This document shows positions 1-64,000 of a stretch of DNA of 64,000 nt, piece after piece (within the stretch, counting starts at the first letter, position 1; each line of letters opens with the position of its first letter). The notes below the pieces were generated by a model. That model was not told where the DNA came from. It searched no databases and was given only the letters and a program-made list of their open reading frames with translations. Location: positions 1 through 64,000 of the forward strand of contig CANRVD010000005.1 in the NCBI GenBank assembly GCA_947643145.1, written 5' to 3'. The translations under genes were made by a program, and so were the position numbers. Source of the stretch: an uncultured bacterium. Lineage in GTDB: Bacteria > Bacillota > Clostridia > Lachnospirales > Lachnospiraceae.

Positions 1-79
1 CCACAGTGTAGAATTATCCTTACCGTTAGGTTAAGTCTGTATTAAAAAGTTATCTCCATGAATGCAGGGCGATTAAAGG

Positions 80-120
80 TTGACAAGACGGTCTACTTAT
101 GGTAGACTTATTATGTGGTC
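80..120 (+). promoter_or_regulatory. Promoter/operator of the blaI-blaR1-like pair
   Basis: TTGACA at 80-85; perfect inverted repeat GTCTAC-TTATG-GTAGAC at 91-107 lies in the -35/-10 interval, as expected of a BlaI/MecI-type operator. Confidence 0.6.
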
Positions 121-204
121 GACTACAAGTAAACTAACAAGACACTAGAAATGAAGATATTTCATGTATTCTTCAATACCAATATCTCAAAGAGAGGGGG
201 AACT

Positions 205-615
205 ATGGCAGAGTATAAATTAGGAGAGATTGAGATGAGGTTTGCAGATATTATCTGGAACCACGAACCGCTGCCCTCAGGGGAACTGGTAAAACTGTGT
301 GCACAGAAATTAGACTGGAAGAAATCCACAACATATACAATTTTGCGCAGAGTTTGTGAACGGGGATTATTTCAAAACCAAGGCGGCATAGTAACTTCGC
401 TTGTATCGAAAGAAGAATTTTTTGCCATGCAGAGTGAAAAATTTGTAGAAGATACTTTTGCCGGATCTTTGCCCAAATTCTTAGCGGCATTTACCAGACA
501 CAAAAAGCTATCAGAAAAGGAAATTGTGCAGTTACAGAGAATTATTGCAGAGAACCAGGGGAATAGTACAGAAAAGTCAGTTGATTATGGAGAGGGAGAG
601 ATTGAGGAAAAATAG
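205..615 (+). CDS. blaI: BlaI/MecI/CopY family transcriptional repressor (start probably 205, not 151)
   Basis: MAEYKLGEIEMRFADIIW...LDWKKSTTYTILRRVCERG is a typical BlaI winged helix; GAGAGGGGG RBS before ATG 205; followed by BlaR1-like gene. Confidence 0.9.
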   Translation: MAEYKLGEIEMRFADIIWNHEPLPSGELVKLCAQKLDWKKSTTYTILRRVCERGLFQNQGGIVTSLVSKEEFFAMQSEKFVEDTFAGSLPKFLAAFTRHKKLSEKEIVQLQRIIAENQGNSTEKSVDYGEGEIEEK

Positions 616-627
616 GAGGGATTTGTT

Positions 628-2232
628 ATGTGGAATATGTTATTACCAACGGTTTTGCGTATGAGCCTTACAGGAAGTGTTGTAATACTGGTTGTTCTGT
701 TTGCAAGAGTGCTTTTGCGCCGGGCACCCAAGATTTTCAGCTATTTATTATGGGGTGTGGTACTGTTGCGTCTGCTGTGCCCCGTATCATTTTCAGCGCA
801 GTTGTCATTACTGCAGTTTGTTGAAGTTCCAATGGAAGAAGGGCAAATTGATTATGGTATACAGAATTTTGCGCATCATCAAAATACAGAACTGGCAGTA
901 TCAGCAGGCGAAACAGCCAAGCAGGTTTCAAAAACGACAGTTAGCGAAAAGTCCAATTCAGATAGTTCTTTTACAACTTTTACAACTGTGGGAACTGTGC
1001 TCTGGTTTATTGGAGCAGCAGCTATAGTTACATATGGCATCATATCGCTGATACGGCTCCGCAGACAGTTAATAGGGGCGGTACAGTTAAAAGATAATAT
1101 TTATCTGACGGATTATGTTTCATCTGCTTTTGTTCTGGGGATATGGAAGCCGAGAGTTTATCTGCCTGCAATGCTCTCTGATTCGGAGCAGGAGTATATC
1201 ATTTTGCATGAGCAGGTACATATCCGCCGCAAGGATTATCTGAGCAAAATACTGGCATTTACAGCACTTGCTATTCACTGGTTTAATCCGCTTGTTTGGC
1301 TTGCTTTTCGGTTATCGGAGAAAGACATGGAAATGTCTTGTGATGAGGCGGTTATGAAAAAGATGAACCGTGATATACGTGCAGAATATTCTGCTTCTTT
1401 GTTAAAACTTGCAGCAGGCAGAAGAATCTTATCAGGAACTCTGCCTGCATTTGGAGAAGGGGAGACTGGAAGCCGGATTAAACATATATTGCGTTATAAA
1501 AAACCAACAATAGCAGGGGTATTAGTGGCAACGGTTATTTTAGCTTCAACTGTAGTTCTGGCAGGAAGTAATCCCAAAGTACAGGACACTGACAGTAAGA
1601 ATCAGGACAGTACATCTTCTTCTGTAACCGCTTCACAAAACACAGCATTGGATAATAATACTTCTGATAAAGAAGCTTCTTCCAAAGACAGTCCAGATAA
1701 AAATTCTTCTGCAAAAAATGATTCTGAACAGAGTGGGACTGTTGAGAATCCATATGCCAACTCTGTTTCTGCTGTTGAATGTAAACCTGGTGAAACATGG
1801 GAACAGTCTATTGGCGTGAATGAAGATTTTGTACATACCATGGAGTGTGCGTTCCTTAGGTTCATGACAGAGGATACACTGGAAGTGGACCCTATAGAAT
1901 ATATAGATCAGGATACAGACCCCCAGCGGCTGAAGGAGCTTGGAATTACGAAGGAATATCTTAATCGTATGGACGGTTATGAATTTAATAATCCAGATGA
2001 GGATACAATACTGTGGAGAATTGATGAAAATACAGAGTTTATTTTTGCTGACTGGGGACGGGATTTTATTATAGAAGAGATACCTTGTAACAGTATCATG
2101 GTTAAAACAAAGGACAGGGAATTATTCCGAAGTTATCTGGCTACATATAAAAATTCAAAGCCTGGAATGCCGTTTTTCTTTGAAGTTGAGGATGGTGTAG
2201 TAAAGCGTCTTGTAGAAAAATTGTTTGCCTGA
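628..2232 (+). CDS. blaR1: BlaR1/MecR1-type M56 family metallopeptidase sensor
   Basis: Multi-TM N-terminus, HEQVHIRRKDYLSK zinc-site motif (HExxH), SEKDMEMSCDEAV; extracytoplasmic C-terminal domain is not an obvious penicillin-binding domain. Confidence 0.85.
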   Translation: MWNMLLPTVLRMSLTGSVVILVVLFARVLLRRAPKIFSYLLWGVVLLRLLCPVSFSAQLSLLQFVEVPMEEGQIDYGIQNFAHHQNTELAVSAGETAKQVSKTTVSEKSNSDSSFTTFTTVGTVLWFIGAAAIVTYGIISLIRLRRQLIGAVQLKDNIYLTDYVSSAFVLGIWKPRVYLPAMLSDSEQEYIILHEQVHIRRKDYLSKILAFTALAIHWFNPLVWLAFRLSEKDMEMSCDEAVMKKMNRDIRAEYSASLLKLAAGRRILSGTLPAFGEGETGSRIKHILRYKKPTIAGVLVATVILASTVVLAGSNPKVQDTDSKNQDSTSSSVTASQNTALDNNTSDKEASSKDSPDKNSSAKNDSEQSGTVENPYANSVSAVECKPGETWEQSIGVNEDFVHTMECAFLRFMTEDTLEVDPIEYIDQDTDPQRLKELGITKEYLNRMDGYEFNNPDEDTILWRIDENTEFIFADWGRDFIIEEIPCNSIMVKTKDRELFRSYLATYKNSKPGMPFFFEVEDGVVKRLVEKLFA

Positions 2233-2354
2233 ATTTATTCGGCTGTGAGCAGTAACCTGAATAGTCACTGGGGATTCCTTTACAAACAAAAAGAAGTTGA
2301 CAAGAATTTCATAGTTATGCTAGTATAATAAAAAATTTAAGGAGAACATACAAA

Positions 2355-2417
2355 ATGAACCAAAACTTACATTCAAGACGTTATATGTATATGTATTATA
2401 GACATATTTGTTTATAA
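2355..2417 (+). CDS. Candidate 20-aa leader peptide MNQNLHSRRYMYMYYRHICL
   Basis: AAGGAGAAC RBS 8-10 nt upstream of ATG 2355, upstream promoter-like TTGACA (2297), followed by multiple complementary segments and a terminator-like hairpin. Confidence 0.45.
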   Translation: MNQNLHSRRYMYMYYRHICL

Positions 2418-2560
2418 CTGGGTATGGGAAATGCACAGTTATAAGCTGGTAGGTCTTATATGCCTGTGCATAAATGAGAATGTAGGTTTATACATATCAA
2501 TTATATCTTACATTGAGAAATGGAAATCATGATTTATGCAATTTCCGTTATCATGAATTA

Positions 2561-2600
2561 GCGCACTGGGCATATAAACGTCTGGTGCGCTTTTTATTTT
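2561..2600 (+). terminator. Terminator/attenuator-like hairpin GCGCAC...GTGCGC-TTTTTATTTT
   Basis: GCGCAC 2561-2566 pairs with GTGCGC 2585-2590, followed by a T tract. Confidence 0.6.
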
Positions 2601-2601
2601 A

Positions 2602-2655
2602 TTAGGAAACTTCGCCACAGCATAGTGGTAAAGGAACGCAAAGCGTTCTGTTGGT
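2602..2655 (+). repeat. Partial copy of the TATAGGAAA modular hairpin repeat family
   Basis: ATTAGGAAACTTCGCCACAGCATAGTGGTAAAGGAACGCAAAGCGTTCT resembles the copy at 60886 (GTATAGGAAACTTCGCCACAGCGTAGTGGTC). Confidence 0.65.
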
Positions 2656-2754
2656 GTAGAAAGGAGACATAATGAAACAGAAATTTCCAGATTACAACAA
2701 TTAGGGCTGACGCAGGATGAGATGGAGGTTCCATTGATTATAGTGTGAAGCAGT

Positions 2755-2785
2755 AATGAAAAACGCGTAGACAGCGTTTTTCATT
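2755..2785. repeat. Perfect 12-bp inverted repeat AATGAAAAACGC-N7-GCGTTTTTCATT
   Basis: Arms at 2755-2766 and 2774-2785 are exact reverse complements. Confidence 0.85.
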
Positions 2786-2860
2786 AAGCGAACTTAATTC
2801 GCTTTGCAAATATTGTGCTTGCGCCTGGATTCGTGGGTCAGGCAAGAATGGGAGATTGGC

Positions 2861-3355
2861 ATGAAATCTGAAAGAGAGAAAGCAAAAGAATTATTTTTAG
2901 AGGGGTATAACTGTTCACAGGCTGTTTTTGTGGCTTATGCAGAGAGATATGGTTTGGATAAGGAGCTGGCACTTAAGGTGTCGGCATCCTTTGGCGGCGG
3001 AATGGGGCGGATGCGCGAAATCTGCGGCGCGGTGTCCGGTATGTTTATGGTTGCTGGCATGGAGACAGGGCAGACGAAGCCAAGGGACCCGGCGGCAAAA
3101 CAGGCAAATTATGATATGGTGCAGAGGTTAGCCAAAAGGTATAAGGAGGAATATGGCTCAATTGTTTGTAAGGAGCTTTTGGGACTTGTGCCGATGCCTG
3201 GCAGGGAGAAGGCTGATGCGAATGCAGGGTTAAAAGCGGCGGAATTTACAGATACAAAACCGGAAGCACGCACAGAGGAGTATTATAAAAAGAGGCCATG
3301 TCTGGAGCAGATACAAAAGGCATGTGATATTCTGGATGAGATTTTGTTCTCATAA
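2861..3355 (+). CDS. C_GCAxxG_C_C family (putative redox-active) protein
   Basis: NCSQAVF...ASFGGGMGRMREICGAVSGM...CKELLG pattern; start likely MKSEREKAKELFLEGYNCSQ at 2861. Confidence 0.8.
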   Translation: MKSEREKAKELFLEGYNCSQAVFVAYAERYGLDKELALKVSASFGGGMGRMREICGAVSGMFMVAGMETGQTKPRDPAAKQANYDMVQRLAKRYKEEYGSIVCKELLGLVPMPGREKADANAGLKAAEFTDTKPEARTEEYYKKRPCLEQIQKACDILDEILFS

Positions 3356-3475
3356 AGTTTTGAAAAAGTAAGTGGTATTTTAAATGATTGTTCTAATATG
3401 TCGGTAGCCGGGGACAAAATACCTTTCAAACCAAATATCATATAATATAGTAAATACAAAAAAGGGATAGAAACT

Positions 3476-4402
3476 ATGTATATACTATTTGGAATTTTTT
3501 TTATAATATGCCTTATTTTTCTTTTGGTCGGATGGCACCGGAGAAAATGTATCAGGGAAAAAATCTGCCGGATGGATATTTGTAAAAAGGTATGCCTTTT
3601 AAATAAGCTGTTAGACCCGGTTGGTTTTTGCTACCATATGCAGCAGGATATTATTGTGACAAAAGTGGAAGCATGGCAGAGGAGTTTTGGGTATTGTTCG
3701 CTTTTTGACCGGACAGCATCCCGGTTTGGAATGGTGTTTGACTGTGAACCGGTGTTTTTTTATTACAGAGGCCGCACATATCGTATTGAACTGTGGAAGG
3801 GGCAGTATGGTATCTGTCTTGGAGGAGAGGTTGGTATTTATTATACAGATGGCATTCTTACGACAGAACAGTTTCATACAGCCAGTTTTCAAAGTGTTTC
3901 CAATCAGGAGCTTCTTATGGTGGAGATGTCTTTTTATCATAAGGGGCAGAAGTTGTTTAAAAGTGCCGGAAAGCATTGGTGGCTCACTGGTTTTTGTGTC
4001 GGGAAATATTGTGAGCCGGAGGATACAGCTATAAAAGTATCGCTTCGTTTTACGAATCATGAGATGCTTTATGCCTTTACTGAAAGTCTCTTAAATATGG
4101 GATACCATAAAAATGAACTTTCGATTTGTGATACGATGATATCCTTTATATATGCAAGACCTTATACAAAACAGCCGCATGGAGCACATGGATTTTGGGC
4201 ATCATGGGTACGCTGGAAGAACAGGTTTCTTTGTAAGTTGTTTTTATTGGTCACAAAGCCTTTTTCCTGTACACTGGACCGTGTATTGTACTTGTATTTT
4301 TTCCTGCCTGTGGTTTTCCGGTGTCTGCTCTTAGGAAAGAGGAACCGCAGACAAAAATTTCATGGAAAGAAAAAGGGGGTGCGTTTGCGTGAGCTGTCAT
4401 AA
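3476..4402 (+). CDS. Hypothetical protein with N-terminal TM segment
   Basis: 308-aa ORF with RBS-like GGGATAG; hydrophobic N-terminus; overlaps the next CDS. Confidence 0.6.
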   Translation: MYILFGIFFIICLIFLLVGWHRRKCIREKICRMDICKKVCLLNKLLDPVGFCYHMQQDIIVTKVEAWQRSFGYCSLFDRTASRFGMVFDCEPVFFYYRGRTYRIELWKGQYGICLGGEVGIYYTDGILTTEQFHTASFQSVSNQELLMVEMSFYHKGQKLFKSAGKHWWLTGFCVGKYCEPEDTAIKVSLRFTNHEMLYAFTESLLNMGYHKNELSICDTMISFIYARPYTKQPHGAHGFWASWVRWKNRFLCKLFLLVTKPFSCTLDRVLYLYFFLPVVFRCLLLGKRNRRQKFHGKKKGVRLRELS

Positions 4403-5300
4403 ACGCATTTCAAAAGATTTTGAAAAAGCACTTTCCCTTCCATTAAATTTACAGACAAAGTATATTATTTTTAGCGACTGCCACCGTGGAACCGGCAGGG
4501 CCAATGACAATTTTACGCAAAATGAGGTTCTTTATCTGGCAGCACTCAGGCATTATTATCAATGTGGTTTTGTTTATTTGGAGCTTGGTGACGGGGATGA
4601 ACTTTGGGAGAACCGTTCTATGAAAAAGATAAAAGAAATACACGGCCATAGTTTTGAAATGCTTGCAAAATTTTATCAGAAGAACCGTTTTTTTGCCGTA
4701 TATGGAAATCATGATATGGTAAAAAAGCAAAAGGCATTTCAAAAGAAATTTTTTGATATGTATGATAGTGACAGTTTTTTATGTGAAAACTCGCTCTGTC
4801 CTGGTATTTGCTTTTATTCGGGAATTATTCTTCAGGATGCGCTCCATGTAAAAGATATTTATCTGACGCATGGGCATCAGGTTAGTATTATGAATAGTAC
4901 ACTTTGGAAAATAAATCGGTTTTTGGTGCGGTATGTATGGAAAAATCTGGAGCTTTTTGGTGTGCCGGACCCTACCAGTGCGGCGAAGAACCATACAAAA
5001 AAGAGGGAGGCAGAGAAGCTTTTTACAGAATGGGCAAAGGAGAATAACAATATTCTGATTACCGGGCATACGCATCATCCGATGGTTGGCTCCAGTGAAT
5101 CACCATATTTTAATACAGGGAGCTGTATTCACCCTGTTGCCATTACAGGGATTGAGATAGAGAACCGATGTATTTCGTTGGTAAAATGGTCATTGGGAAC
5201 GAAAAAGGACCAGTCTGTTTATGTGAAAAGGGAAATACTGGGAGAAACCATCTGCCTTGATGAATATAACAGGACAAATGCACGAGTGAAAATTCTGTGA
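4362..5300 (+). CDS. Calcineurin-like metallophosphoesterase
   Basis: FSDCHRGTG, GDGDELW, YGNHD, LTHGHQ, ITGHTHHP metallophosphatase motifs; C-terminal codons lie in an inserted repeat. Confidence 0.85.
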   Translation: MERKRGCVCVSCHKRISKDFEKALSLPLNLQTKYIIFSDCHRGTGRANDNFTQNEVLYLAALRHYYQCGFVYLELGDGDELWENRSMKKIKEIHGHSFEMLAKFYQKNRFFAVYGNHDMVKKQKAFQKKFFDMYDSDSFLCENSLCPGICFYSGIILQDALHVKDIYLTHGHQVSIMNSTLWKINRFLVRYVWKNLELFGVPDPTSAAKNHTKKREAEKLFTEWAKENNNILITGHTHHPMVGSSESPYFNTGSCIHPVAITGIEIENRCISLVKWSLGTKKDQSVYVKREILGETICLDEYNRTNARVKIL

Positions 5301-5899
5301 ACAAATCATGAGTTAGCATAATTTTAATTGTCTGTCTTCAGGGGATTTTGAGTAGTTTTTGCCCATAACTGCATACTAACTCATATGCCGTAGGATTCTT
5401 TATCCTTTTTCGTATTACATTTGACTTTGGTGAAGATGTTTGTTTTGTCAGTTTCGATGAATATGCGCCTCGTAGTTTGTCTGAAGCGGCTGCGTTATTT
5501 CGTATTGCTCCCTCTTAGGGCCGCTCCCGCTACATGATGCACATAGTGGTGCGTAATATCCCTGGTACATTATAATATTTTAGAATAACAGGTAAACAGA
5601 TGGAAGGAAATAATGTACCATACGGGATATAAGCACCAACGGCATCATAGTGCCCCAGAGAGGGAGCAATGCGAAATAACGCATTGCTGCAAGTTTACGA
5701 AGAGGCGCATAAATCAAACATCGAAACTGTAAAACATTACATCTTCACAAAGGCACAATGTCACGAAAAGATAAAGAATCCTACGGTATATGAGTTTTAT
5801 AAAATAACGGGCAAAAACTATCATAATGCTGAAAGACAGGCATCAACTATTTATTAAATCATGATTTGTTCACAGAATTTTCACTTATGCGTTTGTCCT
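5271..5899. mobile_element. Fold-back/MITE-like element, ~630 bp imperfect palindrome with flanking 11-bp direct repeats
   Basis: Left end AGGACAAATGCACGAGTGAAAATTCTGTGAACAAATCATGA; right end reverse complement AGGACAAACGCATAAGTGAAAATTCTGTGAACAAATCATGA; GATGAATATAA at 5259-5269 and 5900-5910; central arms ATATCCC-TG-GTACATTAT / ATAATGTACC-ATAC-GGGATAT. Confidence 0.8.
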
Positions 5900-5969
5900 G
5901 ATGAATATAAAAGATAAGGTTGCAAAGTGCTTGACGACTATGCTATAATGCAAATTAGCGTTATTTTTT

Positions 5970-6040
5970 GTGGGATAGGAGATTGCTCGAAATGTAGCGG
6001 GACGCCAACAAAAACGCTAGTGCGTTTTTGCAAGCACGAA
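5970..6040 (+). repeat. TATAGGAAA-family modular hairpin repeat (diverged copy)
   Basis: GATAGGAGATTGCTCGAAATGTAGCGGGACGCCAACAAAAACGC-TAGT-GCGTTTTTGCAAGCAC. Confidence 0.6.
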
Positions 6041-6078
6041 TAAACGCAAATAGTAGTTAATTAAAGGAGAAATGTAGC

Positions 6079-8307
6079 ATGAAGGACAAGACGAAAGGAT
6101 TACTGCAAATTCTGTTGATTCTTGTGGTAATCGGACTGTGTACTTTTACGACATTAGTAGGATTTACTAAAGCGCATAAAGGAAGCGCACAGAATATTAA
6201 ACTTGGTTTGGATTTGGCGGGTGGTGTCAGCATCACATATCAGGCTATTGGAGACAATCCTTCCGCTAAGGATATGGATGATACACGTAATATGATGCAG
6301 AAGCGTGCAGAAGTCTATAGTACAGAATCATCTGTTGTACTTGGTGAAGACAACCGGATTACCATTGATATCCCGGGTGTTGCCAATGCTGAGGAAGTAC
6401 TGTCATCCCTTGGTAAGGAAGGAAGTCTGGATTTTGTTGCTCAGGATGACATGACACTTAGTGGAGAGGACAATTCGGTTCCTGTATACAGTGAGACAAT
6501 TTGTACCGGTAAAGATATCAAGAGTGCAGAGGCAGACACACAAGAGGATCAGGTAACGAAAAATAGAAAGTATGTTGTATCCCTGAAGTTTAAGACAAAG
6601 GGAACAAAGAAATTTGCCAAGGCTACAGAGGAAGCATATCCGTCAAATAAAATAATTTATATCGTATATGATGGTAAGGTTATTTCAAATCCAGCCGTTA
6701 ATGCTGAGATTACGAATGGAGAGGCTGTTATTGAAGGAGGCTTTAAGACATATGAGGAAGCAGACGAGCTGGCTTCCATGATTCGTATTGGTGCGCTCCC
6801 TATCGAATTGAAAGAAGTACAGTCTCAGGTTGTGGGTGCACAGTTAGGTCTGGATGCTATTCAGACAAGCTTACTTGCCGGTGCAATCGGTTTTGCTTTG
6901 GTAATCTTATTTATGCTTATTTTCTATCGTTTGCCGGGCTTAGCAGCATCTATTGCATTAATATTCTATCTTGTATTAATGTTAGTTGTATTAAACCTAT
7001 TGGATATTACCTTAACGCTTCCTGGTATTGCTGGTATTATCTTAAATATCGGTATGGCGGTAGATGCTAATGTTATTATCTTTACACGTATTAAGGAAGA
7101 GCTTGCCAAGGGTAAAACAGTACAGTCAGCTATTAAACTTGGATTTGATAAAGCGTTATCAGCTATTGTGGATGGTAATGTAACAACCCTGATTGCTGCA
7201 TTTGTGCTTTATGTGAAAGGTTCTGGTACGGTTAAGGGTTTTGCAACAACACTGGCGATTGGTATTGTGTTATCTATGTTTACTGCATTAGTGGTTACCA
7301 AGATTTTACTGAATGCAATGTATGCACTTGGTGTGGATGATGTGAAATACTTTGGTGTTGAGAAAGAGCGTAAGACCATTAAATTTGTTGAGAACAGGAA
7401 AAAATTCTTCCTGATTTCAGGAATCATGGTTGTTGCCTGTGTTGTATGTATGATAATAAATCAGGCGGGACGTTGTGATGGAAATGTTTTGAATTACGGA
7501 CTGGACTTCTCTGGTGGTACAACATTTGATATTACATTTGACAGTTCACAGAAAATAGACTCTGATTTCAAAAAAGAAATAGAGCAGGTATTTATGGATG
7601 AGAGTAAGTCAAATGATGTTGTTATTTCAGAAATTTCCGGAGCGAATGGTTTATCTGTTAAGACGGTTGAACTTTCAGAAGAGCAGCGTAACAATATCAC
7701 GAATACTTTTGTGGAAAAGTATAAAGTAGAAGAAAAGAATATTGAAAATCAGAATATCAGCGCATCGGTATCGGATGAGATGAAGACAGATGCAGTTGTA
7801 GCCGTTGTGATTGCAGCAATTTGTATGCTTTTATATATCTGGTTACGGTTTAAGGATATTGTTTTTGCGGGAAGTGCTATTTTGGCATTACTTCATGATG
7901 TAGTCTTTGTATTGCTTATCTATGCACTGACTAAGATTTCAGTAGGTAATACATTTATTGCCTGTATGCTTACTATCGTAGGTTATTCGATTAATGCAAC
8001 TATCGTTATCTTTGACCGTATCCGTGAGAATATTGGTACCAGAACGAGTGAAGAAGCATTGACTCAGGTTGTAAACGAAAGTGTTACCCAGACTTTAACA
8101 CGTAGTATTAATACTTCTTTGACAACGTTTATCATGGTACTGATGATTGCCATCCTCGGTGTGGAATCCATTCGTGACTTTGCGATTCCTCTTATGGCAG
8201 GCATTATCTGTGGTGCGTACTCTTCCGTATGTATAACAGGAACCTTGTGGTTTACAATTAAGAGGATGCAGGGGAAAACATCAAAGAAAGCGGTTGGAAA
8301 TAAATAA
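6079..8307 (+). CDS. secDF: Fused protein translocase subunit SecDF
   Basis: SecD part (KLGLDLAGGVSITYQ...LPGIAGIILNIGMAVDANVIIFTRIKEE) followed by SecF part (NYGLDFSGGTTFDI...TIVGYSINATIVIFDRIREN). Confidence 0.95.
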   Translation: MKDKTKGLLQILLILVVIGLCTFTTLVGFTKAHKGSAQNIKLGLDLAGGVSITYQAIGDNPSAKDMDDTRNMMQKRAEVYSTESSVVLGEDNRITIDIPGVANAEEVLSSLGKEGSLDFVAQDDMTLSGEDNSVPVYSETICTGKDIKSAEADTQEDQVTKNRKYVVSLKFKTKGTKKFAKATEEAYPSNKIIYIVYDGKVISNPAVNAEITNGEAVIEGGFKTYEEADELASMIRIGALPIELKEVQSQVVGAQLGLDAIQTSLLAGAIGFALVILFMLIFYRLPGLAASIALIFYLVLMLVVLNLLDITLTLPGIAGIILNIGMAVDANVIIFTRIKEELAKGKTVQSAIKLGFDKALSAIVDGNVTTLIAAFVLYVKGSGTVKGFATTLAIGIVLSMFTALVVTKILLNAMYALGVDDVKYFGVEKERKTIKFVENRKKFFLISGIMVVACVVCMIINQAGRCDGNVLNYGLDFSGGTTFDITFDSSQKIDSDFKKEIEQVFMDESKSNDVVISEISGANGLSVKTVELSEEQRNNITNTFVEKYKVEEKNIENQNISASVSDEMKTDAVVAVVIAAICMLLYIWLRFKDIVFAGSAILALLHDVVFVLLIYALTKISVGNTFIACMLTIVGYSINATIVIFDRIRENIGTRTSEEALTQVVNESVTQTLTRSINTSLTTFIMVLMIAILGVESIRDFAIPLMAGIICGAYSSVCITGTLWFTIKRMQGKTSKKAVGNK

Positions 8308-8324
8308 ATTTATGGATATTTAGT

Positions 8325-8360
8325 GTAAGAGACTCTGTATGTCAGGCATACGGGGTCTCT
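8325..8360 (+). terminator. Hairpin AAGAGACTCTGTATG-N5-CATACGGGGTCTCTT after secDF
   Basis: 15-bp stem with a few wobble pairs directly downstream of secDF; weak T tail. Confidence 0.5.
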
Positions 8361-8400
8361 TGCGCTTTGTCAGTGCGAAAATAAGCGTAAAGGAGAACAC

Positions 8401-8997
8401 ATGGCAATTCATTCAATATATGAACGAAGAAGCATAAGAAAATTTCAAAAAGAAGATGTACCAATAGAAATATTGAACAAAATTTTGGATGCAGGCCGGG
8501 TTGCACCGTCTGCAAAGAACAGGCAGCCATGGAAATATATTGTTTTTGGAAATGAACAAAAAAAGGAATTTCTTAAAGCTATGGAAAGCGGACTACAAAG
8601 AGAGGAAAAAGGCTTTACGGATTTACCGGAGTCGCAATATGGTATTCCAGATGCCAGAAACACATTAAGGATTATGCAGGAAGCACCAATTATCATTGCG
8701 GTGATGAATACAAATGGGAAATCTCCGTTTTTGCCGATTGGGAATGATGAGAGAATCACAGAAATATGTGACTCTCTGTCTATTGGAGCTTCTGTCGAAA
8801 ATATGCTGTTAGCAGCAGAAGAAATGGGTCTGGGGGCATTGTGGATTGCAAATACCTGTTTTGCCTATAAGGAATTGACAGCATATTTAAATACGGAAGA
8901 ACAGCTTGTTTGTGCTGTTGCAATAGGCTATGCAGGTGAAAATCCGAGACAACGCCCAAGAAAGAAATTTCATGAAATTGTAGAATACAGGTTATAG
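8401..8997 (+). CDS. Nitroreductase family protein
   Basis: YERRSIRKFQKEDVP...APSAKNRQPWKYIVF; C-terminal GYAGENPRQRPRK. Confidence 0.9.
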   Translation: MAIHSIYERRSIRKFQKEDVPIEILNKILDAGRVAPSAKNRQPWKYIVFGNEQKKEFLKAMESGLQREEKGFTDLPESQYGIPDARNTLRIMQEAPIIIAVMNTNGKSPFLPIGNDERITEICDSLSIGASVENMLLAAEEMGLGALWIANTCFAYKELTAYLNTEEQLVCAVAIGYAGENPRQRPRKKFHEIVEYRL

Positions 8998-8999
8998 GG

Positions 9000-10049
9000 T
9001 TAGTGTGTGGATGACGTGTTTTTCTTTGCAACAAAAGCAACCCATTCACCCATTGTGTTTTTATCTATTATGGTAAAATGGTTTTTCAAAAGGGCATTTT
9101 CCACGGCGTCGGCTTTTTCGGCAAGAATGCCGGAAGAAATAAAAATGCCATCTTCCCTTATAAAATCGCCAATAAAGTCGGAAAGTGGAATAATAACGTC
9201 TGCCAGAATATTTGCTACGGCAATATGGAAAGTGCCGCCACAGTGCTTTTTAACAGAACTGCTTTCTTCCAGAATATTAGCATGTATTGCGGTAATTCTG
9301 CTGTTGTCAATATGGTTTTTGGCAGCATTTTCTAAAGTTCCGCTTACTGCCGTTGTATCGATGTCAAGGCAGAATGCAGATTTAGCACCGCACAGCAGGG
9401 CTGCGATGGCGAGGATTCCACTGCCGCATCCGGCATCCAGAATTGTGGTATCTGGCGTGATATATTTGCGGAGTGTCAGAAGGCAAAGCTTGGTAGTTTC
9501 GTGTGTGCCAGTACCAAAAGCAGAACCGGGGTCGATTTCAATTATAATATCATCTGGTTTTGCATCACCGGGGAGCGGCTCCCAGGTTGGTTTGATAATA
9601 ATATCTTCTGCCACATGAAATGGCTGAAAGTTTTCTTTCCATTTATCCTTCCAAAGAGAATCATCCTGAATACAGTGAGTGATTTCCGGTGTTTTAATTG
9701 GTATAAATTTTTGCATCTGACAGATTTTTTCCTGAATGGAAGCAATCAATTCTTCCGGTGCACAGCGCAGGGTGGTGTTCTCCATTTCAGCATCCCGCAG
9801 GGAAGAACCGGTACTATAAAATTCTGTTGTTTCATTTTCCAGTGCTTCGGTATAAAAAGTCAGGACGGAGAGGCCATCATCAGGGCCAGGATTGGCAGGA
9901 ATATCCGTAAACATCATTTTTTCTTCTTTTTCGCTTAATGGGACATGGTCAGAGATTTCATATCCTCCAATTCCGTATTCTGTCAAAATATCCCCGATAA
10001 TTCCTGCATCTTTTGTTGTTGTGTGAATATCATATCGAATCCATTTCAT
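9000..10049 (-). CDS. prmA: Ribosomal protein L11 methyltransferase
   Basis: IEIDPGSAFGTGTHETTKLCL and ILDAGCGSGILAIAALLCGA motifs; start at MKWIRYDIHTTTKD (10049) after GGAGG. Confidence 0.92.
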   Translation of the reverse strand: MKWIRYDIHTTTKDAGIIGDILTEYGIGGYEISDHVPLSEKEEKMMFTDIPANPGPDDGLSVLTFYTEALENETTEFYSTGSSLRDAEMENTTLRCAPEELIASIQEKICQMQKFIPIKTPEITHCIQDDSLWKDKWKENFQPFHVAEDIIIKPTWEPLPGDAKPDDIIIEIDPGSAFGTGTHETTKLCLLTLRKYITPDTTILDAGCGSGILAIAALLCGAKSAFCLDIDTTAVSGTLENAAKNHIDNSRITAIHANILEESSSVKKHCGGTFHIAVANILADVIIPLSDFIGDFIREDGIFISSGILAEKADAVENALLKNHFTIIDKNTMGEWVAFVAKKNTSSTH

Positions 10050-10353
10050 AGTAGTCCTCCATTTTTGATTCCTGCGAAGCAACGTGTCAGACGCGATGCT
10101 TGCAAAGAGCTAAAAGTTCCTATACATTTGATTTGTAAGAAACATTGTACCATATTTTGCAAGAGAAGCCAAAATATGATATGGTGTTACAATAAGTAGG
10201 ACCATCGTGCTTGCACATAAGAGGATGATTATTTTCTTAAACTGGCGTGCAGGCTGTTCTAAAAACCTTAAACTGCAGCAATCGCCAAATGCGAACGAGT
10301 TCGTGCGTGGCTTATTGCTTCGCGGGAATAAATCTAGGAGTGAAAATAAAGAG

Positions 10354-12087
10354 ATGAAGCAGTGGGTCACAAAAAGATATCAGGTAGATTTAAAAAAAAT
10401 AGCAGACAGATACCAGATTTCAGAAATTATGGCGGATGTTCTAGTTAAAAGGGGGCTTTTTGACTGGAATGCAATGGAGCGTTATTTGTTTCCTGAAGAA
10501 GATGCGTTATATGACGGTCTTTTGATGAAAGATTTGAAAAAAGCAGCAGGGCTTTTGGCACGAAAAATAGAACAGGGAAAAAAGATAAAGATAATCGGTG
10601 ATTATGATGTAGACGGAATCATGTCTGCTTATATTTTATACCATGGAATTGAGCTTTTAGGCGGTAAGGCCGGATGCCGGATTCCGCATCGGGTAGAAGA
10701 TGGGTATGGGATGCGGGACTATATGGCAGTGGAGGCTTATGAAGAGGGATATGACACCATTATAACCTGTGATAATGGGATTTCGGCAATGTCTGCGGTA
10801 GAAAAAGCAAAAGAACTGGGAATTACAATTTTGGTAACAGACCATCATGAAGTACCAAGAGAAGGAGGACGGGAATTACTGCCGCCCGCAGACGCAGTTG
10901 TCAATCCAAAGCAGGAGAATTGCAGTTATCCTTTTTCGCAGCTTTGTGGAGCAGGTATTGCCTTTAAACTGATAGAATATCTTTTAGAGCGAAAAGGAAA
11001 AAAAGAGGCAGGCAGAGAACTTCTCCCTTTTGTTGCGATTGCAACAGTATGCGATGTTGTTCCTCTGCTGGATGAAAACAGAATTTTGGTCAAAATGGGG
11101 CTTGCACTTATGGAAAACAGCAATAATGTTGGTTTGCGTGCGTTAATCAAAGAACTACAGTTTCAGAAAAAAATCACTTCTGGTGATTTGGGCTTTCGCA
11201 TTGGACCATGTATTAATGCTGCAGGAAGGCTTGAAGATGCCAAAATAGGTTTTGAACTGCTGTTAGAGAAGGATGCAGACAAGGCTGAGCAACGGGCGAA
11301 GGAGCTTGTCCGACTGAATGAGGAGCGCAAAGACTATACGGCGAAGGCGACAGCAGAGGCTGTTCGTCTGATAGAAACGGAGAATATGCTTCATTACCCG
11401 GTGCTGGTAGTATACATAAAGGACTGCCATGAAAGTGTGGCAGGAATTGTAGCAGGCAGAATCAGAGAGAAATATTATAAACCGACACTCATTGTAACCG
11501 ACACAAAAGAAGGTCTGAAGGGTTCGGCGCGTTCCATTCCCGGATATCATATGCAGCAGGAACTGGCAAAGTGCAGGGGACTTTTGACAGAATATGGCGG
11601 ACATGCAATGGCGGCTGGTTTTTCCCTGCCGGTAGAGAATTTAGGCATATTTCGTGAAACATTAAATAAAAACTGTTCTCTTACGGAGGATGAACTGGTA
11701 GAAAAGATTTTCTTTGAAAAGGAAGTGCCACTGGAAGAGATGACAGAGCAGGTTGTGCGTCAGCTTGATTATCTGGAACCTTTTGGCGAAGCAAACAGAC
11801 AGCCTGTTTTTGCAGTCAGAAATGTATCTGTTATATCGGTAAATCTGTGTGGCAAAGAAAATCAGATTGCCAGATTACAGCTGAAAGAAGGCATCCGGTT
11901 ATTCCGTGGAGTTGATTTCAGGTGCGAGCTTCATTTGGGCGAAGGGATTCGGGAGCGGTATGGTAATGATGCGTGGGAGGCTTTGAAAGAAGGAAGGGGG
12001 CAGGAGTATGCCGTAGATATTTTGTACCAGCCGGAAATTAACCAGATGTATGGAAATGTGGAATTTCGTATTGTTGATTGCAGATAG
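10354..12087 (+). CDS. recJ: Single-stranded-DNA-specific exonuclease RecJ
   Basis: IIGDYDVDGIMSAYI (DHH), TDHHEVP, GGHAMAAGFSL (DHHA1); start at MKQWVTKRYQVD after TAGGAG. Confidence 0.92.
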   Translation: MKQWVTKRYQVDLKKIADRYQISEIMADVLVKRGLFDWNAMERYLFPEEDALYDGLLMKDLKKAAGLLARKIEQGKKIKIIGDYDVDGIMSAYILYHGIELLGGKAGCRIPHRVEDGYGMRDYMAVEAYEEGYDTIITCDNGISAMSAVEKAKELGITILVTDHHEVPREGGRELLPPADAVVNPKQENCSYPFSQLCGAGIAFKLIEYLLERKGKKEAGRELLPFVAIATVCDVVPLLDENRILVKMGLALMENSNNVGLRALIKELQFQKKITSGDLGFRIGPCINAAGRLEDAKIGFELLLEKDADKAEQRAKELVRLNEERKDYTAKATAEAVRLIETENMLHYPVLVVYIKDCHESVAGIVAGRIREKYYKPTLIVTDTKEGLKGSARSIPGYHMQQELAKCRGLLTEYGGHAMAAGFSLPVENLGIFRETLNKNCSLTEDELVEKIFFEKEVPLEEMTEQVVRQLDYLEPFGEANRQPVFAVRNVSVISVNLCGKENQIARLQLKEGIRLFRGVDFRCELHLGEGIRERYGNDAWEALKEGRGQEYAVDILYQPEINQMYGNVEFRIVDCR

Positions 12088-12179
12088 ATGCTTGCATTTT
12101 TGGGATGTGCGTGATAATATAATAATATATTGTTTTGTGTTTCTAACAGGATAATTATTAACAATAGATTTGATTGAAA

Positions 12180-12207
12180 GTATCATGGCAGGAAGAAACC
12201 ATGATAC
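12180..12207 (+). promoter_or_regulatory. 5'UTR hairpin GTATCATGG-N10-CCATGATAC immediately upstream of the RBS
   Basis: Perfect 9-bp stem, followed by GGGGGGAG and ATG 12223. Confidence 0.6.
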
Positions 12208-12222
12208 AGGGGGGAGTTTTAA

Positions 12223-12777
12223 ATGGCAAATGTAACATTAGACGAGAAAACTTTATATTATCAGTGGTTAATCAATAATAATTCTACAAGTACAATGTTG
12301 AATGCAATTTCAGGAAACAATACGGACAATAGCTATAGTGCACTGGGTTCCCTTGGTGCATTAGGCTCACTTGGGACAACCGGTTCGATTTTGGATTTTT
12401 CCAGTATATTGCAGAATTATATATCTGGAGTTACAACAAATTCTTATGAGGAGTCCATAGAAGCAGCTTCTATGGCAGATAAGCTTTCTTCTGTATTGGA
12501 AGAGGCATCCCAGACAGAAGATACATCTTCTCTTACATATAAAACGGTTCAGGAATTATACGAGTATTTTTCGGAGCAGGTATCTGCCAAGGCATCTGCG
12601 TTGATGCAGGGAACAACAGCACAGTCTTCAGTGGCAGCTTCCAGTCAGGAAAAAGCTTCGGAAAGCCAGTCAATTGAGAAGATGAATCAGGCAGCACTGC
12701 AGGGTCAGGAGTTTGATTTTTCACAGATAGACGATATTGTGGAAAATTCTTTTGCTGAAAGGATGCCATTATCATAG
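12223..12777 (+). CDS. Hypothetical Ser/Ala/Gln-rich protein
   Basis: 184-aa ORF with strong RBS; no recognised domain. Confidence 0.6.
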   Translation: MANVTLDEKTLYYQWLINNNSTSTMLNAISGNNTDNSYSALGSLGALGSLGTTGSILDFSSILQNYISGVTTNSYEESIEAASMADKLSSVLEEASQTEDTSSLTYKTVQELYEYFSEQVSAKASALMQGTTAQSSVAASSQEKASESQSIEKMNQAALQGQEFDFSQIDDIVENSFAERMPLS

Positions 12778-12806
12778 TGGTATATTGCAATGTTTTTCTT
12801 TGAAAC

Positions 12807-12893
12807 TCAGAAAGTTCTCAATGTATTACGGGATATCAACAAGAATACTAAAGCATTTTTGTAGCGCACCAGTGAAGTCGGTGCGCTTTTTTA
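12807..12893 (+). repeat. TATAGGAAA-family modular hairpin repeat, tandem copy 1
   Basis: AAAGTTCTCAATGTATTACGGGATATCAACAAGAATAC-TAAA-GCATTTTTGTAGCGCACC-AGTGAAGT-CGGTGCGCTTTTTT. Confidence 0.85.
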
Positions 12894-12894
12894 A

Positions 12895-12985
12895 CTTATA
12901 GGAAAGTTCTCCATGTGTAACGGGATGTCAACAAAAATGCTTTAGCATTTTTGCTAGCGCACCAGCGAAGTCGGTGCGCTTTTTT
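12895..12985 (+). repeat. TATAGGAAA-family modular hairpin repeat, tandem copy 2
   Basis: TTATAGGAAAGTTCTCCATGTGTAACGGGATGTCAACAAAAATGC-TTTA-GCATTTTTGCTAGCGCACC-AGCGAAGT-CGGTGCGCTTTTTT. Confidence 0.9.
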
Positions 12986-13457
12986 AGTCTCTGTCCCAAA
13001 TTTCCATACTGATATAATAATTATGAATATTGCGGGAAGTGATGGCAGTTGCCGCAATTCTGCTAATCAAATAGATTAGAAGCAAAAAGCCTGGTGCCGG
13101 ATTTAAGAATACAATATCTAACGGTTTTGTATTAATATATGCCTGCCATACGACCAACGCAAAAATAATATAATAACTTAGCTGCTTTTCAGCAGTAAAT
13201 TTTTCCGGGGTATAAAAATATTTTTTGGCACAGGAGGCAAGAAGAGTCTTTGGAAATTTTTTCTTTTCAGCAAGTATATTGGCAATAATCCACGGATAAA
13301 GCAAAAGCAATGCAAAAAAGTAAAAAGAAAATGGGCGTAAAACAACCAAAAGGAAAAAAAGGCATACCATTAATATAATTCTGGAAATAAGCAAGCCTGT
13401 GTAGCGGCTGATATTTCTTTGTTCTTTGTAAATCTGTGCATTCTGCTGTTTCTGCAT
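12984..13457 (-). CDS. Hypothetical membrane protein
   Basis: Start at MQKQQNAQIYKEQ (13457) after GAAATGAGG; several TM segments; stop codon overlaps the repeat T tract. Confidence 0.65.
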   Translation of the reverse strand: MQKQQNAQIYKEQRNISRYTGLLISRIILMVCLFFLLVVLRPFSFYFFALLLLYPWIIANILAEKKKFPKTLLASCAKKYFYTPEKFTAEKQLSYYIIFALVVWQAYINTKPLDIVFLNPAPGFLLLIYLISRIAATAITSRNIHNYYISMEIWDRD

Positions 13458-13692
13458 TATAGTCCTCATTTCTAATATATTACTTCCAACGGAATAAAAA
13501 GCTTTGTGATAAGTGTAATTAGTATTATGGGTATTATAGGTATTATAGAGGAAGAATGGCAAGAAGTCAAAAAATAGAAGAAAAAGACTGTGAACAGCAG
13601 CTTCCAAAAATAGTAAATCATTGTTTACGAAAAGTTTACAGTTTATCTACATATGTACTAATTGTGTCTTGATATAATATAGATATCATGAA

Positions 13693-13720
13693 TTTGTGTC
13701 TGCTCGCTGCCTGACACAAA
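13693..13720 (+). repeat. Hairpin TTTGTGTC-TGCTCGCTGCCT-GACACAAA, also found near 55006-55033
   Basis: Perfect 8-bp stem; near-identical 28-nt unit present on the minus strand upstream of rfbB. Confidence 0.8.
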
Positions 13721-13780
13721 TATCGAAAATGTGCAAGAAGCAAAGGGGAATGCAGTTCACCTTGCGGAAATGAGGAAAAA

Positions 13781-16060
13781 ATGGGGAAAGAAAAAATTAT
13801 ATTAAAGGATATTTGTAAAAGCTATTATTCAGAAACTACTGTGACACAGGCTTTGCACAGAATTAATTTGTCCTTTTCGGAAGGGGAATTTGTTGCAATT
13901 ACTGGTGAGAGCGGAAGTGGTAAGTCTACACTGCTCCGCATTATTGGCGGTACAGATGCTTTCGATGAAGGGGAAATGTTTGTTGATGGGGAGACAACTT
14001 CACAGTATGATGAGGAGGAGTGGGAGGAGTACCGTAGAAATGAAATAGGTTATGTGTTTCAGGATTATAGCCTGCTGGGGCATTATTCCGCACTGGCAAA
14101 TGTTATGAGTGCTCTTTTGGTTATGGGAATCAGGCAGGAGCAGGCAGAGGAGATTGCTGCAGAGTATCTGGAGCAGGTGGGGTTGAAGGGATATGAGAAT
14201 CAGAAGGCGTCAAAGCTTTCCAGTGGGCAGAAGCAGCGTCTGTCCATTGCAAGGGCTTTGGCGAAAAATACTGGAATTATTGTGGCAGATGAACCAACCG
14301 GTAATCTGGATAGTGAGACAGGAGAACAGATTATCCGCCTGCTGAGGGACTTATCAAAAGAACGTCTGGTAATTATGGTTACTCACAATTATGAGCAGGC
14401 AGAAGCGTATGTAACAAGGAAAGTCAGGCTTCATGACGGAGTGGTGGTTTCGGATGTAAACGTTGGACAAAAGCAAACTAAAAAAGAGCAAGGGCAGCAG
14501 GAAAAAATGAAAGAAAGGCCTCATGATAGTCAGGTGGATGTGCAGGCATCATTTGGCTCGTTGCTTCGCAGGGATAAAAATGCTGCATACTTTGCGCGTA
14601 TGAACCGCAGGGGACAGAAAGGGCGTGCTTTTCTATTCACGGCATTTCTCTTTGTAGTCAGTGTAGTGTCATTTCTTTTTATTGGAGAACTATATTTTCA
14701 GGCAGATGATATTTTTACGAAAGAGTATAGTGAAGCAGCTTTTAAAAAGAAATCACAGGTCAGGCTGGTGGCAAAACGTAACGATGGAAAGGAATTCACA
14801 CAAGAAGATATTGAAAAGATAGGAGCTGTCCATAATGTTGAAATGGTAGATTCCTGTGACTATGCAAATGATATCAATTTTTATTTGGAAGAAGGAGAGG
14901 ATTATCGATATGCTTATGGATCAGAGCAGAGCGGTCTCTCTGATAAGGAATTCAGGATTGTGTCCTTTTTAAATAAAGATAAGTTTATGATGTCGACAGA
15001 CTGCATTTCAAAAGAAGATTTAAGGAAAGGGCGTATGCCAGAATCAAGAAACGAGGTTGTTTTGTATTCCTCAGATGAAAAGATATTAGGCAGTGAGGTG
15101 ATGTGTTACTTTCAGGCAGTTAATATCTGGGGGCCAAATGAATATTATGGTAAAAACTTAACAGTTGTCGGGCTTTTAAAAGAAGAAACCAGGCAGGTAT
15201 ATTTTACAAGGGAGCTATGCAATATGCTTTCACAAAGGATGGATTATGCGGAGTACCATGTGAGTTATGCGGATAAAAATCCAGAGTTTTTTCCTATGAT
15301 TGCAGAAGAGTTAAGTGGAAATGATGCGAAGGTTTCTTTTAAATTTTATGACCGTAGATCCGGATTAATAGAAGGGCCATTTGGAGAGACTATATTGCGG
15401 TTTGATGAATTTAACAAAGAGGGAACGGTGACAGGAGAAAGCAAAAATTATGAGATTAATGTCTTATCCCCAAAAGAGGAACCACATGAAATGACACAGA
15501 AGATGTTAGAGGTAAGTGAAGAGGTTTTTTATCAATTTTATCCGAGAGAGAGGGAAAACAGACAGGCATCGGTATATATTACCAGCTATGCCAAAACAGA
15601 TTCTGTAATCCGGCAGCTTAAGGAGATGGGATATGAGGCGAAAAGCACTTACCGTGTCAGTGTAACAGATTATGAAGAGGAGCGGGTGAATGAGCGTTTG
15701 ACAATTCTTGGAATTTCCATCATAGGGCTGGTTGTCATATTTTTAGCGGAGATATTGGTTTTGCGTTCTTTTATGAAGATACGGATAAAGGATTTTCAGG
15801 TGCTTAAATTTATTGGAATGAGGATGGAACTTTTAAGAAAAATCAGTTATTTTGAAATTTTCGTCTATTGTTTAACTGCTGTAATAGCTGCCATTGTAGT
15901 GATGTGGGGGTTGCGGATTGCGGGTGTACTTTTCTTACAGGAAATGATGTGGTATTATAGGTTTAGTACATATGTTGTGTTCGTGCTGTATAATTTTGCG
16001 GCAGGTTTTCTGACAGTATTTTTCTTTAACAAGCTGTTGACAGGAAGGTTGAAAGAGTGA
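13781..16060 (+). CDS. ABC transporter, ATP-binding domain fused to FtsX-type permease
   Basis: GESGSGKST Walker A, LSSGQKQRLSIARALAKNTGIIVADEPTGNLD; C-terminal TM segments. Confidence 0.9.
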   Translation: MGKEKIILKDICKSYYSETTVTQALHRINLSFSEGEFVAITGESGSGKSTLLRIIGGTDAFDEGEMFVDGETTSQYDEEEWEEYRRNEIGYVFQDYSLLGHYSALANVMSALLVMGIRQEQAEEIAAEYLEQVGLKGYENQKASKLSSGQKQRLSIARALAKNTGIIVADEPTGNLDSETGEQIIRLLRDLSKERLVIMVTHNYEQAEAYVTRKVRLHDGVVVSDVNVGQKQTKKEQGQQEKMKERPHDSQVDVQASFGSLLRRDKNAAYFARMNRRGQKGRAFLFTAFLFVVSVVSFLFIGELYFQADDIFTKEYSEAAFKKKSQVRLVAKRNDGKEFTQEDIEKIGAVHNVEMVDSCDYANDINFYLEEGEDYRYAYGSEQSGLSDKEFRIVSFLNKDKFMMSTDCISKEDLRKGRMPESRNEVVLYSSDEKILGSEVMCYFQAVNIWGPNEYYGKNLTVVGLLKEETRQVYFTRELCNMLSQRMDYAEYHVSYADKNPEFFPMIAEELSGNDAKVSFKFYDRRSGLIEGPFGETILRFDEFNKEGTVTGESKNYEINVLSPKEEPHEMTQKMLEVSEEVFYQFYPRERENRQASVYITSYAKTDSVIRQLKEMGYEAKSTYRVSVTDYEEERVNERLTILGISIIGLVVIFLAEILVLRSFMKIRIKDFQVLKFIGMRMELLRKISYFEIFVYCLTAVIAAIVVMWGLRIAGVLFLQEMMWYYRFSTYVVFVLYNFAAGFLTVFFFNKLLTGRLKE

Positions 16061-16285
16061 TCCGGTTTTATCGGAGATAAGATTAAGAAGTTAAGATATT
16101 ATTTATGATGGATATCGAAAAGGACAATGTGACATAAATTTTAAGGTATATAGAAGGAAATTTATGCCAAATTGCCCTTTCTTATTTTTATAAAATGGTA
16201 TATAATACAAAAGTATATGTTTAATTAGAGCTACTTTGGAAAAAATAGAAGGAAGAGATGCAGCTTTGAAAGGAGAAAACAGTTC

Positions 16286-17281
16286 ATGAATGGTAGTGAT
16301 ATTGGAATTGACCTTGGTACAGCGAATGTACTTGTATATATAAAAGGAAAAGGTGTTGTGTTAAGAGAGCCGTCAGTCGTTGCTTTTGACCGTGATACGA
16401 ACAAAATTAAGGCGATTGGGGAGGATGCCCGTCTGATGCTTGGACGTACGCCGGGCAATATCGTGGCAGTCCGCCCGCTCCGTCAGGGTGTTATATCGGA
16501 TTATACAGTGACAGAGAAGATGCTTCGTTATTTTATTCAGAAGTCCTGTGGTAAATCACGTTTTCGTAAACCACGTATCAGTGTATGCGTGCCAAGTGGT
16601 GTAACAGAAGTAGAGAAAAAGGCAGTAGAGGATGCTACTTATGAGGCAGGTGCGCGTGAAGTGTTGATTATTGAAGAGCCGATTGCAGCAGCAATCGGTG
16701 CAGGAATTGATATTGCCAGGCCATGTGGAAATATGATTGTTGATATCGGCGGTGGCACGGCAGATATTGCTGTGATATCTTTGGGCGGCACTGTAGTCAG
16801 CACATCTATTAAGGTGGCTGGTGACAATTTTGATGAGGCAATTGTGCGTTATATGAGAAAAACGCATAATCTTTTGATTGGTGAGAGGACAGCCGAAGAA
16901 ATAAAGATAAATATTGGTTCTGCATACCAGCGTCCGGAACTTGTGGCAATGGATGTTCGTGGACGTAATCTGGTTACAGGACTTCCTAAGACGATTACAG
17001 TTACTTCGGATGAGACACTGGAAGCACTGCGAGAGATTACTTCACAGATTGTGGAAGCCGTTCACAGTGTACTTGAAAAGACGCCGCCTGAGCTGGCAGC
17101 AGATGTTGCGGACAGGGGAATTGTTCTGACAGGTGGTGGAAGTCTTTTATATGGTTTGGAAGAACTGATTGAGGAAAAGACAGGTATCAATACGATGACC
17201 GCAGAGGATCCGATGACCGCAGTTGCCGTAGGAACTGGTAAGTTTGTAGAATTTTTAGCTGGAAAGCGGGATGAGGAATAA
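16286..17281 (+). CDS. mreB: MreB/Mbl rod-shape-determining actin homologue
   Basis: GIDLGTANVLVYIKGKGVVLREPSVVAFD; DIGGGTADIAVISLGG; GGGSLLYGLEELI. Confidence 0.93.
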   Translation: MNGSDIGIDLGTANVLVYIKGKGVVLREPSVVAFDRDTNKIKAIGEDARLMLGRTPGNIVAVRPLRQGVISDYTVTEKMLRYFIQKSCGKSRFRKPRISVCVPSGVTEVEKKAVEDATYEAGAREVLIIEEPIAAAIGAGIDIARPCGNMIVDIGGGTADIAVISLGGTVVSTSIKVAGDNFDEAIVRYMRKTHNLLIGERTAEEIKINIGSAYQRPELVAMDVRGRNLVTGLPKTITVTSDETLEALREITSQIVEAVHSVLEKTPPELAADVADRGIVLTGGGSLLYGLEELIEEKTGINTMTAEDPMTAVAVGTGKFVEFLAGKRDEE

Positions 17282-17460
17282 CATTGGTATATGCCTGTAC
17301 GTTGTTAAAAGGTATATTTTTCCAGTGGTTAAGAAAGTAACAGGATATGACGATATAATATTATATGGTGCAGGGATGTAACTGTAAAACAACACAGCAG
17401 GCAGTCTGCAGCAGTGTTTGAGGGCAAAATGAGATACGCAGACAAGAAAGGGGAGCAGAG

Positions 17461-18234
17461 ATGGTAAGAGGTCTGTATACAGCCTATACAGGTATGTTAA
17501 ACGAACAGAAAAGGTTAGATATTATAAGTAATAATCTTGCTAATTCTGCCACAGTAGGTTATAAAGCAGAGGGCGTTACCAGTCAGGCGTTCAAGGATTT
17601 TATGGCTATCAAAATCCGTGATGAATCCAATGCTTACATTGATGAAGGGATTGGAACCTTTAATCCGGGTGTTAAGCTTGGAGAAACTTATATGGACTGG
17701 GGTCAGGGTTCTCTTCGTGAGACAGGGAATACCTATGATATAGCCATTGAAGGAAATGGTTTTTTTCAAATGCGTGTAACAGATGCAAATGGAAACAGTT
17801 CCGTCAAGTATACAAGATGTGGTACATTCAAGTGTACATCGGACGGTTATATTGTTGATGCGGAAGGAAATCATCTGCAGGGTTCCGGTGGAGATATTCA
17901 GGTTCCGGTAGATGCCAGAGAGATTATTATAAAGGAAGATGGTACTATTTTTGCAGATAATGTTCCGGTGGATACAATTGAATTAGTGGATTTTACAGAC
18001 TACGACTATCTGGAATTATATGGAGATAATATGTTTAATGCAGTAGACGGAGCTACCATGATAGGCGCAACAGGAGTTTTGGAGCAGGGATGGACAGAAC
18101 AGTCCAATGTCAACGTTATTTCGGAGATGGTATCTATGATTACTATCACCAGAGCGTATGAGGCAGGGCAGAAAATGATTCGTACAACGGATTCATTATT
18201 GGATTCTTCTGTTAATCAGATAGGCAAGGTATAA
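17461..18234 (+). CDS. flgF: Flagellar hook-basal body protein (FlgF/FlgG family)
   Basis: MVRGLYTAYTGMLNEQKRLDIISNNLANSATVGYKAE; C-terminal ISEMVSMITITRAYEAGQKMI. Confidence 0.9.
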   Translation: MVRGLYTAYTGMLNEQKRLDIISNNLANSATVGYKAEGVTSQAFKDFMAIKIRDESNAYIDEGIGTFNPGVKLGETYMDWGQGSLRETGNTYDIAIEGNGFFQMRVTDANGNSSVKYTRCGTFKCTSDGYIVDAEGNHLQGSGGDIQVPVDAREIIIKEDGTIFADNVPVDTIELVDFTDYDYLELYGDNMFNAVDGATMIGATGVLEQGWTEQSNVNVISEMVSMITITRAYEAGQKMIRTTDSLLDSSVNQIGKV

Positions 18235-18303
18235 GTTTCGTCGCTAAGGAGCTGTAAATAATTTATATAGTTCTTTGAGAACGGCAGATAGGAGTGTTTT
18301 ATT

Positions 18304-19122
18304 ATGATGAGATCACTTTGGACGGCTGCATCAGGCATGAAAGCCCAGCAGACCAGTCTTGATACAATTTCTAATAATCTGGCGAATATTAATACAACAG
18401 GTTATAAACAGGAAAGAACAGAGTTTCAGTCCTTATTATATCAGACGATACAGGGACGCACTACGGATAATGAAGGTAATCCCAAGCCGATTAGTGCGCA
18501 AGTTGGTCTTGGTGTTAAGGTTGCAGCCGTTTCTACTGAGTTTGGCCAGGGAAAACTGACACCAAGTACGGGAGCATTTGATTTTGCGATTCAGGGAGAT
18601 GGATTCTTTATGGTTCAGATGCCGGATGGTTCCGTTGGTTATACACGTAATGGTAATTTCCTGATGGCAATTAATGGCAGCGGCGGAGTAACACTTACAA
18701 CGTCGGAAGGTTATTCCGTACTGGACAGCAATGGCAGGGAAATTACGTTTGATGCCAATACAGATACTTTGAAGCTTTCCTTTGATACTTCCGGTAATAT
18801 CTTCTATACAAATACAGATGGAACAAGCCAGAATTTGGGAATCCGCATCGGTGCGGCACAGTTTAATAACCCATCTGGTTTATTAAAGATAGGCGACAGT
18901 TATTTTGCAGAGTCCGCAGCTTCCGGGACAGCACGTATTGAGGCACAGGATGACGCATTAAAGCCAAGTTTGATTAAGCATAAATATTTAGAAGGTTCTT
19001 CAGTAGAAGCAGTAGATGAAATGGTAGATATGATTGTTACACAGAGAGCATATGAAATGAATTCCAAAGCGATAATTGCATCGGATGAAATGCTCCAGCA
19101 GGCGAATAACCTGAGGTCATAA
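18304..19122 (+). CDS. flgG: Flagellar basal-body rod protein FlgG
   Basis: MMRSLWTAASGMKAQQTSLDTISNNLANINTTGYKQERTEFQ; VDEMVDMIVTQRAYEMNSKAI. Confidence 0.93.
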   Translation: MMRSLWTAASGMKAQQTSLDTISNNLANINTTGYKQERTEFQSLLYQTIQGRTTDNEGNPKPISAQVGLGVKVAAVSTEFGQGKLTPSTGAFDFAIQGDGFFMVQMPDGSVGYTRNGNFLMAINGSGGVTLTTSEGYSVLDSNGREITFDANTDTLKLSFDTSGNIFYTNTDGTSQNLGIRIGAAQFNNPSGLLKIGDSYFAESAASGTARIEAQDDALKPSLIKHKYLEGSSVEAVDEMVDMIVTQRAYEMNSKAIIASDEMLQQANNLRS

Positions 19123-19141
19123 GAAAGGGAAAGGTGATTTT

Positions 19142-19486
19142 ATGAGTTCGATTTTAGATACTTCCTCCCTGATTAATACATATGGGCAGACAATCAGCAG
19201 TACCAATGCTTCTTCTTTGCAGAGTTCTTTGGGAAATGTCGATAAGGCAGCTACAGCAGACGAGTTGATGAGTGCCTGCAAAAGTTTTGAAGCATATTTT
19301 GTTCAAAAAGTAATTGAACAGGCTAAACAGTCTATTTTGGAAAATGACGAAGAAGAGGAAGGCGAGTACATGAAGTACTTTGGCGATATTATGAATGAGC
19401 AGTATGCAAATGCCATTGTGGATAGCGGTACGGTTGGCCTTGCACAGCAGTTATACGACTCCATGAAGAGTCATTATGATTTGTAA
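19142..19486 (+). CDS. FlgJ N-terminal-like rod-binding protein
   Basis: LMSACKSFEAYFVQKVIEQAKQSI...YFGDIMNEQYANAIVDSGTVGLAQQLYDSM. Confidence 0.85.
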   Translation: MSSILDTSSLINTYGQTISSTNASSLQSSLGNVDKAATADELMSACKSFEAYFVQKVIEQAKQSILENDEEEEGEYMKYFGDIMNEQYANAIVDSGTVGLAQQLYDSMKSHYDL

Positions 19487-19577
19487 AAAAGAGGAATGCT
19501 GGCGCATTCCCCTAGCAAAAACGCTAAAGCGTTTTTGCCCGCGTACCACTACATAGTAAGAACTTTTCTATCTTATA
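19485..19577 (-). repeat. TATAGGAAA-family modular hairpin repeat in reverse orientation
   Basis: Reverse complement: GATAGAAAAGTTCTTACTATGTAGTGGTACGCGGGCAAAAACGC-TTTA-GCGTTTTTGCTAGGGGAATGC-GCCA-GCATTCCTCTTTTTT. Confidence 0.8.
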
Positions 19578-19645
19578 AAAAGAATATCCGGGGCCACTGT
19601 AATATGCAGTGGCTCTTTGTGTGTAAAACAATTTAGTACAACAGA

Positions 19646-21907
19646 TTGGAGCAGAGCATGGAGGAATTGGAAGGATACGTTGACAGAATTACTTTTCGTA
19701 ATGAAGAAAATGGTTATACGGTACTTTATCTGGTGAAACCACAGAGCGATACGGAAGAAGAAGAGGAGGAGTGCTGTGTTGGCTGTTTTTCCTTTGTGGC
19801 AGAGGGAGAATATCTTCTTGTAAAAGGAAGAAGAACGGTGCATAAGAATTACGGAGAACAGTTTCAGGTAGACAGCTATGAAACAAAACAGCCGGATGAT
19901 GTATTAGCAATGGAGCGTTATCTTGGCTCTGGGGCGATTAAAGGGGTCGGGCCTGCACTGGCAGCAAGGATTATTAAGAAGTTTGGAAAAGAAACCTTTA
20001 CCATGATGGAAAGGGAGCCGGAACGGCTGGCAGAAATCAAAGGGATTAGCCAAAAAATGGCAGTAAATATTGCAAGACAGTTTAATGAAAAGCAGCAGAT
20101 GCGTCAGGCAATGATATTCCTGCAGGAATATGGAATTTCCATGAATATGGCAGTGAAAATATACCGCTATTACAAAGAAGATATTTATGAAGTATTACGG
20201 AAAAATCCATACCGCCTGGCAGAAGATATTACCGGAATCGGATTTAAGATTGCTGATGCCATTGCACAAAAAGCTGGTTTCTATGTGGATTCTGAATACC
20301 GAATCCGCGCCGGGATTTTATATACATTACAGCAGTCGGGCAGTCAGGGGCACTGCTATCTGCCAGAGCAGGAATTAGTAACAGCAACGGCATCGCTTTT
20401 GGGAATCGAGAGAGAAGCGGTTTCCAAACAGCTGGATGCCCTGACGTTGAATAAAGAAATATTAATTGAAGAGAGCGGAGAAGAAAGAAGGCTGTATTCC
20501 AGTACCTTATATTATATGGAAATGAACTGCGCAAGGATGCTGCTAGATTTGAATCTTGCATTTTCTGTTTCAGATGACAAGCTGGCAAAGAGAGTAGCGA
20601 AAATAGAAGGCAGGCAGGGAATTACACTGGATGTTTTACAGAAAAATGCAGTCTATCAGGCAGTACAAAATGGTGTAACCATTATCACAGGTGGGCCGGG
20701 TACAGGAAAGACGACTACGATTAATACGATTCTGCAAGTGTTGGAAGAAGATGGAATGGATGTGCTTCTAGCCGCACCAACGGGAAGGGCGGCAAAGAGA
20801 ATGTCAGAGACGACCGGATGGGAAGCGCAGACGATTCACAGGCTTTTGGAAGTGAATGGCGGAGTGGATACGGATGATAAGAGCGGTATGCACTTTGAAA
20901 GAAATGAACTCCAGCCTTTGGAAGCAGATGTTGTAATTGTGGATGAGTTTTCTATGGTGGATATCTATTTGCTGAATGCACTGTTAAAGGCAATGGTACC
21001 GGGATGCCGCCTAATTATGGTAGGAGATGTAAACCAGCTTCCGTCGGTTGGACCGGGAAATGTACTACGGGATATGATAAAAGCCGGATTTTGTAATGTA
21101 GTACGGCTGAACCAGATTTTCAGACAGGCAGCGGAAAGCCAGATTGTCGTCAATGCCCATAAAATTAATGCCGGACAGGAGATTTCATTCGATAATCAAA
21201 ACAGGGATTTTTTCCATTTAGAAAGGCAGAATGTTCAGGATATTATCAATGTGGTAATACAGCTTGTTATGAAAAATATGCCTTCTTATGTAAATGCAAC
21301 GGTCTATGATATTCAGGTTCTTACTCCGATGCGGAAAGGCGAACTGGGAGTAGAAAATTTGAACAAAATCCTGCAAAGTTATGCCAATCCGCAGAATGGA
21401 AAAAAGACGGAAAGGGAATTTCATGGGGTTCTTTTCAGAGAGCAGGACAAGGTAATGCAGATTAAAAATGACTACCAAATCAAATGGGTAAAGAAGACCA
21501 GATATGGAGATGTTTTTGAAGAAGGGAGCGGCGTATTTAATGGTGATGTAGGTATTATCAGGCGCATTCTGGAAGCAGAAGAGACAGTTGAGGTAGAGTT
21601 TGAGGAAGGGAAACTGGTAAAATTTGAATTTGGTCAGATGGATGAAATGGAGCTTGCCTATGCAATTACAATACACAAATCGCAGGGAAGTGAATATCCG
21701 GCAGTTGTGCTTCCGATTCTGACAGGACCAAGAATGCTGTTGAACCGAAATCTTTTGTATACCGCAGTGACCAGAGCAAAACAGTGTGTGACCATTGTAG
21801 GAAGCAGTGGGACAGTGCATCAGATGATTCGTAATGTATTTGAGCAGAAACGTTATTCCAGTTTGTGCCAGAGATTGCAGGAAATGAAAGAGGAGGATTA
21901 CAAATAA
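19646..21907 (+). CDS. recD2: RecD2-type ATP-dependent DNA helicase (start may be slightly downstream)
   Basis: Helix-hairpin-helix region, ITGGPGTGKTTTI Walker A, VIVDEFSMVD, AYAITIHKSQGSEYPAVVLP. Confidence 0.93.
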   Translation: MEQSMEELEGYVDRITFRNEENGYTVLYLVKPQSDTEEEEEECCVGCFSFVAEGEYLLVKGRRTVHKNYGEQFQVDSYETKQPDDVLAMERYLGSGAIKGVGPALAARIIKKFGKETFTMMEREPERLAEIKGISQKMAVNIARQFNEKQQMRQAMIFLQEYGISMNMAVKIYRYYKEDIYEVLRKNPYRLAEDITGIGFKIADAIAQKAGFYVDSEYRIRAGILYTLQQSGSQGHCYLPEQELVTATASLLGIEREAVSKQLDALTLNKEILIEESGEERRLYSSTLYYMEMNCARMLLDLNLAFSVSDDKLAKRVAKIEGRQGITLDVLQKNAVYQAVQNGVTIITGGPGTGKTTTINTILQVLEEDGMDVLLAAPTGRAAKRMSETTGWEAQTIHRLLEVNGGVDTDDKSGMHFERNELQPLEADVVIVDEFSMVDIYLLNALLKAMVPGCRLIMVGDVNQLPSVGPGNVLRDMIKAGFCNVVRLNQIFRQAAESQIVVNAHKINAGQEISFDNQNRDFFHLERQNVQDIINVVIQLVMKNMPSYVNATVYDIQVLTPMRKGELGVENLNKILQSYANPQNGKKTEREFHGVLFREQDKVMQIKNDYQIKWVKKTRYGDVFEEGSGVFNGDVGIIRRILEAEETVEVEFEEGKLVKFEFGQMDEMELAYAITIHKSQGSEYPAVVLPILTGPRMLLNRNLLYTAVTRAKQCVTIVGSSGTVHQMIRNVFEQKRYSSLCQRLQEMKEEDYK

Positions 21908-22626
21908 GTTTGATAGAGTTTATATGGGATATTTTATTTCCAAGACGCTGTGCCCTGTGCGATGGTGTTCTGCCTGTGGGAGAGAGGCTCAGATGTCAGA
22001 AGTGCGGGAATGCTGTGATATATATTGGAGAAGATTATTGTATGAAGTGTGGGAAGCCTGTCAGAGAAGGGGAAGAGTTTTGCGCAGATTGTGCGGGCAG
22101 GGAGACTTCCTATGAAAGTGGACGGGCATTGTTTTTATATGACAGCCTGATGCAGAAATCAATTTCCAGATTCAAATATCATGGCAGATGTGAATATGCA
22201 CAGTTTTATGGAGAAGAGCTTTATAAACGGTTTGGAGGATGGGTTCGGAGTGTGTCGCCTGATGCACTGATCCCTGTTCCGATTCATAAGAAAAGATATC
22301 AAAAACGTGGATATAACCAGGCAGAACTTGTGGCAAAGGAGTTGGGAAAACGCAGCGGAATACCAGTAATATCTGATTATCTGGAGCGCCGAAAAAATAC
22401 ATTGCCACAAAAAGAACTTTCCGAAAGAGAGCGGTTTTCGAATTTATATGATGCTTTTTGTGTCAGAAGTGTTACACGGGAGTTGTACAATAATCTAAAC
22501 TGTGTTATAATCATTGATGATATCTTTACGACAGGGAGTACGATAGAAGCCTGTTCTAAAACTTTACGTGTACAGGGAATTGAAAAGATATTCTTTTTAT
22601 GTATAAGTATTGGTCAAGGAATTTAG
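21865..22626 (+). CDS. comF: ComF family phosphoribosyltransferase-like protein (true start probably ~21908)
   Basis: Zinc-finger CALC...CQKCG..CMKCGKP; KKRYQKRGYNQAELVAKEL; VIIIDDIFTTGSTIEACSKTL. Confidence 0.9.
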   Translation: MPEIAGNERGGLQISLIEFIWDILFPRRCALCDGVLPVGERLRCQKCGNAVIYIGEDYCMKCGKPVREGEEFCADCAGRETSYESGRALFLYDSLMQKSISRFKYHGRCEYAQFYGEELYKRFGGWVRSVSPDALIPVPIHKKRYQKRGYNQAELVAKELGKRSGIPVISDYLERRKNTLPQKELSERERFSNLYDAFCVRSVTRELYNNLNCVIIIDDIFTTGSTIEACSKTLRVQGIEKIFFLCISIGQGI

Positions 22627-22636
22627 GAGGTTATTT

Positions 22637-23038
22637 ATGGATGTAAGAAATTGTAAAAAGTGCGGAAAACTCTTTAATTTTAATGGGGATTCATTGTGTC
22701 CAATGTGCCAGAAAGAGATGGAGGATAAGTTTTTTGAGGTTAGGGATTACATATATCAGAATCCTTCTGCAAATATGTCAATGGTAGCAGAAGAAAATGA
22801 TGTACCGATCCAGCAGATTAAGAAATGGGTGCGTCAGGAGCGTCTGATTTTTTCGAAAGATGCAGGAATATCCATTGACTGTGAGTCTTGTGGAAGGCCG
22901 ATTCTTACGGGACGGTATTGCAAAGAGTGTAAGGGAAAGATGACAAATAAGTTTACCAGTATGTATCAGCAGAATCCTGTTGAACAAAAAGATGAGAAGA
23001 AAAGTTCAAAAGGGAAGATGCGCTTTCTTGGTAACTAA
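22637..23038 (+). CDS. YvyF-like flagellar operon protein (TIGR03826-type)
   Basis: MDVRNCKKCGKLFNFNGDSLCPMCQKEMEDKFFEVRDYI...CESCGRPI..GRYCKECK. Confidence 0.8.
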   Translation: MDVRNCKKCGKLFNFNGDSLCPMCQKEMEDKFFEVRDYIYQNPSANMSMVAEENDVPIQQIKKWVRQERLIFSKDAGISIDCESCGRPILTGRYCKECKGKMTNKFTSMYQQNPVEQKDEKKSSKGKMRFLGN

Positions 23039-23052
23039 TCCGGCTTGCCTGT

Positions 23053-23541
23053 TTGATGGGAGGTGGTTGCTTGCTAAGTGTAGATATGGAAAAAATTTTT
23101 GATGAAGCTTTTTGCAACGTTACCAAAAAACTTGTCAATTTAGAGTTAAAAAAGATATGTGGGGTAAAAGAGGAAAGTTTCTTTGCTGAGGGGTATCGGG
23201 AAGCGATTGAAACACATGGGTATTTAAATGCCAAAATTATTTGCTGGTTTTCAGATGGATTGTTTCATTATATAACAGATATGATGAATGGTGGGACGAC
23301 TCCTTCAGAAGAGGAAATTTCGTTATTTCTTAATGAGTACATAAATATAGCGTGTGGGTATGCAGTTTCGAAACTGAATGATATGGCAGGGCATTCTTCC
23401 AGGCTTTCTATTCCATATTTTTTCAAGGGCTTGGAAAAGATGGGGGAAAAGTGGGAGATTTATGGGGGGAAGAGTCTTCTGTATCATACTGAAGTAGGAA
23501 AGTTGTACATATTAGTAAAGTATTCTTTTCAGAATGAATAA
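23053..23541 (+). CDS. CheX/CheC-like chemotaxis protein (divergent)
   Basis: MMNGGTTPSEEEISLFLNEYINIACGYAVSKLND resembles CheX-like repeat; directly precedes cheY. Confidence 0.55.
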   Translation: MMGGGCLLSVDMEKIFDEAFCNVTKKLVNLELKKICGVKEESFFAEGYREAIETHGYLNAKIICWFSDGLFHYITDMMNGGTTPSEEEISLFLNEYINIACGYAVSKLNDMAGHSSRLSIPYFFKGLEKMGEKWEIYGGKSLLYHTEVGKLYILVKYSFQNE

Positions 23542-23556
23542 GAGGAGGTAGTATAA

Positions 23557-23937
23557 ATGGGAAAGACGACACTTATGGTAGTTGATGATTCTCCGTTTGC
23601 ATCAAAGCAAATTCAGGATTTGGTAGAAGAGAACGGATATGAGATGATTGGATATGCTAAAAATGGTGAGGAAGGAATTCATATGTACGAGGAACTTCAT
23701 CCAGATATTGTAATTATGGATATTATTATGCCGGGAATTGATGGACTGGAAACAGCGGAAATTCTTCTGAAAAAGGATCCTAACGCAACTATTTTAATGT
23801 TGAGCTCTTTATGTGATTCCGGTACTTTGGAAGAAGTAAAGGCGATTGGATTAAAATATCTGATTCCAAAGCCATGGGAAGATGATGTATTATTAGCTAC
23901 ATTAGAGATGTTAACAAAGCAGAGAGAGAGTAAATAA
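23557..23937 (+). CDS. cheY: CheY-like response regulator
   Basis: VVDDSPFASKQI, DIVIMDIIMPGIDGLE, YLIPKPW. Confidence 0.9.
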   Translation: MGKTTLMVVDDSPFASKQIQDLVEENGYEMIGYAKNGEEGIHMYEELHPDIVIMDIIMPGIDGLETAEILLKKDPNATILMLSSLCDSGTLEEVKAIGLKYLIPKPWEDDVLLATLEMLTKQRESK

Positions 23938-23942
23938 TACAA

Positions 23943-23985
23943 GAGGATGGAAATTCAGGGTGTCCGAAGTTTCCATCCTTTTTAA
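23943..23985 (+). terminator. Rho-independent terminator after cheY
   Basis: GGATGGAAA-loop-TTTCCATCC-TTTTTAAA. Confidence 0.8.
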
Positions 23986-24077
23986 ACTTATAGGAAACTG
24001 CTTGAAATGCAGCAGTACGCCAACAAGAATTGCGAAGCAATTCTTGCTAGGGCACAAGCGAAGTCTGTGCCCTTTTT
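23986..24077 (+). repeat. TATAGGAAA-family modular hairpin repeat
   Basis: TTATAGGAAACTGCTTGAAATGCAGCAGTACGCCAACAAGAATTGC-GA-AGCAATTCTTGCTAGGGCACA-AGCGAAGTC-TGTGCCCTTTTT. Confidence 0.9.
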
Positions 24078-24302
24078 AATGGAGATAAAAGGGGATACGA
24101 AATAACAGAAGTAGTAGTTTTGAAAAACAGATATTGTATATGTTTATAATGTACAAAAATTTAATCCAATTTTTGCTAAAAATGTGTCAAATGAATGGTT
24201 GACTAATCTTATAATTATAGAATATACTCAAATTTATATGGATGTTAAGAATGAAGTTTGAAATGTGTATGGGGATATAATACAAAATAGGAGATAGAAA
24301 AA

Positions 24303-25280
24303 ATGATAAGAACCAGATTGATTGCAACTGCTGCAGATGCGCCAGAGCAGATTATTACAAATGATGATTTAGCCAAAGTGGTTGATACCAGTGATGAATG
24401 GATATCGCAGCGGACAGGGATAAAGGAAAGAAGAATATCCTCTGGCGAAAATACATCAGATTTGGTTGTCAATGTGGCAAAGCAGTTACTGGAAAAGGCA
24501 TCTGTTACTCCAGAAAGCATAGATTTGATTATTGTAGCATCTGTCACACCGGATTATAATACACCGTCACTGGCCTGCATGATACAAAAGGAGATTGGGG
24601 CAGTTCATGCGGTTGCTTTTGATATCTCAGCAGCTTGTAGTGGTTTTATGTTTGCGTTGAGTATCGCAGATAAATATATCAAAACCGGCAGTTATGAAAA
24701 TGCAATTGTAATCGGCGGTGAGACGTTATCTAAAATTGTAAACTGGAAAGACCGTGCTACCTGTGTACTGTTTGGTGACGGGGCAGGCGGCGCTTATGTG
24801 GAAAAATCACAGGAAAGCGGTATTACCTGTGAGGATATTGGTTCAGCAGGAAGCCAGTATGATATTTTGACGGCGGGATATACAGCATGTACCAATGTGT
24901 TTAATGACCAGCCGGAAGGCATGGATGAGCACTGGTATGTAAGCATGAATGGAAGAGAAGTCTTTAAGTTTGCTACGAAAAATGTGATTAAGAGTATGCA
25001 GAAGGTAATGGAGTTGGAGGGAATTACTCAGGAAGAGGTTAAGTATTTTATACCGCATCAGGCAAATGCCCGCATTGTGGAAGTGATTTCTAAGAAATTA
25101 AAGATTCCATATGAGAAATTTTATTTAAATATGGAGCGTTATGGAAATACGTCATCAGCCAGCATACCGATTGCACTGAATGAGCTGAATGAAAAAGGGC
25201 TCTTGGAGCGTGGGGACAAGATTATTTTGTCCGGCTTTGGCGGAGGAATGACATGGGGGACGATGTTAATTACATGGTAG
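24303..25280 (+). CDS. fabH: 3-oxoacyl-ACP synthase III
   Basis: TSDEWISQRTGIKERRIS; FDISAACSGFMFAL; FIPHQANARI; GFGGGMTWG. Confidence 0.95.
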   Translation: MIRTRLIATAADAPEQIITNDDLAKVVDTSDEWISQRTGIKERRISSGENTSDLVVNVAKQLLEKASVTPESIDLIIVASVTPDYNTPSLACMIQKEIGAVHAVAFDISAACSGFMFALSIADKYIKTGSYENAIVIGGETLSKIVNWKDRATCVLFGDGAGGAYVEKSQESGITCEDIGSAGSQYDILTAGYTACTNVFNDQPEGMDEHWYVSMNGREVFKFATKNVIKSMQKVMELEGITQEEVKYFIPHQANARIVEVISKKLKIPYEKFYLNMERYGNTSSASIPIALNELNEKGLLERGDKIILSGFGGGMTWGTMLITW

Positions 25281-25338
25281 TGTATAACTGCAATTGCAGT
25301 ATATATAAATTAAAAAATGAATTCAGGAGGAAAAGATT

Positions 25339-25560
25339 ATGGTTTTTGAAAAAATCAGAGAAATTATTGCAGAGCAGACAGGGAAGGATATTGAGGAAAT
25401 TACATTAGAAACTAATGTAAAGGAAGACCTTGATGCGGATTCCTTAGATTTATTCCAGATTATCAATGATATTGAAGATGAATTTGATGTCTCTGTAGAA
25501 AATCCAGAAGCAATCGTAACGGTAAAGGATGCCGTTGATTTTGTAGAAAGCCACAAATAA
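25339..25560 (+). CDS. acpP: Acyl carrier protein
   Basis: DLDADSLDLFQIINDIEDEFD phosphopantetheine site; 73 aa. Confidence 0.95.
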   Translation: MVFEKIREIIAEQTGKDIEEITLETNVKEDLDADSLDLFQIINDIEDEFDVSVENPEAIVTVKDAVDFVESHK

Positions 25561-25594
25561 GTATTTGGGAAGGCAGTATTGCAGCAGGTATAAA

Positions 25595-25625
25595 AGCGGC
25601 GCTTTACAGCGCCGTTTTAACCACA
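25595..25625 (+). terminator. Internal terminator-like hairpin between acpP and fabD
   Basis: CGGCGC-TTTACA-GCGCCG-TTTT. Confidence 0.75.
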
Positions 25626-25743
25626 AAATGAGATGGAAGAATTTACACTACTGGTCGTGAAGTGAACAGTAACGAATTTCCGACAATAGAGTGTTTCAAT
25701 GTCTGGTTGTGATAACCGGCAGTTTAGAGGAGTATTATAATAT

Positions 25744-26685
25744 ATGAAAACAGTATTTATGTTTAGCGGTCAGGGAGCACAGTATGCAGGCATGGGAAAA
25801 GAACTGTATCAGAAGTATTCGGCAGCAAAAAAAATATTTGACCGCGCAGATGAGGTTTTGGGATATTCAATTAAAGATATTTGTTTTAATGATGAAGAAA
25901 AGTTAGGAGAGACAGAGTTCGCGCAGCCGGCAATTTTAACAATGAGCATTGCTGCTATGAAGGTACTGCAGGAGCAGGGTGTTCGTGCAGAGATGACAGC
26001 CGGACTGAGTTTAGGAGAATATTCCGCTTATGTAGCCAGTGGGGCAATGGATTTTGAGGAAGCAGTTGCGCTGGTGCAGAAAAGAGGGAAATTTATGGCA
26101 GAGGCAGTTCCTTCGGGAGAAGGAGCGATGTTTGCTGTGATTGGTTTAGATACAGAGAAAGTGGAAGCAGCCTGTAAAGAGGCTTCCGGCCTTGGTCTTG
26201 GTATTGCAGTTCCGGCTAACTATAATGCGCCGGGACAGATTGTAATTGCGGGAGCTACCGGTGCAGTGTCAGAAGCTGCAAGAATCGCAAAAGAAAAAGG
26301 TGCTAAAATGGCAGTGAAATTAAAGGTTAGCGGGCCATTCCATACGCAGATGCTGCAGCCAGCGGCAGAAAAATTAGGACCAGAGCTTGAGAAGATGCAT
26401 ATTGCGCCTATGGAAATTCCGGTATTTACAAATGTAAATGCTAAAATCGTAGAGTCTGAGAAGGATATTATTCCGATTCTGACAAAGCAGATTTGCTGTC
26501 CGGTCAGATTCTCCGATATTATTGAGAATATGCATGGAATGGGAGCGGATACTTTTATTGAGCTGGGACCAGGGAAAGCCCTGTGTGGATTTGTGAAGAG
26601 AACGGTTAAGGGAGTAACTATCTTAAATGTAGAGGATGAGAGTTCTTTGGCAAAGACTATGGCAAAGTTAGATGAAATTGTATAA
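25744..26685 (+). CDS. fabD: Malonyl-CoA:ACP transacylase
   Basis: FMFSGQGAQYAGMGKELY; GLSLGEYSAYVASGAM; SGPFHTQML. Confidence 0.95.
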   Translation: MKTVFMFSGQGAQYAGMGKELYQKYSAAKKIFDRADEVLGYSIKDICFNDEEKLGETEFAQPAILTMSIAAMKVLQEQGVRAEMTAGLSLGEYSAYVASGAMDFEEAVALVQKRGKFMAEAVPSGEGAMFAVIGLDTEKVEAACKEASGLGLGIAVPANYNAPGQIVIAGATGAVSEAARIAKEKGAKMAVKLKVSGPFHTQMLQPAAEKLGPELEKMHIAPMEIPVFTNVNAKIVESEKDIIPILTKQICCPVRFSDIIENMHGMGADTFIELGPGKALCGFVKRTVKGVTILNVEDESSLAKTMAKLDEIV

Positions 26686-26765
26686 GTTTTACGTATAAAT
26701 GTGGGGATGGCTGCAAATAGCAATGTATCAACAGGTGCAGATTCATCCAGAATGTGGAGGAAGAA

Positions 26766-27494
26766 ATGTTAATAGGAAAAACAGCGGTTATAACAGGTGC
26801 TGCCAAAGGAATTGGAAAAGCAATTGCTCTGGCATTTGCAAAAGAGGGTTGTAATATTGTATTGAATTATCATAGTAGTGTCTCAGAAGACACGATAAAA
26901 GAGATTGAAGGTTACGGAGTTACCTGTCTTCCGGTTCAGGGAGATGTCAGTGATTTTGAATTTGCTGCTTCCCTGATGAAGCGGGTAAAGAAGGAGCTTG
27001 GCTCTGTGGATATTCTGGTAAATAATGCAGGGATTACAAGGGATATGCTTTTAATGCGCATGAGTGAGGAAGAATTTGACAGTGTTATCAATACAAATCT
27101 GAAGGGTTGTTTCAATATGGTTCGCCATGCAAGTAATCTTATGTTAAAGCAGAGGAGCGGAGCGATTATTAATATGGCATCTGTTGTGGGCGTTATGGGA
27201 AACGCAGGGCAGGTTAATTATGCGGCTTCTAAGGCAGGGATTATTGGTTTGACAAAGTCTGTGGCAAAAGAACTGGCAGCGAGAGGGATTACCTGTAATG
27301 CGATTGCACCGGGATTTGTCGAAACAGATATGACAGATGTGCTTACGGATGAGCAGAAAGCAAAGATGTTAGAGGTAATTCCATTAAAGCGTTATGGTAG
27401 AGTGGAAGATATTGCGGAAGTGGCAGTATTTTTAGCAAAGAACACATATATTACCGGCCAGGTGATTCATGTAGATGGCGGAATGGTAATGTAA
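26766..27494 (+). CDS. fabG: 3-oxoacyl-ACP reductase
   Basis: AVITGAAKGIGKAIA; NNAGITRDMLLMRM; YAASKAGIIGLTKSVAKEL. Confidence 0.95.
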   Translation: MLIGKTAVITGAAKGIGKAIALAFAKEGCNIVLNYHSSVSEDTIKEIEGYGVTCLPVQGDVSDFEFAASLMKRVKKELGSVDILVNNAGITRDMLLMRMSEEEFDSVINTNLKGCFNMVRHASNLMLKQRSGAIINMASVVGVMGNAGQVNYAASKAGIIGLTKSVAKELAARGITCNAIAPGFVETDMTDVLTDEQKAKMLEVIPLKRYGRVEDIAEVAVFLAKNTYITGQVIHVDGGMVM

Positions 27495-27557
27495 AATATA
27501 GTTTAGTTTGTAGTAAAAAGCAGGGGAATGCTTTACCCTGCAGAAATGAGGATTGAG

Positions 27558-28805
27558 ATGGAAAAAAGATGTGTAATCACAGGACTGGGAGCGATTACTC
27601 CGCTTGGGAGTACAGTGGAGACTTTTTGGGACGGCATTCGAAATGGTGTCTGTGGGATTGATTCGATTAAAAAATTTGATGCTTCAGACTTAAAGGTGAA
27701 GATTGCTGCCGAGGTAAAAGGGTTTGATGCTGAGCTTTATATGTCCAAAAAGGATGTGAAAAGAAATGACCTTTATGCAGTCTATGGTCTGGCAGCAGGA
27801 ATTCAGGCATTTGAGGATTCCGGTATTGATATGGAAAAGGAAGATGCTGACAGGGTTGGTGTGATTGTCGGTTCCGGTACCGGTGGCTTAATGACTATGG
27901 AAGAACAGGTTACCAGAATGAATGAAAAGGGGCCGGCAAGGGTATCCCCAATGTTCATTACCATGACAATTGGCAATATGGTTGCAGGAAACATTGCAAT
28001 CCGCGTTGGTGCAAAAGGGATTTGTGAAGATATTGTAACTGCCTGTGCTACAGGAACAAACTGTATTGGAGCAGCGTACCGCAATATTAAACATGGCTAT
28101 CTGGATGCCTGTGTTGCAGGCGGCGCAGAGGGTGCAATCTGTAAGGTTGGCGTTGCAGGATTTACAAATCTCACAGCATTGTCGACAGAAGAAGACCCGA
28201 AAAAGGCATGTAAACCATTTGACAAAGAAAGAAATGGTTTTGTAATGGGTGATGGTGCCGGTGTTCTTATCTTAGAGGAGCTGGAGCACGCTCTGGCAAG
28301 AGGAGCTAAAATCTATGGAGAGATTGTAGGGTATGGTGCAACAGGAGATGCGTATCATGTGACGCTCCCGGACCCGGAAGGACGGGGAGCAGCAAAGGCA
28401 ATGCAAATGGCGATGAAGGAAGCGGGAATTGCACCGGAGCAGGTTAGCTATATTAACGCACATGGAACCAGCACTCCTGCAAATGATGTAGGTGAGACAA
28501 AGGCAATTAAACTGGCATTTGGGGAAGAGACTGCAAAGAAAGTTCCAATCAGTTCTACCAAATCCATGACCGGGCATCTGCTTGGAGCAGCAGGTGCAAT
28601 TGAAGCAATCTGCTGTGTGAAAGCTTTGGAAGAAGGATTTCTTCCTCCTACCATTAATTATCATACACCGGACGAGGAATGTGATTTGGATTATATTCCA
28701 AATGTAGGAAGAGAGGCAAAGGATGCAATGTATGCACTGTCTAATTCATTGGGATTTGGCGGACACAATGGTGTACTTTGCTTTAAAAAGTGGACTGGGA
28801 AATAA
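27558..28805 (+). CDS. fabF: 3-oxoacyl-ACP synthase II
   Basis: VITGLGAITPLGSTVETFW; TACATGTNCIGAAYR; NAHGTSTPANDVGE; KSMTGHLLGAAG. Confidence 0.95.
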   Translation: MEKRCVITGLGAITPLGSTVETFWDGIRNGVCGIDSIKKFDASDLKVKIAAEVKGFDAELYMSKKDVKRNDLYAVYGLAAGIQAFEDSGIDMEKEDADRVGVIVGSGTGGLMTMEEQVTRMNEKGPARVSPMFITMTIGNMVAGNIAIRVGAKGICEDIVTACATGTNCIGAAYRNIKHGYLDACVAGGAEGAICKVGVAGFTNLTALSTEEDPKKACKPFDKERNGFVMGDGAGVLILEELEHALARGAKIYGEIVGYGATGDAYHVTLPDPEGRGAAKAMQMAMKEAGIAPEQVSYINAHGTSTPANDVGETKAIKLAFGEETAKKVPISSTKSMTGHLLGAAGAIEAICCVKALEEGFLPPTINYHTPDEECDLDYIPNVGREAKDAMYALSNSLGFGGHNGVLCFKKWTGK

Positions 28806-28824
28806 AAAATAATTATAGAAAGGC

Positions 28825-29340
28825 ATGGTGTGGGAAATGCAGTATGAAGAGGTCAAAGAGTTAATTGCTATATTTGAGAAGACGGACTTAAACGATATGG
28901 AGGTACAGTTAGATAATGCAAGAATTCGTTTGAACCGTGGGGCTGTTTCTCCGTGGATGCCAGTACCACAGGTGCCGTTACCGAATATGGCACCGCCTAT
29001 GGCAGCACAGGCAGCAGCCCCGCCTGCTGTGCAGGTTCCGGTTGAGGGGATGACAGAAACTGTTCAGGCAGAGGGTGTTAAGGAAGCAGCCGTAGAAGAA
29101 TCTGGGCAGAAGGTCATTACCGCTCCGATTGTTGGTACCTTTTATCAGAGTTCAGCACCGGATGAGGCGCCATTTGTAAAGGTTGGAGATACTATTTCAG
29201 AGGGAGATGTGGTGTGTATCATTGAAGCTATGAAGTTTATGAATGAGGTAAACAGCGGGGTGAGTGGTACAATTTCTGAAATTCTCGTAAAAGACGGACA
29301 GTTCGTTGAATATGGACAGGAGCTTTTCCGTTTGAAATAG
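28825..29340 (+). CDS. accB: Acetyl-CoA carboxylase biotin carboxyl carrier protein
   Basis: APIVGTFYQSSAPDEAPFVKVGD; CIIEAMKFMNEV biotinylation motif. Confidence 0.95.
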   Translation: MVWEMQYEEVKELIAIFEKTDLNDMEVQLDNARIRLNRGAVSPWMPVPQVPLPNMAPPMAAQAAAPPAVQVPVEGMTETVQAEGVKEAAVEESGQKVITAPIVGTFYQSSAPDEAPFVKVGDTISEGDVVCIIEAMKFMNEVNSGVSGTISEILVKDGQFVEYGQELFRLK

Positions 29341-29379
29341 AATGCCTGTATAGTTGGTATATTTGAAAGGAAGAGAGAT

Positions 29380-29808
29380 ATGTTGATGGATATTAATGAC
29401 ATTATGAAAATTATTCCACACAGACAGCCCTTTTTGCTGATTGACCGTGTGGAAGAAATGGTAGAGGGAAAGTCTATTACCGCACTGAAGAACGTATCCT
29501 ATAATGAGCCGTTCTTTGCGGGGCATTTCCCACAGGAGCCGGTTATGCCGGGAGTGCTGATTATTGAGGCGATGGCTCAGGCCGGTGCTGTAGCAATTAT
29601 GTCTATGGAAGAATTCCGTGGTAAGATAGGGTATTTTGGAGCAATTAAAAATGCCAAGTTCAAAAGAAAGGTAGTTCCAGGGGATACTCTTCGTTTGGAA
29701 CTGGAAATTGATAAGTTAAAGAAAAATATTGGAATTGGTCATGGTACTGCCTATGTAGGTGATGAAGTAGCAGCACAGGTAGAACAGTTTATGTTTATAA
29801 TTAATTAA
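29380..29808 (+). CDS. fabZ: 3-hydroxyacyl-ACP dehydratase FabZ
   Basis: IPHRQPFLLIDRV; FFAGHFPQEPVMPGVLIIEAMAQ. Confidence 0.96.
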   Translation: MLMDINDIMKIIPHRQPFLLIDRVEEMVEGKSITALKNVSYNEPFFAGHFPQEPVMPGVLIIEAMAQAGAVAIMSMEEFRGKIGYFGAIKNAKFKRKVVPGDTLRLELEIDKLKKNIGIGHGTAYVGDEVAAQVEQFMFIIN

Positions 29809-29832
29809 AGAAACGAATAGTTGGAGGCGCAA

Positions 29833-31176
29833 ATGTTTGACAAGATTTTGATTGCAAATCGCGGTGAAATTGCTGTCCGTATTATCCGGGCCTGCCGCGA
29901 GATGGGAATAAAGACGGTAGCTGTTTTTTCAGAGCCGGACAGAGAGGCACTTCATGCACAGCTTGCTGATGAAGCGGTTTGCATTGGTTCTGCAAAGGCA
30001 GCAGACAGTTATAATAATATGACGAATATTATCTGTGCTGCGGTTGAAAAAAAAGTGCAGGCAATCCATCCGGGATTTGGTTTTTTGTCGGAGAACAGTA
30101 CATTTGCGGCGATGTGTGAGGAATGTAACATAAAGTTTATCGGCCCGGCTCCTTCGGTAATTGATGCTATGGGTAATAAGTCAAATGCAAGGAATATGAT
30201 GATTCAGGCAGATGTTCCAGTGATTCCGGGCAGCGACGGCATTGTGGAAAATCTGGAGCAGGCTTATGAGACAGCAGAGAAGTTAGGATACCCGGTTATG
30301 GTGAAAGCCTCTGCGGGCGGCGGGGGAAAAGGAATTCGTATTGTCCATAAGAAAGAAGAGCTGCAAAAGGCGTATGAGTCAGCAAAAAGTGAGACGAAAG
30401 CAGCCTTTGGTGATGATACGATGTATATGGAAAAGGTTATTGAGAATGCAAGGCATATAGAAGTACAGGTGCTTGGAGATAACTATGGAAATGTCATCCA
30501 TCTTGGGGAGCGTGATTGTTCCCTGCAGAGAAAGAATCAGAAGGTTTTGGAGGAAGCTCCGAGTCCGGCTATTTCTGCTGAAGTACGTGGGGAAATGTGT
30601 GCTGCAGCAGTACGGGCAGCGAAAGCGGCTGGATATCAGAGTGCTGGAACAATTGAATTTTTGTATGATAAGGCAGGCAAGTTCTATTTTATGGAGATGA
30701 ATACAAGAGTTCAGGTAGAACATCCGGTCACAGAGATGATTACAGGAATTGATATCATCAAGGAGCAGATTCGTATCGCAGATGGAGAGAAGCTTTCCAT
30801 GAAGCAGGAGGATGTTATGATTAGCGGACACGCAATTGAGTGCAGGATTAATGCGGAGAATCCCGATAAAGGATTTGCACCGTGTCCGGGACTGATTGAT
30901 TATCTTTTGCTACCAGCGGGTGGACTTGGAATTCGTGTCGATACAGCAGTCTATGAAGGCTATGAGATTCCTCCTTACTATGATTCCATGATTGCTAAAG
31001 TCATTGTTCATGGAAAGGACAGAAGGGAAGCAATTGCAAAGATGCGGCGTGCTTTGTATGAATTTATTATAGATGGAATTGATACCAACATAGAGTTTCA
31101 AAACCGCATTTTGAATCACAAGGATTATCTGGCGGGAAAATTTGATACCTCTTTTTTGGAGAATAAAATATTATGA
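29833..31176 (+). CDS. accC: Acetyl-CoA carboxylase biotin carboxylase subunit
   Basis: MFDKILIANRGEIAVRIIRACREMGI; KASAGGGGKGIRIV; EMNTRVQVEHPVTEMITG. Confidence 0.96.
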   Translation: MFDKILIANRGEIAVRIIRACREMGIKTVAVFSEPDREALHAQLADEAVCIGSAKAADSYNNMTNIICAAVEKKVQAIHPGFGFLSENSTFAAMCEECNIKFIGPAPSVIDAMGNKSNARNMMIQADVPVIPGSDGIVENLEQAYETAEKLGYPVMVKASAGGGGKGIRIVHKKEELQKAYESAKSETKAAFGDDTMYMEKVIENARHIEVQVLGDNYGNVIHLGERDCSLQRKNQKVLEEAPSPAISAEVRGEMCAAAVRAAKAAGYQSAGTIEFLYDKAGKFYFMEMNTRVQVEHPVTEMITGIDIIKEQIRIADGEKLSMKQEDVMISGHAIECRINAENPDKGFAPCPGLIDYLLLPAGGLGIRVDTAVYEGYEIPPYYDSMIAKVIVHGKDRREAIAKMRRALYEFIIDGIDTNIEFQNRILNHKDYLAGKFDTSFLENKIL

Positions 31177-31237
31177 TGCCAGAATCAAAGGGCATTTTGA
31201 CCAAACATTATATTACTTCGGAAGTAAAATATAAAAA

Positions 31238-32158
31238 ATGCACCAATGGGGTGCAGGACTGGAGATTGCTTTGAATTTATTTGGTAAAAAGAGTTATGTC
31301 TCCATTGATGGTGGAGAACGGTCAAGGAAGAATGATAAAAGACATAAAAAGGCTGAGCCTTCGATTCCGGATGGAATGTGGATTAAGTGCAATACCTGTA
31401 AGGCGATTATTTATAAGAAAGAAGTAACAGAGTATAAACTTTGTCCGAACTGTGATGCGCACTTTCGTATGAGTCCGGCAGAGCGAATTGCAGTGACCTG
31501 TGACGAAGGGAGCTTTCAGGAATTAGACGTTAAGATGCGGCCTAAGAATCCTATGGATTATCCGGATTATGAAGAGGTTGTCAGCAAGGCACAGAAGAAA
31601 TCCGGTATACGGGAGGCTGTTGTGACAGGTGAATGTAAAATTCATGGTCAGGCCGTAGTGTTAGCTATTATGGACAGCCATTTTATGATGGGAAGCATGG
31701 GTTCTGTCGTGGGAGAAAAAGTCACCAGGGCAGTAGAGTATGCGACAAAGAAACGTCTGCCAATCATTATTTTTACAACTTCCGGCGGTGCACGTATGCA
31801 GGAAGGGATTATTTCCCTTATGCAGATGGCAAAAGTATCAGAGGCATTAGGCAGGCATGATGAAGCCGGGCTGTTATACGTCACGGTGCTGACAGATCCG
31901 ACTACAGGCGGGGTGACGGCAAGTTTTGCCATGTTAGGTGACATTATTCTTTCAGAGCCAAAGGCATTGATTGGTTTTGCAGGCCAGAGAGTGATTCAGG
32001 GAACAATACATCAGCAGCTTCCAGAGGGTTTTCAGCGCGCAGAGTTTCAGTTAGAGCATGGATTTGTGGACAGGATTGTGCACCGGGAGAAGCTGAGGGA
32101 TGAGCTTGGTATGATACTTCGCTTACACAATTCGTCAGAAAGTGAGGGGATGGAATGA
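31238..32158 (+). CDS. accD: Acetyl-CoA carboxylase carboxyltransferase beta subunit (start uncertain)
   Basis: [16 protein letters not shown]...[11 protein letters not shown] zinc finger; [20 protein letters not shown]. Confidence 0.95.
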
Positions 32159-32952
32159 GTGATGCAATGAAGTCTGTGGCAATTGCCCGGATGATAGAAC
32201 GTCCCAATACAAAGCAGTTTATTTCAGCAATTTTTCAGGATTTTTTAGAGTTTCATGGGGATAGGCTTTTTGCAGATGATGGCGCAGTGGTTGGCGGAAT
32301 AGCTTCTCTAGATGGAATAGCGGTTACGGTAATTGGAATTCAGAAGGGGCATACTTTGGATGAAAATGTGGCCTGCAATTTTGGTTCGCCAAATCCTGAG
32401 GGATACCGGAAAGCGCTTCGGTTAATGAAGCAGGCAGAGAAATTTCATCGTCCGGTCATTACTTTTATTAATACAGCAGGAGCTTTTTGCGGGATTGGTG
32501 CGGAGGAACGCGGACAGGGGGAGGCAATCGCCAGAAACCTTATGGAAATGTCCCGTTTAAAAACGCCGATTATCAGTATTTTTATTGGAGAAGGTGGCAG
32601 TGGCGGCGCCCTTGCCCTTGCGGTAGGCGATTATGTGTGGATGTTAGAGCATGGTATGTATTCGGTATTATCCCCAGAGGGATTTGCAAGTATACTTTGG
32701 AGAGATTCATCACGTGTTGCAGAAGCTGCTGCCTTAATGAAAATGACAGCGAGGGATTTACTGCAAAATGAAGTAATTGACAGAATGTTCTTAGAGCCGA
32801 AGGAAGGTCTGGAAAATAATTTGGAATTTACAACGACAGAAATAAAGAAGGCATTGCTTGCATCAATCCCACAGTTGATGCAGGAAGAGTTAGATGTTCT
32901 TTTGGAAAACAGATATCAGCGTTTTCGTAAATTTGGTGAGTTCATGGAATAA
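32155..32952 (+). CDS. accA: Acetyl-CoA carboxylase carboxyltransferase alpha subunit
   Basis: [52 protein letters not shown]; 4-nt overlap with accD. Confidence 0.95.
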
Positions 32953-32978
32953 TATATTACTGTGAATAGTAATATATT
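32951..32978. repeat. Perfect 11-bp inverted repeat AATATATTACT-GTGAAT-AGTAATATATT
   Basis: Arms 32951-32961 and 32968-32978 exactly complementary; loop/arm carry the GTGAATAGTAA motif. Confidence 0.9.
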
Positions 32979-32987
32979 TCGTTTTTT

Positions 32988-33019
32988 GATACCTCGCACT
33001 TTGCTGCGGGGTATTTTTG
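32988..33019 (+). terminator. Terminator of the fab/acc cluster
   Basis: GATACCTCGCA-CTTTGC-TGCGGGGTATTTTTG. Confidence 0.85.
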
Positions 33020-33045
33020 TATATGAAATAAGTTTGTTGTAGAAA

Positions 33046-33087
33046 CTTTTAAAAATTTATAAATTATTAACTAAAAATTTTTAAAAG
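33046..33087. promoter_or_regulatory. Operator-like perfect inverted repeat upstream of the LytTR system
   Basis: CTTTTAAAAATTT (33046-33058) and AAATTTTTAAAAG (33075-33087), followed by GTTATAAT. Confidence 0.6.
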
Positions 33088-33236
33088 TGTTATAATTATG
33101 ATGATAGAATGTGAAAGTTGTAGAGCAAGGTAGAGTTCCTATCATCAGCGGATGCAAATGGTATTTGTATCAACTGAGTTGCGTTAATACTTATTGTGAA
33201 TAGTGACGATAGCACTACTGAAGGAGAAAGATGCCT

Positions 33237-33923
33237 ATGAATATTTGTATTTGTGATGATGAAAAAATAGAACGTGAATTTATTCGGAAGCTTTGCAAGG
33301 AATTCTTCCAAAGCAAGAAATTGTCTTATGATATCTGGGAGGCGGACAGTGCCGCCAAGGTATTAGAGCGAAAGGTACTGATTGACTTATTGATTTTAGA
33401 CATTGAGATGCCAGGTATGGACGGAGTGAGTTTGAAGAATCAACTGCAAAGAGACGATAAGCAGATATTGGTTCTTTTTGTGACCGGCCATGATGAAATG
33501 ATGGTGGAAGCCTTTGGTGTAAATGTAATTGGATTTATCGGCAAGGAGTGGCTTAAGATAAAGTTACCAAGATATCTGGGGCTTGCTATTACACTGGCGG
33601 GCAGAAATATTATGGTTGACGGAAAATACCGGAGCCAGGAGATAGTAAAAATTCATTCGGAAAAAGAATACTGCAATCTGTTTTTTAAAGACGGTATGAC
33701 AGAACTGATGCGAGGCAGTTTAAAAAATCTGGGAGAAGAGTTGCATGACTTTGGCTTTGCCAGAATAAACAGAAGTTGGATTGCGAATCTGTGCTATGTG
33801 AAAAGGATAGATAGGTGGGATATCCTTGTCAATGGAGAAGCGTATACTGTAACTAGAAAATATCGGGAGGCATTCGAGGAAATGTATGAAAATTTCTGCG
33901 AGAAAAATGCGAGGTATTTTTGA
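33237..33923 (+). CDS. LytTR-family response regulator
   Basis: ICICDDEKIEREFI; LLILDIEMPGMDG; C-terminal LytTR region GFARINRSWIANLCYVKRIDRW. Confidence 0.9.
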   Translation: MNICICDDEKIEREFIRKLCKEFFQSKKLSYDIWEADSAAKVLERKVLIDLLILDIEMPGMDGVSLKNQLQRDDKQILVLFVTGHDEMMVEAFGVNVIGFIGKEWLKIKLPRYLGLAITLAGRNIMVDGKYRSQEIVKIHSEKEYCNLFFKDGMTELMRGSLKNLGEELHDFGFARINRSWIANLCYVKRIDRWDILVNGEAYTVTRKYREAFEEMYENFCEKNARYF

Positions 33924-35191
33924 TGAGTTTTTGTGAGTGGATTTATTGGATAGCAGTAGAGGGGATAAAAGTCTTACTTGTAGGTCATTATTTCTTTGGG
34001 TATGAGTGGAATAAGGGGAAGATAAGATTTCTGTTATGCCCCTATTTGGTTTTTGCTTTGCTAGTAGAGGACTTGGGGTATACAAATACTTTATATATTA
34101 TGAAGTATTTGTGGAAAATAGCAGTAATACTGTGCCTTTTTAGAGGAAGGGTATTGGAAAAGGTCAAAGTATCTTTTGTGATATGCTTTTTAGTTTCTCT
34201 TACAGATACAATAGTTTGTGTACCCTTTTATTTGATTGCTGTTTTTCCTGAAACTGATATAAGGATGCAAATAACGATAGGTTGTATTGGTGGTCTTTTT
34301 ATAGGAGTATTTAGTTGGAAGGCAAAAAGGTTAGAAAGAGTCGTTAAGGATTTTTGGGATAGTATAGTTTTCTGGGAGTATTTGCTTCTATTACTTGTAC
34401 TATGGCTGCTTTCCATGATTCTTGGTGGGATGCAGGGATATTTATATGATGTAATTACTACATCGAAAAGAGAACTTGTATATGTTTTTGGAGTTATTGC
34501 AGTCATAGTTTTTCTATTATTCTATCTTTGGTTGTTTTATGCACGGCGCTCTAAGGAAAGATTGGAAGAGGTTAATCGATTCAATAATAATTATATGGAA
34601 TTACAAAAAAGTTATTATGAAAGTTCGTTAAAACAATATGAAGATATGCGAGGATTTCGTCATGATATTAATAATCATCTGCATATACTTTCAGAAATGG
34701 GCAGAGAGGGAAGGGATGCAGAATTAAAGGAATACATTGGAAAGATGACGGAAAGCTATGATAAGGCAAAGGTGGTACATACTGGAAATTTTGTAGCAGA
34801 CTGCATTATCAGTCATGCAATTCGGGAACTGGAGGCGGAGGAGAAATTTTCTTTTCAGATAGATGGACATTTTCCAGAAAAGTTTCCAATGGAGGATATC
34901 GATTTTAGCATCCTGTTATCCAATCTATTAAATAATGCTGTGGAGGCATTAGAGAAGGAGGAGAGGAAACTGCTCCAGATTGAGGTAAAAAGATATGATG
35001 AGTGGCTGTATCTGATTGTTGCTAATAATACTACAAAGGAAAGCATAGATTTTTCACATACCAGTAAACAGGAAGCAAATCATGGATATGGCATATCCAA
35101 TGTGCGCCGCGTTGTGGAAAAGTACAACGGGACAGCCCATTGGCATATGGAGCATGGTATGGTAGAGGCAAAAGTAAAATTGAAGCTATAA
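33923..35191 (+). CDS. AgrC-like GHKL sensor histidine kinase
   Basis: Multi-TM N-terminus; MRGFRHDINNHLHILSEM; LLSNLLNNAVEALEKEE; NHGYGISNVRRVVEKYNG. Confidence 0.88.
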   Translation: MSFCEWIYWIAVEGIKVLLVGHYFFGYEWNKGKIRFLLCPYLVFALLVEDLGYTNTLYIMKYLWKIAVILCLFRGRVLEKVKVSFVICFLVSLTDTIVCVPFYLIAVFPETDIRMQITIGCIGGLFIGVFSWKAKRLERVVKDFWDSIVFWEYLLLLLVLWLLSMILGGMQGYLYDVITTSKRELVYVFGVIAVIVFLLFYLWLFYARRSKERLEEVNRFNNNYMELQKSYYESSLKQYEDMRGFRHDINNHLHILSEMGREGRDAELKEYIGKMTESYDKAKVVHTGNFVADCIISHAIRELEAEEKFSFQIDGHFPEKFPMEDIDFSILLSNLLNNAVEALEKEERKLLQIEVKRYDEWLYLIVANNTTKESIDFSHTSKQEANHGYGISNVRRVVEKYNGTAHWHMEHGMVEAKVKLKL

Positions 35192-35340
35192 AAGCATTTA
35201 AGATACTTTATCCTTATAAAGGATTGAAAAATGTTCTTTATAGCAAAAATCCGTCGTTTAAAGCAAAGCCTTTGCAAAATGGAATAGATTGGAATATAGT
35301 GGGCATTACAAAGATTGCAATCTATTATATATTGAAGGGA

Positions 35341-35412
35341 GTGGATGTGATGGTTATGCCTTACGGCATTAATGATTTTTGGGAGCTTTTCCAAATTTTC
35401 TTTGGAAGATAG
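35341..35412 (+). CDS. Candidate small peptide (V)MVMPYGINDFWELFQIFFGR downstream of the LytTR/GHKL pair
   Basis: GAAGGGAG RBS-like sequence; in-frame GTG 35341 / ATG 35350 to TAG 35410-35412. Confidence 0.35.
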   Translation: MDVMVMPYGINDFWELFQIFFGR

Positions 35413-35721
35413 CTTCGGGCCGGCAGGTAAAAATCTTAAAATGTAGTAGTAGCTGGTATCATTCGTTCTTCTTTAGCTGGAGAGTGAATATACAAATTAT
35501 GTTGGGACTGCACTGAGGAAATGCAGTGCACTGGATAATCTAAATACCCAAATTGCACAATATTATAATAGGAAGGTTACTGGCATGCCTTTGGACAAGA
35601 AATAATCGTCGGTTTCTTATCCACATCAGCCAGTAATATCTTCCAAACGAACGAAACAATTCTATTCACAATTAAAAAATTCACGAAAGTGAATGCCATT
35701 CTATTTAACGCAGATATGAAC

Positions 35722-35766
35722 AAAAAAGGTTTTCGGAGACGCTATCACTCTGAAAACCTTTTTGGC
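35722..35766. terminator. Bidirectional terminator AAAAAGGTTTTC-loop-GAAAACCTTTTT
   Basis: 12-bp perfect stem flanked by A and T tracts, upstream of the cvfB stop. Confidence 0.85.
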
Positions 35767-35777
35767 ATTTCCCTTTT

Positions 35778-36626
35778 TTAACGTTGAATGCGGATACCAT
35801 CATTGCTTATGGTGATTTTTCCTTCTTTCAGAAGATGTCCGATTCCGCGTTTAAAGGCATTTTTGCTCATATGGAAACGGTTTTTGATTGCTTCCGGGCT
35901 GCTTTTGTCATGAAACGGAAGAAAGCCGTCTTCATCTTCCAGACAGCGCAGGATAAATGCAGCATCATCCGTCATCTGCTCAGGAATCTTTTTTCTGACG
36001 CTGAGAGTAAGCCGCCCATCTTCCATGACCTGAGCGACACGTGCATAGACAGGCTGGTTAATGCGGTATTTTTCGAATACTTCTTTCTGGGGAAGCAGGG
36101 CGGAGTATAAATCGTCTACGGCAATGAAAACGCCGAAGTTCTCACTAATTTCATAAACACGTCCACTGACCGTATCATCTTTCTGGTATTCGGAATCATT
36201 TCTTAAAGCATCATATACATGCATGGAAGCACAAAGACGTTCACTTTTATCCAGATACAGAGTGACTAAAACGGCATCTCCTTCTCTTACTTCATATAAC
36301 TGCTCTTTAAATGGAAGAAGCAAATCCTTGGAAAGCCCCCATTCCAAAAAGGCACCGATTGAGGTTACCTGTTTTACATATAATCTTGCAACACCGCCAA
36401 GAGTAATTAATGGTTCCTGCATCGTGGCAATGGGCCTGTCTTCGGAATCTTTATATACGAATACGTTCAGTACATCTTTTAATCTGGTGCCATTTGGTAC
36501 CTGTGACTTTGGCAAAAGAATTTTTTCATTTTCCTTACCGGTAGGGGTATTTAGAAAAACGCCAAAGTCCGTTTCCTTTGTGACGATTAGTTCCTGATAT
36601 TTTCCAAGTTCAATTTTTTGTGTCAT
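35778..36626 (-). CDS. cvfB: CvfB/YitL-like S1 RNA-binding protein
   Basis: MTQKIELGKYQELIVTKETDFGVFL; S1-like repeats; C-terminal winged-helix FHMSKNAFKRGIGHLLKEGKI. Confidence 0.85.
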   Translation of the reverse strand: MTQKIELGKYQELIVTKETDFGVFLNTPTGKENEKILLPKSQVPNGTRLKDVLNVFVYKDSEDRPIATMQEPLITLGGVARLYVKQVTSIGAFLEWGLSKDLLLPFKEQLYEVREGDAVLVTLYLDKSERLCASMHVYDALRNDSEYQKDDTVSGRVYEISENFGVFIAVDDLYSALLPQKEVFEKYRINQPVYARVAQVMEDGRLTLSVRKKIPEQMTDDAAFILRCLEDEDGFLPFHDKSSPEAIKNRFHMSKNAFKRGIGHLLKEGKITISNDGIRIQR

Positions 36627-36943
36627 ATTATCCTCATTTCTGCGCTGCTTTTAATGGCCATGCCTTCTGCTGATGCAAAGCCGCAGCATCCATTTTACTT
36701 ATGTTGTTTCATATAGTCTGCGTACTAAATTAAAAAAACAATTACTTTCTTATGTTACTATGTTACAGGGCCGTTTGTTTTCTGAAATTAGTGTGAATAG
36801 TAACAGTATACTTGTAAATTTGAAAAAATACTAGTGAAAAAATGGAAATAGTGCTATACTCAGTACAGTTGGGAACAAAATATTTTTTGACCCAGATATC
36901 ATGATGTTAAAAATTGTTAGTAAAAATGAAATGAGGTATTGTT

Positions 36944-37324
36944 ATGAAAAAAGAGATTTCAACTAAAAATGCACCAGCAGCGATTGGACCATATTCACAG
37001 GCAATTGAAGTGAATGGGATGATTTTTACTTCTGGTATGATTCCGATTAATCCGCAGACAGGCGAGTTGGTTGCAGGAGGTGTGGAGGAGCAGGCCGAGC
37101 AGGCGTTTGGAAATTTGAAAGCCTTGGTGGAGGCATCTGGTTCTTCTATGGATAAAGTTGTTAAGACAGTAGTCTTCATAAAGAACATGGATGACTTTGC
37201 AAAGATTAATGCAATATATGAAAAATATTTTACAGAGCCATATCCTGCCAGGTCTTGTGTTGAGGTAGCCAGACTTCCAAAGGATGTGGCACTTGAGGTA
37301 GAAGCGGTTACTATAAAGGAATAA
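36944..37324 (+). CDS. ridA: RidA family reactive intermediate deaminase
   Basis: APAAIGPYSQAIEVNGMIFTSGMIPINPQTGEL; ARSCVEVARLPKD. Confidence 0.95.
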   Translation: MKKEISTKNAPAAIGPYSQAIEVNGMIFTSGMIPINPQTGELVAGGVEEQAEQAFGNLKALVEASGSSMDKVVKTVVFIKNMDDFAKINAIYEKYFTEPYPARSCVEVARLPKDVALEVEAVTIKE

Positions 37325-37443
37325 ATAAGGTTTGATGGCAGTTTTTTGTACAAATTGCATGGTTATTTATAATTATTTCCCAAAAGGATGTATATTATGC
37401 AAATATAACGAGATTTTTTTGGAAAATAACAGGAAAATATGTT

Positions 37444-37486
37444 AAAATTCTACGCGAGTAGTAACTACGTGCGTAGTCGAAATTTT
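37444..37486. repeat. Strong palindrome AAAATTCTACGCgAGTAG-TAA-CTACgtGCGTAGtcgAAATTTT
   Basis: CTACGC/GCGTAG and GTAG/CTAC nested exact arms. Confidence 0.8.
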
Positions 37487-37575
37487 GTCTCTTTAATAAA
37501 ATGGAAAATATTAAATATAACCAAAAAAACCTTAAAATCAAGGAAATTTTATATATTAAAATCAAGCGACAAGTA

Positions 37576-37604
37576 TTGACAAAGTACAACAGCGTTGTTA
37601 TAAT
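37576..37604 (+). promoter_or_regulatory. Consensus sigma-A-type promoter TTGACA-N17-TATAAT
   Basis: TTGACA 37576-37581, 17-nt spacer, TATAAT 37599-37604. Confidence 0.85.
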
Positions 37605-37685
37605 GTTCCCTACAGTGTAATAAATTTGTAATAATTATTACACAGAATTGTACATATTGCTATGAATACTATATGGAGGGATATT

Positions 37686-39068
37686 ATGATTAAAACACGA
37701 TGGGTTAGAAATGTCGCTGTTTTTGGTACAGTTGTTACATTATCGCTGGCTTGTATGGATATAGTTTCTAATGAAGGAACTGCTGCTACATTTTGCCAGG
37801 AGACGGAAATGGCAGGTCTTTCCTTATCATTGGATAAGTTTTATACAGAAAATTATATCAATGTAAGCAGTGAGCAGAAAGAAGACAGTACTCCGGTTGA
37901 GAGTGCTGCACCTACAGCATCTCCTGAAGAGGAAAAGACGGAAGATAAAAAGGAAGATTCAGAAGAAAAGAGAAAGGAAGAGACTGTTGCAAAGCAGTTC
38001 CGTGATCTTGGAATTTCTACAGTAAGTGATTATGTAAATATTCGAAAGAAACCAACAACAGACAGTAAGATTCTTGGTAAGCTTTATAGAGGTTCTGCTG
38101 CTAAGATACTTGGAGAAAAGGACGGCTGGTATAAAATTGAGTCTGGTAGTGTTTCCGGTTATATCAGAAGTGATTTATTAGCAACAGGTGCAAAGGCTCA
38201 GAGTCTTGCAGGTAAGTTTGGTACTGCATTTGCTACTGTTAATAAGGGTGTTATCACTTTGAATGTCCGTTCGAAGAAGAGTACAGAGTCTTCTATTGTA
38301 ACCCAGATTCCTGAGGATGAGAAATTCGAAGTTGTAGGTGAAAGTGAGAATTGGTACAAGATTTGTATTGATGAGGGTGAAAAAGGATATATTGCAAAAA
38401 GATATGCAAGTGTACGTGTCCGTTTTAAGAAGGCAATCTCTATTGCAGAAGAGAAGGCAGAGCTTCGCCGAAAGAGAGCAGCAGAAAGAGCAGAGCAGGA
38501 ACGTCTTGCAGCACTAGAGGAGCAGAGAAGAGCAGCGGCACAGTCAAGCAGCAGTTCTTCAAGCAGCTCAAGTAGCTCTTCGAACAGTTCAAGCAGTTCA
38601 AATAGTTCAAGTAGCTCAAACAGATCAAGCAGTAGTTCCTCTAACAAATCAAGCAGTACGAAGCCATCTACAAGCCAGAACACACCAAGTTATTCAGCAC
38701 CTTCCGGCAGTACTGGTTCTGCTATTGCGAATTATGCTTGCAAATTTGTTGGAAGACCGTATGTATATGGTGGTACAAGCTTGACAAATGGAGCAGACTG
38801 TTCCGGATTTGTTATGAGTATTTATGCACAGTTTGGTTATAGTCTTCCTCATTCATCTGCCGCACAGTCAGGATATGGAAGAGCTGTAAGCCTTTCAAGC
38901 CTGCAGCCGGGTGATTTACTGTTCTATAGGAATGGTGGAAGAATTGGACACGTTGCCATTTACATTGGTGGTGGACGAGTTGTTCATGCCAGCAATGAAA
39001 CAGATGGTATCAAAATTTCGAGATACAATTACAGACAGCCGGCTTGTGCAAGAAGAATTGTAGGTTAA
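37686..39068 (+). CDS. Secreted SH3 (two copies) - polySer - NlpC/P60 cell-wall hydrolase
   Basis: VNIRKKPTTDSKILGKLYRGS..., LNVRSKKSTESSIVTQIPEDE..., Ser-rich linker, NGADCSGFVMSIY and HVAIYIGGGRVVHA. Confidence 0.9.
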   Translation: MIKTRWVRNVAVFGTVVTLSLACMDIVSNEGTAATFCQETEMAGLSLSLDKFYTENYINVSSEQKEDSTPVESAAPTASPEEEKTEDKKEDSEEKRKEETVAKQFRDLGISTVSDYVNIRKKPTTDSKILGKLYRGSAAKILGEKDGWYKIESGSVSGYIRSDLLATGAKAQSLAGKFGTAFATVNKGVITLNVRSKKSTESSIVTQIPEDEKFEVVGESENWYKICIDEGEKGYIAKRYASVRVRFKKAISIAEEKAELRRKRAAERAEQERLAALEEQRRAAAQSSSSSSSSSSSSSNSSSSSNSSSSSNRSSSSSSNKSSSTKPSTSQNTPSYSAPSGSTGSAIANYACKFVGRPYVYGGTSLTNGADCSGFVMSIYAQFGYSLPHSSAAQSGYGRAVSLSSLQPGDLLFYRNGGRIGHVAIYIGGGRVVHASNETDGIKISRYNYRQPACARRIVG

Positions 39069-39091
39069 TGAAGAAAAAATGAAATAGTAGA

Positions 39092-39124
39092 AAAGCATCG
39101 TAAGTGAGTGCGGTGCTTTTCTTT
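39092..39124 (+). terminator. Terminator after the NlpC/P60 gene
   Basis: GAAAAGCATCG-loop-CGGTGCTTTTC-TTTT. Confidence 0.8.
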
Positions 39125-39136
39125 TACGTTTGCCAT

Positions 39137-39288
39137 TTATTCTCGCGCACGCAACGAGCCAAACGCAAGCTTGTGTTTGGCGGCTGTGCGTGGGTCAAAT
39201 ACCCCGTCCCTTGGGGTGGGCTTACTAAAAAGAAGCTAAGTTATGCTCCGTGGCTTGCTGCAGGGTATTTGACTTAGCGGAAATGAGG
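39137..39288 (+). repeat. Complex hairpin-rich 5'UTR element upstream of azlC
   Basis: GCCAAACgCAAGCTTGtGTTTGGC near-perfect palindrome; GTCAAATACCC...GGGTATTTGAC 11-bp arms; ends GCGGAAATGAGG before ATG 39295. Confidence 0.7.
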
Positions 39289-39294
39289 GAAAAT

Positions 39295-39999
39295 ATGGAT
39301 TGTTTTAAACAGGGAATGAAAGATGGGATTCCAATTGCACTGGGCTATGTCTCTGTCAGTTTTACTTTTGGTTTGATGGCTGTATCGGCTGGTATGAACT
39401 GGTGGCAGGCAGTGCTTATCTCAATGACAAATCTGACTTCGGCCGGGCAGTTTGCGGGGCTTGATATTATGATAGCCGGGGGAACCCTGCTTGAGATGGC
39501 TTTGTCACAGTTTATTATTAACCTGCGGTATGCATTGATGTCCCTTGCGCTGTCACAGAAGGTGGACAAGACACTGAACATAGTGTACCGGTTGATTGTT
39601 GGCGTGGGAATTACAGATGAGATTTTTGCGGTGGCAGTAAACCAGAGACAGAAAGTTGGCAGGAGATATATGTTTGGGCTGATTGTTATACCTTATATCG
39701 GCTGGGGGGGAGGAACATTTGCCGGAGCGGTTATGGGTGCTGTTTTGCCGGAAATTGTCCGTTCTGCGCTTGGTATTGCTATCTATGGAATGTTTCTTGC
39801 AATCATTATTCCAAAGGCAAAAGAGCATTCCTGCTATATGAAAGTAATTGCGATAGCGGTTTTGTTAAGCTGTATGTTCCGATGGGTTCCAGGGCTGAGC
39901 AGGGTTTCATCAGGTTTTGTTATTATTATCTGTGCAGTGGCAGCTTCTATAGTGGGTGCTTTGGTGTATCCGATACCAGAGGAGGGAGATTATGATTGA
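39295..39999 (+). CDS. azlC: AzlC family branched-chain amino acid transporter
   Basis: GIPIALGYVSVSFTFGLMAVSAGMNWWQAVLISMTNLTSAGQFAG. Confidence 0.92.
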   Translation: MDCFKQGMKDGIPIALGYVSVSFTFGLMAVSAGMNWWQAVLISMTNLTSAGQFAGLDIMIAGGTLLEMALSQFIINLRYALMSLALSQKVDKTLNIVYRLIVGVGITDEIFAVAVNQRQKVGRRYMFGLIVIPYIGWGGGTFAGAVMGAVLPEIVRSALGIAIYGMFLAIIIPKAKEHSCYMKVIAIAVLLSCMFRWVPGLSRVSSGFVIIICAVAASIVGALVYPIPEEGDYD

Positions 40000-40312
40000 T
40001 TTGCAGATGTGTTTCTTATATCTGGCAGTGATGGCCGGAGTGACATATTTTATCCGGGCGATTCCTTTTGTGCTTTGCCGGGGAGAAGTGACAAACCGTT
40101 TTTTGAAATCGTTTTTGGCGTATGTTCCATATGCGGTACTGGGTGCTATGACATTTCCGGCAATCCTGTATTCTACGGATGGACTGGCTTCTTCCGTAGC
40201 AGGCACAATCGTGGCGCTGGTTTTGGCATTTTGTGGAAGAGGACTGCTGACAGTAGCAGTGGGGGCGTGTGCGGCGGCTTTTTTCATCAAAGTAGTTATG
40301 TTGTTACTATGA
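39992..40312 (+). CDS. azlD: AzlD domain-containing protein
   Basis: YFIRAIPFVLCRGEVTNRFLKSFLAYVPYAVLGAMTFPAIL; 8-nt overlap with azlC. Confidence 0.9.
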   Translation: MIDLQMCFLYLAVMAGVTYFIRAIPFVLCRGEVTNRFLKSFLAYVPYAVLGAMTFPAILYSTDGLASSVAGTIVALVLAFCGRGLLTVAVGACAAAFFIKVVMLLL

Positions 40313-40357
40313 ACAATAACAACAGCGCGGCTTTTGTTAGAAAAATTTGCAGAGTAC

Positions 40358-40386
40358 TTGACATACTTGGTTTTTCTTGGTACAAT
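40358..40386 (+). promoter_or_regulatory. tRNA promoter TTGACA-N17-TACAAT
   Basis: TTGACA 40358-40363, TACAAT 40381-40386, ~40 nt upstream of the tRNA. Confidence 0.8.
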
Positions 40387-40426
40387 AATATTGTTGTGCA
40401 GAAGTGTGTATAACATCATGAAAGAA

Positions 40427-40510
40427 GCCGGCGTGTCGGAATTGGCAGACGAGGTAGACTCAAAATCTATTTCCGGTAACGGAGTGCGGGTTCAAGTCCC
40501 GCCGCCGGCA
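40427..40510 (+). tRNA. tRNA-Leu (anticodon CAA)
   Basis: GCCGGCG acceptor pairs with CGCCGGC-A; anticodon loop CTCAAAA within TAGA/TCTA; long variable arm TTCCGGTAACGGAG; GGTTCAAGTCC T-loop; CCA not encoded. Confidence 0.95.
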
Positions 40511-40518
40511 CTAAGAAT

Positions 40519-40552
40519 TAACTCCTTAACTTTGGTTAGGGAGTTTTTTACT
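40519..40552 (+). terminator. tRNA terminator
   Basis: AACTCCTTAAC-TTTG-GTTAGGGAGTTTTTTA. Confidence 0.9.
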
Positions 40553-40592
40553 GTATAGGAAACTCTCAATGTGAAGAGTGGTCTGCCATAGA
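40553..40592 (+). repeat. Partial TATAGGAAA-family repeat (5' module only)
   Basis: TGTATAGGAAACTCTCAATGTGAAGAGTGGTCTGCC; ACTCT/AGAGT stem. Confidence 0.75.
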
Positions 40593-40876
40593 AAGAGAAG
40601 AATTTTAGTTGGCGACTTTCTTAGTGGGCTAAAATATAGTATTAAAATTGACGATATTATTATAAGATTTAAAATATTTGGGAGCGTCAAATTACAAAAG
40701 ATGGAAAGTCCTAAATTTTCTGTGGAATACTTGAGAATTTTTGGAAATGAGAGTATAATTTTATTTGTGGGCAGAACAGTGTCCAGAGTACAACAGAATG
40801 TAACGTAAATGTAATTAGATTCCATTACATAATGAAAATGGAATCTAATAGGGTTATAAATGAAGGAGGGTTTTGT

Positions 40877-42910
40877 ATGAAGAATAAATATCAGAGGATA
40901 GCGTTATCAATTTTGCTGGTGGCAGCACTGATATTATCCATGCCTGGGACAGTAAAGGCAAAAGGAAAGGTAAAATTAAACAAAACAAGGATGTCGGTGA
41001 CAATAGGCAATACGGTTGATTTACGGGTTAAAAATACAACCAAAAAGGTAACATGGTCAAGTAATAATAAGAAAGTAGCTTCTGTAAATTCCTATGGAGA
41101 AGTTACCGGAAAGAAGGCAGGTACTGCTAAGATTACAGCAAAGGTAGGAAAGAAGAAATTAACCTGTAATGTAACGGTACCAACCCAGAATATTAGTAAT
41201 AAATCTATTTACATTAAGGTTGGGGAAAAGCAGAAATTAGATGTTTATGGAGTAGCAGGAAGTGATTCTGTTTTTTGGGGAAGTGATTATGAGAGGATTG
41301 CTACGGTTACCCAGTCTGGTGAGATTACAGCGAAAAGTATCGGTACGACTAATGTATATGCGGTTATCAATAGTGGAGTTGGAAAAACATATTCCTGTGA
41401 AGTTATTGTTTATGACAGGTCATCATCAGGCGATATCATTACGGCAACGCCAAGACCTGTCTGGACACCGGCGCCAACGGCATCACCGTCTCCTACACCG
41501 AGACCAACAGCAACACCAAAGCCTTCTTATATAGCGGTTACAAAGGTTGTTCTGTCACAGAGAAGCATGTCACTGGCAGCCGGAAGAACAAGCCGCCTGA
41601 CAGCAACGTTAATGCCTTCGGATGCTACGAATAAAGGGCTGCGCTGGACCAGCGCAAATACAAGCGTGGCGACAGTAGCCGCAGATGGAACGGTAACCGG
41701 AGTCAATGCAGGGAGTACAGTGGTATATGTTACAACAACAGACGGGGAGTATATTGCAATCTGTACGGTTACTGTAACAGGGACTATTTCAACGTCGCCG
41801 AGCCCATCGGTAAGGCCGTCTGCTTCCCCAACGCCAAGACCGTCCGTAAGCCCATCGCCAAATCCATCAGCAAGCCCGACAGCAGTACCGGTAACGAAAG
41901 TATCACTTTCGAATAAGAATCTTTTGATAGATGTTGGACAGAATAGGGGATTAACGGCAACGGTATCACCGATAAATGCTGCGAATAAAAACGTAAGCTG
42001 GACCAGTGCAGATACATCCATTGCAACAGTTGACGGCACTGGCAGGGTGACGGCGGTTGCTGTGGGAACTACAATGGTATTTGTAACAACAGAGGATGGT
42101 GAATTTGTGGCAGTCTGCCAAGTAACTGTGCGTGACAATACACCGGCGACTCCGGCACCAAGCCCGTTTGAGTTAGATAAGGAGACGTTGGCGCTTTATG
42201 AAGGACAGAGTAAAACGCTTACAGCAAGCGGCGCTTCCGGAGGGGTTGACTGGACTTCGGAGAATGAAGCGATTGCAACTGTCAGTGATGGAAAGATTAC
42301 GGCAGTGAAGTCGGGAAGCGTGGATATTAAAGCGAAGGAGAAAGAGGGAGGGAAAAGAGAAAAGATATGTAAGGTGAGTGTGTCCAGTAATACTGTGGCA
42401 GAGCTTGAGACAGATGGCAGTAAAGTGACAGGTGCTAAGGAGAAAGAGAAGATTACAAAAGTTGAGATTCCTGATAATATAACAGAGATTGCAGAGAATG
42501 TTTTTAAAGATGCCAAAAAGATATGGAGCGTTACCTTGCCTGAGGGTATAACAACGATTGGTGCCAGCGCATTTAGCGGCTGTACTAACTTAGAGAGTAT
42601 TGTAATACCAAGTAGTGTAACAATGATTGGTGCAGGGGCATTTAGTGGCTGTACCAGTTTGAAAAAGGTTGTGATATCAAGCAACCAAACGAGAATTGAA
42701 GAAAGGGCATTTGCCGATTGTACTTCCTTAGCGGTTGTCAAATTGCCGACAGGTATTATAGACAATAACAATGTAGCAGATAATGCATTTGATGGTCACC
42801 CTACAATATATGGAGAAAAGAATTCTGATGTAGAACGATGGACGATGGATAACACATCTTTCTTGTTTAAGGAAGAGAGTGAAAATGAGGATGACGAGTC
42901 GGGAGCATGA
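40877..42910 (+). CDS. Secreted Big_2 (bacterial Ig-like) and LRR_5/BspA-type surface protein
   Basis: Signal peptide; repeated NKxVSWTSADTSIATVDGTGRVTAVAVGT units; Pro/Ser/Thr linkers; TTIGASAFSGCTNLESIVIPSSVTMIGAGAFSGCTSLKKV. Confidence 0.9.
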   Translation: MKNKYQRIALSILLVAALILSMPGTVKAKGKVKLNKTRMSVTIGNTVDLRVKNTTKKVTWSSNNKKVASVNSYGEVTGKKAGTAKITAKVGKKKLTCNVTVPTQNISNKSIYIKVGEKQKLDVYGVAGSDSVFWGSDYERIATVTQSGEITAKSIGTTNVYAVINSGVGKTYSCEVIVYDRSSSGDIITATPRPVWTPAPTASPSPTPRPTATPKPSYIAVTKVVLSQRSMSLAAGRTSRLTATLMPSDATNKGLRWTSANTSVATVAADGTVTGVNAGSTVVYVTTTDGEYIAICTVTVTGTISTSPSPSVRPSASPTPRPSVSPSPNPSASPTAVPVTKVSLSNKNLLIDVGQNRGLTATVSPINAANKNVSWTSADTSIATVDGTGRVTAVAVGTTMVFVTTEDGEFVAVCQVTVRDNTPATPAPSPFELDKETLALYEGQSKTLTASGASGGVDWTSENEAIATVSDGKITAVKSGSVDIKAKEKEGGKREKICKVSVSSNTVAELETDGSKVTGAKEKEKITKVEIPDNITEIAENVFKDAKKIWSVTLPEGITTIGASAFSGCTNLESIVIPSSVTMIGAGAFSGCTSLKKVVISSNQTRIEERAFADCTSLAVVKLPTGIIDNNNVADNAFDGHPTIYGEKNSDVERWTMDNTSFLFKEESENEDDESGA

Positions 42911-43054
42911 TGATTTACCGTAAAGGAAAAACAAGATAAAAGTGCAAAGTGTGGAGTAATTAATTTTATGTATGGTGATGCTGCAGCAAACGGCATAATA
43001 GTTCATAGTAACAAGTTTGCTGGCGAAGCATACAATCTGTTGTTTAAAATACAG

Positions 43055-43085
43055 AACAGGGCACAAACAAAGTCTGTGCCCTGTT
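43055..43085 (+). repeat. Isolated third-hairpin module of the TATAGGAAA family
   Basis: AACAGGGCACA-AACAAAGTC-TGTGCCCTGTT compare AGGGCACAAGCGAAGTCTGTGCCCTTTTT at 24049. Confidence 0.65.
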
Positions 43086-43106
43086 CTTACGTATAGAGGG
43101 ATTATT

Positions 43107-44276
43107 ATGAAATTTTTTCACTTATCTGATTTACATTTTGGAAAACAACTGCATGGCTATGATTTAGTTCGGGAGCAGAGAGCGTTTATTGAAGATACGG
43201 TTCAGGCAGTACGGAAGGAGCAGCCGGATGCAGTTGTGGTTGCCGGGGATATTTATGATAAAGCAGTTCCGTCTGGAAGCGCCATGACGCTTTTAGAGGA
43301 ATTTTTGCTTGGGATGGATGCCGTATCAGAGGAAATGGGAAAGAAAATAGAAATGCTGTTGATTGCAGGAAACCACGATTCGGCGCCAAGGCTTCGCTAT
43401 GGCAGTACCTTTTTAAAGAGGCATCATATCCATATTGCGGTGTTTCCGCCACAGGAAGAGGAGGAACAGATGCAGAAGGTAACGCTTCAGGATGATTTTG
43501 GAGAAGTAAACTTTTATCTGCTTCCATATGTGAGTGTGGGAATGCTCCGCCTGCTGCCTGGCGGAGAGAATATTCAGACTGCGAATGATGCGGTAAGTTT
43601 CTTGATAGGCAGGGAAGAGGTGGATTGGACGAAAAGAAATGTGTTGGTTTCCCATCAGTTTTATATGAATGGTGGAAAAGAACCGGTGCAGTGCGATTCT
43701 GAGTTGCCAAGGCTCTATGTGGGAGGGCTGGACGGCGTATCGACTACCGCTGTAGAAAAATTTGATTATGTAGCGTTAGGTCATATCCACAGCCCGCAAA
43801 ACCTTGGCACGGAACGGATTCGTTATTGCGGGACGCCATTTCCTTATTCCGTCAGCGAAGCAGGGCAGGATAAATCGATTACCGTGGTAGAGCTTGGGAC
43901 AAAAGAGGAGCTTTTGGTACGGCAGATTTTATGGAAGCCAGAAAAGAGTGTTTGCAGGCTGCGTGGAATGATGGAGGAGATAGTCGGGGATTCAAAGAAG
44001 CATGGCAGGGATTATGTGAGTATTACGCTGACAGACGAGGAGCCATTAGATGCCCCAAGAGATTATCTGGAGCATTATTATGATTCGATTCTGGAGGTTA
44101 AGATTGACAATACGCGCTCCAGAAGGGTATTTGAGGAAGAGATAATGGATATGCAGGAAATGACGCCATTTGAGGCATTTGCATCCTTCTTTGAGGATAT
44201 ATCCGGGCGTGGGATGACAGCGCAGGAAGAGGAAGTACTAAAGGATATTTTGGAAGAAGTGGTGCTACGTTGCTAA
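43107..44276 (+). CDS. sbcD: Exonuclease SbcCD subunit D
   Basis: MKFFHLSDLHFGKQLHGYDL; VVAGDIYDKAVPS; IAGNHDSAPRL; ALGHIHSPQ. Confidence 0.94.
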   Translation: MKFFHLSDLHFGKQLHGYDLVREQRAFIEDTVQAVRKEQPDAVVVAGDIYDKAVPSGSAMTLLEEFLLGMDAVSEEMGKKIEMLLIAGNHDSAPRLRYGSTFLKRHHIHIAVFPPQEEEEQMQKVTLQDDFGEVNFYLLPYVSVGMLRLLPGGENIQTANDAVSFLIGREEVDWTKRNVLVSHQFYMNGGKEPVQCDSELPRLYVGGLDGVSTTAVEKFDYVALGHIHSPQNLGTERIRYCGTPFPYSVSEAGQDKSITVVELGTKEELLVRQILWKPEKSVCRLRGMMEEIVGDSKKHGRDYVSITLTDEEPLDAPRDYLEHYYDSILEVKIDNTRSRRVFEEEIMDMQEMTPFEAFASFFEDISGRGMTAQEEEVLKDILEEVVLRC

Positions 44277-44378
44277 GTGCCAGTGACACTTGCAAGGAAC
44301 GAAGTGGAGCGCAGAACTATGTTTTTACCATGCAAACTCGAAAAATATTCGTTGTACTAGAAAGATGGAGGGATAGAT

Positions 44379-47300
44379 ATGAAGCCAAGAAAATTGGTAA
44401 TGTCAGCATTTGGTTCTTACGCCGGGGTGGAAATAATTGATTTTGAAAAAATGCAGCATGGGCTTTTTTTGATTGCCGGTGATACCGGAGCTGGAAAGTC
44501 CACTATTTTTGATGCGATTATGTTTGCTCTTTTCGATACGATGAGTGGCAGGGAGCGTAAAGGGAGTATGATGCGGAGTGAGTATGCAGCGGAAGCCGCC
44601 GAGACTTTTGTGGAGTATACGTTTTCTTATGGTACTTCTAACCAATATGAAACATATACCATTAAGCGCTATCCTTCTTATGAAAGAAAATCAAAGAGAA
44701 AGAATAAGAACGGAGAATATGGCAGGACAAGACAGCTTGGTAAAGTCAGCCTGATTATGCCGGATGGGACGGAGTTTTCCGGCAAGGCAGCAGAGACAAA
44801 TCAAAAGATTCAGGAGATTATCGGTCTGACGCCGGAGCAGTTTAGTAAAATTGCCATGATTGCACAAGGGGAATTTCAGGAGCTGATTATGGATAAGACA
44901 GGACGGCGAAAAGAAATTTTTCAGCAAATCTTTTCTACAGAGATATATGAGAAAATAGAAAAGAAGATTTGGGAGAGATATAAGGCAGGTCTTATAGCAA
45001 TGAAGGAAAATACGACCAAGCTCCGCGAAACGATAGAAGGAGTGCTGATTGAAGAGAGAGAGAAGGAAGAGTGGGAGGACGCCTTTTCTTTCCTGGAAAC
45101 GGAGCCAGAGCGTTTACAGTCCTTTTTGGAAAAAAAGACGTTAGCGGAGAAAGAAAGATGTGGCCTGCAAAAAAAGTTGCTTGAGGAAGGACAGAAAAAG
45201 CTTGCGAAAAAGACGCAGGAGAAGCAGGAGGCTTTGCGTATCAACAAGTTGTTAGAGGAATATAAAGAGGCTTTACAGACAAACGAAATGTTACAGAATC
45301 AGGCGGAAGATATCAGAAAAATGGAAGAGGAACTTGCTGCGGCAAAGGCTGCAAGGGTAATACAGGCTACGGAACATAATTATTTGAGAATCCGGGATGA
45401 GACCGCGTCAGCTAAGCAAAAGAAGGAAGTATATCAGGAAAAAGCGAAGAAACTGGAAAAAAAATGTGAGACGGCAGGGGAAAAGCAGGAGGAATGTAAA
45501 AAACGTTTTGATAAAAGGCAGCCGGAAATTCTGCAGGAGCAGAGCAGGCTTATAGGGGAATTAAATGCCCTTCAAAGGCTGACGGAATGCAGGCAGAAAC
45601 GTGAGAAAGCAGAGAAACAGTATGGACAGGAGCAGAAGCAGTTAGAGAAGGCGAAGCAGAAGCAGGAGAAATTGTCAGCCGATAAGCAGGAGCTTGAGGA
45701 CTGGATGCAGGAACATGAAAGGCTGGAAGTACTGTGTGAGCAGGTACAGCATCGAAAGGAGGAGTTGAAAACAGAACAGGAGAGGCTGTGGCATTATAAG
45801 GAAAGCTGGCAGAAGGAATGCGAGGCAAAAAAGACCATGAAATTGCAGGAAAGAAAGCTTTTGAAAGCGGTAAAAGACTGGGAAGAGGAAAGGCGGGAGA
45901 TGGAAGAAAAGAATCGTGCCTACATTGCATCACAGTCTGCCTTTTTAGCGAAGGAGCTGGAAGAGGGGAAACCATGTCCGGTATGTGGCTCTGTTCTTCA
46001 TCCAAAGCCTGCAGTGGCAACAGAGGATACCGTAACAAAGGAAGTTTTAGCAAAAGCGCAGAAAAAGGAGCAGGACAGCCAGAAGAAAAAAGAGGCATGC
46101 CAGCTTGCTTTTGAGGCGGCAAGGGTTACACTGGAGAAATTGGAAAATGGACTTAGGGAAGAGGGAGAAAAGCTGTTTGGAAATCATTCTCTGGAGGAAA
46201 TTCCAGTTTGTCTGGAAGATGCAGAAGGCAGGCATACCGCACAAGTTTTGAAAATGGAAGAGGAATGGCAGTATTTACAGGAACAGCTAACAGAGAAGGA
46301 AAAGAAGAAGAAGGATCTTGCGAAGGCTGTAAGTGGGATTGCCGAAGGAGAGCAAAGGTTAGAGGAATGCAGGAGCAGGCTGCAGGAATTGGAAGGAAAG
46401 AAAAAGGAATTGACTGCACAGGAAAAGCTGTGGCAGGAAAAAGTAACCATTACTTCTAGTGAGGATGGGCAAAAAACACTGGATACCCTGCAGAAGGAAT
46501 TAAAGACCTTGCAAAAGGAATATGGAAAGGCGGAAAAAGATGCGGTGGAATGCCGTCAGGAGTATGATACGCTTTTGGGCAATCAAAGTGAAGTCAAAAG
46601 CAGGCTGATACAGCTTTTGGACATGCTGAAAGAAGCAGAACGGGAATATCAGGAGACACTCAGGCAGCAGGGATATTTGGAGGAGGATTACAGGAGAGCC
46701 GTTGATTTTATAAAAGGACAGGAGGAGCGTCAGAAAGGTATTGAGGAGTACCGCCTAAAAGTGGTACAATGTGAGGCAAGAATACAGACGCTTGCCAGTC
46801 AGGTAAAAGGACAGGAGAAGGCGGATTTGGAGAAAATTGAAGAGCAAAGGGGAGTTTTGGAGAAATCCTGTAAGGAGAATCAGAAGGGATATGAAAAGCT
46901 GTTCTATCAGTATCAGGGAAACCAAAGAGTGCTAAAGAGGGTAAAGGAATTGCGGAAAGGGAAAGAATCCCTGTCAGAGAATATGAAAACCATCCAATCC
47001 TTAAATGATGCGGCAAATGGTAAAGTACATTTTCAGACGTATATTCTGCGGCAATATTTTAAAAGGATTATTCAGGCCGCTAATAAGCGGCTTGCCAGGA
47101 TGACTTCACAGCAGTTTCTTTTAAAATGCCGCGAGTTAGATGGAACAGGGCTTGGAGAAGCCGGGCTTGATTTGGATGTTTACAATCCGATGACCGGAAA
47201 GAGCAGAGATGCCCATACACTTTCCGGTGGAGAAACTTTTCTGGCTTCCTTGTCTATGGCTCTTGGTATGGCGGATGTTGTGCAGAATACGGTTGGAAAA

Positions 47301-47513
47301 ACACATTTGGATACTATGTTTATTGATGAAGGATTTGGTTCTTTAAGTGAAGAGGTGAGAAATACAGCAGTAAAAGTACTTTTAGAGTTAGCAGGTGACT
47401 GGCGTTTGGTCGGGGTGATATCCCATGTGACAGAATTGAAGGAGCAGATTCCGGATAAACTGATTGTGACGAAGGGAAGCCATGGAAGTAAGGTAAGGTG
47501 GCAGCGGGATTAA
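44379..47513 (+). CDS. sbcC: Exonuclease SbcCD subunit C
   Basis: GLFLIAGDTGAGKSTIFDAI; zinc hook CPVCGSVLHP; C-terminal SGGETFLASLSMALGMAD...TMFIDEGFGSLSE. Confidence 0.95.
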   Translation: MKPRKLVMSAFGSYAGVEIIDFEKMQHGLFLIAGDTGAGKSTIFDAIMFALFDTMSGRERKGSMMRSEYAAEAAETFVEYTFSYGTSNQYETYTIKRYPSYERKSKRKNKNGEYGRTRQLGKVSLIMPDGTEFSGKAAETNQKIQEIIGLTPEQFSKIAMIAQGEFQELIMDKTGRRKEIFQQIFSTEIYEKIEKKIWERYKAGLIAMKENTTKLRETIEGVLIEEREKEEWEDAFSFLETEPERLQSFLEKKTLAEKERCGLQKKLLEEGQKKLAKKTQEKQEALRINKLLEEYKEALQTNEMLQNQAEDIRKMEEELAAAKAARVIQATEHNYLRIRDETASAKQKKEVYQEKAKKLEKKCETAGEKQEECKKRFDKRQPEILQEQSRLIGELNALQRLTECRQKREKAEKQYGQEQKQLEKAKQKQEKLSADKQELEDWMQEHERLEVLCEQVQHRKEELKTEQERLWHYKESWQKECEAKKTMKLQERKLLKAVKDWEEERREMEEKNRAYIASQSAFLAKELEEGKPCPVCGSVLHPKPAVATEDTVTKEVLAKAQKKEQDSQKKKEACQLAFEAARVTLEKLENGLREEGEKLFGNHSLEEIPVCLEDAEGRHTAQVLKMEEEWQYLQEQLTEKEKKKKDLAKAVSGIAEGEQRLEECRSRLQELEGKKKELTAQEKLWQEKVTITSSEDGQKTLDTLQKELKTLQKEYGKAEKDAVECRQEYDTLLGNQSEVKSRLIQLLDMLKEAEREYQETLRQQGYLEEDYRRAVDFIKGQEERQKGIEEYRLKVVQCEARIQTLASQVKGQEKADLEKIEEQRGVLEKSCKENQKGYEKLFYQYQGNQRVLKRVKELRKGKESLSENMKTIQSLNDAANGKVHFQTYILRQYFKRIIQAANKRLARMTSQQFLLKCRELDGTGLGEAGLDLDVYNPMTGKSRDAHTLSGGETFLASLSMALGMADVVQNTVGKTHLDTMFIDEGFGSLSEEVRNTAVKVLLELAGDWRLVGVISHVTELKEQIPDKLIVTKGSHGSKVRWQRD

Positions 47514-47517
47514 ATGG

Positions 47518-47544
47518 GTTACTGGTCACGGAATGAACAGTAAC
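47518..47544. repeat. Hairpin GTTACTG-GTCACGGAATGAA-CAGTAAC
   Basis: Perfect 7-bp stem; related sequence at 25647-25673. Confidence 0.75.
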
Positions 47545-47585
47545 TTAAATGGATTGAATGAGGCGGTATAGAGATGAGGGATGAT

Positions 47586-47897
47586 ATGGATTGTAAGGAA
47601 GTGCAGAAATTGTTTATTCCGTTTATTAATGATACGTTGGAGGTAAAATATCTGGATGCTTTTTTACAGCATTTGGAGGAATGTCAGGATTGCAGGGAAG
47701 AGTATGATATTTATTATACTCTGATTATGGGAACCCGCTATCTTGAAACAGATGCCGCAAAGGCAGGTGAATGGGTGGATTCTGCTGAAAAGTTAAATGG
47801 TGCGCAGGATTATCTGACCACATACCGGCTCAGGCGTTTGGGGAAGATAGTGATTGGAGTAGTAATATGCTTAAGCTGTATGATTCTATTTGTGTAG
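47586..47897 (+). CDS. Zinc-finger (anti-sigma/HC2-like) membrane-anchored protein
   Basis: MDCKEVQKLFIPFINDTLEVKYLDAFLQHLEECQDCREEYD (HxxxCxxC) plus C-terminal TM. Confidence 0.75.
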   Translation: MDCKEVQKLFIPFINDTLEVKYLDAFLQHLEECQDCREEYDIYYTLIMGTRYLETDAAKAGEWVDSAEKLNGAQDYLTTYRLRRLGKIVIGVVICLSCMILFV

Positions 47898-47998
47898 ACA
47901 GCTTTGCTGGTAAGTTTTACGAATCATGTTTAGAGCGGCTTTGAATCGTAAAAGGATAATAAGATGGTTTCCTATAGCATTGGAAAGTGAGGCAGGGT

Positions 47999-50899
47999 AT
48001 GAGTGAAAAAATAGTATTGATTGATGGACACAGTATTTTGAACCGGGCATTTTACGGAGTGCCGGATTTATCCAATTCGCAGGGGCTGCATACAAATGCA
48101 GTTTACGGTTTTTTAAATATTCTATTAAAGATATTGGAGGAGGAGCAGCCGGATTACCTGACAGTTGCTTTTGATGTAAAAGAGCCTACTTTCCGCCATA
48201 AGATGTATGAAGAATATAAAGGAACGCGAAAGCCAATGCCAGAGGAATTAAGGGAGCAGGTTCCGGTAATTCAGGACATTTTAAGGGCAATGGGTGTTTT
48301 GGTAATTATGCAGGGGGGATATGAGGCGGATGATATTCTTGGAACTCTTGCAAAGCGGGCAGAGGCAGATGGAAAAGAGGTATCGCTGGTATCCGGTGAC
48401 AGGGATTTGCTGCAGCTTGCAACAGATACGATTCTGATTCGGATTCCAAAGACAAAGCGGGGCGGAACAGAGATTGAGGATTATCATACGGCTGAGGTTA
48501 TTGAAAAGTATGGAGTTACACCAAGCCAAATCATTGATATGAAGGGGCTTATGGGTGATACGGCAGACAATATTCCGGGAGTACCGGGAATCGGCGAAAA
48601 AACGGCGGTAAAAATTCTGACGGTATTTCCTACAGTAGAAGAGGCATATGAAAAGATTGAGCAAGTGGAGCCGAAAAGAGCAAGAGAGCTGCTGCGGGCA
48701 AATAAGGATTTGGCATTTTTAAGTAAACAACTGGCAACGATTAAGACAGATTGTCCTGTAGACTTTTCTTTTGAGGATGCAAAATATGAGAATCTTTTTA
48801 CAGAGGAAGCATTCGCATGGATTAAGAAACTGGAATTAAAGTCCTTAGAGAAGCGGTTTGATGCCGGAATCCGCTCCAAAGAGGTGGAGAGGGCACCGGA
48901 ATTTGTCAGTCTGCTGCAAAAAGAGGAGGTTGATGGATTTGTAAAAGAACTGCATCAGGCAGCGCCACAAATTGTGGCAATTGGTTTTTTGGGGGATGAA
49001 TGGAGCAATGGCGGAGCAGAATTAAAGAAGACAAAAAAGAAGTCCGGCGGGCAGATGAATATGGTATTTGATGAGTCGAATACCTGCCTGTCTTTGGAAG
49101 AAGAGGCAAAAGAAGAGACAGAGTATCCTTTTTTGGGAATCAGCATTTCCTATCAGGCAGAAGAGACAAAGACAGCCTGCATATTCTGTTCGAAACAGTT
49201 AACGGGTACTTTTTTAGTGGATATGCTGAAAAATCTGGTGCAGAAGATTTCTTCTATTGCGATTTTGGACTGGAAGAATAGTATGCATCTCACTACTCCT
49301 GTAGAAAAAATAAAGGTTGGAAAGGCATCGAGGGGACAGCAGGTATTTTCAGATCATACACTGGAACAGACGGAGAAACTCTTTACCCGGATTTTTGACG
49401 TATCCATTGGGGCATATCTGTTAAATCCTTTAAAGGACTCTTATACAACAGATGATATTGCAAGAGATTTTCTGGGCAGGACAGTTCCTTCTTATGAAGA
49501 CTATTTTGGGAAGAGAAGGCTTTCGGAGATTGTTCAGGAGACAGAGTACAGGCAGTTTGTAGAAGAGGGGGATTGTGAGCCGGAGGGACTGGGCGAGAAG
49601 CTTATCCATTATCTTGGAAATCTTTCTTATATTACTTTACTGGCAGCAGGGGAGATAAAGGATGCCCTGCGGGAACAGGGAATGTTACAGTTAATGGAAG
49701 AAATCGAGATTCCTACGGCCTATTATTTATACCAGATGGAGCGTGAAGGAGTCCATGCTGACAAGGCAGAGCTGGTACAGATGTCAGAGCTTTTGGAGGG
49801 CAAAGTGAATGCTTTGGAAACGGATATATACGATTTGGCGGGAGAGGAGTTTAACATTAATTCCCCAAAACAGCTTGGCGTGATTCTGTTTGAAAAATTA
49901 AAACTGCCTTATGCGAAGAAAACAAAAACGGGATATTCCACTTCGGCGGAGGTTTTGGAGAAATTGAAAAATGAAGACCCGATTGTTGCAAAGATTTTAG
50001 ATTACCGTCAGGTAAGTAAACTGAAATCTACGTATGCAGATGGTTTGCCAGTATTCATTGAGGCAGATGAAAGGATTCATGGCAAATTTAACCAGACAAT
50101 TACAGCAACCGGAAGAATCAGCAGTACAGAGCCAAATCTTCAGAATATTCCGATTCGGATGGAGCTTGGCAGGGAAATCCGCAAGGTTTTTAAACCAAAG
50201 GAAGGCTGTGTTTTTCTGGATGCGGATTACTCCCAGATTGAACTGCGTGTGTTAGCGCATATGTCCGGTGACGAAAGTATGATAGAGGCATACCGCCAGA
50301 ATCAGGATATCCACCGCAGTACAGCATCTAAGGTATTTCATACCCCGTTTGGGGAAGTGACGGATTTACAGAGAAGAAATGCGAAGGCAGTTAATTTTGG
50401 TATTGTGTATGGAATCAGCTCCTTTGGGCTGAGCCAGGACTTGGATATTCCCAAAAAGGAGGCGCAGGAATACATTAACCAGTATTTTGCAATGTATCCG
50501 GCTGTAAAACAGTTTATTGATGAATTGGTGGCTAAGGCAAAGAAGGTTGGATATTCTGAAACTATGTTTGGGCGGAAAAGACCGCTTCCTGAAATCTCTT
50601 CTTCAAATTTTGTCCAGCGCTCCTTTGGGGAACGGGTGGCGATGAATGCACCAATTCAGGGGACAGCAGCAGATATTATTAAAATTGCTATGATTCGGGT
50701 AGCAAACCGTTTAAAGGCAGAAGGACTGCAGTCAAAAATTGTATTACAGGTTCATGATGAATTACTGGTTGAAGCGTTGTTGGAAGAAAAAGAGACAATT
50801 AAGCAGATTCTTTTGGAGGAAATGCCAAAAGCAGTAGAATTATCCGTTCCGCTCGTGGTAGAGGTTATGGAAGGCATGGACTGGAAAGAAGCACATTAG
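47999..50899 (+). CDS. polA: DNA polymerase I
   Basis: 5'-3' exo domain (DGHSILNRAFYG, VSGDRDLLQL) and polymerase motifs FLDADYSQIELRVLAHMSGD, RRNAKAVNFGIVYGIS, LQVHDELLVEA. Confidence 0.96.
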   Translation: MSEKIVLIDGHSILNRAFYGVPDLSNSQGLHTNAVYGFLNILLKILEEEQPDYLTVAFDVKEPTFRHKMYEEYKGTRKPMPEELREQVPVIQDILRAMGVLVIMQGGYEADDILGTLAKRAEADGKEVSLVSGDRDLLQLATDTILIRIPKTKRGGTEIEDYHTAEVIEKYGVTPSQIIDMKGLMGDTADNIPGVPGIGEKTAVKILTVFPTVEEAYEKIEQVEPKRARELLRANKDLAFLSKQLATIKTDCPVDFSFEDAKYENLFTEEAFAWIKKLELKSLEKRFDAGIRSKEVERAPEFVSLLQKEEVDGFVKELHQAAPQIVAIGFLGDEWSNGGAELKKTKKKSGGQMNMVFDESNTCLSLEEEAKEETEYPFLGISISYQAEETKTACIFCSKQLTGTFLVDMLKNLVQKISSIAILDWKNSMHLTTPVEKIKVGKASRGQQVFSDHTLEQTEKLFTRIFDVSIGAYLLNPLKDSYTTDDIARDFLGRTVPSYEDYFGKRRLSEIVQETEYRQFVEEGDCEPEGLGEKLIHYLGNLSYITLLAAGEIKDALREQGMLQLMEEIEIPTAYYLYQMEREGVHADKAELVQMSELLEGKVNALETDIYDLAGEEFNINSPKQLGVILFEKLKLPYAKKTKTGYSTSAEVLEKLKNEDPIVAKILDYRQVSKLKSTYADGLPVFIEADERIHGKFNQTITATGRISSTEPNLQNIPIRMELGREIRKVFKPKEGCVFLDADYSQIELRVLAHMSGDESMIEAYRQNQDIHRSTASKVFHTPFGEVTDLQRRNAKAVNFGIVYGISSFGLSQDLDIPKKEAQEYINQYFAMYPAVKQFIDELVAKAKKVGYSETMFGRKRPLPEISSSNFVQRSFGERVAMNAPIQGTAADIIKIAMIRVANRLKAEGLQSKIVLQVHDELLVEALLEEKETIKQILLEEMPKAVELSVPLVVEVMEGMDWKEAH

Positions 50900-50908
50900 G
50901 AGGATTGG

Positions 50909-51514
50909 ATGCACGTAATTGGATTAACAGGCGGTGTAGGCAGCGGGAAAACGGTTGTAGCGCACAAGCTGGCTGAAATTACCGGTGCTCAGGTTCTGCT
51001 TGCAGATGAGCTGGGGCACTTGGTTATGGAAAAAGGAGAAAAGGGTTACCAGGAAATTATCCAGACGTTTGGAGCGGAAATTTTGGATGAACAGGGGAGA
51101 ATTAGCAGAGAAGCACTGGCAGGGATTGTCTTTGCAGAAGAGGGGAAGTTACAGAAGCTGAACCAAATCATCCATCCGGCAGTCAAAGAATATATCAGGG
51201 ATTATATAGAAGAGCACAGGGCGGAAGAGGGAGTTTTGGTGCTGGAGACGGCAATCATGTTTGAGACAGGTTGTGATGCCTTGTGCGATGAGGTATGGTA
51301 TGTCTATGTGCCAGAGGAGATACGGATGGAAAGGCTGGCAAAAAACCGAGGATATTCCAGGGAAAAAAGCCGGTCCATCATGAAACAGCAGCTTTTGGAG
51401 CAGGAGTTTCGCAGCCGCTGCAAACGGGTAGTCTGCAATGATGGGAATCTGGAGATGCTAGGGCAGAATCTGAGGCAGCTGATATCAGATGAGTTTTGCG
51501 TGAAAATATTTTAA
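50909..51514 (+). CDS. coaE: Dephospho-CoA kinase
   Basis: VIGLTGGVGSGKTVVAHKL; LADELGHLVME; HPAVKEYI. Confidence 0.93.
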   Translation: MHVIGLTGGVGSGKTVVAHKLAEITGAQVLLADELGHLVMEKGEKGYQEIIQTFGAEILDEQGRISREALAGIVFAEEGKLQKLNQIIHPAVKEYIRDYIEEHRAEEGVLVLETAIMFETGCDALCDEVWYVYVPEEIRMERLAKNRGYSREKSRSIMKQQLLEQEFRSRCKRVVCNDGNLEMLGQNLRQLISDEFCVKIF

Positions 51515-52144
51515 CAGTGGAATATTAAGATACCCCTCTAATAATGCACAGATAGTGAGGAGGAGAAGACAGGTAAGGAACAGAGGCAGCTTTGTAAAAA
51601 AGAGCTGTCTTTTTTTGCCACCGAAAAAAAATCCGCCTGAGGTATCGCCGTTCTCAGGAGTAAACAGGCAGGAATGGAATTCATCAAGCTGACTTATCAG
51701 ATATAGAAATACAGGTGCAAGTAACAGAGTATGAGGCAGAAGAAAGCAGAGGTACTGTAAAACACCCAGAGTACTGCTTAGAAGGAGGCAAAAGCTAAAA
51801 AGCAGACCATGGGAAAAACCTGTATATAAAGTAAAACCTGTGTAATACAGCTTCCAGACATTTGTCATGGCAAAGAAGACAAGAAGCAGGAAAATTTTCA
51901 GACTTTCTTTTAGGCTGTAAAGAAAGACATTTTGATACTTGATTTCAAGATAAGGCAGGTTGTTTACCGTACTTTGGAAGAGGGTAAGTACGGGTTCATA
52001 TAATTGGTTTTTCAGCAGGGTTCCGCTAAAACAGCCTGCCAGAAAACCGAGGAAAAAAAGACCTATCGTCAGTCTGGAAAATACAGTAATGGGAAAATGG
52101 CGTTTGCGTTTTGGCAAAGAGGAATATTTTATTTTGGCAGACAA
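51485..52144 (-). CDS. spoIIM: Stage II sporulation protein M-like membrane protein
   Basis: GFLAGCFSGTLL...YLKESLKIF...GFTLYTGFSHGLLFSFCLL; multi-TM; 30-nt tail-to-tail overlap with coaE. Confidence 0.7.
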   Translation of the reverse strand: MSAKIKYSSLPKRKRHFPITVFSRLTIGLFFLGFLAGCFSGTLLKNQLYEPVLTLFQSTVNNLPYLEIKYQNVFLYSLKESLKIFLLLVFFAMTNVWKLYYTGFTLYTGFSHGLLFSFCLLLSSTLGVLQYLCFLLPHTLLLAPVFLYLISQLDEFHSCLFTPENGDTSGGFFFGGKKRQLFFTKLPLFLTCLLLLTICALLEGYLNIPLLKYFHAKLI

Positions 52145-52425
52145 AGCGGTCTCCTCCTGTAATAGAATAAATTTTGGCCCTTCTAAAAGGTATGGGACAG
52201 AGGGAAAAATTATTCCGGCAGAGTGAAAATTTGTGTGTGAATAGTGGATACAGAAGTAAGAGTTTGTCGATTTCTGAGAGACTTGTCGGAATTTGGCAGC
52301 ATCATCCTGTTGACCGGGCAGAAAGTGTATTCTAAGCTAGTACTAGTACAATCCAAATGAATAACTGGTACATTTCTAATTTGGGTTATGCCTGCGGTAA
52401 ATCAGGAAGTGAAAGGGGTGGTCAT

Positions 52426-53949
52426 GTGAAGAAGCTGCTGTTAACGGAAGGCCTGCTTGCCTGCTTTTTTCTTGTCCTTTTATTAGGTTTTTTTGGAAAA
52501 TATATTATGAAGGAGCAGAAAGATACGGGGGTAAATACAAGTATTTCGGGTATCAGCCAGAACTCAGATGGAATATTGGCTGTATATCCAGGCAGGATGC
52601 AGGAAACATTTTCGCCTTTGAGTTACGGGCAGCAGGGTGAGGAAAATGTGCTGGCCATGTGTTTTGAAAAACTTCTTCTCAAGGACAGGAACGGGGTCAA
52701 AAGAAATCAGGAAATATCAGAAAACTGGGATGGCAGGGAGGGAGAGCTGACACAGATTTCTGTACAGTATGACGCCGAAAAGGGATTGTCTACTATGACA
52801 CTTGCTATTAATCCAAGAGAAAAGACTGTAAAGGGAAAGAAAGTAAATGCAGATGATTTAATCTTTAATTTCTATCTGCGTTGTGATGTTTCCAGCGGAG
52901 AGGAGGTACCATTTGGCGGGGTTCTGATTCTGGGCCAGGAAGAATATATGTATGGAACAGAGAAGGTAACAGAACGGAAACGGGAGGTGCAAAAGATGCT
53001 AGAAAAGCCTTCTGATGCGCTAAAAAAGCAATTGCAGGACAGGATTATAAAACAGGAGCTTTTACAGGAGTTTGAGTGGGTAAAGGGCCTGTATCAGGAT
53101 GAGGCATATGAATTTATAAGCAATAAGTATGAAGAGGCAAAGGATTTATTTGCCTATTATTATGCCTATCAGACAAAATATTCTTCTGAGGGAAAGTCAG
53201 AAGAAGAAGTTTTTGAGGATATTTTGGGACAGTATGGATGGGATTACAAGAAACTTTCTAAAGTGACCGGACAGGATTATGATGGGAAGGCACAAAGGAT
53301 TGCCTTGAATCTTTTGCTGCAGGATAAGAAAAAGGATACAGTCACAAGGATTTCTGGAATTGAAAGAAAGGATGATAATACAGTTGTCATACGATATTTT
53401 GGAAAGGAAGAAGATGCTGAAAAACTCTGCGATATCTGGCTGCTTCCGTTGGAGGAATATGGTGATAAGGCGGGATTTGATGGCATAGCAGGCTTTGGGT
53501 TTATAAAAGGCTCAGCAGACGAAATATACCAGAAATCCTGTCAGATGTATAGTGGAACAGGGGCGTTTTATATGCAGGAAACGGGAGAAGAGGAGTTTAC
53601 TCTTCTTAGAAATCCTAATTATCTGGGAAAAAAGGCAGAACTAAGGAAAATCCGTGTACTGCGCAAAGAATTTATTGAAAACAGAGATATCGTAGAGGCG
53701 TTGCTTAGAGAAGAGGCAGATATCATTATGGCAAAGAAAAGCAAGGAATTAGAAAATCTCCTTGCAAACCGGGGGACTGGCGCTTCCTATTCTATACGCA
53801 AGGTAGATATTGATACCAGCCAGTCAGAAAATTGTTTCTTATATCGAACCAGTTATGTGAATACGCCCAGTCTGCCAAAGGAGATTACAGAGTACCAAAC
53901 ACTATTTCAGCAAATTAATCTGGTAAAAGTGAATAGTAACAATAATTAG
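52426..53949 (+). CDS. Divergent extracellular solute-binding (SBP_bac_5-like) membrane-anchored protein
   Basis: N-terminal TM; FSPLSYGQQGEENVLAMCFEKLLLKDRNG, VNADDLIFNFYLRCD; no ABC transporter genes adjacent. Confidence 0.6.
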   Translation: MKKLLLTEGLLACFFLVLLLGFFGKYIMKEQKDTGVNTSISGISQNSDGILAVYPGRMQETFSPLSYGQQGEENVLAMCFEKLLLKDRNGVKRNQEISENWDGREGELTQISVQYDAEKGLSTMTLAINPREKTVKGKKVNADDLIFNFYLRCDVSSGEEVPFGGVLILGQEEYMYGTEKVTERKREVQKMLEKPSDALKKQLQDRIIKQELLQEFEWVKGLYQDEAYEFISNKYEEAKDLFAYYYAYQTKYSSEGKSEEEVFEDILGQYGWDYKKLSKVTGQDYDGKAQRIALNLLLQDKKKDTVTRISGIERKDDNTVVIRYFGKEEDAEKLCDIWLLPLEEYGDKAGFDGIAGFGFIKGSADEIYQKSCQMYSGTGAFYMQETGEEEFTLLRNPNYLGKKAELRKIRVLRKEFIENRDIVEALLREEADIIMAKKSKELENLLANRGTGASYSIRKVDIDTSQSENCFLYRTSYVNTPSLPKEITEYQTLFQQINLVKVNSNNN

Positions 53950-54965
53950 CGGTTTCCATACATTTTTTCATAGTAGTCAATATATTCACCTGAAATAATA
54001 TTTTCCCACCAGGTACGGTTATTCAGATACCAGTCTACGGTTTTTTGAATACCGGTTTCAAAGGTAGTAGTCGGAAGCCAGCCAAGTTCCTTATGGATTT
54101 TTGTTGGGTCAATAGCATAGCGTCTGTCGTGGCCCAGACGGTCTGCTACATAGGAAATAAGTTCCTCGGATTTGCCAAGCTTTGCAAGCACTGTTTTCAC
54201 AACTTCCAAATTGGTCTTTTCATTGTGCCCTCCGATATTATAAACTTCTCCCACGGTTCCTTTGCGGATAATTAAATCAATGGCGATACAGTGGTCATCA
54301 ACATAAAGCCAGTCGCGCACATTTTCCCCATTGCCGTACACAGGGACTTTTTTATCATTCAGGACATTTGAAATGATAAGCGGAATCAATTTCTCTGGGA
54401 ACTGGTATGGACCATAGTTATTGGAACAGCGGGAAATCGTACATGGCAGATGATAGGTTCTTGCATATGCCTGTACCAAAAGGTCAGCAGCTGCCTTAGA
54501 AGCAGAGTATGGGCTGGATGTGTGGATTGGTGTTTCTTCTGTGAAGAATAAATCCGGGCGGTCCAAAGGAAGGTCGCCGTATACTTCATCAGTAGATACC
54601 TGATGGTAGCGTTTGATGCCATATGCACGGCAGGCATCCAGCATAACACTTGTTCCAATAATGTTAGTACGCAGAAAAACCTCCGGGTCTGTAATCGAGC
54701 GGTCAACGTGGCTTTCAGCCGCAAAATTAACAACGATATCCGGTTTTTCCTCTTCAAAAATTTTATTTATGCTTTCACGGTCAGCAATATCTGCCTGAAA
54801 AAATTTAAAATTTGGCTTGTCCATAATTAGGGCCAGTGTCTCCATATTTCCAGCATAAGTCAGTTTATCAATGCATAAAATAGTATCTTCTGGATATTTT
54901 TCAGTCATGTAGTGGCAGAAGTTGCCGCCGATAAAGCCAGCTCCGCCTGTTACAATAATATTCAT
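53946..54965 (-). CDS. rfbB: dTDP-glucose 4,6-dehydratase
   Basis: [66 protein letters not shown]. Confidence 0.95.
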   Translation of the reverse strand: MNIIVTGGAGFIGGNFCHYMTEKYPEDTILCIDKLTYAGNMETLALIMDKPNFKFFQADIADRESINKIFEEEKPDIVVNFAAESHVDRSITDPEVFLRTNIIGTSVMLDACRAYGIKRYHQVSTDEVYGDLPLDRPDLFFTEETPIHTSSPYSASKAAADLLVQAYARTYHLPCTISRCSNNYGPYQFPEKLIPLIISNVLNDKKVPVYGNGENVRDWLYVDDHCIAIDLIIRKGTVGEVYNIGGHNEKTNLEVVKTVLAKLGKSEELISYVADRLGHDRRYAIDPTKIHKELGWLPTTTFETGIQKTVDWYLNNRTWWENIISGEYIDYYEKMYGNR

Positions 54966-55005
54966 AGTAATCCTCATTTCTGCGCTGCTTTTGTGCATAA
55001 AACAA

Positions 55006-55033
55006 TTTGTGCCAAGCAGCGCGCAGACACAAA
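55006..55033 (-). repeat. Hairpin TTTGTGTC-TGCGCGCTGCTT-GGCACAAA (copy of unit at 13693)
   Basis: 28-nt unit near-identical to 13693-13720, also followed by GAAATGAGG and a start codon. Confidence 0.8.
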
Positions 55034-55270
55034 CTGCCGTGTGAATAATTTATTTTTCACACTAATCCTTCCTTTTTGCAAAATATACGTTTGCTTTCTT
55101 GTTTGAGCACAGTATAACATAATTAAAAGAATAATAGAAGCATAATATTTGAAAAACGAAGGGCATGGGGCTGTGAATAGTAAGTTTGGAAATAATTGTC
55201 GCTATACATTGAGGGATTCAGACGTTATAATGAGAAAAAGCAGCGGGGCAGACATAATGCTGTAGTTCCT

Positions 55271-55363
55271 TTAGGAATCGGGAAGTGCCCTTGACGCAGC
55301 GGTATGCCAACAAGAATGCCAAAGGCATTCTTGTAGCGCAAAACGCTGGTTTTGCACTTCTTT
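55271..55363 (+). repeat. TATAGGAAA-family modular hairpin repeat (diverged 5' end)
   Basis: TTAGGAATCGGGAAGTGCCCTTGACGCAGCGGTATGCCAACAAGAATGCC-AAA-GGCATTCTTGTAGCGCAAAAC-GCT-GGTTTTGCACTTCTTT. Confidence 0.7.
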
Positions 55364-55615
55364 ATGATAAGTTGTGTGAATAAACCCATAATAAATTTGG
55401 CCAAAAGCCATTTGAAGTTTTGCCAGACTTCTAAATACAATCCTCCTATCATGTGTGCTGAATACTACTACAGCATTGTAGGAAGCTCCGCGTTGCTTTT
55501 GCTATTTGTGCAAATCACAGGATTTAACTTCTGAAGTAATAGACTTGATTTTTTTTTCAAAATATACGATACTATCATATAGGTTAGGAATATTTTGGAA
55601 AAAAGGAGAGACAAA

Positions 55616-56641
55616 GTGAAAGTTTTAGTTACAGGTGGTGCTGGTTTTATTGCAAGTCATACAAATGTAGAGCTTCTTGGTGCAGGATACGATATTGTAG
55701 TAGTAGATAATCTGGCTAATTCCAGTAAGGAGTCGATTCGAAGGGTGGAGCGGCTTACGGGAAAAAAGATTACTTTTTACGAGGAAAGTATCTGTGATGA
55801 GAAGGCACTGGATGAAATTTTTGCAAAGGAGCAAATCGAGGCGGTTATTCATTTTGCCGGCCTTAAGGCAGTTGGCGAGTCCTGTGAAAAGCCACTTGAG
55901 TATTTTGATAATAACTTGTGTGGAACGATTTATCTTCTTAAGGTGATGAAGAAGTATGGAGTGAAGTCACTGGTATTCAGTTCTTCCGCGACAGTGTACG
56001 GATTGCCGGAGAAGTTACCGATTACAGAAGATTTTCCACTGTCTGTTTCCAATCCGTATGGACGAACAAAGCTTATGATAGAAGATATGCTTCGCGATTT
56101 ATATCAGGCGGATAAGGAATGGAATATTGCATTGTTACGTTATTTTAATCCAATTGGAGCACATGAAAGTGGAGAAATTGGAGAAGACCCAAATGGAATT
56201 CCTAATAACCTAATGCCATATATCCTAAAGGTCGCAGCAGGAGAGTTAGATTACGTGGGTGTTTTTGGTGATGATTACAATACACCGGACGGGACTGGTG
56301 TGAGAGATTATATCCATGTTGTTGATTTGGCAACCGGCCATATTAAGGCGCTGGAAAAACTACAGCAGAATCCGGGACTTGTTACATATAATTTAGGTAC
56401 CGGAAAAGGCTATAGTGTTTTGGAAATCATCCATAATCTTGAGAAGGTAATAAAAAAGCAGATACCTTACAAAATTGTGGAAAGACGTCCGGGAGATATT
56501 GGCAGCTGCTATGCAGATGTTACAAAAGCAAAGGAAGAATTAGGATGGGAAGCAGTGAAAGAACTTGATAAGATGTGTCAGGATGCATGGAACTGGAAAT
56601 GTAAAAATCCAAACGGCTATCAGGATGGACAGGCAGAATAA
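55616..56641 (+). CDS. galE: UDP-glucose 4-epimerase
   Basis: [55 protein letters not shown]. Confidence 0.95.
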
Positions 56642-56685
56642 TGTGAATCTGAAAGTTTACAGGTTTCACAGAATGGGAGTAGGAT

Positions 56686-57663
56686 ATGCAGGATTTGACT
56701 CAATTATCAAAAGACATAACAAGTTATGAAAAGCTGGTTCAGTTTCAATGGAATCTGATGGAACATTTATATGATGAACCGATTCATTTGTTCCGGCTGA
56801 TATGTGATTATATGGAATGTTCTAATATTGCGCTTTTTTTGTGCGATTTAAGCGTTATTGTACAAAGTTACTGGTATGACAGAGAGAAAGATGAACTCAT
56901 GGAAAGAAAGCAGAATCTGGATGCACCTTTGGTTAAACTGTTCCGAAAAGAAAAGATTAAGTATTTTGAAGAAGAGGAAATACCGGCAGGTGTAAGTGGC
57001 TATGCAGAGCAGTGGGGAGTGAAAGAGTTTGCGGCCTATAGTTTTTTTAATGGGGAAGTAAACCATTCTTTGTATACGGTGATTCTATATCATGAGAAGA
57101 AAAAAGAACCGGATGTCGTGCAGGGACTGGAGAAGTTTCTGATTAGCAACATTCAGGTTTGCGTTGAAAACCGTATGTATTATGAGAGCATGGCATATGA
57201 AAGCCAGTATGATATTCTGACAAAGCTATATAACCGTAGAAGTTATTTTATGCGCAGCCGGGAGGAATATCCTCTTTTGGATTCCATTGGGGTTCTGTAT
57301 TTTGATGTCAATAACCTGAAGATGATAAATGACTGCTATGGTCATGATGCAGGAGATGCTTTGATTCAAAAGGCAGCGGAGAGTATACGTTGTCTGACAA
57401 GTGAGACGGTGCATGGATACCGAATGGGTGGTGATGAGTTTATTGTTGTTGCAATGAACTGTACCCAGGAGGAATTGAATGAAATGCTGGACCGTTGGGA
57501 AAAGGAACTTCAAAGAATCAATGCGAAGGGTGGAGAGCCATGCATCATAGCGGTAGGAGCAGCTTTCGCAGGTGAGGGCTTTGAAATAGAAGAAGTCTGC
57601 CAGCTTGCAGATAAACGGATGTATCGTGATAAAAAACTGAAGAAAAGGGCAGTTGGATATTAA
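56686..57663 (+). CDS. GGDEF-domain diguanylate cyclase
   Basis: YDILTKLYNRRSYF...VLYFDVNNLKMINDCYGHDAGDALIQKAAE...YRMGGDEFIVV; no RxxD I-site seen just upstream of GGDEF. Confidence 0.9.
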   Translation: MQDLTQLSKDITSYEKLVQFQWNLMEHLYDEPIHLFRLICDYMECSNIALFLCDLSVIVQSYWYDREKDELMERKQNLDAPLVKLFRKEKIKYFEEEEIPAGVSGYAEQWGVKEFAAYSFFNGEVNHSLYTVILYHEKKKEPDVVQGLEKFLISNIQVCVENRMYYESMAYESQYDILTKLYNRRSYFMRSREEYPLLDSIGVLYFDVNNLKMINDCYGHDAGDALIQKAAESIRCLTSETVHGYRMGGDEFIVVAMNCTQEELNEMLDRWEKELQRINAKGGEPCIIAVGAAFAGEGFEIEEVCQLADKRMYRDKKLKKRAVGY

Positions 57664-57672
57664 AACTGCCCC

Positions 57673-58476
57673 CTATGTATGGGTAAAGAAGGCTTTTGTG
57701 GCAAACTGGATATAGCGGTGAACCACACCAGCCTTTTTATATTTTTCTGCAATTGCCTGATAGAGCTTTTTACGGGCTTTTTTATTTTTCTTAAAGTAGT
57801 AGCTGTATTTCACACCTATCTGGCGGTAGCCAATAGCAGCATCCAAAGGTGTATAGCCATGATAGCAGTTCGGGCAGATAGAAATAGCAGCCTCCTCATC
57901 AGGGAAATGATGTACAAGCCCCATCGTTTTGAGCTGGAACCAAATCTCATCATCTTGGTGTGCAACCAAATCCGTATCAAATTTACCAATTAGCTGGAAG
58001 CAGTCTTTGTGGAAAACAAGCTGGCCCAGATATTGGAATTGACCTGTCTGAATGGAAAAGTCAGAGATATCTAACAGATTAGCCTCCTGTATGGCCATGT
58101 TTGTATAAACAGCATTGTAAGAATAGTTTTCCTGAAAGACTTTGTAAATTCTTTCCAGCCGGTCAGGAGGCATAATATCCTGCGCAGAAATAAAAATAAT
58201 ATATTCTCCATGAAAAATATTGAGCGCAGTATTTTTTCCTACTACATATTCCCCCTGTTCCGGGATTTCCAAATAGAAGATACCCCTCCATTGCCCTCTT
58301 TCAGAAGAAATAGCTTCCTTATAAGGGCAGTCTTTTTCGTTCGAATCAAGGAGAATGATTTCAACATTTTTTAGGCTTTGTTCGAGGATACATTGGATGC
58401 ACCGTTTTAAAATCAAAAAAGGCGTCTGCCTGGTCTGAATCACTACACTAAAAACAGGTTTTTGTTTTTTTGGCAT
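57673..58476 (-). CDS. Glycosyltransferase family 2 protein
   Basis: FSVVIQTRQTPFLILKRCIQCILEQSLKNVEIILLDSNEKDC; GT-A-like layout. Confidence 0.8.
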   Translation of the reverse strand: MPKKQKPVFSVVIQTRQTPFLILKRCIQCILEQSLKNVEIILLDSNEKDCPYKEAISSERGQWRGIFYLEIPEQGEYVVGKNTALNIFHGEYIIFISAQDIMPPDRLERIYKVFQENYSYNAVYTNMAIQEANLLDISDFSIQTGQFQYLGQLVFHKDCFQLIGKFDTDLVAHQDDEIWFQLKTMGLVHHFPDEEAAISICPNCYHGYTPLDAAIGYRQIGVKYSYYFKKNKKARKKLYQAIAEKYKKAGVVHRYIQFATKAFFTHT

Positions 58477-58581
58477 AGGTTCCTCCTTATTTATTATTTG
58501 TTATACTATTGGTATAGTTATTTAGAAAACGGTGTCGTTGTACTAGCAATAGGTTTGCCAGCGGAGCCTGCAATCTATTGT

Positions 58582-60066
58582 TTACAGGGGAGTTCTTATG
58601 GTAATGTTTCCAAGGTAGTATCCGCCTAACTCCTCCCGAAAGCTGTCATTGGCAAAGGGAATGATTTCATCATCTGTCGTGTCCTTTATTACGGCCGTAA
58701 GGGCATATTCACCATCCTCCAAATCAGAGGGGGAGATATGGAATGAAATTGTGGTCTCCCTCCCGCTGTTCCATTGCTGTATTGGTGACAGGTCGGCATC
58801 TTTATTGGAATCCAGCAGTTGTATGGATTCTCCTGTCTCCAGATTGGTAAGCGTGAGAAGAAAACGTTTCGGATGGTACAGATTACTGAAACCAACATTT
58901 TCAACTGTCAAAAATCCTTCCGCATCTTCTTTTTGAAAGGGGCGGTAGGAGAGGCTGCAGCCTTTTAATACAAAACGTGCGCCCATATGGTCCGTAATAT
59001 ACTCATAGACGGAACATCCATCGTAAACGCTGTCCTCCTGTTCCCAAATTGCTTTTTTCCATTTCTTAATGACGGTTTCATCATGCATTTTATTTAGATA
59101 AGAAACATGCATTGCATACAAATCCGTTACTGCGTTTTTACCATCATTATATACATTGTCATTCACAGCTTCACCACCGTTTGGAACGGATAGGCAGAGC
59201 TCGTTTTGAAAGGATAATTCCGCCTCACGGAGCTGTTCTTCACTTAAACCTGCATTTTCCGTGTTCCCAGCCTGATACGTGCCGGTATCTGATACGGAGC
59301 CAAGCATTCCATCATTAAAAAGCCCCAGACGTTTTTTTAGCTCCTCCGCCGTAACAGGGTATTTCTCGTATTTTTCAGGATGTTCTTCCAATTCCCGGAA
59401 TATTGTCCGGTACTGGTTTGGGGTACGTACAGAAAGGTAAATGGTAGAATCTGTAACGCTTGCATATTGCAGCAGGAGTGCTGTCATGGCTTCGTCTGTC
59501 AGGTATTTGGAATCATGCATCTCTGCCCAGCTTCCTACAAAGATGCCCTGTGTTGTGTATATCAGGGAACTGTATTCGTTCAGGACAGCGCCGACCTGTT
59601 CCATATGCATTTCAATTACAGAAATATCATCTGGTTCTTTTTCCATGCCTAGACCATCCCAGTCATACAGAAAGCGGATGATAACTTTTGACTTGGTTTT
59701 GGTAAAGTATTGTAGTACCTTATGGATATTTTGCAGTGCAACGATATCCAGTGTCCCTCCGGCATATTCTGCAAGATTAAATTCCAAAAGGGAAAGACGG
59801 AACTCATAGCCGGTTTCATCTTTTTCCATAAAATAAAACTCATTTGTATTGAGCGGTGTGCCCGGATGCAGGTAATAAGAATAGAGCTGATACCAGCCGC
59901 AGTCCGGGCGGTTCAGTGCACCGGTGATTTCTGTCTGCCTGTTTTCGGCAAAGACAAAAGTGATATAATGTGTTTTATAATAATACACGCCGGCTCCTCC
60001 TATGAGTAATATAATAAATAAAACAATAGTAATTATAATTCTACTTTTCTTCAAGTTTTTGTCCAC
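58582..60066 (-). CDS. Membrane-anchored DUF4874/DUF4832-like (glycosidase-like) protein
   Basis: N-terminal TM; LNRPDCGWYQLYSYYL, KVIIRFLYDW, GIFVGSWAEMHDSKYL; C-terminal DHMGARFVLKGCSLSY...VENVGFSNLYHPKRFLLTLTN. Confidence 0.65.
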   Translation of the reverse strand: MDKNLKKSRIIITIVLFIILLIGGAGVYYYKTHYITFVFAENRQTEITGALNRPDCGWYQLYSYYLHPGTPLNTNEFYFMEKDETGYEFRLSLLEFNLAEYAGGTLDIVALQNIHKVLQYFTKTKSKVIIRFLYDWDGLGMEKEPDDISVIEMHMEQVGAVLNEYSSLIYTTQGIFVGSWAEMHDSKYLTDEAMTALLLQYASVTDSTIYLSVRTPNQYRTIFRELEEHPEKYEKYPVTAEELKKRLGLFNDGMLGSVSDTGTYQAGNTENAGLSEEQLREAELSFQNELCLSVPNGGEAVNDNVYNDGKNAVTDLYAMHVSYLNKMHDETVIKKWKKAIWEQEDSVYDGCSVYEYITDHMGARFVLKGCSLSYRPFQKEDAEGFLTVENVGFSNLYHPKRFLLTLTNLETGESIQLLDSNKDADLSPIQQWNSGRETTISFHISPSDLEDGEYALTAVIKDTTDDEIIPFANDSFREELGGYYLGNITIRTPL

Positions 60067-60829
60067 CTTTTTGATTCATTGGTTTTGGCAATAGATTCCA
60101 TTTATACCGGACGAATACGTCGAAGGTACTAAAGAGCATAATGCACATGTATAACATTGGTTCAATAATGCCAAAATGCATACTTTTTCCTGCCTCCCGT
60201 TTATGCATGACAGCAGGAATTTCCTGAATACGGTAACCAAGCAGCGCCATTTGGACAATCATATTAGCATCTGGATAATTATTATCAAAATTACCAAAAT
60301 CAGAGTAGTACTCAAAGACAGGACGTGATAATCCCTGCAGGCCAGAGGTTGGGTCTGTAATCCTTTGGTGGCTGGCGGTGTAGATTACCCTTCGGAAAAA
60401 ATGAATGGCAATTTTCTTTTTCAGGGAAATGGCAAAACTTTTACTGTCTTTCAGAAAACGGGACCCGATTACCAAATCGGGAGGATTTCCAGAAGCATTT
60501 TTCTTACGCAGACAGTCATAGATTCTTGGAATATTGCAGATATCGTGCTGTCCGTCACTGTCCATTTGGATGACATAATTGTAATTACCGGTTACGGCAT
60601 ATTTATAGCCCGTTTGTAAAGCAGCACCGTATCCCAGATTATAGGGGTGGGATATCAGTTTAAATCCAAGGTTCTTTACAATTTTTGCAGTAGCATCGGT
60701 AGAAGCATCATTGATAATGACGGTATCAGCATAGCTATTGATATCAGATTCTTTTAAATGCTTCAAAAATTTTCCGATGGATTCTTCTTCATTATAGGCA
60801 GGAATGATAATCAGTAATTCGTTATTCAT
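60041..60829 (-). CDS. DPM1/GtrB-like glycosyltransferase family 2
   Basis: LLIIIPAYNEEESIGKFLKHL; VIINDASTDATAKIV; YVIQMDSDGQHD; LVIGSRFL; DPTSGLQGLSR. Confidence 0.9.
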   Translation of the reverse strand: MNNELLIIIPAYNEEESIGKFLKHLKESDINSYADTVIINDASTDATAKIVKNLGFKLISHPYNLGYGAALQTGYKYAVTGNYNYVIQMDSDGQHDICNIPRIYDCLRKKNASGNPPDLVIGSRFLKDSKSFAISLKKKIAIHFFRRVIYTASHQRITDPTSGLQGLSRPVFEYYSDFGNFDNNYPDANMIVQMALLGYRIQEIPAVMHKREAGKSMHFGIIEPMLYMCIMLFSTFDVFVRYKWNLLPKPMNQKGGQKLEEK

Positions 60830-60885
60830 ATTTTATTATATTTCCTCCTTTCTTGTCGTATAGGAATTTCAAACCTTTTTTAAAC

Positions 60886-60975
60886 GTATAGGAAACTTCG
60901 CCACAGCGTAGTGGTCATCGACAAAAATCGCATTGCGATTTTTGCTAGGGGAATGCGCTGGCATTCCCCTTTTTT
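60886..60975 (+). repeat. TATAGGAAA-family modular hairpin repeat
   Basis: GTATAGGAAACTTCGCCACAGCGTAGTGGTCATCGACAAAAATCGC-ATT-GCGATTTTTGCTAGGGGAATGC-GCTG-GCATTCCCCTTTTTT. Confidence 0.9.
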
Positions 60976-62206
60976 AAGAGAGTAATTCAAGGAATGCATG
61001 CAAGTCCTCAGGATGTTTTAAGTCTGTACTGGCACTGGCTTCTTCGAATTGGCGGCATTTTTGCGGATTAGAAAGTAAGTGTTCAATATGCCTGGCAATT
61101 TCTTCAGCATTCAGGGAAACCAGATAGCCGGATATGCCATTTACAATCTGTTCGCGGTTTCCGGTACAGTCGGAAGCTACAATGGCTTTTCCAAGTACCT
61201 GTGCTTCTTCAATCGCAATGCTTTTGCCCTCAAAGCGGGTAGCATGGATATAGAGTGTGGCCTGTCGGTAATAAGGATAAGGATTTGCGTGACTTCCCAA
61301 CAAAATAAAATGTTCTTCTAAGCCTTCCTGCCTGATTTGGGTCCGTAGTTCTTTTTCCAAAGGCCCTTCGCCGAGGATAAACCAGTCCGTATCAAAACCA
61401 TGTTCCCACAGGATCCGGAGAGCAGGAATCGCAATATCATATGCCTTTTGGTAGTGCAGGCGTCCAACAGTCAGAAGTTTATACCGGGCAGTACTCTGCA
61501 TAAATGGGTCAGTGGCAGGAAGTTCCTGCTGGCCCATCTGTTTAATCCAGTCTGTATTTATGATATTACGGAAGAGGTACACCTTATCCTTATATTCAGG
61601 ATAAACCTGACAGAAGCTTTCTCCAGCCTCTTTTGATACAGAAAATATTCGTGTAATCCGGCTGTAAGCATCCAAATCGAGGTTTTTGTTATATCCTGCA
61701 TTTTGATAGTCAATATGAAGGAAAGAGGCTTTTTTCTTTGCATTTACAAAGTCAGCAACAAAATAGGTACTGCCCCCTTCCAAATAGGCAACTGCCAAAT
61801 CGAAGGACTCCTTTGGCGCTTTCGTTCCATTTGCAATCATTCGCCATAAAAGCTTATCAGGGGCGAACCGATGGTGCCTGATTTGCCAAATCAGGTTCCT
61901 GCATAGATAGCCAAGTAATTTAAAACCACGCAACCGGTAAAAGAAACAGCAAAGGGTGGTTTTGATTAATACGATTTTGCCTCCAAAGGAAAGAACCGAG
62001 CGGTTATCAGGATGTTTGTTTAGCAGCCTGACATGGGTGGGGATTTCATCAAAAATCTCACCACGGTTTATCAGCACCTGCAATGAAATGTCGTATTCTT
62101 CTTTTGGCAGTGTATTGATTAGGGCAATCAGGGCACGCTCTGCACCGGCACGTCCCATGGTATTCATGATAAACAGGATTTTTTTACGTGTTTTCTTTTT
62201 TTTCAT
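60974..62206 (-). CDS. Glycosyltransferase family 4 protein
   Basis: KKILFIMNTMGRAGAERALIALINTL; LLTVGRLHYQKAYDIAIPAL; LYIHATRFEGKSIAIEEAQVLGKAIVASDCTGNREQI. Confidence 0.92.
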   Translation of the reverse strand: MKKKKTRKKILFIMNTMGRAGAERALIALINTLPKEEYDISLQVLINRGEIFDEIPTHVRLLNKHPDNRSVLSFGGKIVLIKTTLCCFFYRLRGFKLLGYLCRNLIWQIRHHRFAPDKLLWRMIANGTKAPKESFDLAVAYLEGGSTYFVADFVNAKKKASFLHIDYQNAGYNKNLDLDAYSRITRIFSVSKEAGESFCQVYPEYKDKVYLFRNIINTDWIKQMGQQELPATDPFMQSTARYKLLTVGRLHYQKAYDIAIPALRILWEHGFDTDWFILGEGPLEKELRTQIRQEGLEEHFILLGSHANPYPYYRQATLYIHATRFEGKSIAIEEAQVLGKAIVASDCTGNREQIVNGISGYLVSLNAEEIARHIEHLLSNPQKCRQFEEASASTDLKHPEDLHAFLELLS

Positions 62207-62648
62207 GGTCATTGCTATCCTCCCCTGGTGTTTCTGTCTGCCCCTCTTTTGTAAGGGCGGCCTCCTGATTTACCAGTGATTCTGATTTTGTTTCCTTCAA
62301 TTCTTCTTTCAGGGTATGTACCTGCTCTGTAAGGAGAGCTATCTGGGAAGCCAGCTCTTTATTTCTCATAGAGAGGATAGAAAGCTGCTTGAAGGATTGA
62401 AATACAATCAGGTAACTGATAATAATAGCCAGTGCAAAGACAAGGGCAGGAGGGTATCCCGTATGAAAAATCTCTGCCAGGGAGTAGGTAATCTGTGGGA
62501 AAATGCCTCCAAGTATAATAAGGAAGCATGGAACAATCCACAAAAGGGCATGAGACTCCGAAATTTTTTTCTGTATTGTGGCCTTCAGAATAATTGCAAG
62601 CAGCAGAAAGCCAAGGGAAATGATGATTATTTGTAATCCAAGTGTCAT
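62184..62648 (-). CDS. DUF2304 family membrane protein
   Basis: Small multi-TM N-terminus LLWIVPCFLIILGGIFPQITYSLAEIFHTGYPPALVFALAIIISYLIVFQ then coiled-coil; DUF2304 proteins commonly sit next to DPM1-like GTs. Confidence 0.8.
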   Translation of the reverse strand: MTLGLQIIIISLGFLLLAIILKATIQKKISESHALLWIVPCFLIILGGIFPQITYSLAEIFHTGYPPALVFALAIIISYLIVFQSFKQLSILSMRNKELASQIALLTEQVHTLKEELKETKSESLVNQEAALTKEGQTETPGEDSNDHEKKENT

Positions 62649-62668
62649 AGTATCTGCCTTTCATTTAA

Positions 62669-62712
62669 GTTATAGGAAACTCCGCCACAGCGTAGTGGTC
62701 ATTGCTTTTTTG
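62669..62712 (+). repeat. Partial TATAGGAAA-family repeat (5' module)
   Basis: GTTATAGGAAACTCCGCCACAGCGTAGTGGTCATTGC, near-identical to the start of the copy at 60886. Confidence 0.85.
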
Positions 62713-64000
62713 GCTCCTGCGCTTCTGTAATGTCAAAAGGAAATACAACGCTGGTTGGCATATTTTCGTGTTTGGCAGGAATCAGGGAACCTTTACAGAA
62801 AATATGTTCGTCCAGATTGCGTTCTACCCATCGGAGTCTGTGGTAAGCAATAATCCATCCGGTAAAAGCGCCTAAAAAGGTACCAATGCCATACCAGATC
62901 GAGGATAAGTTTTTGGCAAATATGCTGGCAATGGTAGTAACCAGTACAAAAGCAGCAGTAGTCATCAGTGCTCCTGCTTCATCATTAAAGTAAAACAGGA
63001 AAATGATGCAGGAGTATAGCAAAAAGATGACAAAGTAACCGGCAGCAAGACAAGGATACATTTCCATTACCTGACCGGCAAAACCAAACCGTGGTAAAAA
63101 TACAACACAGAGAAGGTAAAGCAGTACAGAGATGATGAACTGGTTACGGACAACGTCCATAAGCTGATAGGAAAGCAGAGAAAACATCCTGTTTTTCGCT
63201 TTGTTAATATCGATCAGACGCCCACCGATGACGGATTCGGAGTAAGCCTTATATCTTTCATGAAAATGCAGCTCGATTTGTGTTATCAAAATGACACTTG
63301 CTGAAATATTGGTAAACATGGCAATACAGGTTGCCATATCATACGGAGGATAACAGATATAAGTGTTCCTTGCCGTGACATGGTCAGGCAGGCTCCAGAA
63401 TACAAAGTTGTGGGAGTACATTCCAAGGAAATATAAAAGGTTGGTTACGGCGAGTTTCCAGTGTTCTTTAAAATAGGGGAGAAAGCCAAAATAGCTTTCA
63501 TTATTTGTTTTGAAATAACCTTTAATATAGGCACATTCACTGATTGCAATCGTCATGAAAGCAAAGCAGATAGCAACAAGCATCCCATAGGTTATGGAAA
63601 AGTGCAGTATTTTTGTAGTAAAAAGTGCGGCACCAACCATGACAATAACCCCTAAGAGGAAAAACAGTGAAATTTTACTGTAGTCCTTTGTGATGGAGAG
63701 GAAGAGCATGGAGTAAAAGGTCATGCCCAATGCGATAAAGGTTATATAACAGGTTAATGTATAAACCGGGTCAATCCCACCAACGATACAGGAGTACAGG
63801 TAGAAGGGAATGCCGACAATGCAGCAGGTAATAAGGTTGATAAAAAGTCCGCCAAAGTAACATGGCAGAATGGTATCGTATTGTTCCTCAAAAATTTTAT
63901 CAGTAATATATCGGGAAAGAACCGGGTTGAACGGTGCTGTACAGAGTAGTGAAAATATAAATATATAAAGGACACTACAAGTAAAAAGCACACGTTCAGA
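62699..64000 (-). CDS. PelG-like polytopic exopolysaccharide exporter, 5' end beyond the window
   Basis: VLYIFIFSLLCTAPFNPVLSRYITDKIFEE, LELHFHERYKAYSESVIGG-type segment (IELHFHERYKAYSESVIGGRLIDINKAKNRMF), ~12 hydrophobic segments; reading frame open to window edge (SERVLFTCSV). Confidence 0.7.
   Translation of the reverse strand, partial: SERVLFTCSVLYIFIFSLLCTAPFNPVLSRYITDKIFEEQYDTILPCYFGGLFINLITCCIVGIPFYLYSCIVGGIDPVYTLTCYITFIALGMTFYSMLFLSITKDYSKISLFFLLGVIVMVGAALFTTKILHFSITYGMLVAICFAFMTIAISECAYIKGYFKTNNESYFGFLPYFKEHWKLAVTNLLYFLGMYSHNFVFWSLPDHVTARNTYICYPPYDMATCIAMFTNISASVILITQIELHFHERYKAYSESVIGGRLIDINKAKNRMFSLLSYQLMDVVRNQFIISVLLYLLCVVFLPRFGFAGQVMEMYPCLAAGYFVIFLLYSCIIFLFYFNDEAGALMTTAAFVLVTTIASIFAKNLSSIWYGIGTFLGAFTGWIIAYHRLRWVERNLDEHIFCKGSLIPAKHENMPTSVVFPFDITEAQEPKKQ

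Follow-up and report, generated by a model that had tools for sequence, protein, structure and literature searches.

The locus examined here raises the question of why a short open reading frame (ORF) and a transcription terminator, arranged like a resistance-gene attenuator, should stand in front of no such gene. A first-pass annotation of the window (the whole 64,000-nt stretch analysed, contig C5 of draft genome G000) had proposed either an orphaned short-ORF attenuator beside a short gene remnant or a standalone antibiotic-responsive sRNA. The evidence below indicates that the element, which lies between a BlaI/BlaR1-M56 gene pair and a C_GCAxxG_C_C gene, is very probably a leader-peptide transcription attenuator that has kept an intact switch and lost most of its phosphodiesterase gene. 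Its parts are as follows.

151-2232: BlaI/BlaR1-M56 gene pair, upstream of the attenuator
2297-2326, plus strand: promoter read from the sequence, with TTGACA at 2297-2302, an 18-nt spacer and an extended -10 element TAGTAT at 2321-2326
2339-2344, plus strand: Shine-Dalgarno AAGGAG of the leader ORF, read from the sequence and conserved in column alignment A3
2355-2417, plus strand: leader ORF MNQNLHSRRYMYMYYRHICL (ATG to TAA, 20 codons), the sensor, whose codons double as segment 1 of the switch
2364-2374, plus strand: 5' arm of helix P1, AACTTACATTC, Asn-Leu-His codons; partner 2478-2488; compensatory changes
2384-2390, plus strand: 5' arm of helix P2, Tyr-Met-Tyr codons; partner GTGCATA at 2466-2472 in the antiterminator segment
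2399-2408, plus strand: 5' arm of helix P3, Tyr-Arg codons, TAGAC.TAT; partner 2448-2457 (GGTAGGTCTT region)
2412-2420, plus strand: 5' arm of helix P4, last codon, stop codon and next bases; partner CAGTTATAA at 2436-2444
2456-2469, plus strand: segment 2, the antiterminator arm TTATATGCCTGTGC; partner GCACTGGGCATATAA at 2563-2577 (terminator 5' arm and loop)
2478-2488, plus strand: 3' arm of helix P1, GAATGTAGGTT (RNAalifold and pair counts)
2561-2595, plus strand: intrinsic terminator GCGCAC...GTGCGC (2561-2590) with a TTTTT U-run, segments 3 and 4
From about 2861: C_GCAxxG_C_C gene, downstream of the attenuator

Promoter, Shine-Dalgarno sequence, 20-codon ORF and terminator all lie where the first-pass annotation had placed them, and the TTGACA...TAGTAT arrangement recurs upstream of three related copies (L009, L098 and L101). 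A scan found one terminator in this region against 0.3 expected, and the RNA from 2320 to 2610 folds to -85.5 kcal/mol, compared to -53.0 +/- 4.2 kcal/mol for dinucleotide shuffles (z = -7.8; 0 of 200 shuffles as stable).

The element belongs to a family of leader-peptide attenuators, of which 56 distinct copies were recovered after merging, all in Lachnospiraceae-type genomes. Searched at the DNA level, 99 relatives yielded three sequences clearly homologous over the leader (L009-L011); weaker matches (L012-L030, E about 1e-5 to 0.01), when read or judged by length, were rejected as chance similarities around AT-rich Shine-Dalgarno/ATG stretches or terminators. The degenerate peptide pattern YMYMYYR[R/H], searched in one genome per bacterial or archaeal species, returned 42 matches, 41 of which carried the same leader and RNA and came from Lachnospiraceae or Eubacteriales; the remaining match, in an archaeal record, had no such leader and was attributed to chance. 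A covariance model (R1) built from 29 copies matched 5 of 28 genomes of the genus and 21 of 397 of the family, counts that are lower bounds since the searches dropped weak candidates, and in an order-wide sample its matches fell in this same family only. The model also matches the minus strand of the window at 2363-2495 (45 bits), a consequence of the near self-complementarity of the leader hairpin. Neither IMG/VR viral contigs (leader pattern) nor plasmids and phages (blastn) held a copy, and the window's own genome has no second one. Rfam, at gathering and relaxed thresholds, yielded only a snoRNA match attributable to chance and scoring far under the threshold of that model, and NCBIfam matched none of the leader peptides. 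One relative differs in structure: the leader ORF of L097 (about 1370-1512, reverse strand) is seemingly interrupted by some 130-150 bp whose end reads ...GAGTGGATTGAAAC, with a TnpB-like ORF just downstream, as though an IS200/IS605-type element had inserted into the leader.

Within the family the leader is open in 48 distinct copies, at about 18-22 codons, and the terminator hairpin was recovered in 50, being absent only from two degenerate copies among those with enough sequence. The 20-codon ORF is thus conserved in relatives, and compensatory changes support both alternative sets of pairings. Run on 33 copies, RNAalifold together with pair counts found 97.5% of cells paired over P1, P2, P3 and the terminator, with 9 pairs changed on both sides; sliding one side as a control lowered pairing to 23-45%. 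The P1 pairing, which the first-pass annotation had drawn between CTTACATTC (2366) and GAATGTAGG (2478), is real and carries compensatory changes at 3 of its 9 pairs (family-wide, the Asn-Leu-His codons pair with GAATGTAAG). Three further helices, the more important ones, had gone unnoticed: P2 and P3, which join Tyr-Met-Tyr and Tyr-Arg-Arg codons to the antiterminator segment, and P4. P2 is paired in 98.7% of cells, P3 (family-wide, the Tyr-Arg-Arg codons with GTAGGTCT) has two pairs changed on both sides, and in the family P4 is formed between the region of the stop codon and CACAGTTA. When the arms of P1 or P4 were exchanged between divergent copies, they paired less well than in the native combinations (P = 5e-5 each, the floor of 20,000 permutations in a kind of test that relatedness inflates, though only divergent representatives entered).

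Segment 2 has a competing partner in the terminator itself, which supplies the 3' half of the antiterminator from its 5' arm and loop. The duplex between 2456-2469 and 2563-2577 has a free energy of -19.6 kcal/mol in the window, and across 23 divergent copies native duplexes averaged -16.5 kcal/mol compared to -14.5 kcal/mol for swapped ones (P = 5e-5, subject to the same inflation). The pairing between TTATATGCC and GGCATATAA seen at first reading is this conserved antiterminator, and compensation is visible in it: ATGCC:GGCAT in the window becomes TTGTC:GACAA in L009 and GTGTC:GACAC in L096 and L102, and the L038 group has another solution, AGTCTA with TGGAC. The fixed-column antiterminator count on alignment A3 is weak because that group is shifted by one base there. 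Segment 2 has a further alternative in the window, CTGTGCAT (2464-2471) with ATGCACAG (2431-2438). The first-pass pairings TGCATAAAT:ATTTATGCA and that of CTTACATT (2507) are particular to the window copy, because relatives mostly lack the stretch at about 2500-2555, which adds some 35-50 bases between P1 and the terminator. The suggested ORF-to-loop pairing AGACGTTATATG:CATATAAACGTCT did not hold up, only its TATATG core being kept in relatives.

The antiterminator and anti-antiterminator pairings are mutually exclusive, both are kept by compensation, and segment 1 lies inside the sensor ORF. The pairings therefore define segment 1 as the sensor codons, segment 2 as the antiterminator arm and segments 3 and 4 as the terminator, giving a choice between 1:2 with 3:4 and 2:3. 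The consequence of ribosome position was calculated with the RNA folded as far as the terminator loop, taken as the moment of decision, and with a ribosome masking up to 16 nt past its P site. At that stage, with the 3' arm of the terminator still to be made, the expected number of antiterminator pairs in the window RNA rises from 0.1 when the leader is free to 13.1-13.8 when a ribosome sits on its Tyr or first Arg codons. Across 48 copies the antiterminator formed in 46-47 with the ribosome on those codons, compared to 17 with a free leader. At full equilibrium, once the whole terminator is available to fold, it prevails in the window, as in several copies, despite the ribosome mask, and the decision must therefore be kinetic, taken during transcription.

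We propose the following course of events. RNA polymerase would begin near 2333, and a ribosome would translate the 20-codon leader behind it. After normal translation and release, the codons of segment 1 would form P1-P4 with the RNA that follows and so lock segment 2 (2456-2469); the terminator would then fold from segments 3 and 4, and transcription would end near 2595. A ribosome lingering on the Tyr and Arg codons would instead cover segment 1, leaving segment 2 to pair with segment 3 and allowing read-through into a downstream gene.

In the trp, his and phe operon leaders, the same 1:2 and 3:4 versus 2:3 logic operates, with sensor codons in segment 1. Classic amino-acid attenuators use codon runs of the kind seen here, and a slow Tyr-rich YMYMYY run could report a lack of charged tRNA-Tyr (or tRNA-Met), as the presence of Tyr at four of the six codons in most copies might suggest. 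However, divergent copies that precede GNAT or other genes have few or no Tyr codons (none in L093, MNQRLHSTTHMSIHHRRICL, or L102, MKHNLHSRRDMDMDLRRIRL), and no copy is followed by a gene for Tyr or Met biosynthesis or transport or for a tRNA synthetase. A Tyr-tRNA sensor is thus disfavoured, and we consider amino-acid sensing unlikely. The entropy of the leader by codon position is similar at all three positions (9.2/8.6/10.1), giving few hints that the peptide itself is selected beyond what the RNA requires, and therefore RNA pairing may account for much of the conservation of the leader.

Among the 49 distinct copies with at least 600 nt behind them, a regulated gene follows in 43: the first gene encodes a GNAT acetyltransferase (single or double domain by Pfam) in 41, a phosphorylase-superfamily (nucleoside-phosphorylase-like) protein in one (L055) and a type I phosphodiesterase in one (L056). 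The other six, the window included, have something else or nothing downstream; exceptions to the pattern include L102 (DUF1287), L095 (a partial ABC transporter) and L112 (a degenerate leader before a subtilase), and the DNA downstream of L052 and L089 looks like an insertion sequence. Frequent second genes encode phosphorylase-like, OTCase-like (carbamoyltransferase-like), metallo-beta-lactamase-fold (metallo-hydrolase) or phosphodiesterase proteins. The predicted structure of the double GNAT reached a pLDDT of 58, a profile search of PDB sequences matched it only to PaiA over the N-terminal domain (E 8e-8), and PADLOC gave no convincing defence match. The BlaI/BlaR1-M56 pair (151-2232) and the C_GCAxxG_C_C gene were considered as partners of the window element and set aside, the downstream genes of other copies being different. 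In a genome of the same genus (G023), locus L107 (about 1205-1420) has a related phosphodiesterase behind a different candidate leader ORF, MNRFAVRYSYSMDHAMHCVNVYGFNCVCKYMDCQDE, which matches nothing in NCBIfam and is followed by a strong terminator-like hairpin ending in TTTTT; this candidate attenuator is unrelated to the window family, and suggests that the phosphodiesterase gene has been placed under attenuators more than once.

Short-ORF attenuators of similar design precede resistance genes, and the first-pass annotation had expected a lost ABC-F, Erm or efflux gene induced by macrolides, lincosamides or tetracyclines. The architecture does resemble that of bmrB (PMC4191407), tlrB (PMC6851288) and cplR (PMC10201436), and L095 precedes a partial ABC transporter, the sole exception of this kind. 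Yet the search for intact versions before such genes, while it recovered intact, conserved copies, found mostly GNATs with their associated enzymes behind them and an ABC-F or Erm gene behind none of the 49; the remnant in the window is that of a phosphodiesterase, and the window peptide lacks the R/K-X-R/K macrolide arrest motif (as described in PMC6851288). A switch for a lost gene of this class is, on these grounds, most improbable.

The differences from these systems are also evident in detail. In the bmrB-bmrCD leader of Bacillus subtilis, attenuation is relieved when 50S inhibitors slow ribosomes on the leader (PMC4191407); it shares with the present family a leader ORF, an intrinsic terminator and an alternative anti-terminator, but its leader has 53 codons and a multidrug ABC transporter follows (PMC4191407), whereas the family has an 18-22-codon leader whose own codons pair with the antiterminator and mostly GNAT enzymes behind it. 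The B. subtilis tlrB (yxjB) leader is likewise short, with arginines near its C terminus and a terminator; however, its 9 codons stall at RYR ahead of a 23S rRNA methyltransferase gene (PMC6851288), and the window leader has no R-X-R. The cplR, vmlR and lsaA uORFs of ARE ABC-F genes show the same combination of uORF, terminator and induced read-through in Firmicutes, but these uORFs have only 3-4 codons (MRI, MIN, MAGN) and precede ABC-F genes (PMC10201436), and they share no leader sequence with the present family. The literature searched, mostly outside subscription journals, did not contain the peptide motif, nor was the family described in the attenuator papers found by keyword. The family and its gene set thus appear undescribed, with a mechanism of a known kind (bmrB, tlrB, cplR and msrD leaders). 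The trp, his and phe leaders differ in turn: the window family has no biosynthetic gene, and Tyr codons are not kept in its divergent copies.

What the window copy once controlled can be read from the DNA between its terminator and the next gene.

2661-2666, plus strand: Shine-Dalgarno AAGGAG of the lost gene, read from the sequence
2672-2701, plus strand: start remnant of the phosphodiesterase, ATGAAACAGAAATTTCCAGATTACAACAAT (MKQKFPDYNN, 10 codons)
2702-2704, plus strand: out-of-frame TAG directly after the start remnant
2704-2748, plus strand: 3'-end remnant of the phosphodiesterase, GLTQDEMEVPLIIV*, last 14 codons, in another frame
2754-2786, plus strand: perfect 13-bp inverted repeat with a T-rich 3' arm, right after the remnant's stop, probably the end-of-operon terminator

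The short remnant seen at first reading is therefore two ends of one type I phosphodiesterase gene. L056 and L032 have the same leader and terminator, followed by the TATAGGAAA motif and by a phosphodiesterase that starts with MKMKQKFPDYSN; the start remnant occupies the same position as this intact start and is nearly identical to it in DNA. The 3' remnant is identical at 9 of 16 residues to residues 349-364 of a full-length homologue (L037:2109-3206, PF01663, C-terminus GLTADEMTIPLIVI), with whose protein the start remnant also aligns. Each remnant match by itself is weak (E 0.04-0.16), and the reading is firm because of their order, their position and the DNA identity to L056. The gene has lost about 1 kb (about 340 codons) from its middle, and the attenuator is orphaned. 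A Shine-Dalgarno and short ORF (2339-2417) and a terminator between leader and gene (2561-2595) place the element in the attenuator class, and, only two phosphodiesterase ends following it, the window copy is classed as a decayed member.

The assembly is a draft of 153 contigs and 84% complete, so that genes not found in it may belong to the unassembled portion, and the deletion itself may be polymorphic or an error of assembly. However, the contig (90.8 kb) continues on both sides, the two remnants are collinear, the terminator-like hairpin downstream of them is present, and no intact phosphodiesterase or fragment of one, nor a double-GNAT gene of the family type, occurs elsewhere in this 84%-complete assembly. 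We regard a gene still intact in the cell and broken only in the assembly as quite unlikely. It is a little less credible still that, after loss of the gene, the terminated transcript of ~260 nt (about 2333-2595) serves as a trans-acting sRNA, or that the leader peptide acts by itself. All pairings in the window are intact, as if something still selected for them, and trans-acting leader peptides are known (peTrpL; PMC7298713); a recent deletion accounts equally well for this intactness, and the genome holds no second target and no other copy.

Three other repeats were observed in the window. The TATAGGAAA repeat that the first-pass annotation had remarked on behind the attenuator is a motif recurring after terminators in this genome: as TTTTT-N4-TTATAGGAAA it is found, apparently after terminators, at 12887, 23979, 40544, 60877 and other positions, and the TATAGGAAA/TTTTT-N4-TTATAGGAAA motif has 19 loose matches in the window against 7.8 expected, a number that 0 of 100 shuffles reached. 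A motif resembling it is also present behind the attenuator terminator of L056 and behind a gene terminator in L002; the latter, in the same genome as the window, is merely a similar gene terminator followed by TTAGGAAA and not a second copy of the attenuator. At 12810-12986 a tandem duplication (1.9 copies of 92 bp) doubles a terminator-like GCGCACC...GGTGCGC-TTTTTT, and at 5270-5900 a nested imperfect inverted repeat of ~630 bp, with outer arms of 46 nt (91% complementary) and five inner arm pairs, resembles a large hairpin-type miniature element.

We infer that stalling on the leader is the signal, that a translation inhibitor is its cause and that the enzymes behind the switch detoxify this inhibitor; the element may respond to antibiotics. 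The acetyltransferases behind most copies fit the inactivation of a ribosome inhibitor. Tentatively, and with somewhat less than even confidence, we suggest that the element marks an inducible detoxification regulon of gut Lachnospiraceae, in which a natural translation inhibitor would be inactivated by GNATs together with a second, interchangeable enzyme (nucleoside-phosphorylase-like, carbamoyltransferase-like, phosphodiesterase or metallo-hydrolase). The family adds to common gut bacteria an apparently undescribed attenuator whose leader peptide and RNA switch are both conserved, and ties a ribosome-sensing switch to acetyltransferases. A screen of translation inhibitors for read-through might identify what induces the switch and what these enzymes act on, and the window copy shows how a regulator can outlast its gene.

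What the first reader, a model, noticed from the sequence alone, without database searches (positions are those of the whole stretch)
5259..5910. ~630 bp fold-back element with 11-bp target-site-like duplication inserted into the end of a phosphoesterase gene
Seen directly: 5271-5899 is an imperfect palindrome centred near 5590. Outer arms AGGACAAA(T/C)GCA(C/T)(G/A)AGTGAAAATTCTGTGAACAAATCATGA are nearly identical. Inner blocks also match in inverted order: GGATTCTTTATC/GATAAAGAATCC, GGTGAAGATGT/ACATCTTCAC, ATGCGCCTC/GAGGCGCAT, GCGTTATTTCG/CGAAATAACGC, CATGATGC/GCATCATAG. GATGAATATAA flanks it at 5259-5269 and 5900-5910. No transposase is present. Established: TSDs of 10-12 bp are typical of some IS families such as the IS231 group. 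Inference: a non-autonomous MITE/fold-back element, or an inverted duplication of a small element, whose transcripts would form a very long hairpin RNA.
Basis: partly seen in the sequence, partly recalled or inferred. Interest (0 to 1): 0.85.

Follow-up and report, generated by a model that had tools for sequence, protein, structure and literature searches.

The report
Hairpin-shaped jumping element, conserved central fold
A 631-base mobile DNA element without genes, folded like one long hairpin, jumped in beside a gut-type bacterium's gene; its tip is a conserved fold, absent from the RNA catalogue searched, that sits in dozens of related hairpin elements and hints that the folded shape itself matters to these tiny genomic parasites.

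Summary
It carries no transposase. Both ends copy the left end of an ISAs1-family insertion sequence present in the same genome with 9-bp target duplications, so this is a non-autonomous ISAs1 fold-back element, not IS231-like. Empty orthologous sites exist in same-genus genomes. The unexpected part is inside. The hairpin tip (5516-5658, minus strand) holds a roughly 90-nt strand-specific fold with a GNRA-type mini-hairpin and strong covariation (25 of 27 pairs), with no match in Rfam 15. It sits at the centre of fold-back elements with different arms and ends in 58 of 150 sampled genera of the family, and was not found outside the family in about 197 genomes. In a sister genome with at least 23 full-length copies, the 340-bp arms keep pairing by compensatory double changes (82 against 9-16 in controls). 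Unpaired mutations lie almost only on terminal branches. There is little G-U/A-C strand bias in the arms, pointing to pairing at DNA level rather than to a long hairpin RNA. How the tip works is unknown.

The parts
5270..5900 (.). fold-back element, 631 bp, imperfect palindrome, no transposase
   Evidence: self-inverse alignment 73% over the full length, E 3e-77; fold z = -23.8; inverted repeat pairs I1-I4, I6, I7
5260..5269 (+). left target-site duplication ATGAATATAA
   Evidence: read directly; same length as the ISAs1 copy L060 (AATCAAATGA, 10 bp); 9 bp for the IS copies of the same genome
5901..5910 (+). right target-site duplication ATGAATATAA
   Evidence: read directly
5270..5315 (+). 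left terminal inverted repeat, copy of an ISAs1-family left end
   Evidence: 91% complementary to the right one; 34/40 identical to the left IS end, 26/40 to the right
5855..5900 (-). right terminal inverted repeat, also a copy of the left IS end
   Evidence: 35/40 to the left IS end, 27/40 to the right
5516..5658 (-). conserved apex fold: outer stem, covarying main stem CGTTGGTGC..GCACCACTATG with lengthened terminal loop, GNRA-type mini-hairpin on the 3' side
   Evidence: model R2, built without this sequence, finds it: 58 bits, E 1e-13, only hit in the window; R1 62 bits
5523..5530 (-). mini-hairpin GC-GGGA-GC (GNRA-type loop) of the apex
   Evidence: 56 of 58 distinct apex sequences have a GNRA loop here
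4362..5300 (+). metallophosphoesterase ORF whose last codons are replaced by the element
   Evidence: Pfam PF00149, E 3e-7; orthologues in 15 same-genus genomes without the element
5920..5949 (+). promoter-like TTGCAA-18-TATAAT just right of the element, before the SecD/SecF-like ORF at 6079
   Evidence: consensus scan only

Best explanation
Window 5270-5900 is a non-autonomous fold-back transposable element that an ISAs1-family transposase moved in trans, making a 10-bp target duplication. Shown: both ends are copies of the left end of an ISAs1-family element; the IS bearing that end is multicopy in this genome; orthologous sites without the insertion exist. Inferred: the element arose when a segment carrying that left IS end and a central fold was duplicated in inverse orientation. 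Shown in relatives: the interior belongs to a large class of fold-back elements in this bacterial family that have different arms and ends but one conserved central fold; in the best-populated genome the arms keep pairing by compensatory changes, mainly in the older, spreading lineages. Inferred: the DNA of these elements folds on itself in the cell; mismatches are either corrected against the other arm or stop a copy from spreading; the central fold works on one strand (as single-stranded DNA or RNA) in propagation of the element, not as a regulator of neighbouring genes.
For: Ends: the motif CAGGACAAAYGCAYRAGTGAA (up to 3 mismatches) occurs 22 times in the genome (reversed control 0), including 8 left and 8 right contig ends of an unassembled IS whose left and right flanks pair as 9-bp duplications. 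A full copy in a relative has an ISAs1 transposase (NF033564, E 2e-103) with the same ends and a 10-bp duplication. Both window ends match the left IS end. Empty sites: 15 same-genus orthologues. Class: genome G004 has at least 23 full-length copies about 680 bp long, most with exact or one-mismatch 9-10-bp duplications; its TIR also ends an ISAs1-family transposase gene in the window's genome. Pairing: 82 double-change events against 9-16 with slid partners; paired arm columns diverge 0.047, unpaired 0.120; single mismatches 185 on tips, 25 internal; doubles 36/36. Apex: 25 of 27 pairs compensatory, covariation score 0.579 against 0.215 shuffled; GNRA 56/58, G-U 129 against A-C 19; 58/150 genera in the family, and 2/199 phylum-wide, both same family; orientation to flanking genes mixed.
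Against: The window's exact 631-bp element is single-copy in its genome, so its own mobility is inferred from its ends and flanking repeat. The empty sites come from orthologues 45-70% identical at protein level with other downstream genes, not from the same species. The full ISAs1 copy in the window's own genome is not assembled; the family assignment rests on a relative's copy and on fragments. No autonomous partner was found in G004, and ISAs1 transposase was not detected there. Apex function, and selection versus mismatch correction in the arms, are not resolved. The alifold-derived structures favour G-U on the folded strand.
Confidence: 0.8

Rival explanations
1. A long hairpin RNA is the functional product: the element is transcribed and the roughly 300-bp double-stranded RNA is selected as such.
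For: Extreme predicted stability on both strands; the apex shows RNA-like G-U and GNRA bias on one strand; slight G-U excess in the arms (94 against 73 events).
Against: Arms show nearly equal G-U and A-C mispairs (90 against 78 cells) and internal branches none of the expected G-U preference (7 against 14); no conserved ORF; orientation to flanking genes mixed.
Confidence: 0.12
2. The class works like REPINs: a HUH (Y1) transposase recognises the central fold on single-stranded DNA and mobilises the hairpin; the DDE-type ends are secondary.
For: Single, inverted-pair and tandem arrangements occur, as REP/BIME sequences do (PMC3116915, PMC2817692); strand-specific fold independent of gene orientation.
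Against: 9-10-bp target duplications and inverted ends are DDE hallmarks, not those of HUH enzymes (own knowledge); the fold is internal, not terminal; the GT(A/G)G head of REPs is not consistently present; the REP-transposase survey found those enzymes only in gammaproteobacteria (PMC2817692).
Confidence: 0.07
3. A simple inverted duplication that is decaying neutrally; the arms match only because they are young.
For: Arms are imperfect.
Against: Related copies share the same imperfect arms yet change both sides together; paired columns evolve 2.5 times more slowly than unpaired ones.
Confidence: 0.04
4. A host regulatory device (terminator, attenuator or insulator) between the phosphoesterase and SecDF genes.
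For: Lies between two co-directional genes, beside a promoter-like site.
Against: Absent from the orthologous gene's 3' end in relatives; no terminator-like site; related copies lie beside unrelated genes in all orientations.
Confidence: 0.02

Closest known systems
ISAs1-family insertion sequences and their deletion derivatives (MITEs)
   Same: terminal sequence, 9-10-bp target duplications, dependence on a transposase in trans
   Different: both ends come from the left IS end; the interior is not IS sequence but a long hairpin with a conserved tip that is absent from the full IS copy
REP / BIME / REPIN sequences of Gammaproteobacteria (PMC3116915, PMC2817692)
   Same: high-copy, intergenic, folded units; single, inverted-pair and tandem forms; non-autonomous
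   Different: inverted ends with 9-10-bp duplications; arms up to 340 bp; fold at the centre; no GTAG head; no REP transposase identified
Eukaryotic fold-back transposons (Foldback, Galileo; own knowledge and titles)
   Same: elements made almost entirely of long inverted repeats
   Different: bacterial, about 0.15-0.75 kb, with a shared covarying central structure
Template-switch maintained hairpins (PMC8794818)
   Same: compensatory change in stems as a possible product of DNA replication
   Different: here in a multicopy mobile element; double changes are not clustered

Membership tests
ISAs1-derived non-autonomous element | ends match an ISAs1-family IS | tested here: met
   34-35/40 to the left IS end; IS typed by NF033564 and Pfam
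ISAs1-derived non-autonomous element | target duplication of about 8-10 bp (family value from own knowledge) | tested here: met
   10 bp at the window element; 9 bp for six IS copies; 10 bp for L060
ISAs1-derived non-autonomous element | no transposase gene of its own | tested here: met
ISAs1-derived non-autonomous element | simple deletion derivative with one left and one right IS end | tested here: not met
   both ends are left-type; so it is not filed as a simple deletion MITE, only as an element with ISAs1 ends
ISAs1-derived non-autonomous element | transposition by ISAs1 transposase | not testable with these tools
   needs an assay
IS231-group MITE | IS231/IS4-type transposase and ends | tested here: not met
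   cognate IS is ISAs1 family
REP/REPIN | GT(A/G)G head before a GC-rich imperfect palindrome | tested here: not met
   bases before the mini-hairpin vary: GTA, GCA, TCAA, GGA, TAA
REP/REPIN | associated RAYT (Y1) transposase | not tested
   ten flanking ORFs judged by eye from their translations look like ordinary genes; no genome-wide search was made
Rfam 15 families | match to any covariance model | tested here: not met
   no credible match over hairpin or apex (weak chance-level hits only)

The most novel reading that the evidence does not exclude
The central fold is a new class of structured nucleic acid that is the true selfish module: a hairpin parasite of Lachnospiraceae chromosomes that acquires the terminal repeats of whichever insertion sequences the host carries, and whose single-stranded folded form is required at a step of propagation, so that hairpin arms are kept paired at DNA level.
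Probability: 0.35. Interest if true: 0.85.

Novelty: new variant of a known kind. Interest (0 to 1): 0.62.

Why it matters
Fold-back elements in bacteria are usually dismissed as IS debris. Here one central fold, absent from Rfam, recurs in many genera at the heart of elements with different arms and ends, and covaries strongly. A genome with at least 23 full-length copies offers a natural experiment on whether long DNA hairpins form in living cells and whether they are kept paired by selection or by correction during replication; the two make different, testable predictions. It also warns that compensatory change alone does not prove an RNA function in mobile palindromes.

Tried and rejected
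No DNA relative in plasmid or phage records and no exact apex pattern in 2.9 million viral contigs: not phage- or plasmid-borne as far as seen. Coding capacity: many open frames but none conserved; the 62-aa ORF has no Pfam hit. Rfam: nothing credible. Apex as riboswitch or terminator: rejected, orientation to genes is mixed. Clustered template-switch tracts as the cause of double changes: not seen (4 adjacent pairs, 4.5 expected), though single-mismatch correction stays possible. Autonomous partner of the G004 elements: about 199 terminal-repeat occurrences, no intact IS among the 30 inspected; the same end follows an ISAs1 transposase fragment in the window's genome. Literature searches for Lachnospiraceae MITEs, REPs, interspersed repeats or such a fold found no description; only open-licence papers are held.

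Full report
OBSERVATION. Window 5270-5900 reads CAGGACAAATGCACGAGTGAAAATTCTGTGAACAAATCATGA...TCATGATTTGTTCACAGAATTTTCACTTATGCGTTTGTCCTG. The whole 631 bp aligns to its own reverse complement (73% BLAST identity, E 3e-77) and folds 24 standard deviations better than shuffles. It is flanked by ATGAATATAA at 5260-5269 and 5901-5910. The phosphoesterase ORF (PF00149) runs into the element and ends at 5300. Reading across the two flanks, the ORF would end ..LDEYKR*, much like orthologues in relatives (GATGAATATTAG, GATGAGTATTTATAG).

WHAT MOVED IT. The terminal motif (up to 3 mismatches) occurs 22 times in the window's own genome, 0 with the motif reversed. Sixteen of these are contig ends of an unassembled multicopy insertion sequence, eight left ends (CAGGACAAACGCATGAGTGAATAAATTGTGAACAAACACC) and eight right ends (CAGGACAAACGCATGAATGTTTATTCTC). 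Matching left and right flanks gives exact 9-bp duplications in six cases (GCTATCTGT, TTATTTGTT, ACTGACAAT, AGTTCTTCG, GCATTTTCC, CCATTTTAT). A complete 1255-bp copy with the same ends lies in a same-genus genome (G006 C13:2443-3697, locus L060), duplicated AATCAAATGA, with a 375-aa transposase of the ISAs1 family (NF033564 E 2e-103, PF01609, PF13808). Both ends of the window element match the left IS end (34 and 35 of 40) better than the right one (26 and 27 of 40). It is therefore an ISAs1-ended fold-back element whose two ends are inverted copies of one IS end. The IS231 attribution is rejected.

A CLASS OF HAIRPINS. The window element itself is single-copy in its genome, but its inner arms resemble multicopy palindromes in same-genus genomes. 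In one of them (G004, whose contig lengths equal those of bacterium D16-36, RAYF01) a 680-bp palindrome is present in at least 23 full-length copies plus many partial ones, most with exact or one-mismatch 9-10-bp duplications. Its end, CACGGAAATCAATTTTCA, occurs about 199 times (reversed control 2), including 50-62-bp and 177-bp internally deleted versions. In the window's own genome the same end directly follows the last codons of an ISAs1-family transposase fragment (C112, locus L364), so this end type is also of the ISAs1 family. Other carriers have other ends: GTTACTATTCACGG in G006 (8-bp duplications), about 280-bp elements ending near TGTTAGGGTCAAAAGG in the window's own genome, and about 220-bp elements ending near AAACTGTAGGTTAAAGG in G102.

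THE COMMON CENTRE. What these hairpins share is the tip. Fourteen tips aligned gave a consensus with 17 of 27 pairs compensatory. A covariance model found 65 examples among fetched loci: 92% of cells paired, 25 of 27 pairs changed on both sides, covariation score 0.579 against 0.215 for shuffles and at most 0.114 for slid partners (the alignment was fitted to the structure, which favours it, but the slid and shuffled controls were run on the same alignment). Anatomy on one strand: outer stem; main stem CGNCGGTACTTA...TTATGTACCGYTRCG with a variable terminal stem; a mini-hairpin on the 3' side whose loop is GNRA in 56 of 58 distinct sequences (GAAA, GAGA, GCAA, GGAA, GGGA, GCGA). G-U pairs outnumber A-C mismatches 129 to 19 on that strand (partly favoured by how the structure was derived). 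A model built without the window sequence finds it at 5516-5657 minus with E 1e-13, the only hit in 64 kb. The fold occurs in 58 of 150 genomes sampled from the family, often in dozens of copies and at least 25 in the window's genome. Of 199 genomes across the phylum only two match, the window's own and one more of the same family. Named carriers include Lacrimispora saccharolytica, Blautia, Roseburia and Lachnospira records. No viral contig matched the exact pattern. Rfam 15 has no match. Copies lie beside ordinary genes in mixed orientation, occasionally as inverted pairs or tandem arrays.

HOW THE ARMS STAY PAIRED. In 23 aligned G004 copies I took 232 pairs common to the folds of both strands and counted changes on a tree. 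[quoted passage not shown] with partners slid by 1-13 pairs only 9-16. Paired arm columns diverge less than unpaired ones (0.047 against 0.120). Single mismatches sit on terminal branches (185 tip, 25 internal), whereas double changes are as frequent inside the tree as at the tips (36/36). Between more distant families, pairs shared by both folds differ almost only by changes on both sides (counted only where both pair, so biased). Arms show nearly equal G-U and A-C mispairs (90 against 78 cells), unlike the tip. The simplest reading is that the DNA folds on itself: copies decay after insertion, and lineages that keep spreading are those still paired, or become re-paired by correction. Template switching can create and maintain hairpins (PMC8794818); the double changes here are not clustered, so one-mismatch correction or selection fits better than long tract replacement. 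The data do not separate these two.

WHAT IS SHOWN AND WHAT IS INFERRED. Shown: element, duplication, ISAs1 ends, empty orthologous sites, the class, the conserved tip, and covariation in arms and tip. Inferred: mobilisation by ISAs1 transposase, origin by inverse duplication, folding in the cell, and a role of the tip in propagation on one strand. Not known: what recognises the tip, and whether it acts as RNA or single-stranded DNA.

VERDICT. As a single element this is a new member of a known kind (a non-autonomous fold-back transposon). The class with its differing ends and conserved centre is, as far as the tools reach, undescribed, hence 'new variant of a known kind' with interest above average.

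Noticed in passing
G000 C2:2873-3053 (L025:2873-3053): A 181-bp element with ISAs1-type left ends at both sides and no apex; no flanking duplication seen. A further degenerate end lies at C2:3487.
   Followed up: partly
L160:1362-1901: Tandem array of 3.6 copies of a 148-bp unit, each with the apex fold.
   Followed up: partly
L035:1198-1587, L179:516-897, L157:1501-1906: Two apex folds in inverted orientation about 300 bp apart, like REP doublets.
   Followed up: partly
L228, L230, L232 (downstream of the orthologous phosphoesterase gene): GTTACTATTCAC-like repeat ends lie just behind the same gene in three other genomes; this gene's 3' end seems to attract elements.
   Followed up: no
G000 C1:170326-170372 (L010): A lone left IS end that runs into GCGTTTATTCTCGCGTACGCAACAAGCC, a sequence resembling window 6000-6050 (ACGCCAACAAAAACGC..AATAAACGC) and the insert in L051; perhaps another repeat family.
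   Followed up: no
G000, hits: Most of the listed apex hits in the window's genome are on the + strand of their contigs, which is odd for arbitrary contig orientation.
   Followed up: no
L257, L264, L265, L270 (JAMPHJ01): A record labelled Muribaculaceae carries many copies of this family-restricted fold; probably a mislabelled or mixed bin.
   Followed up: no
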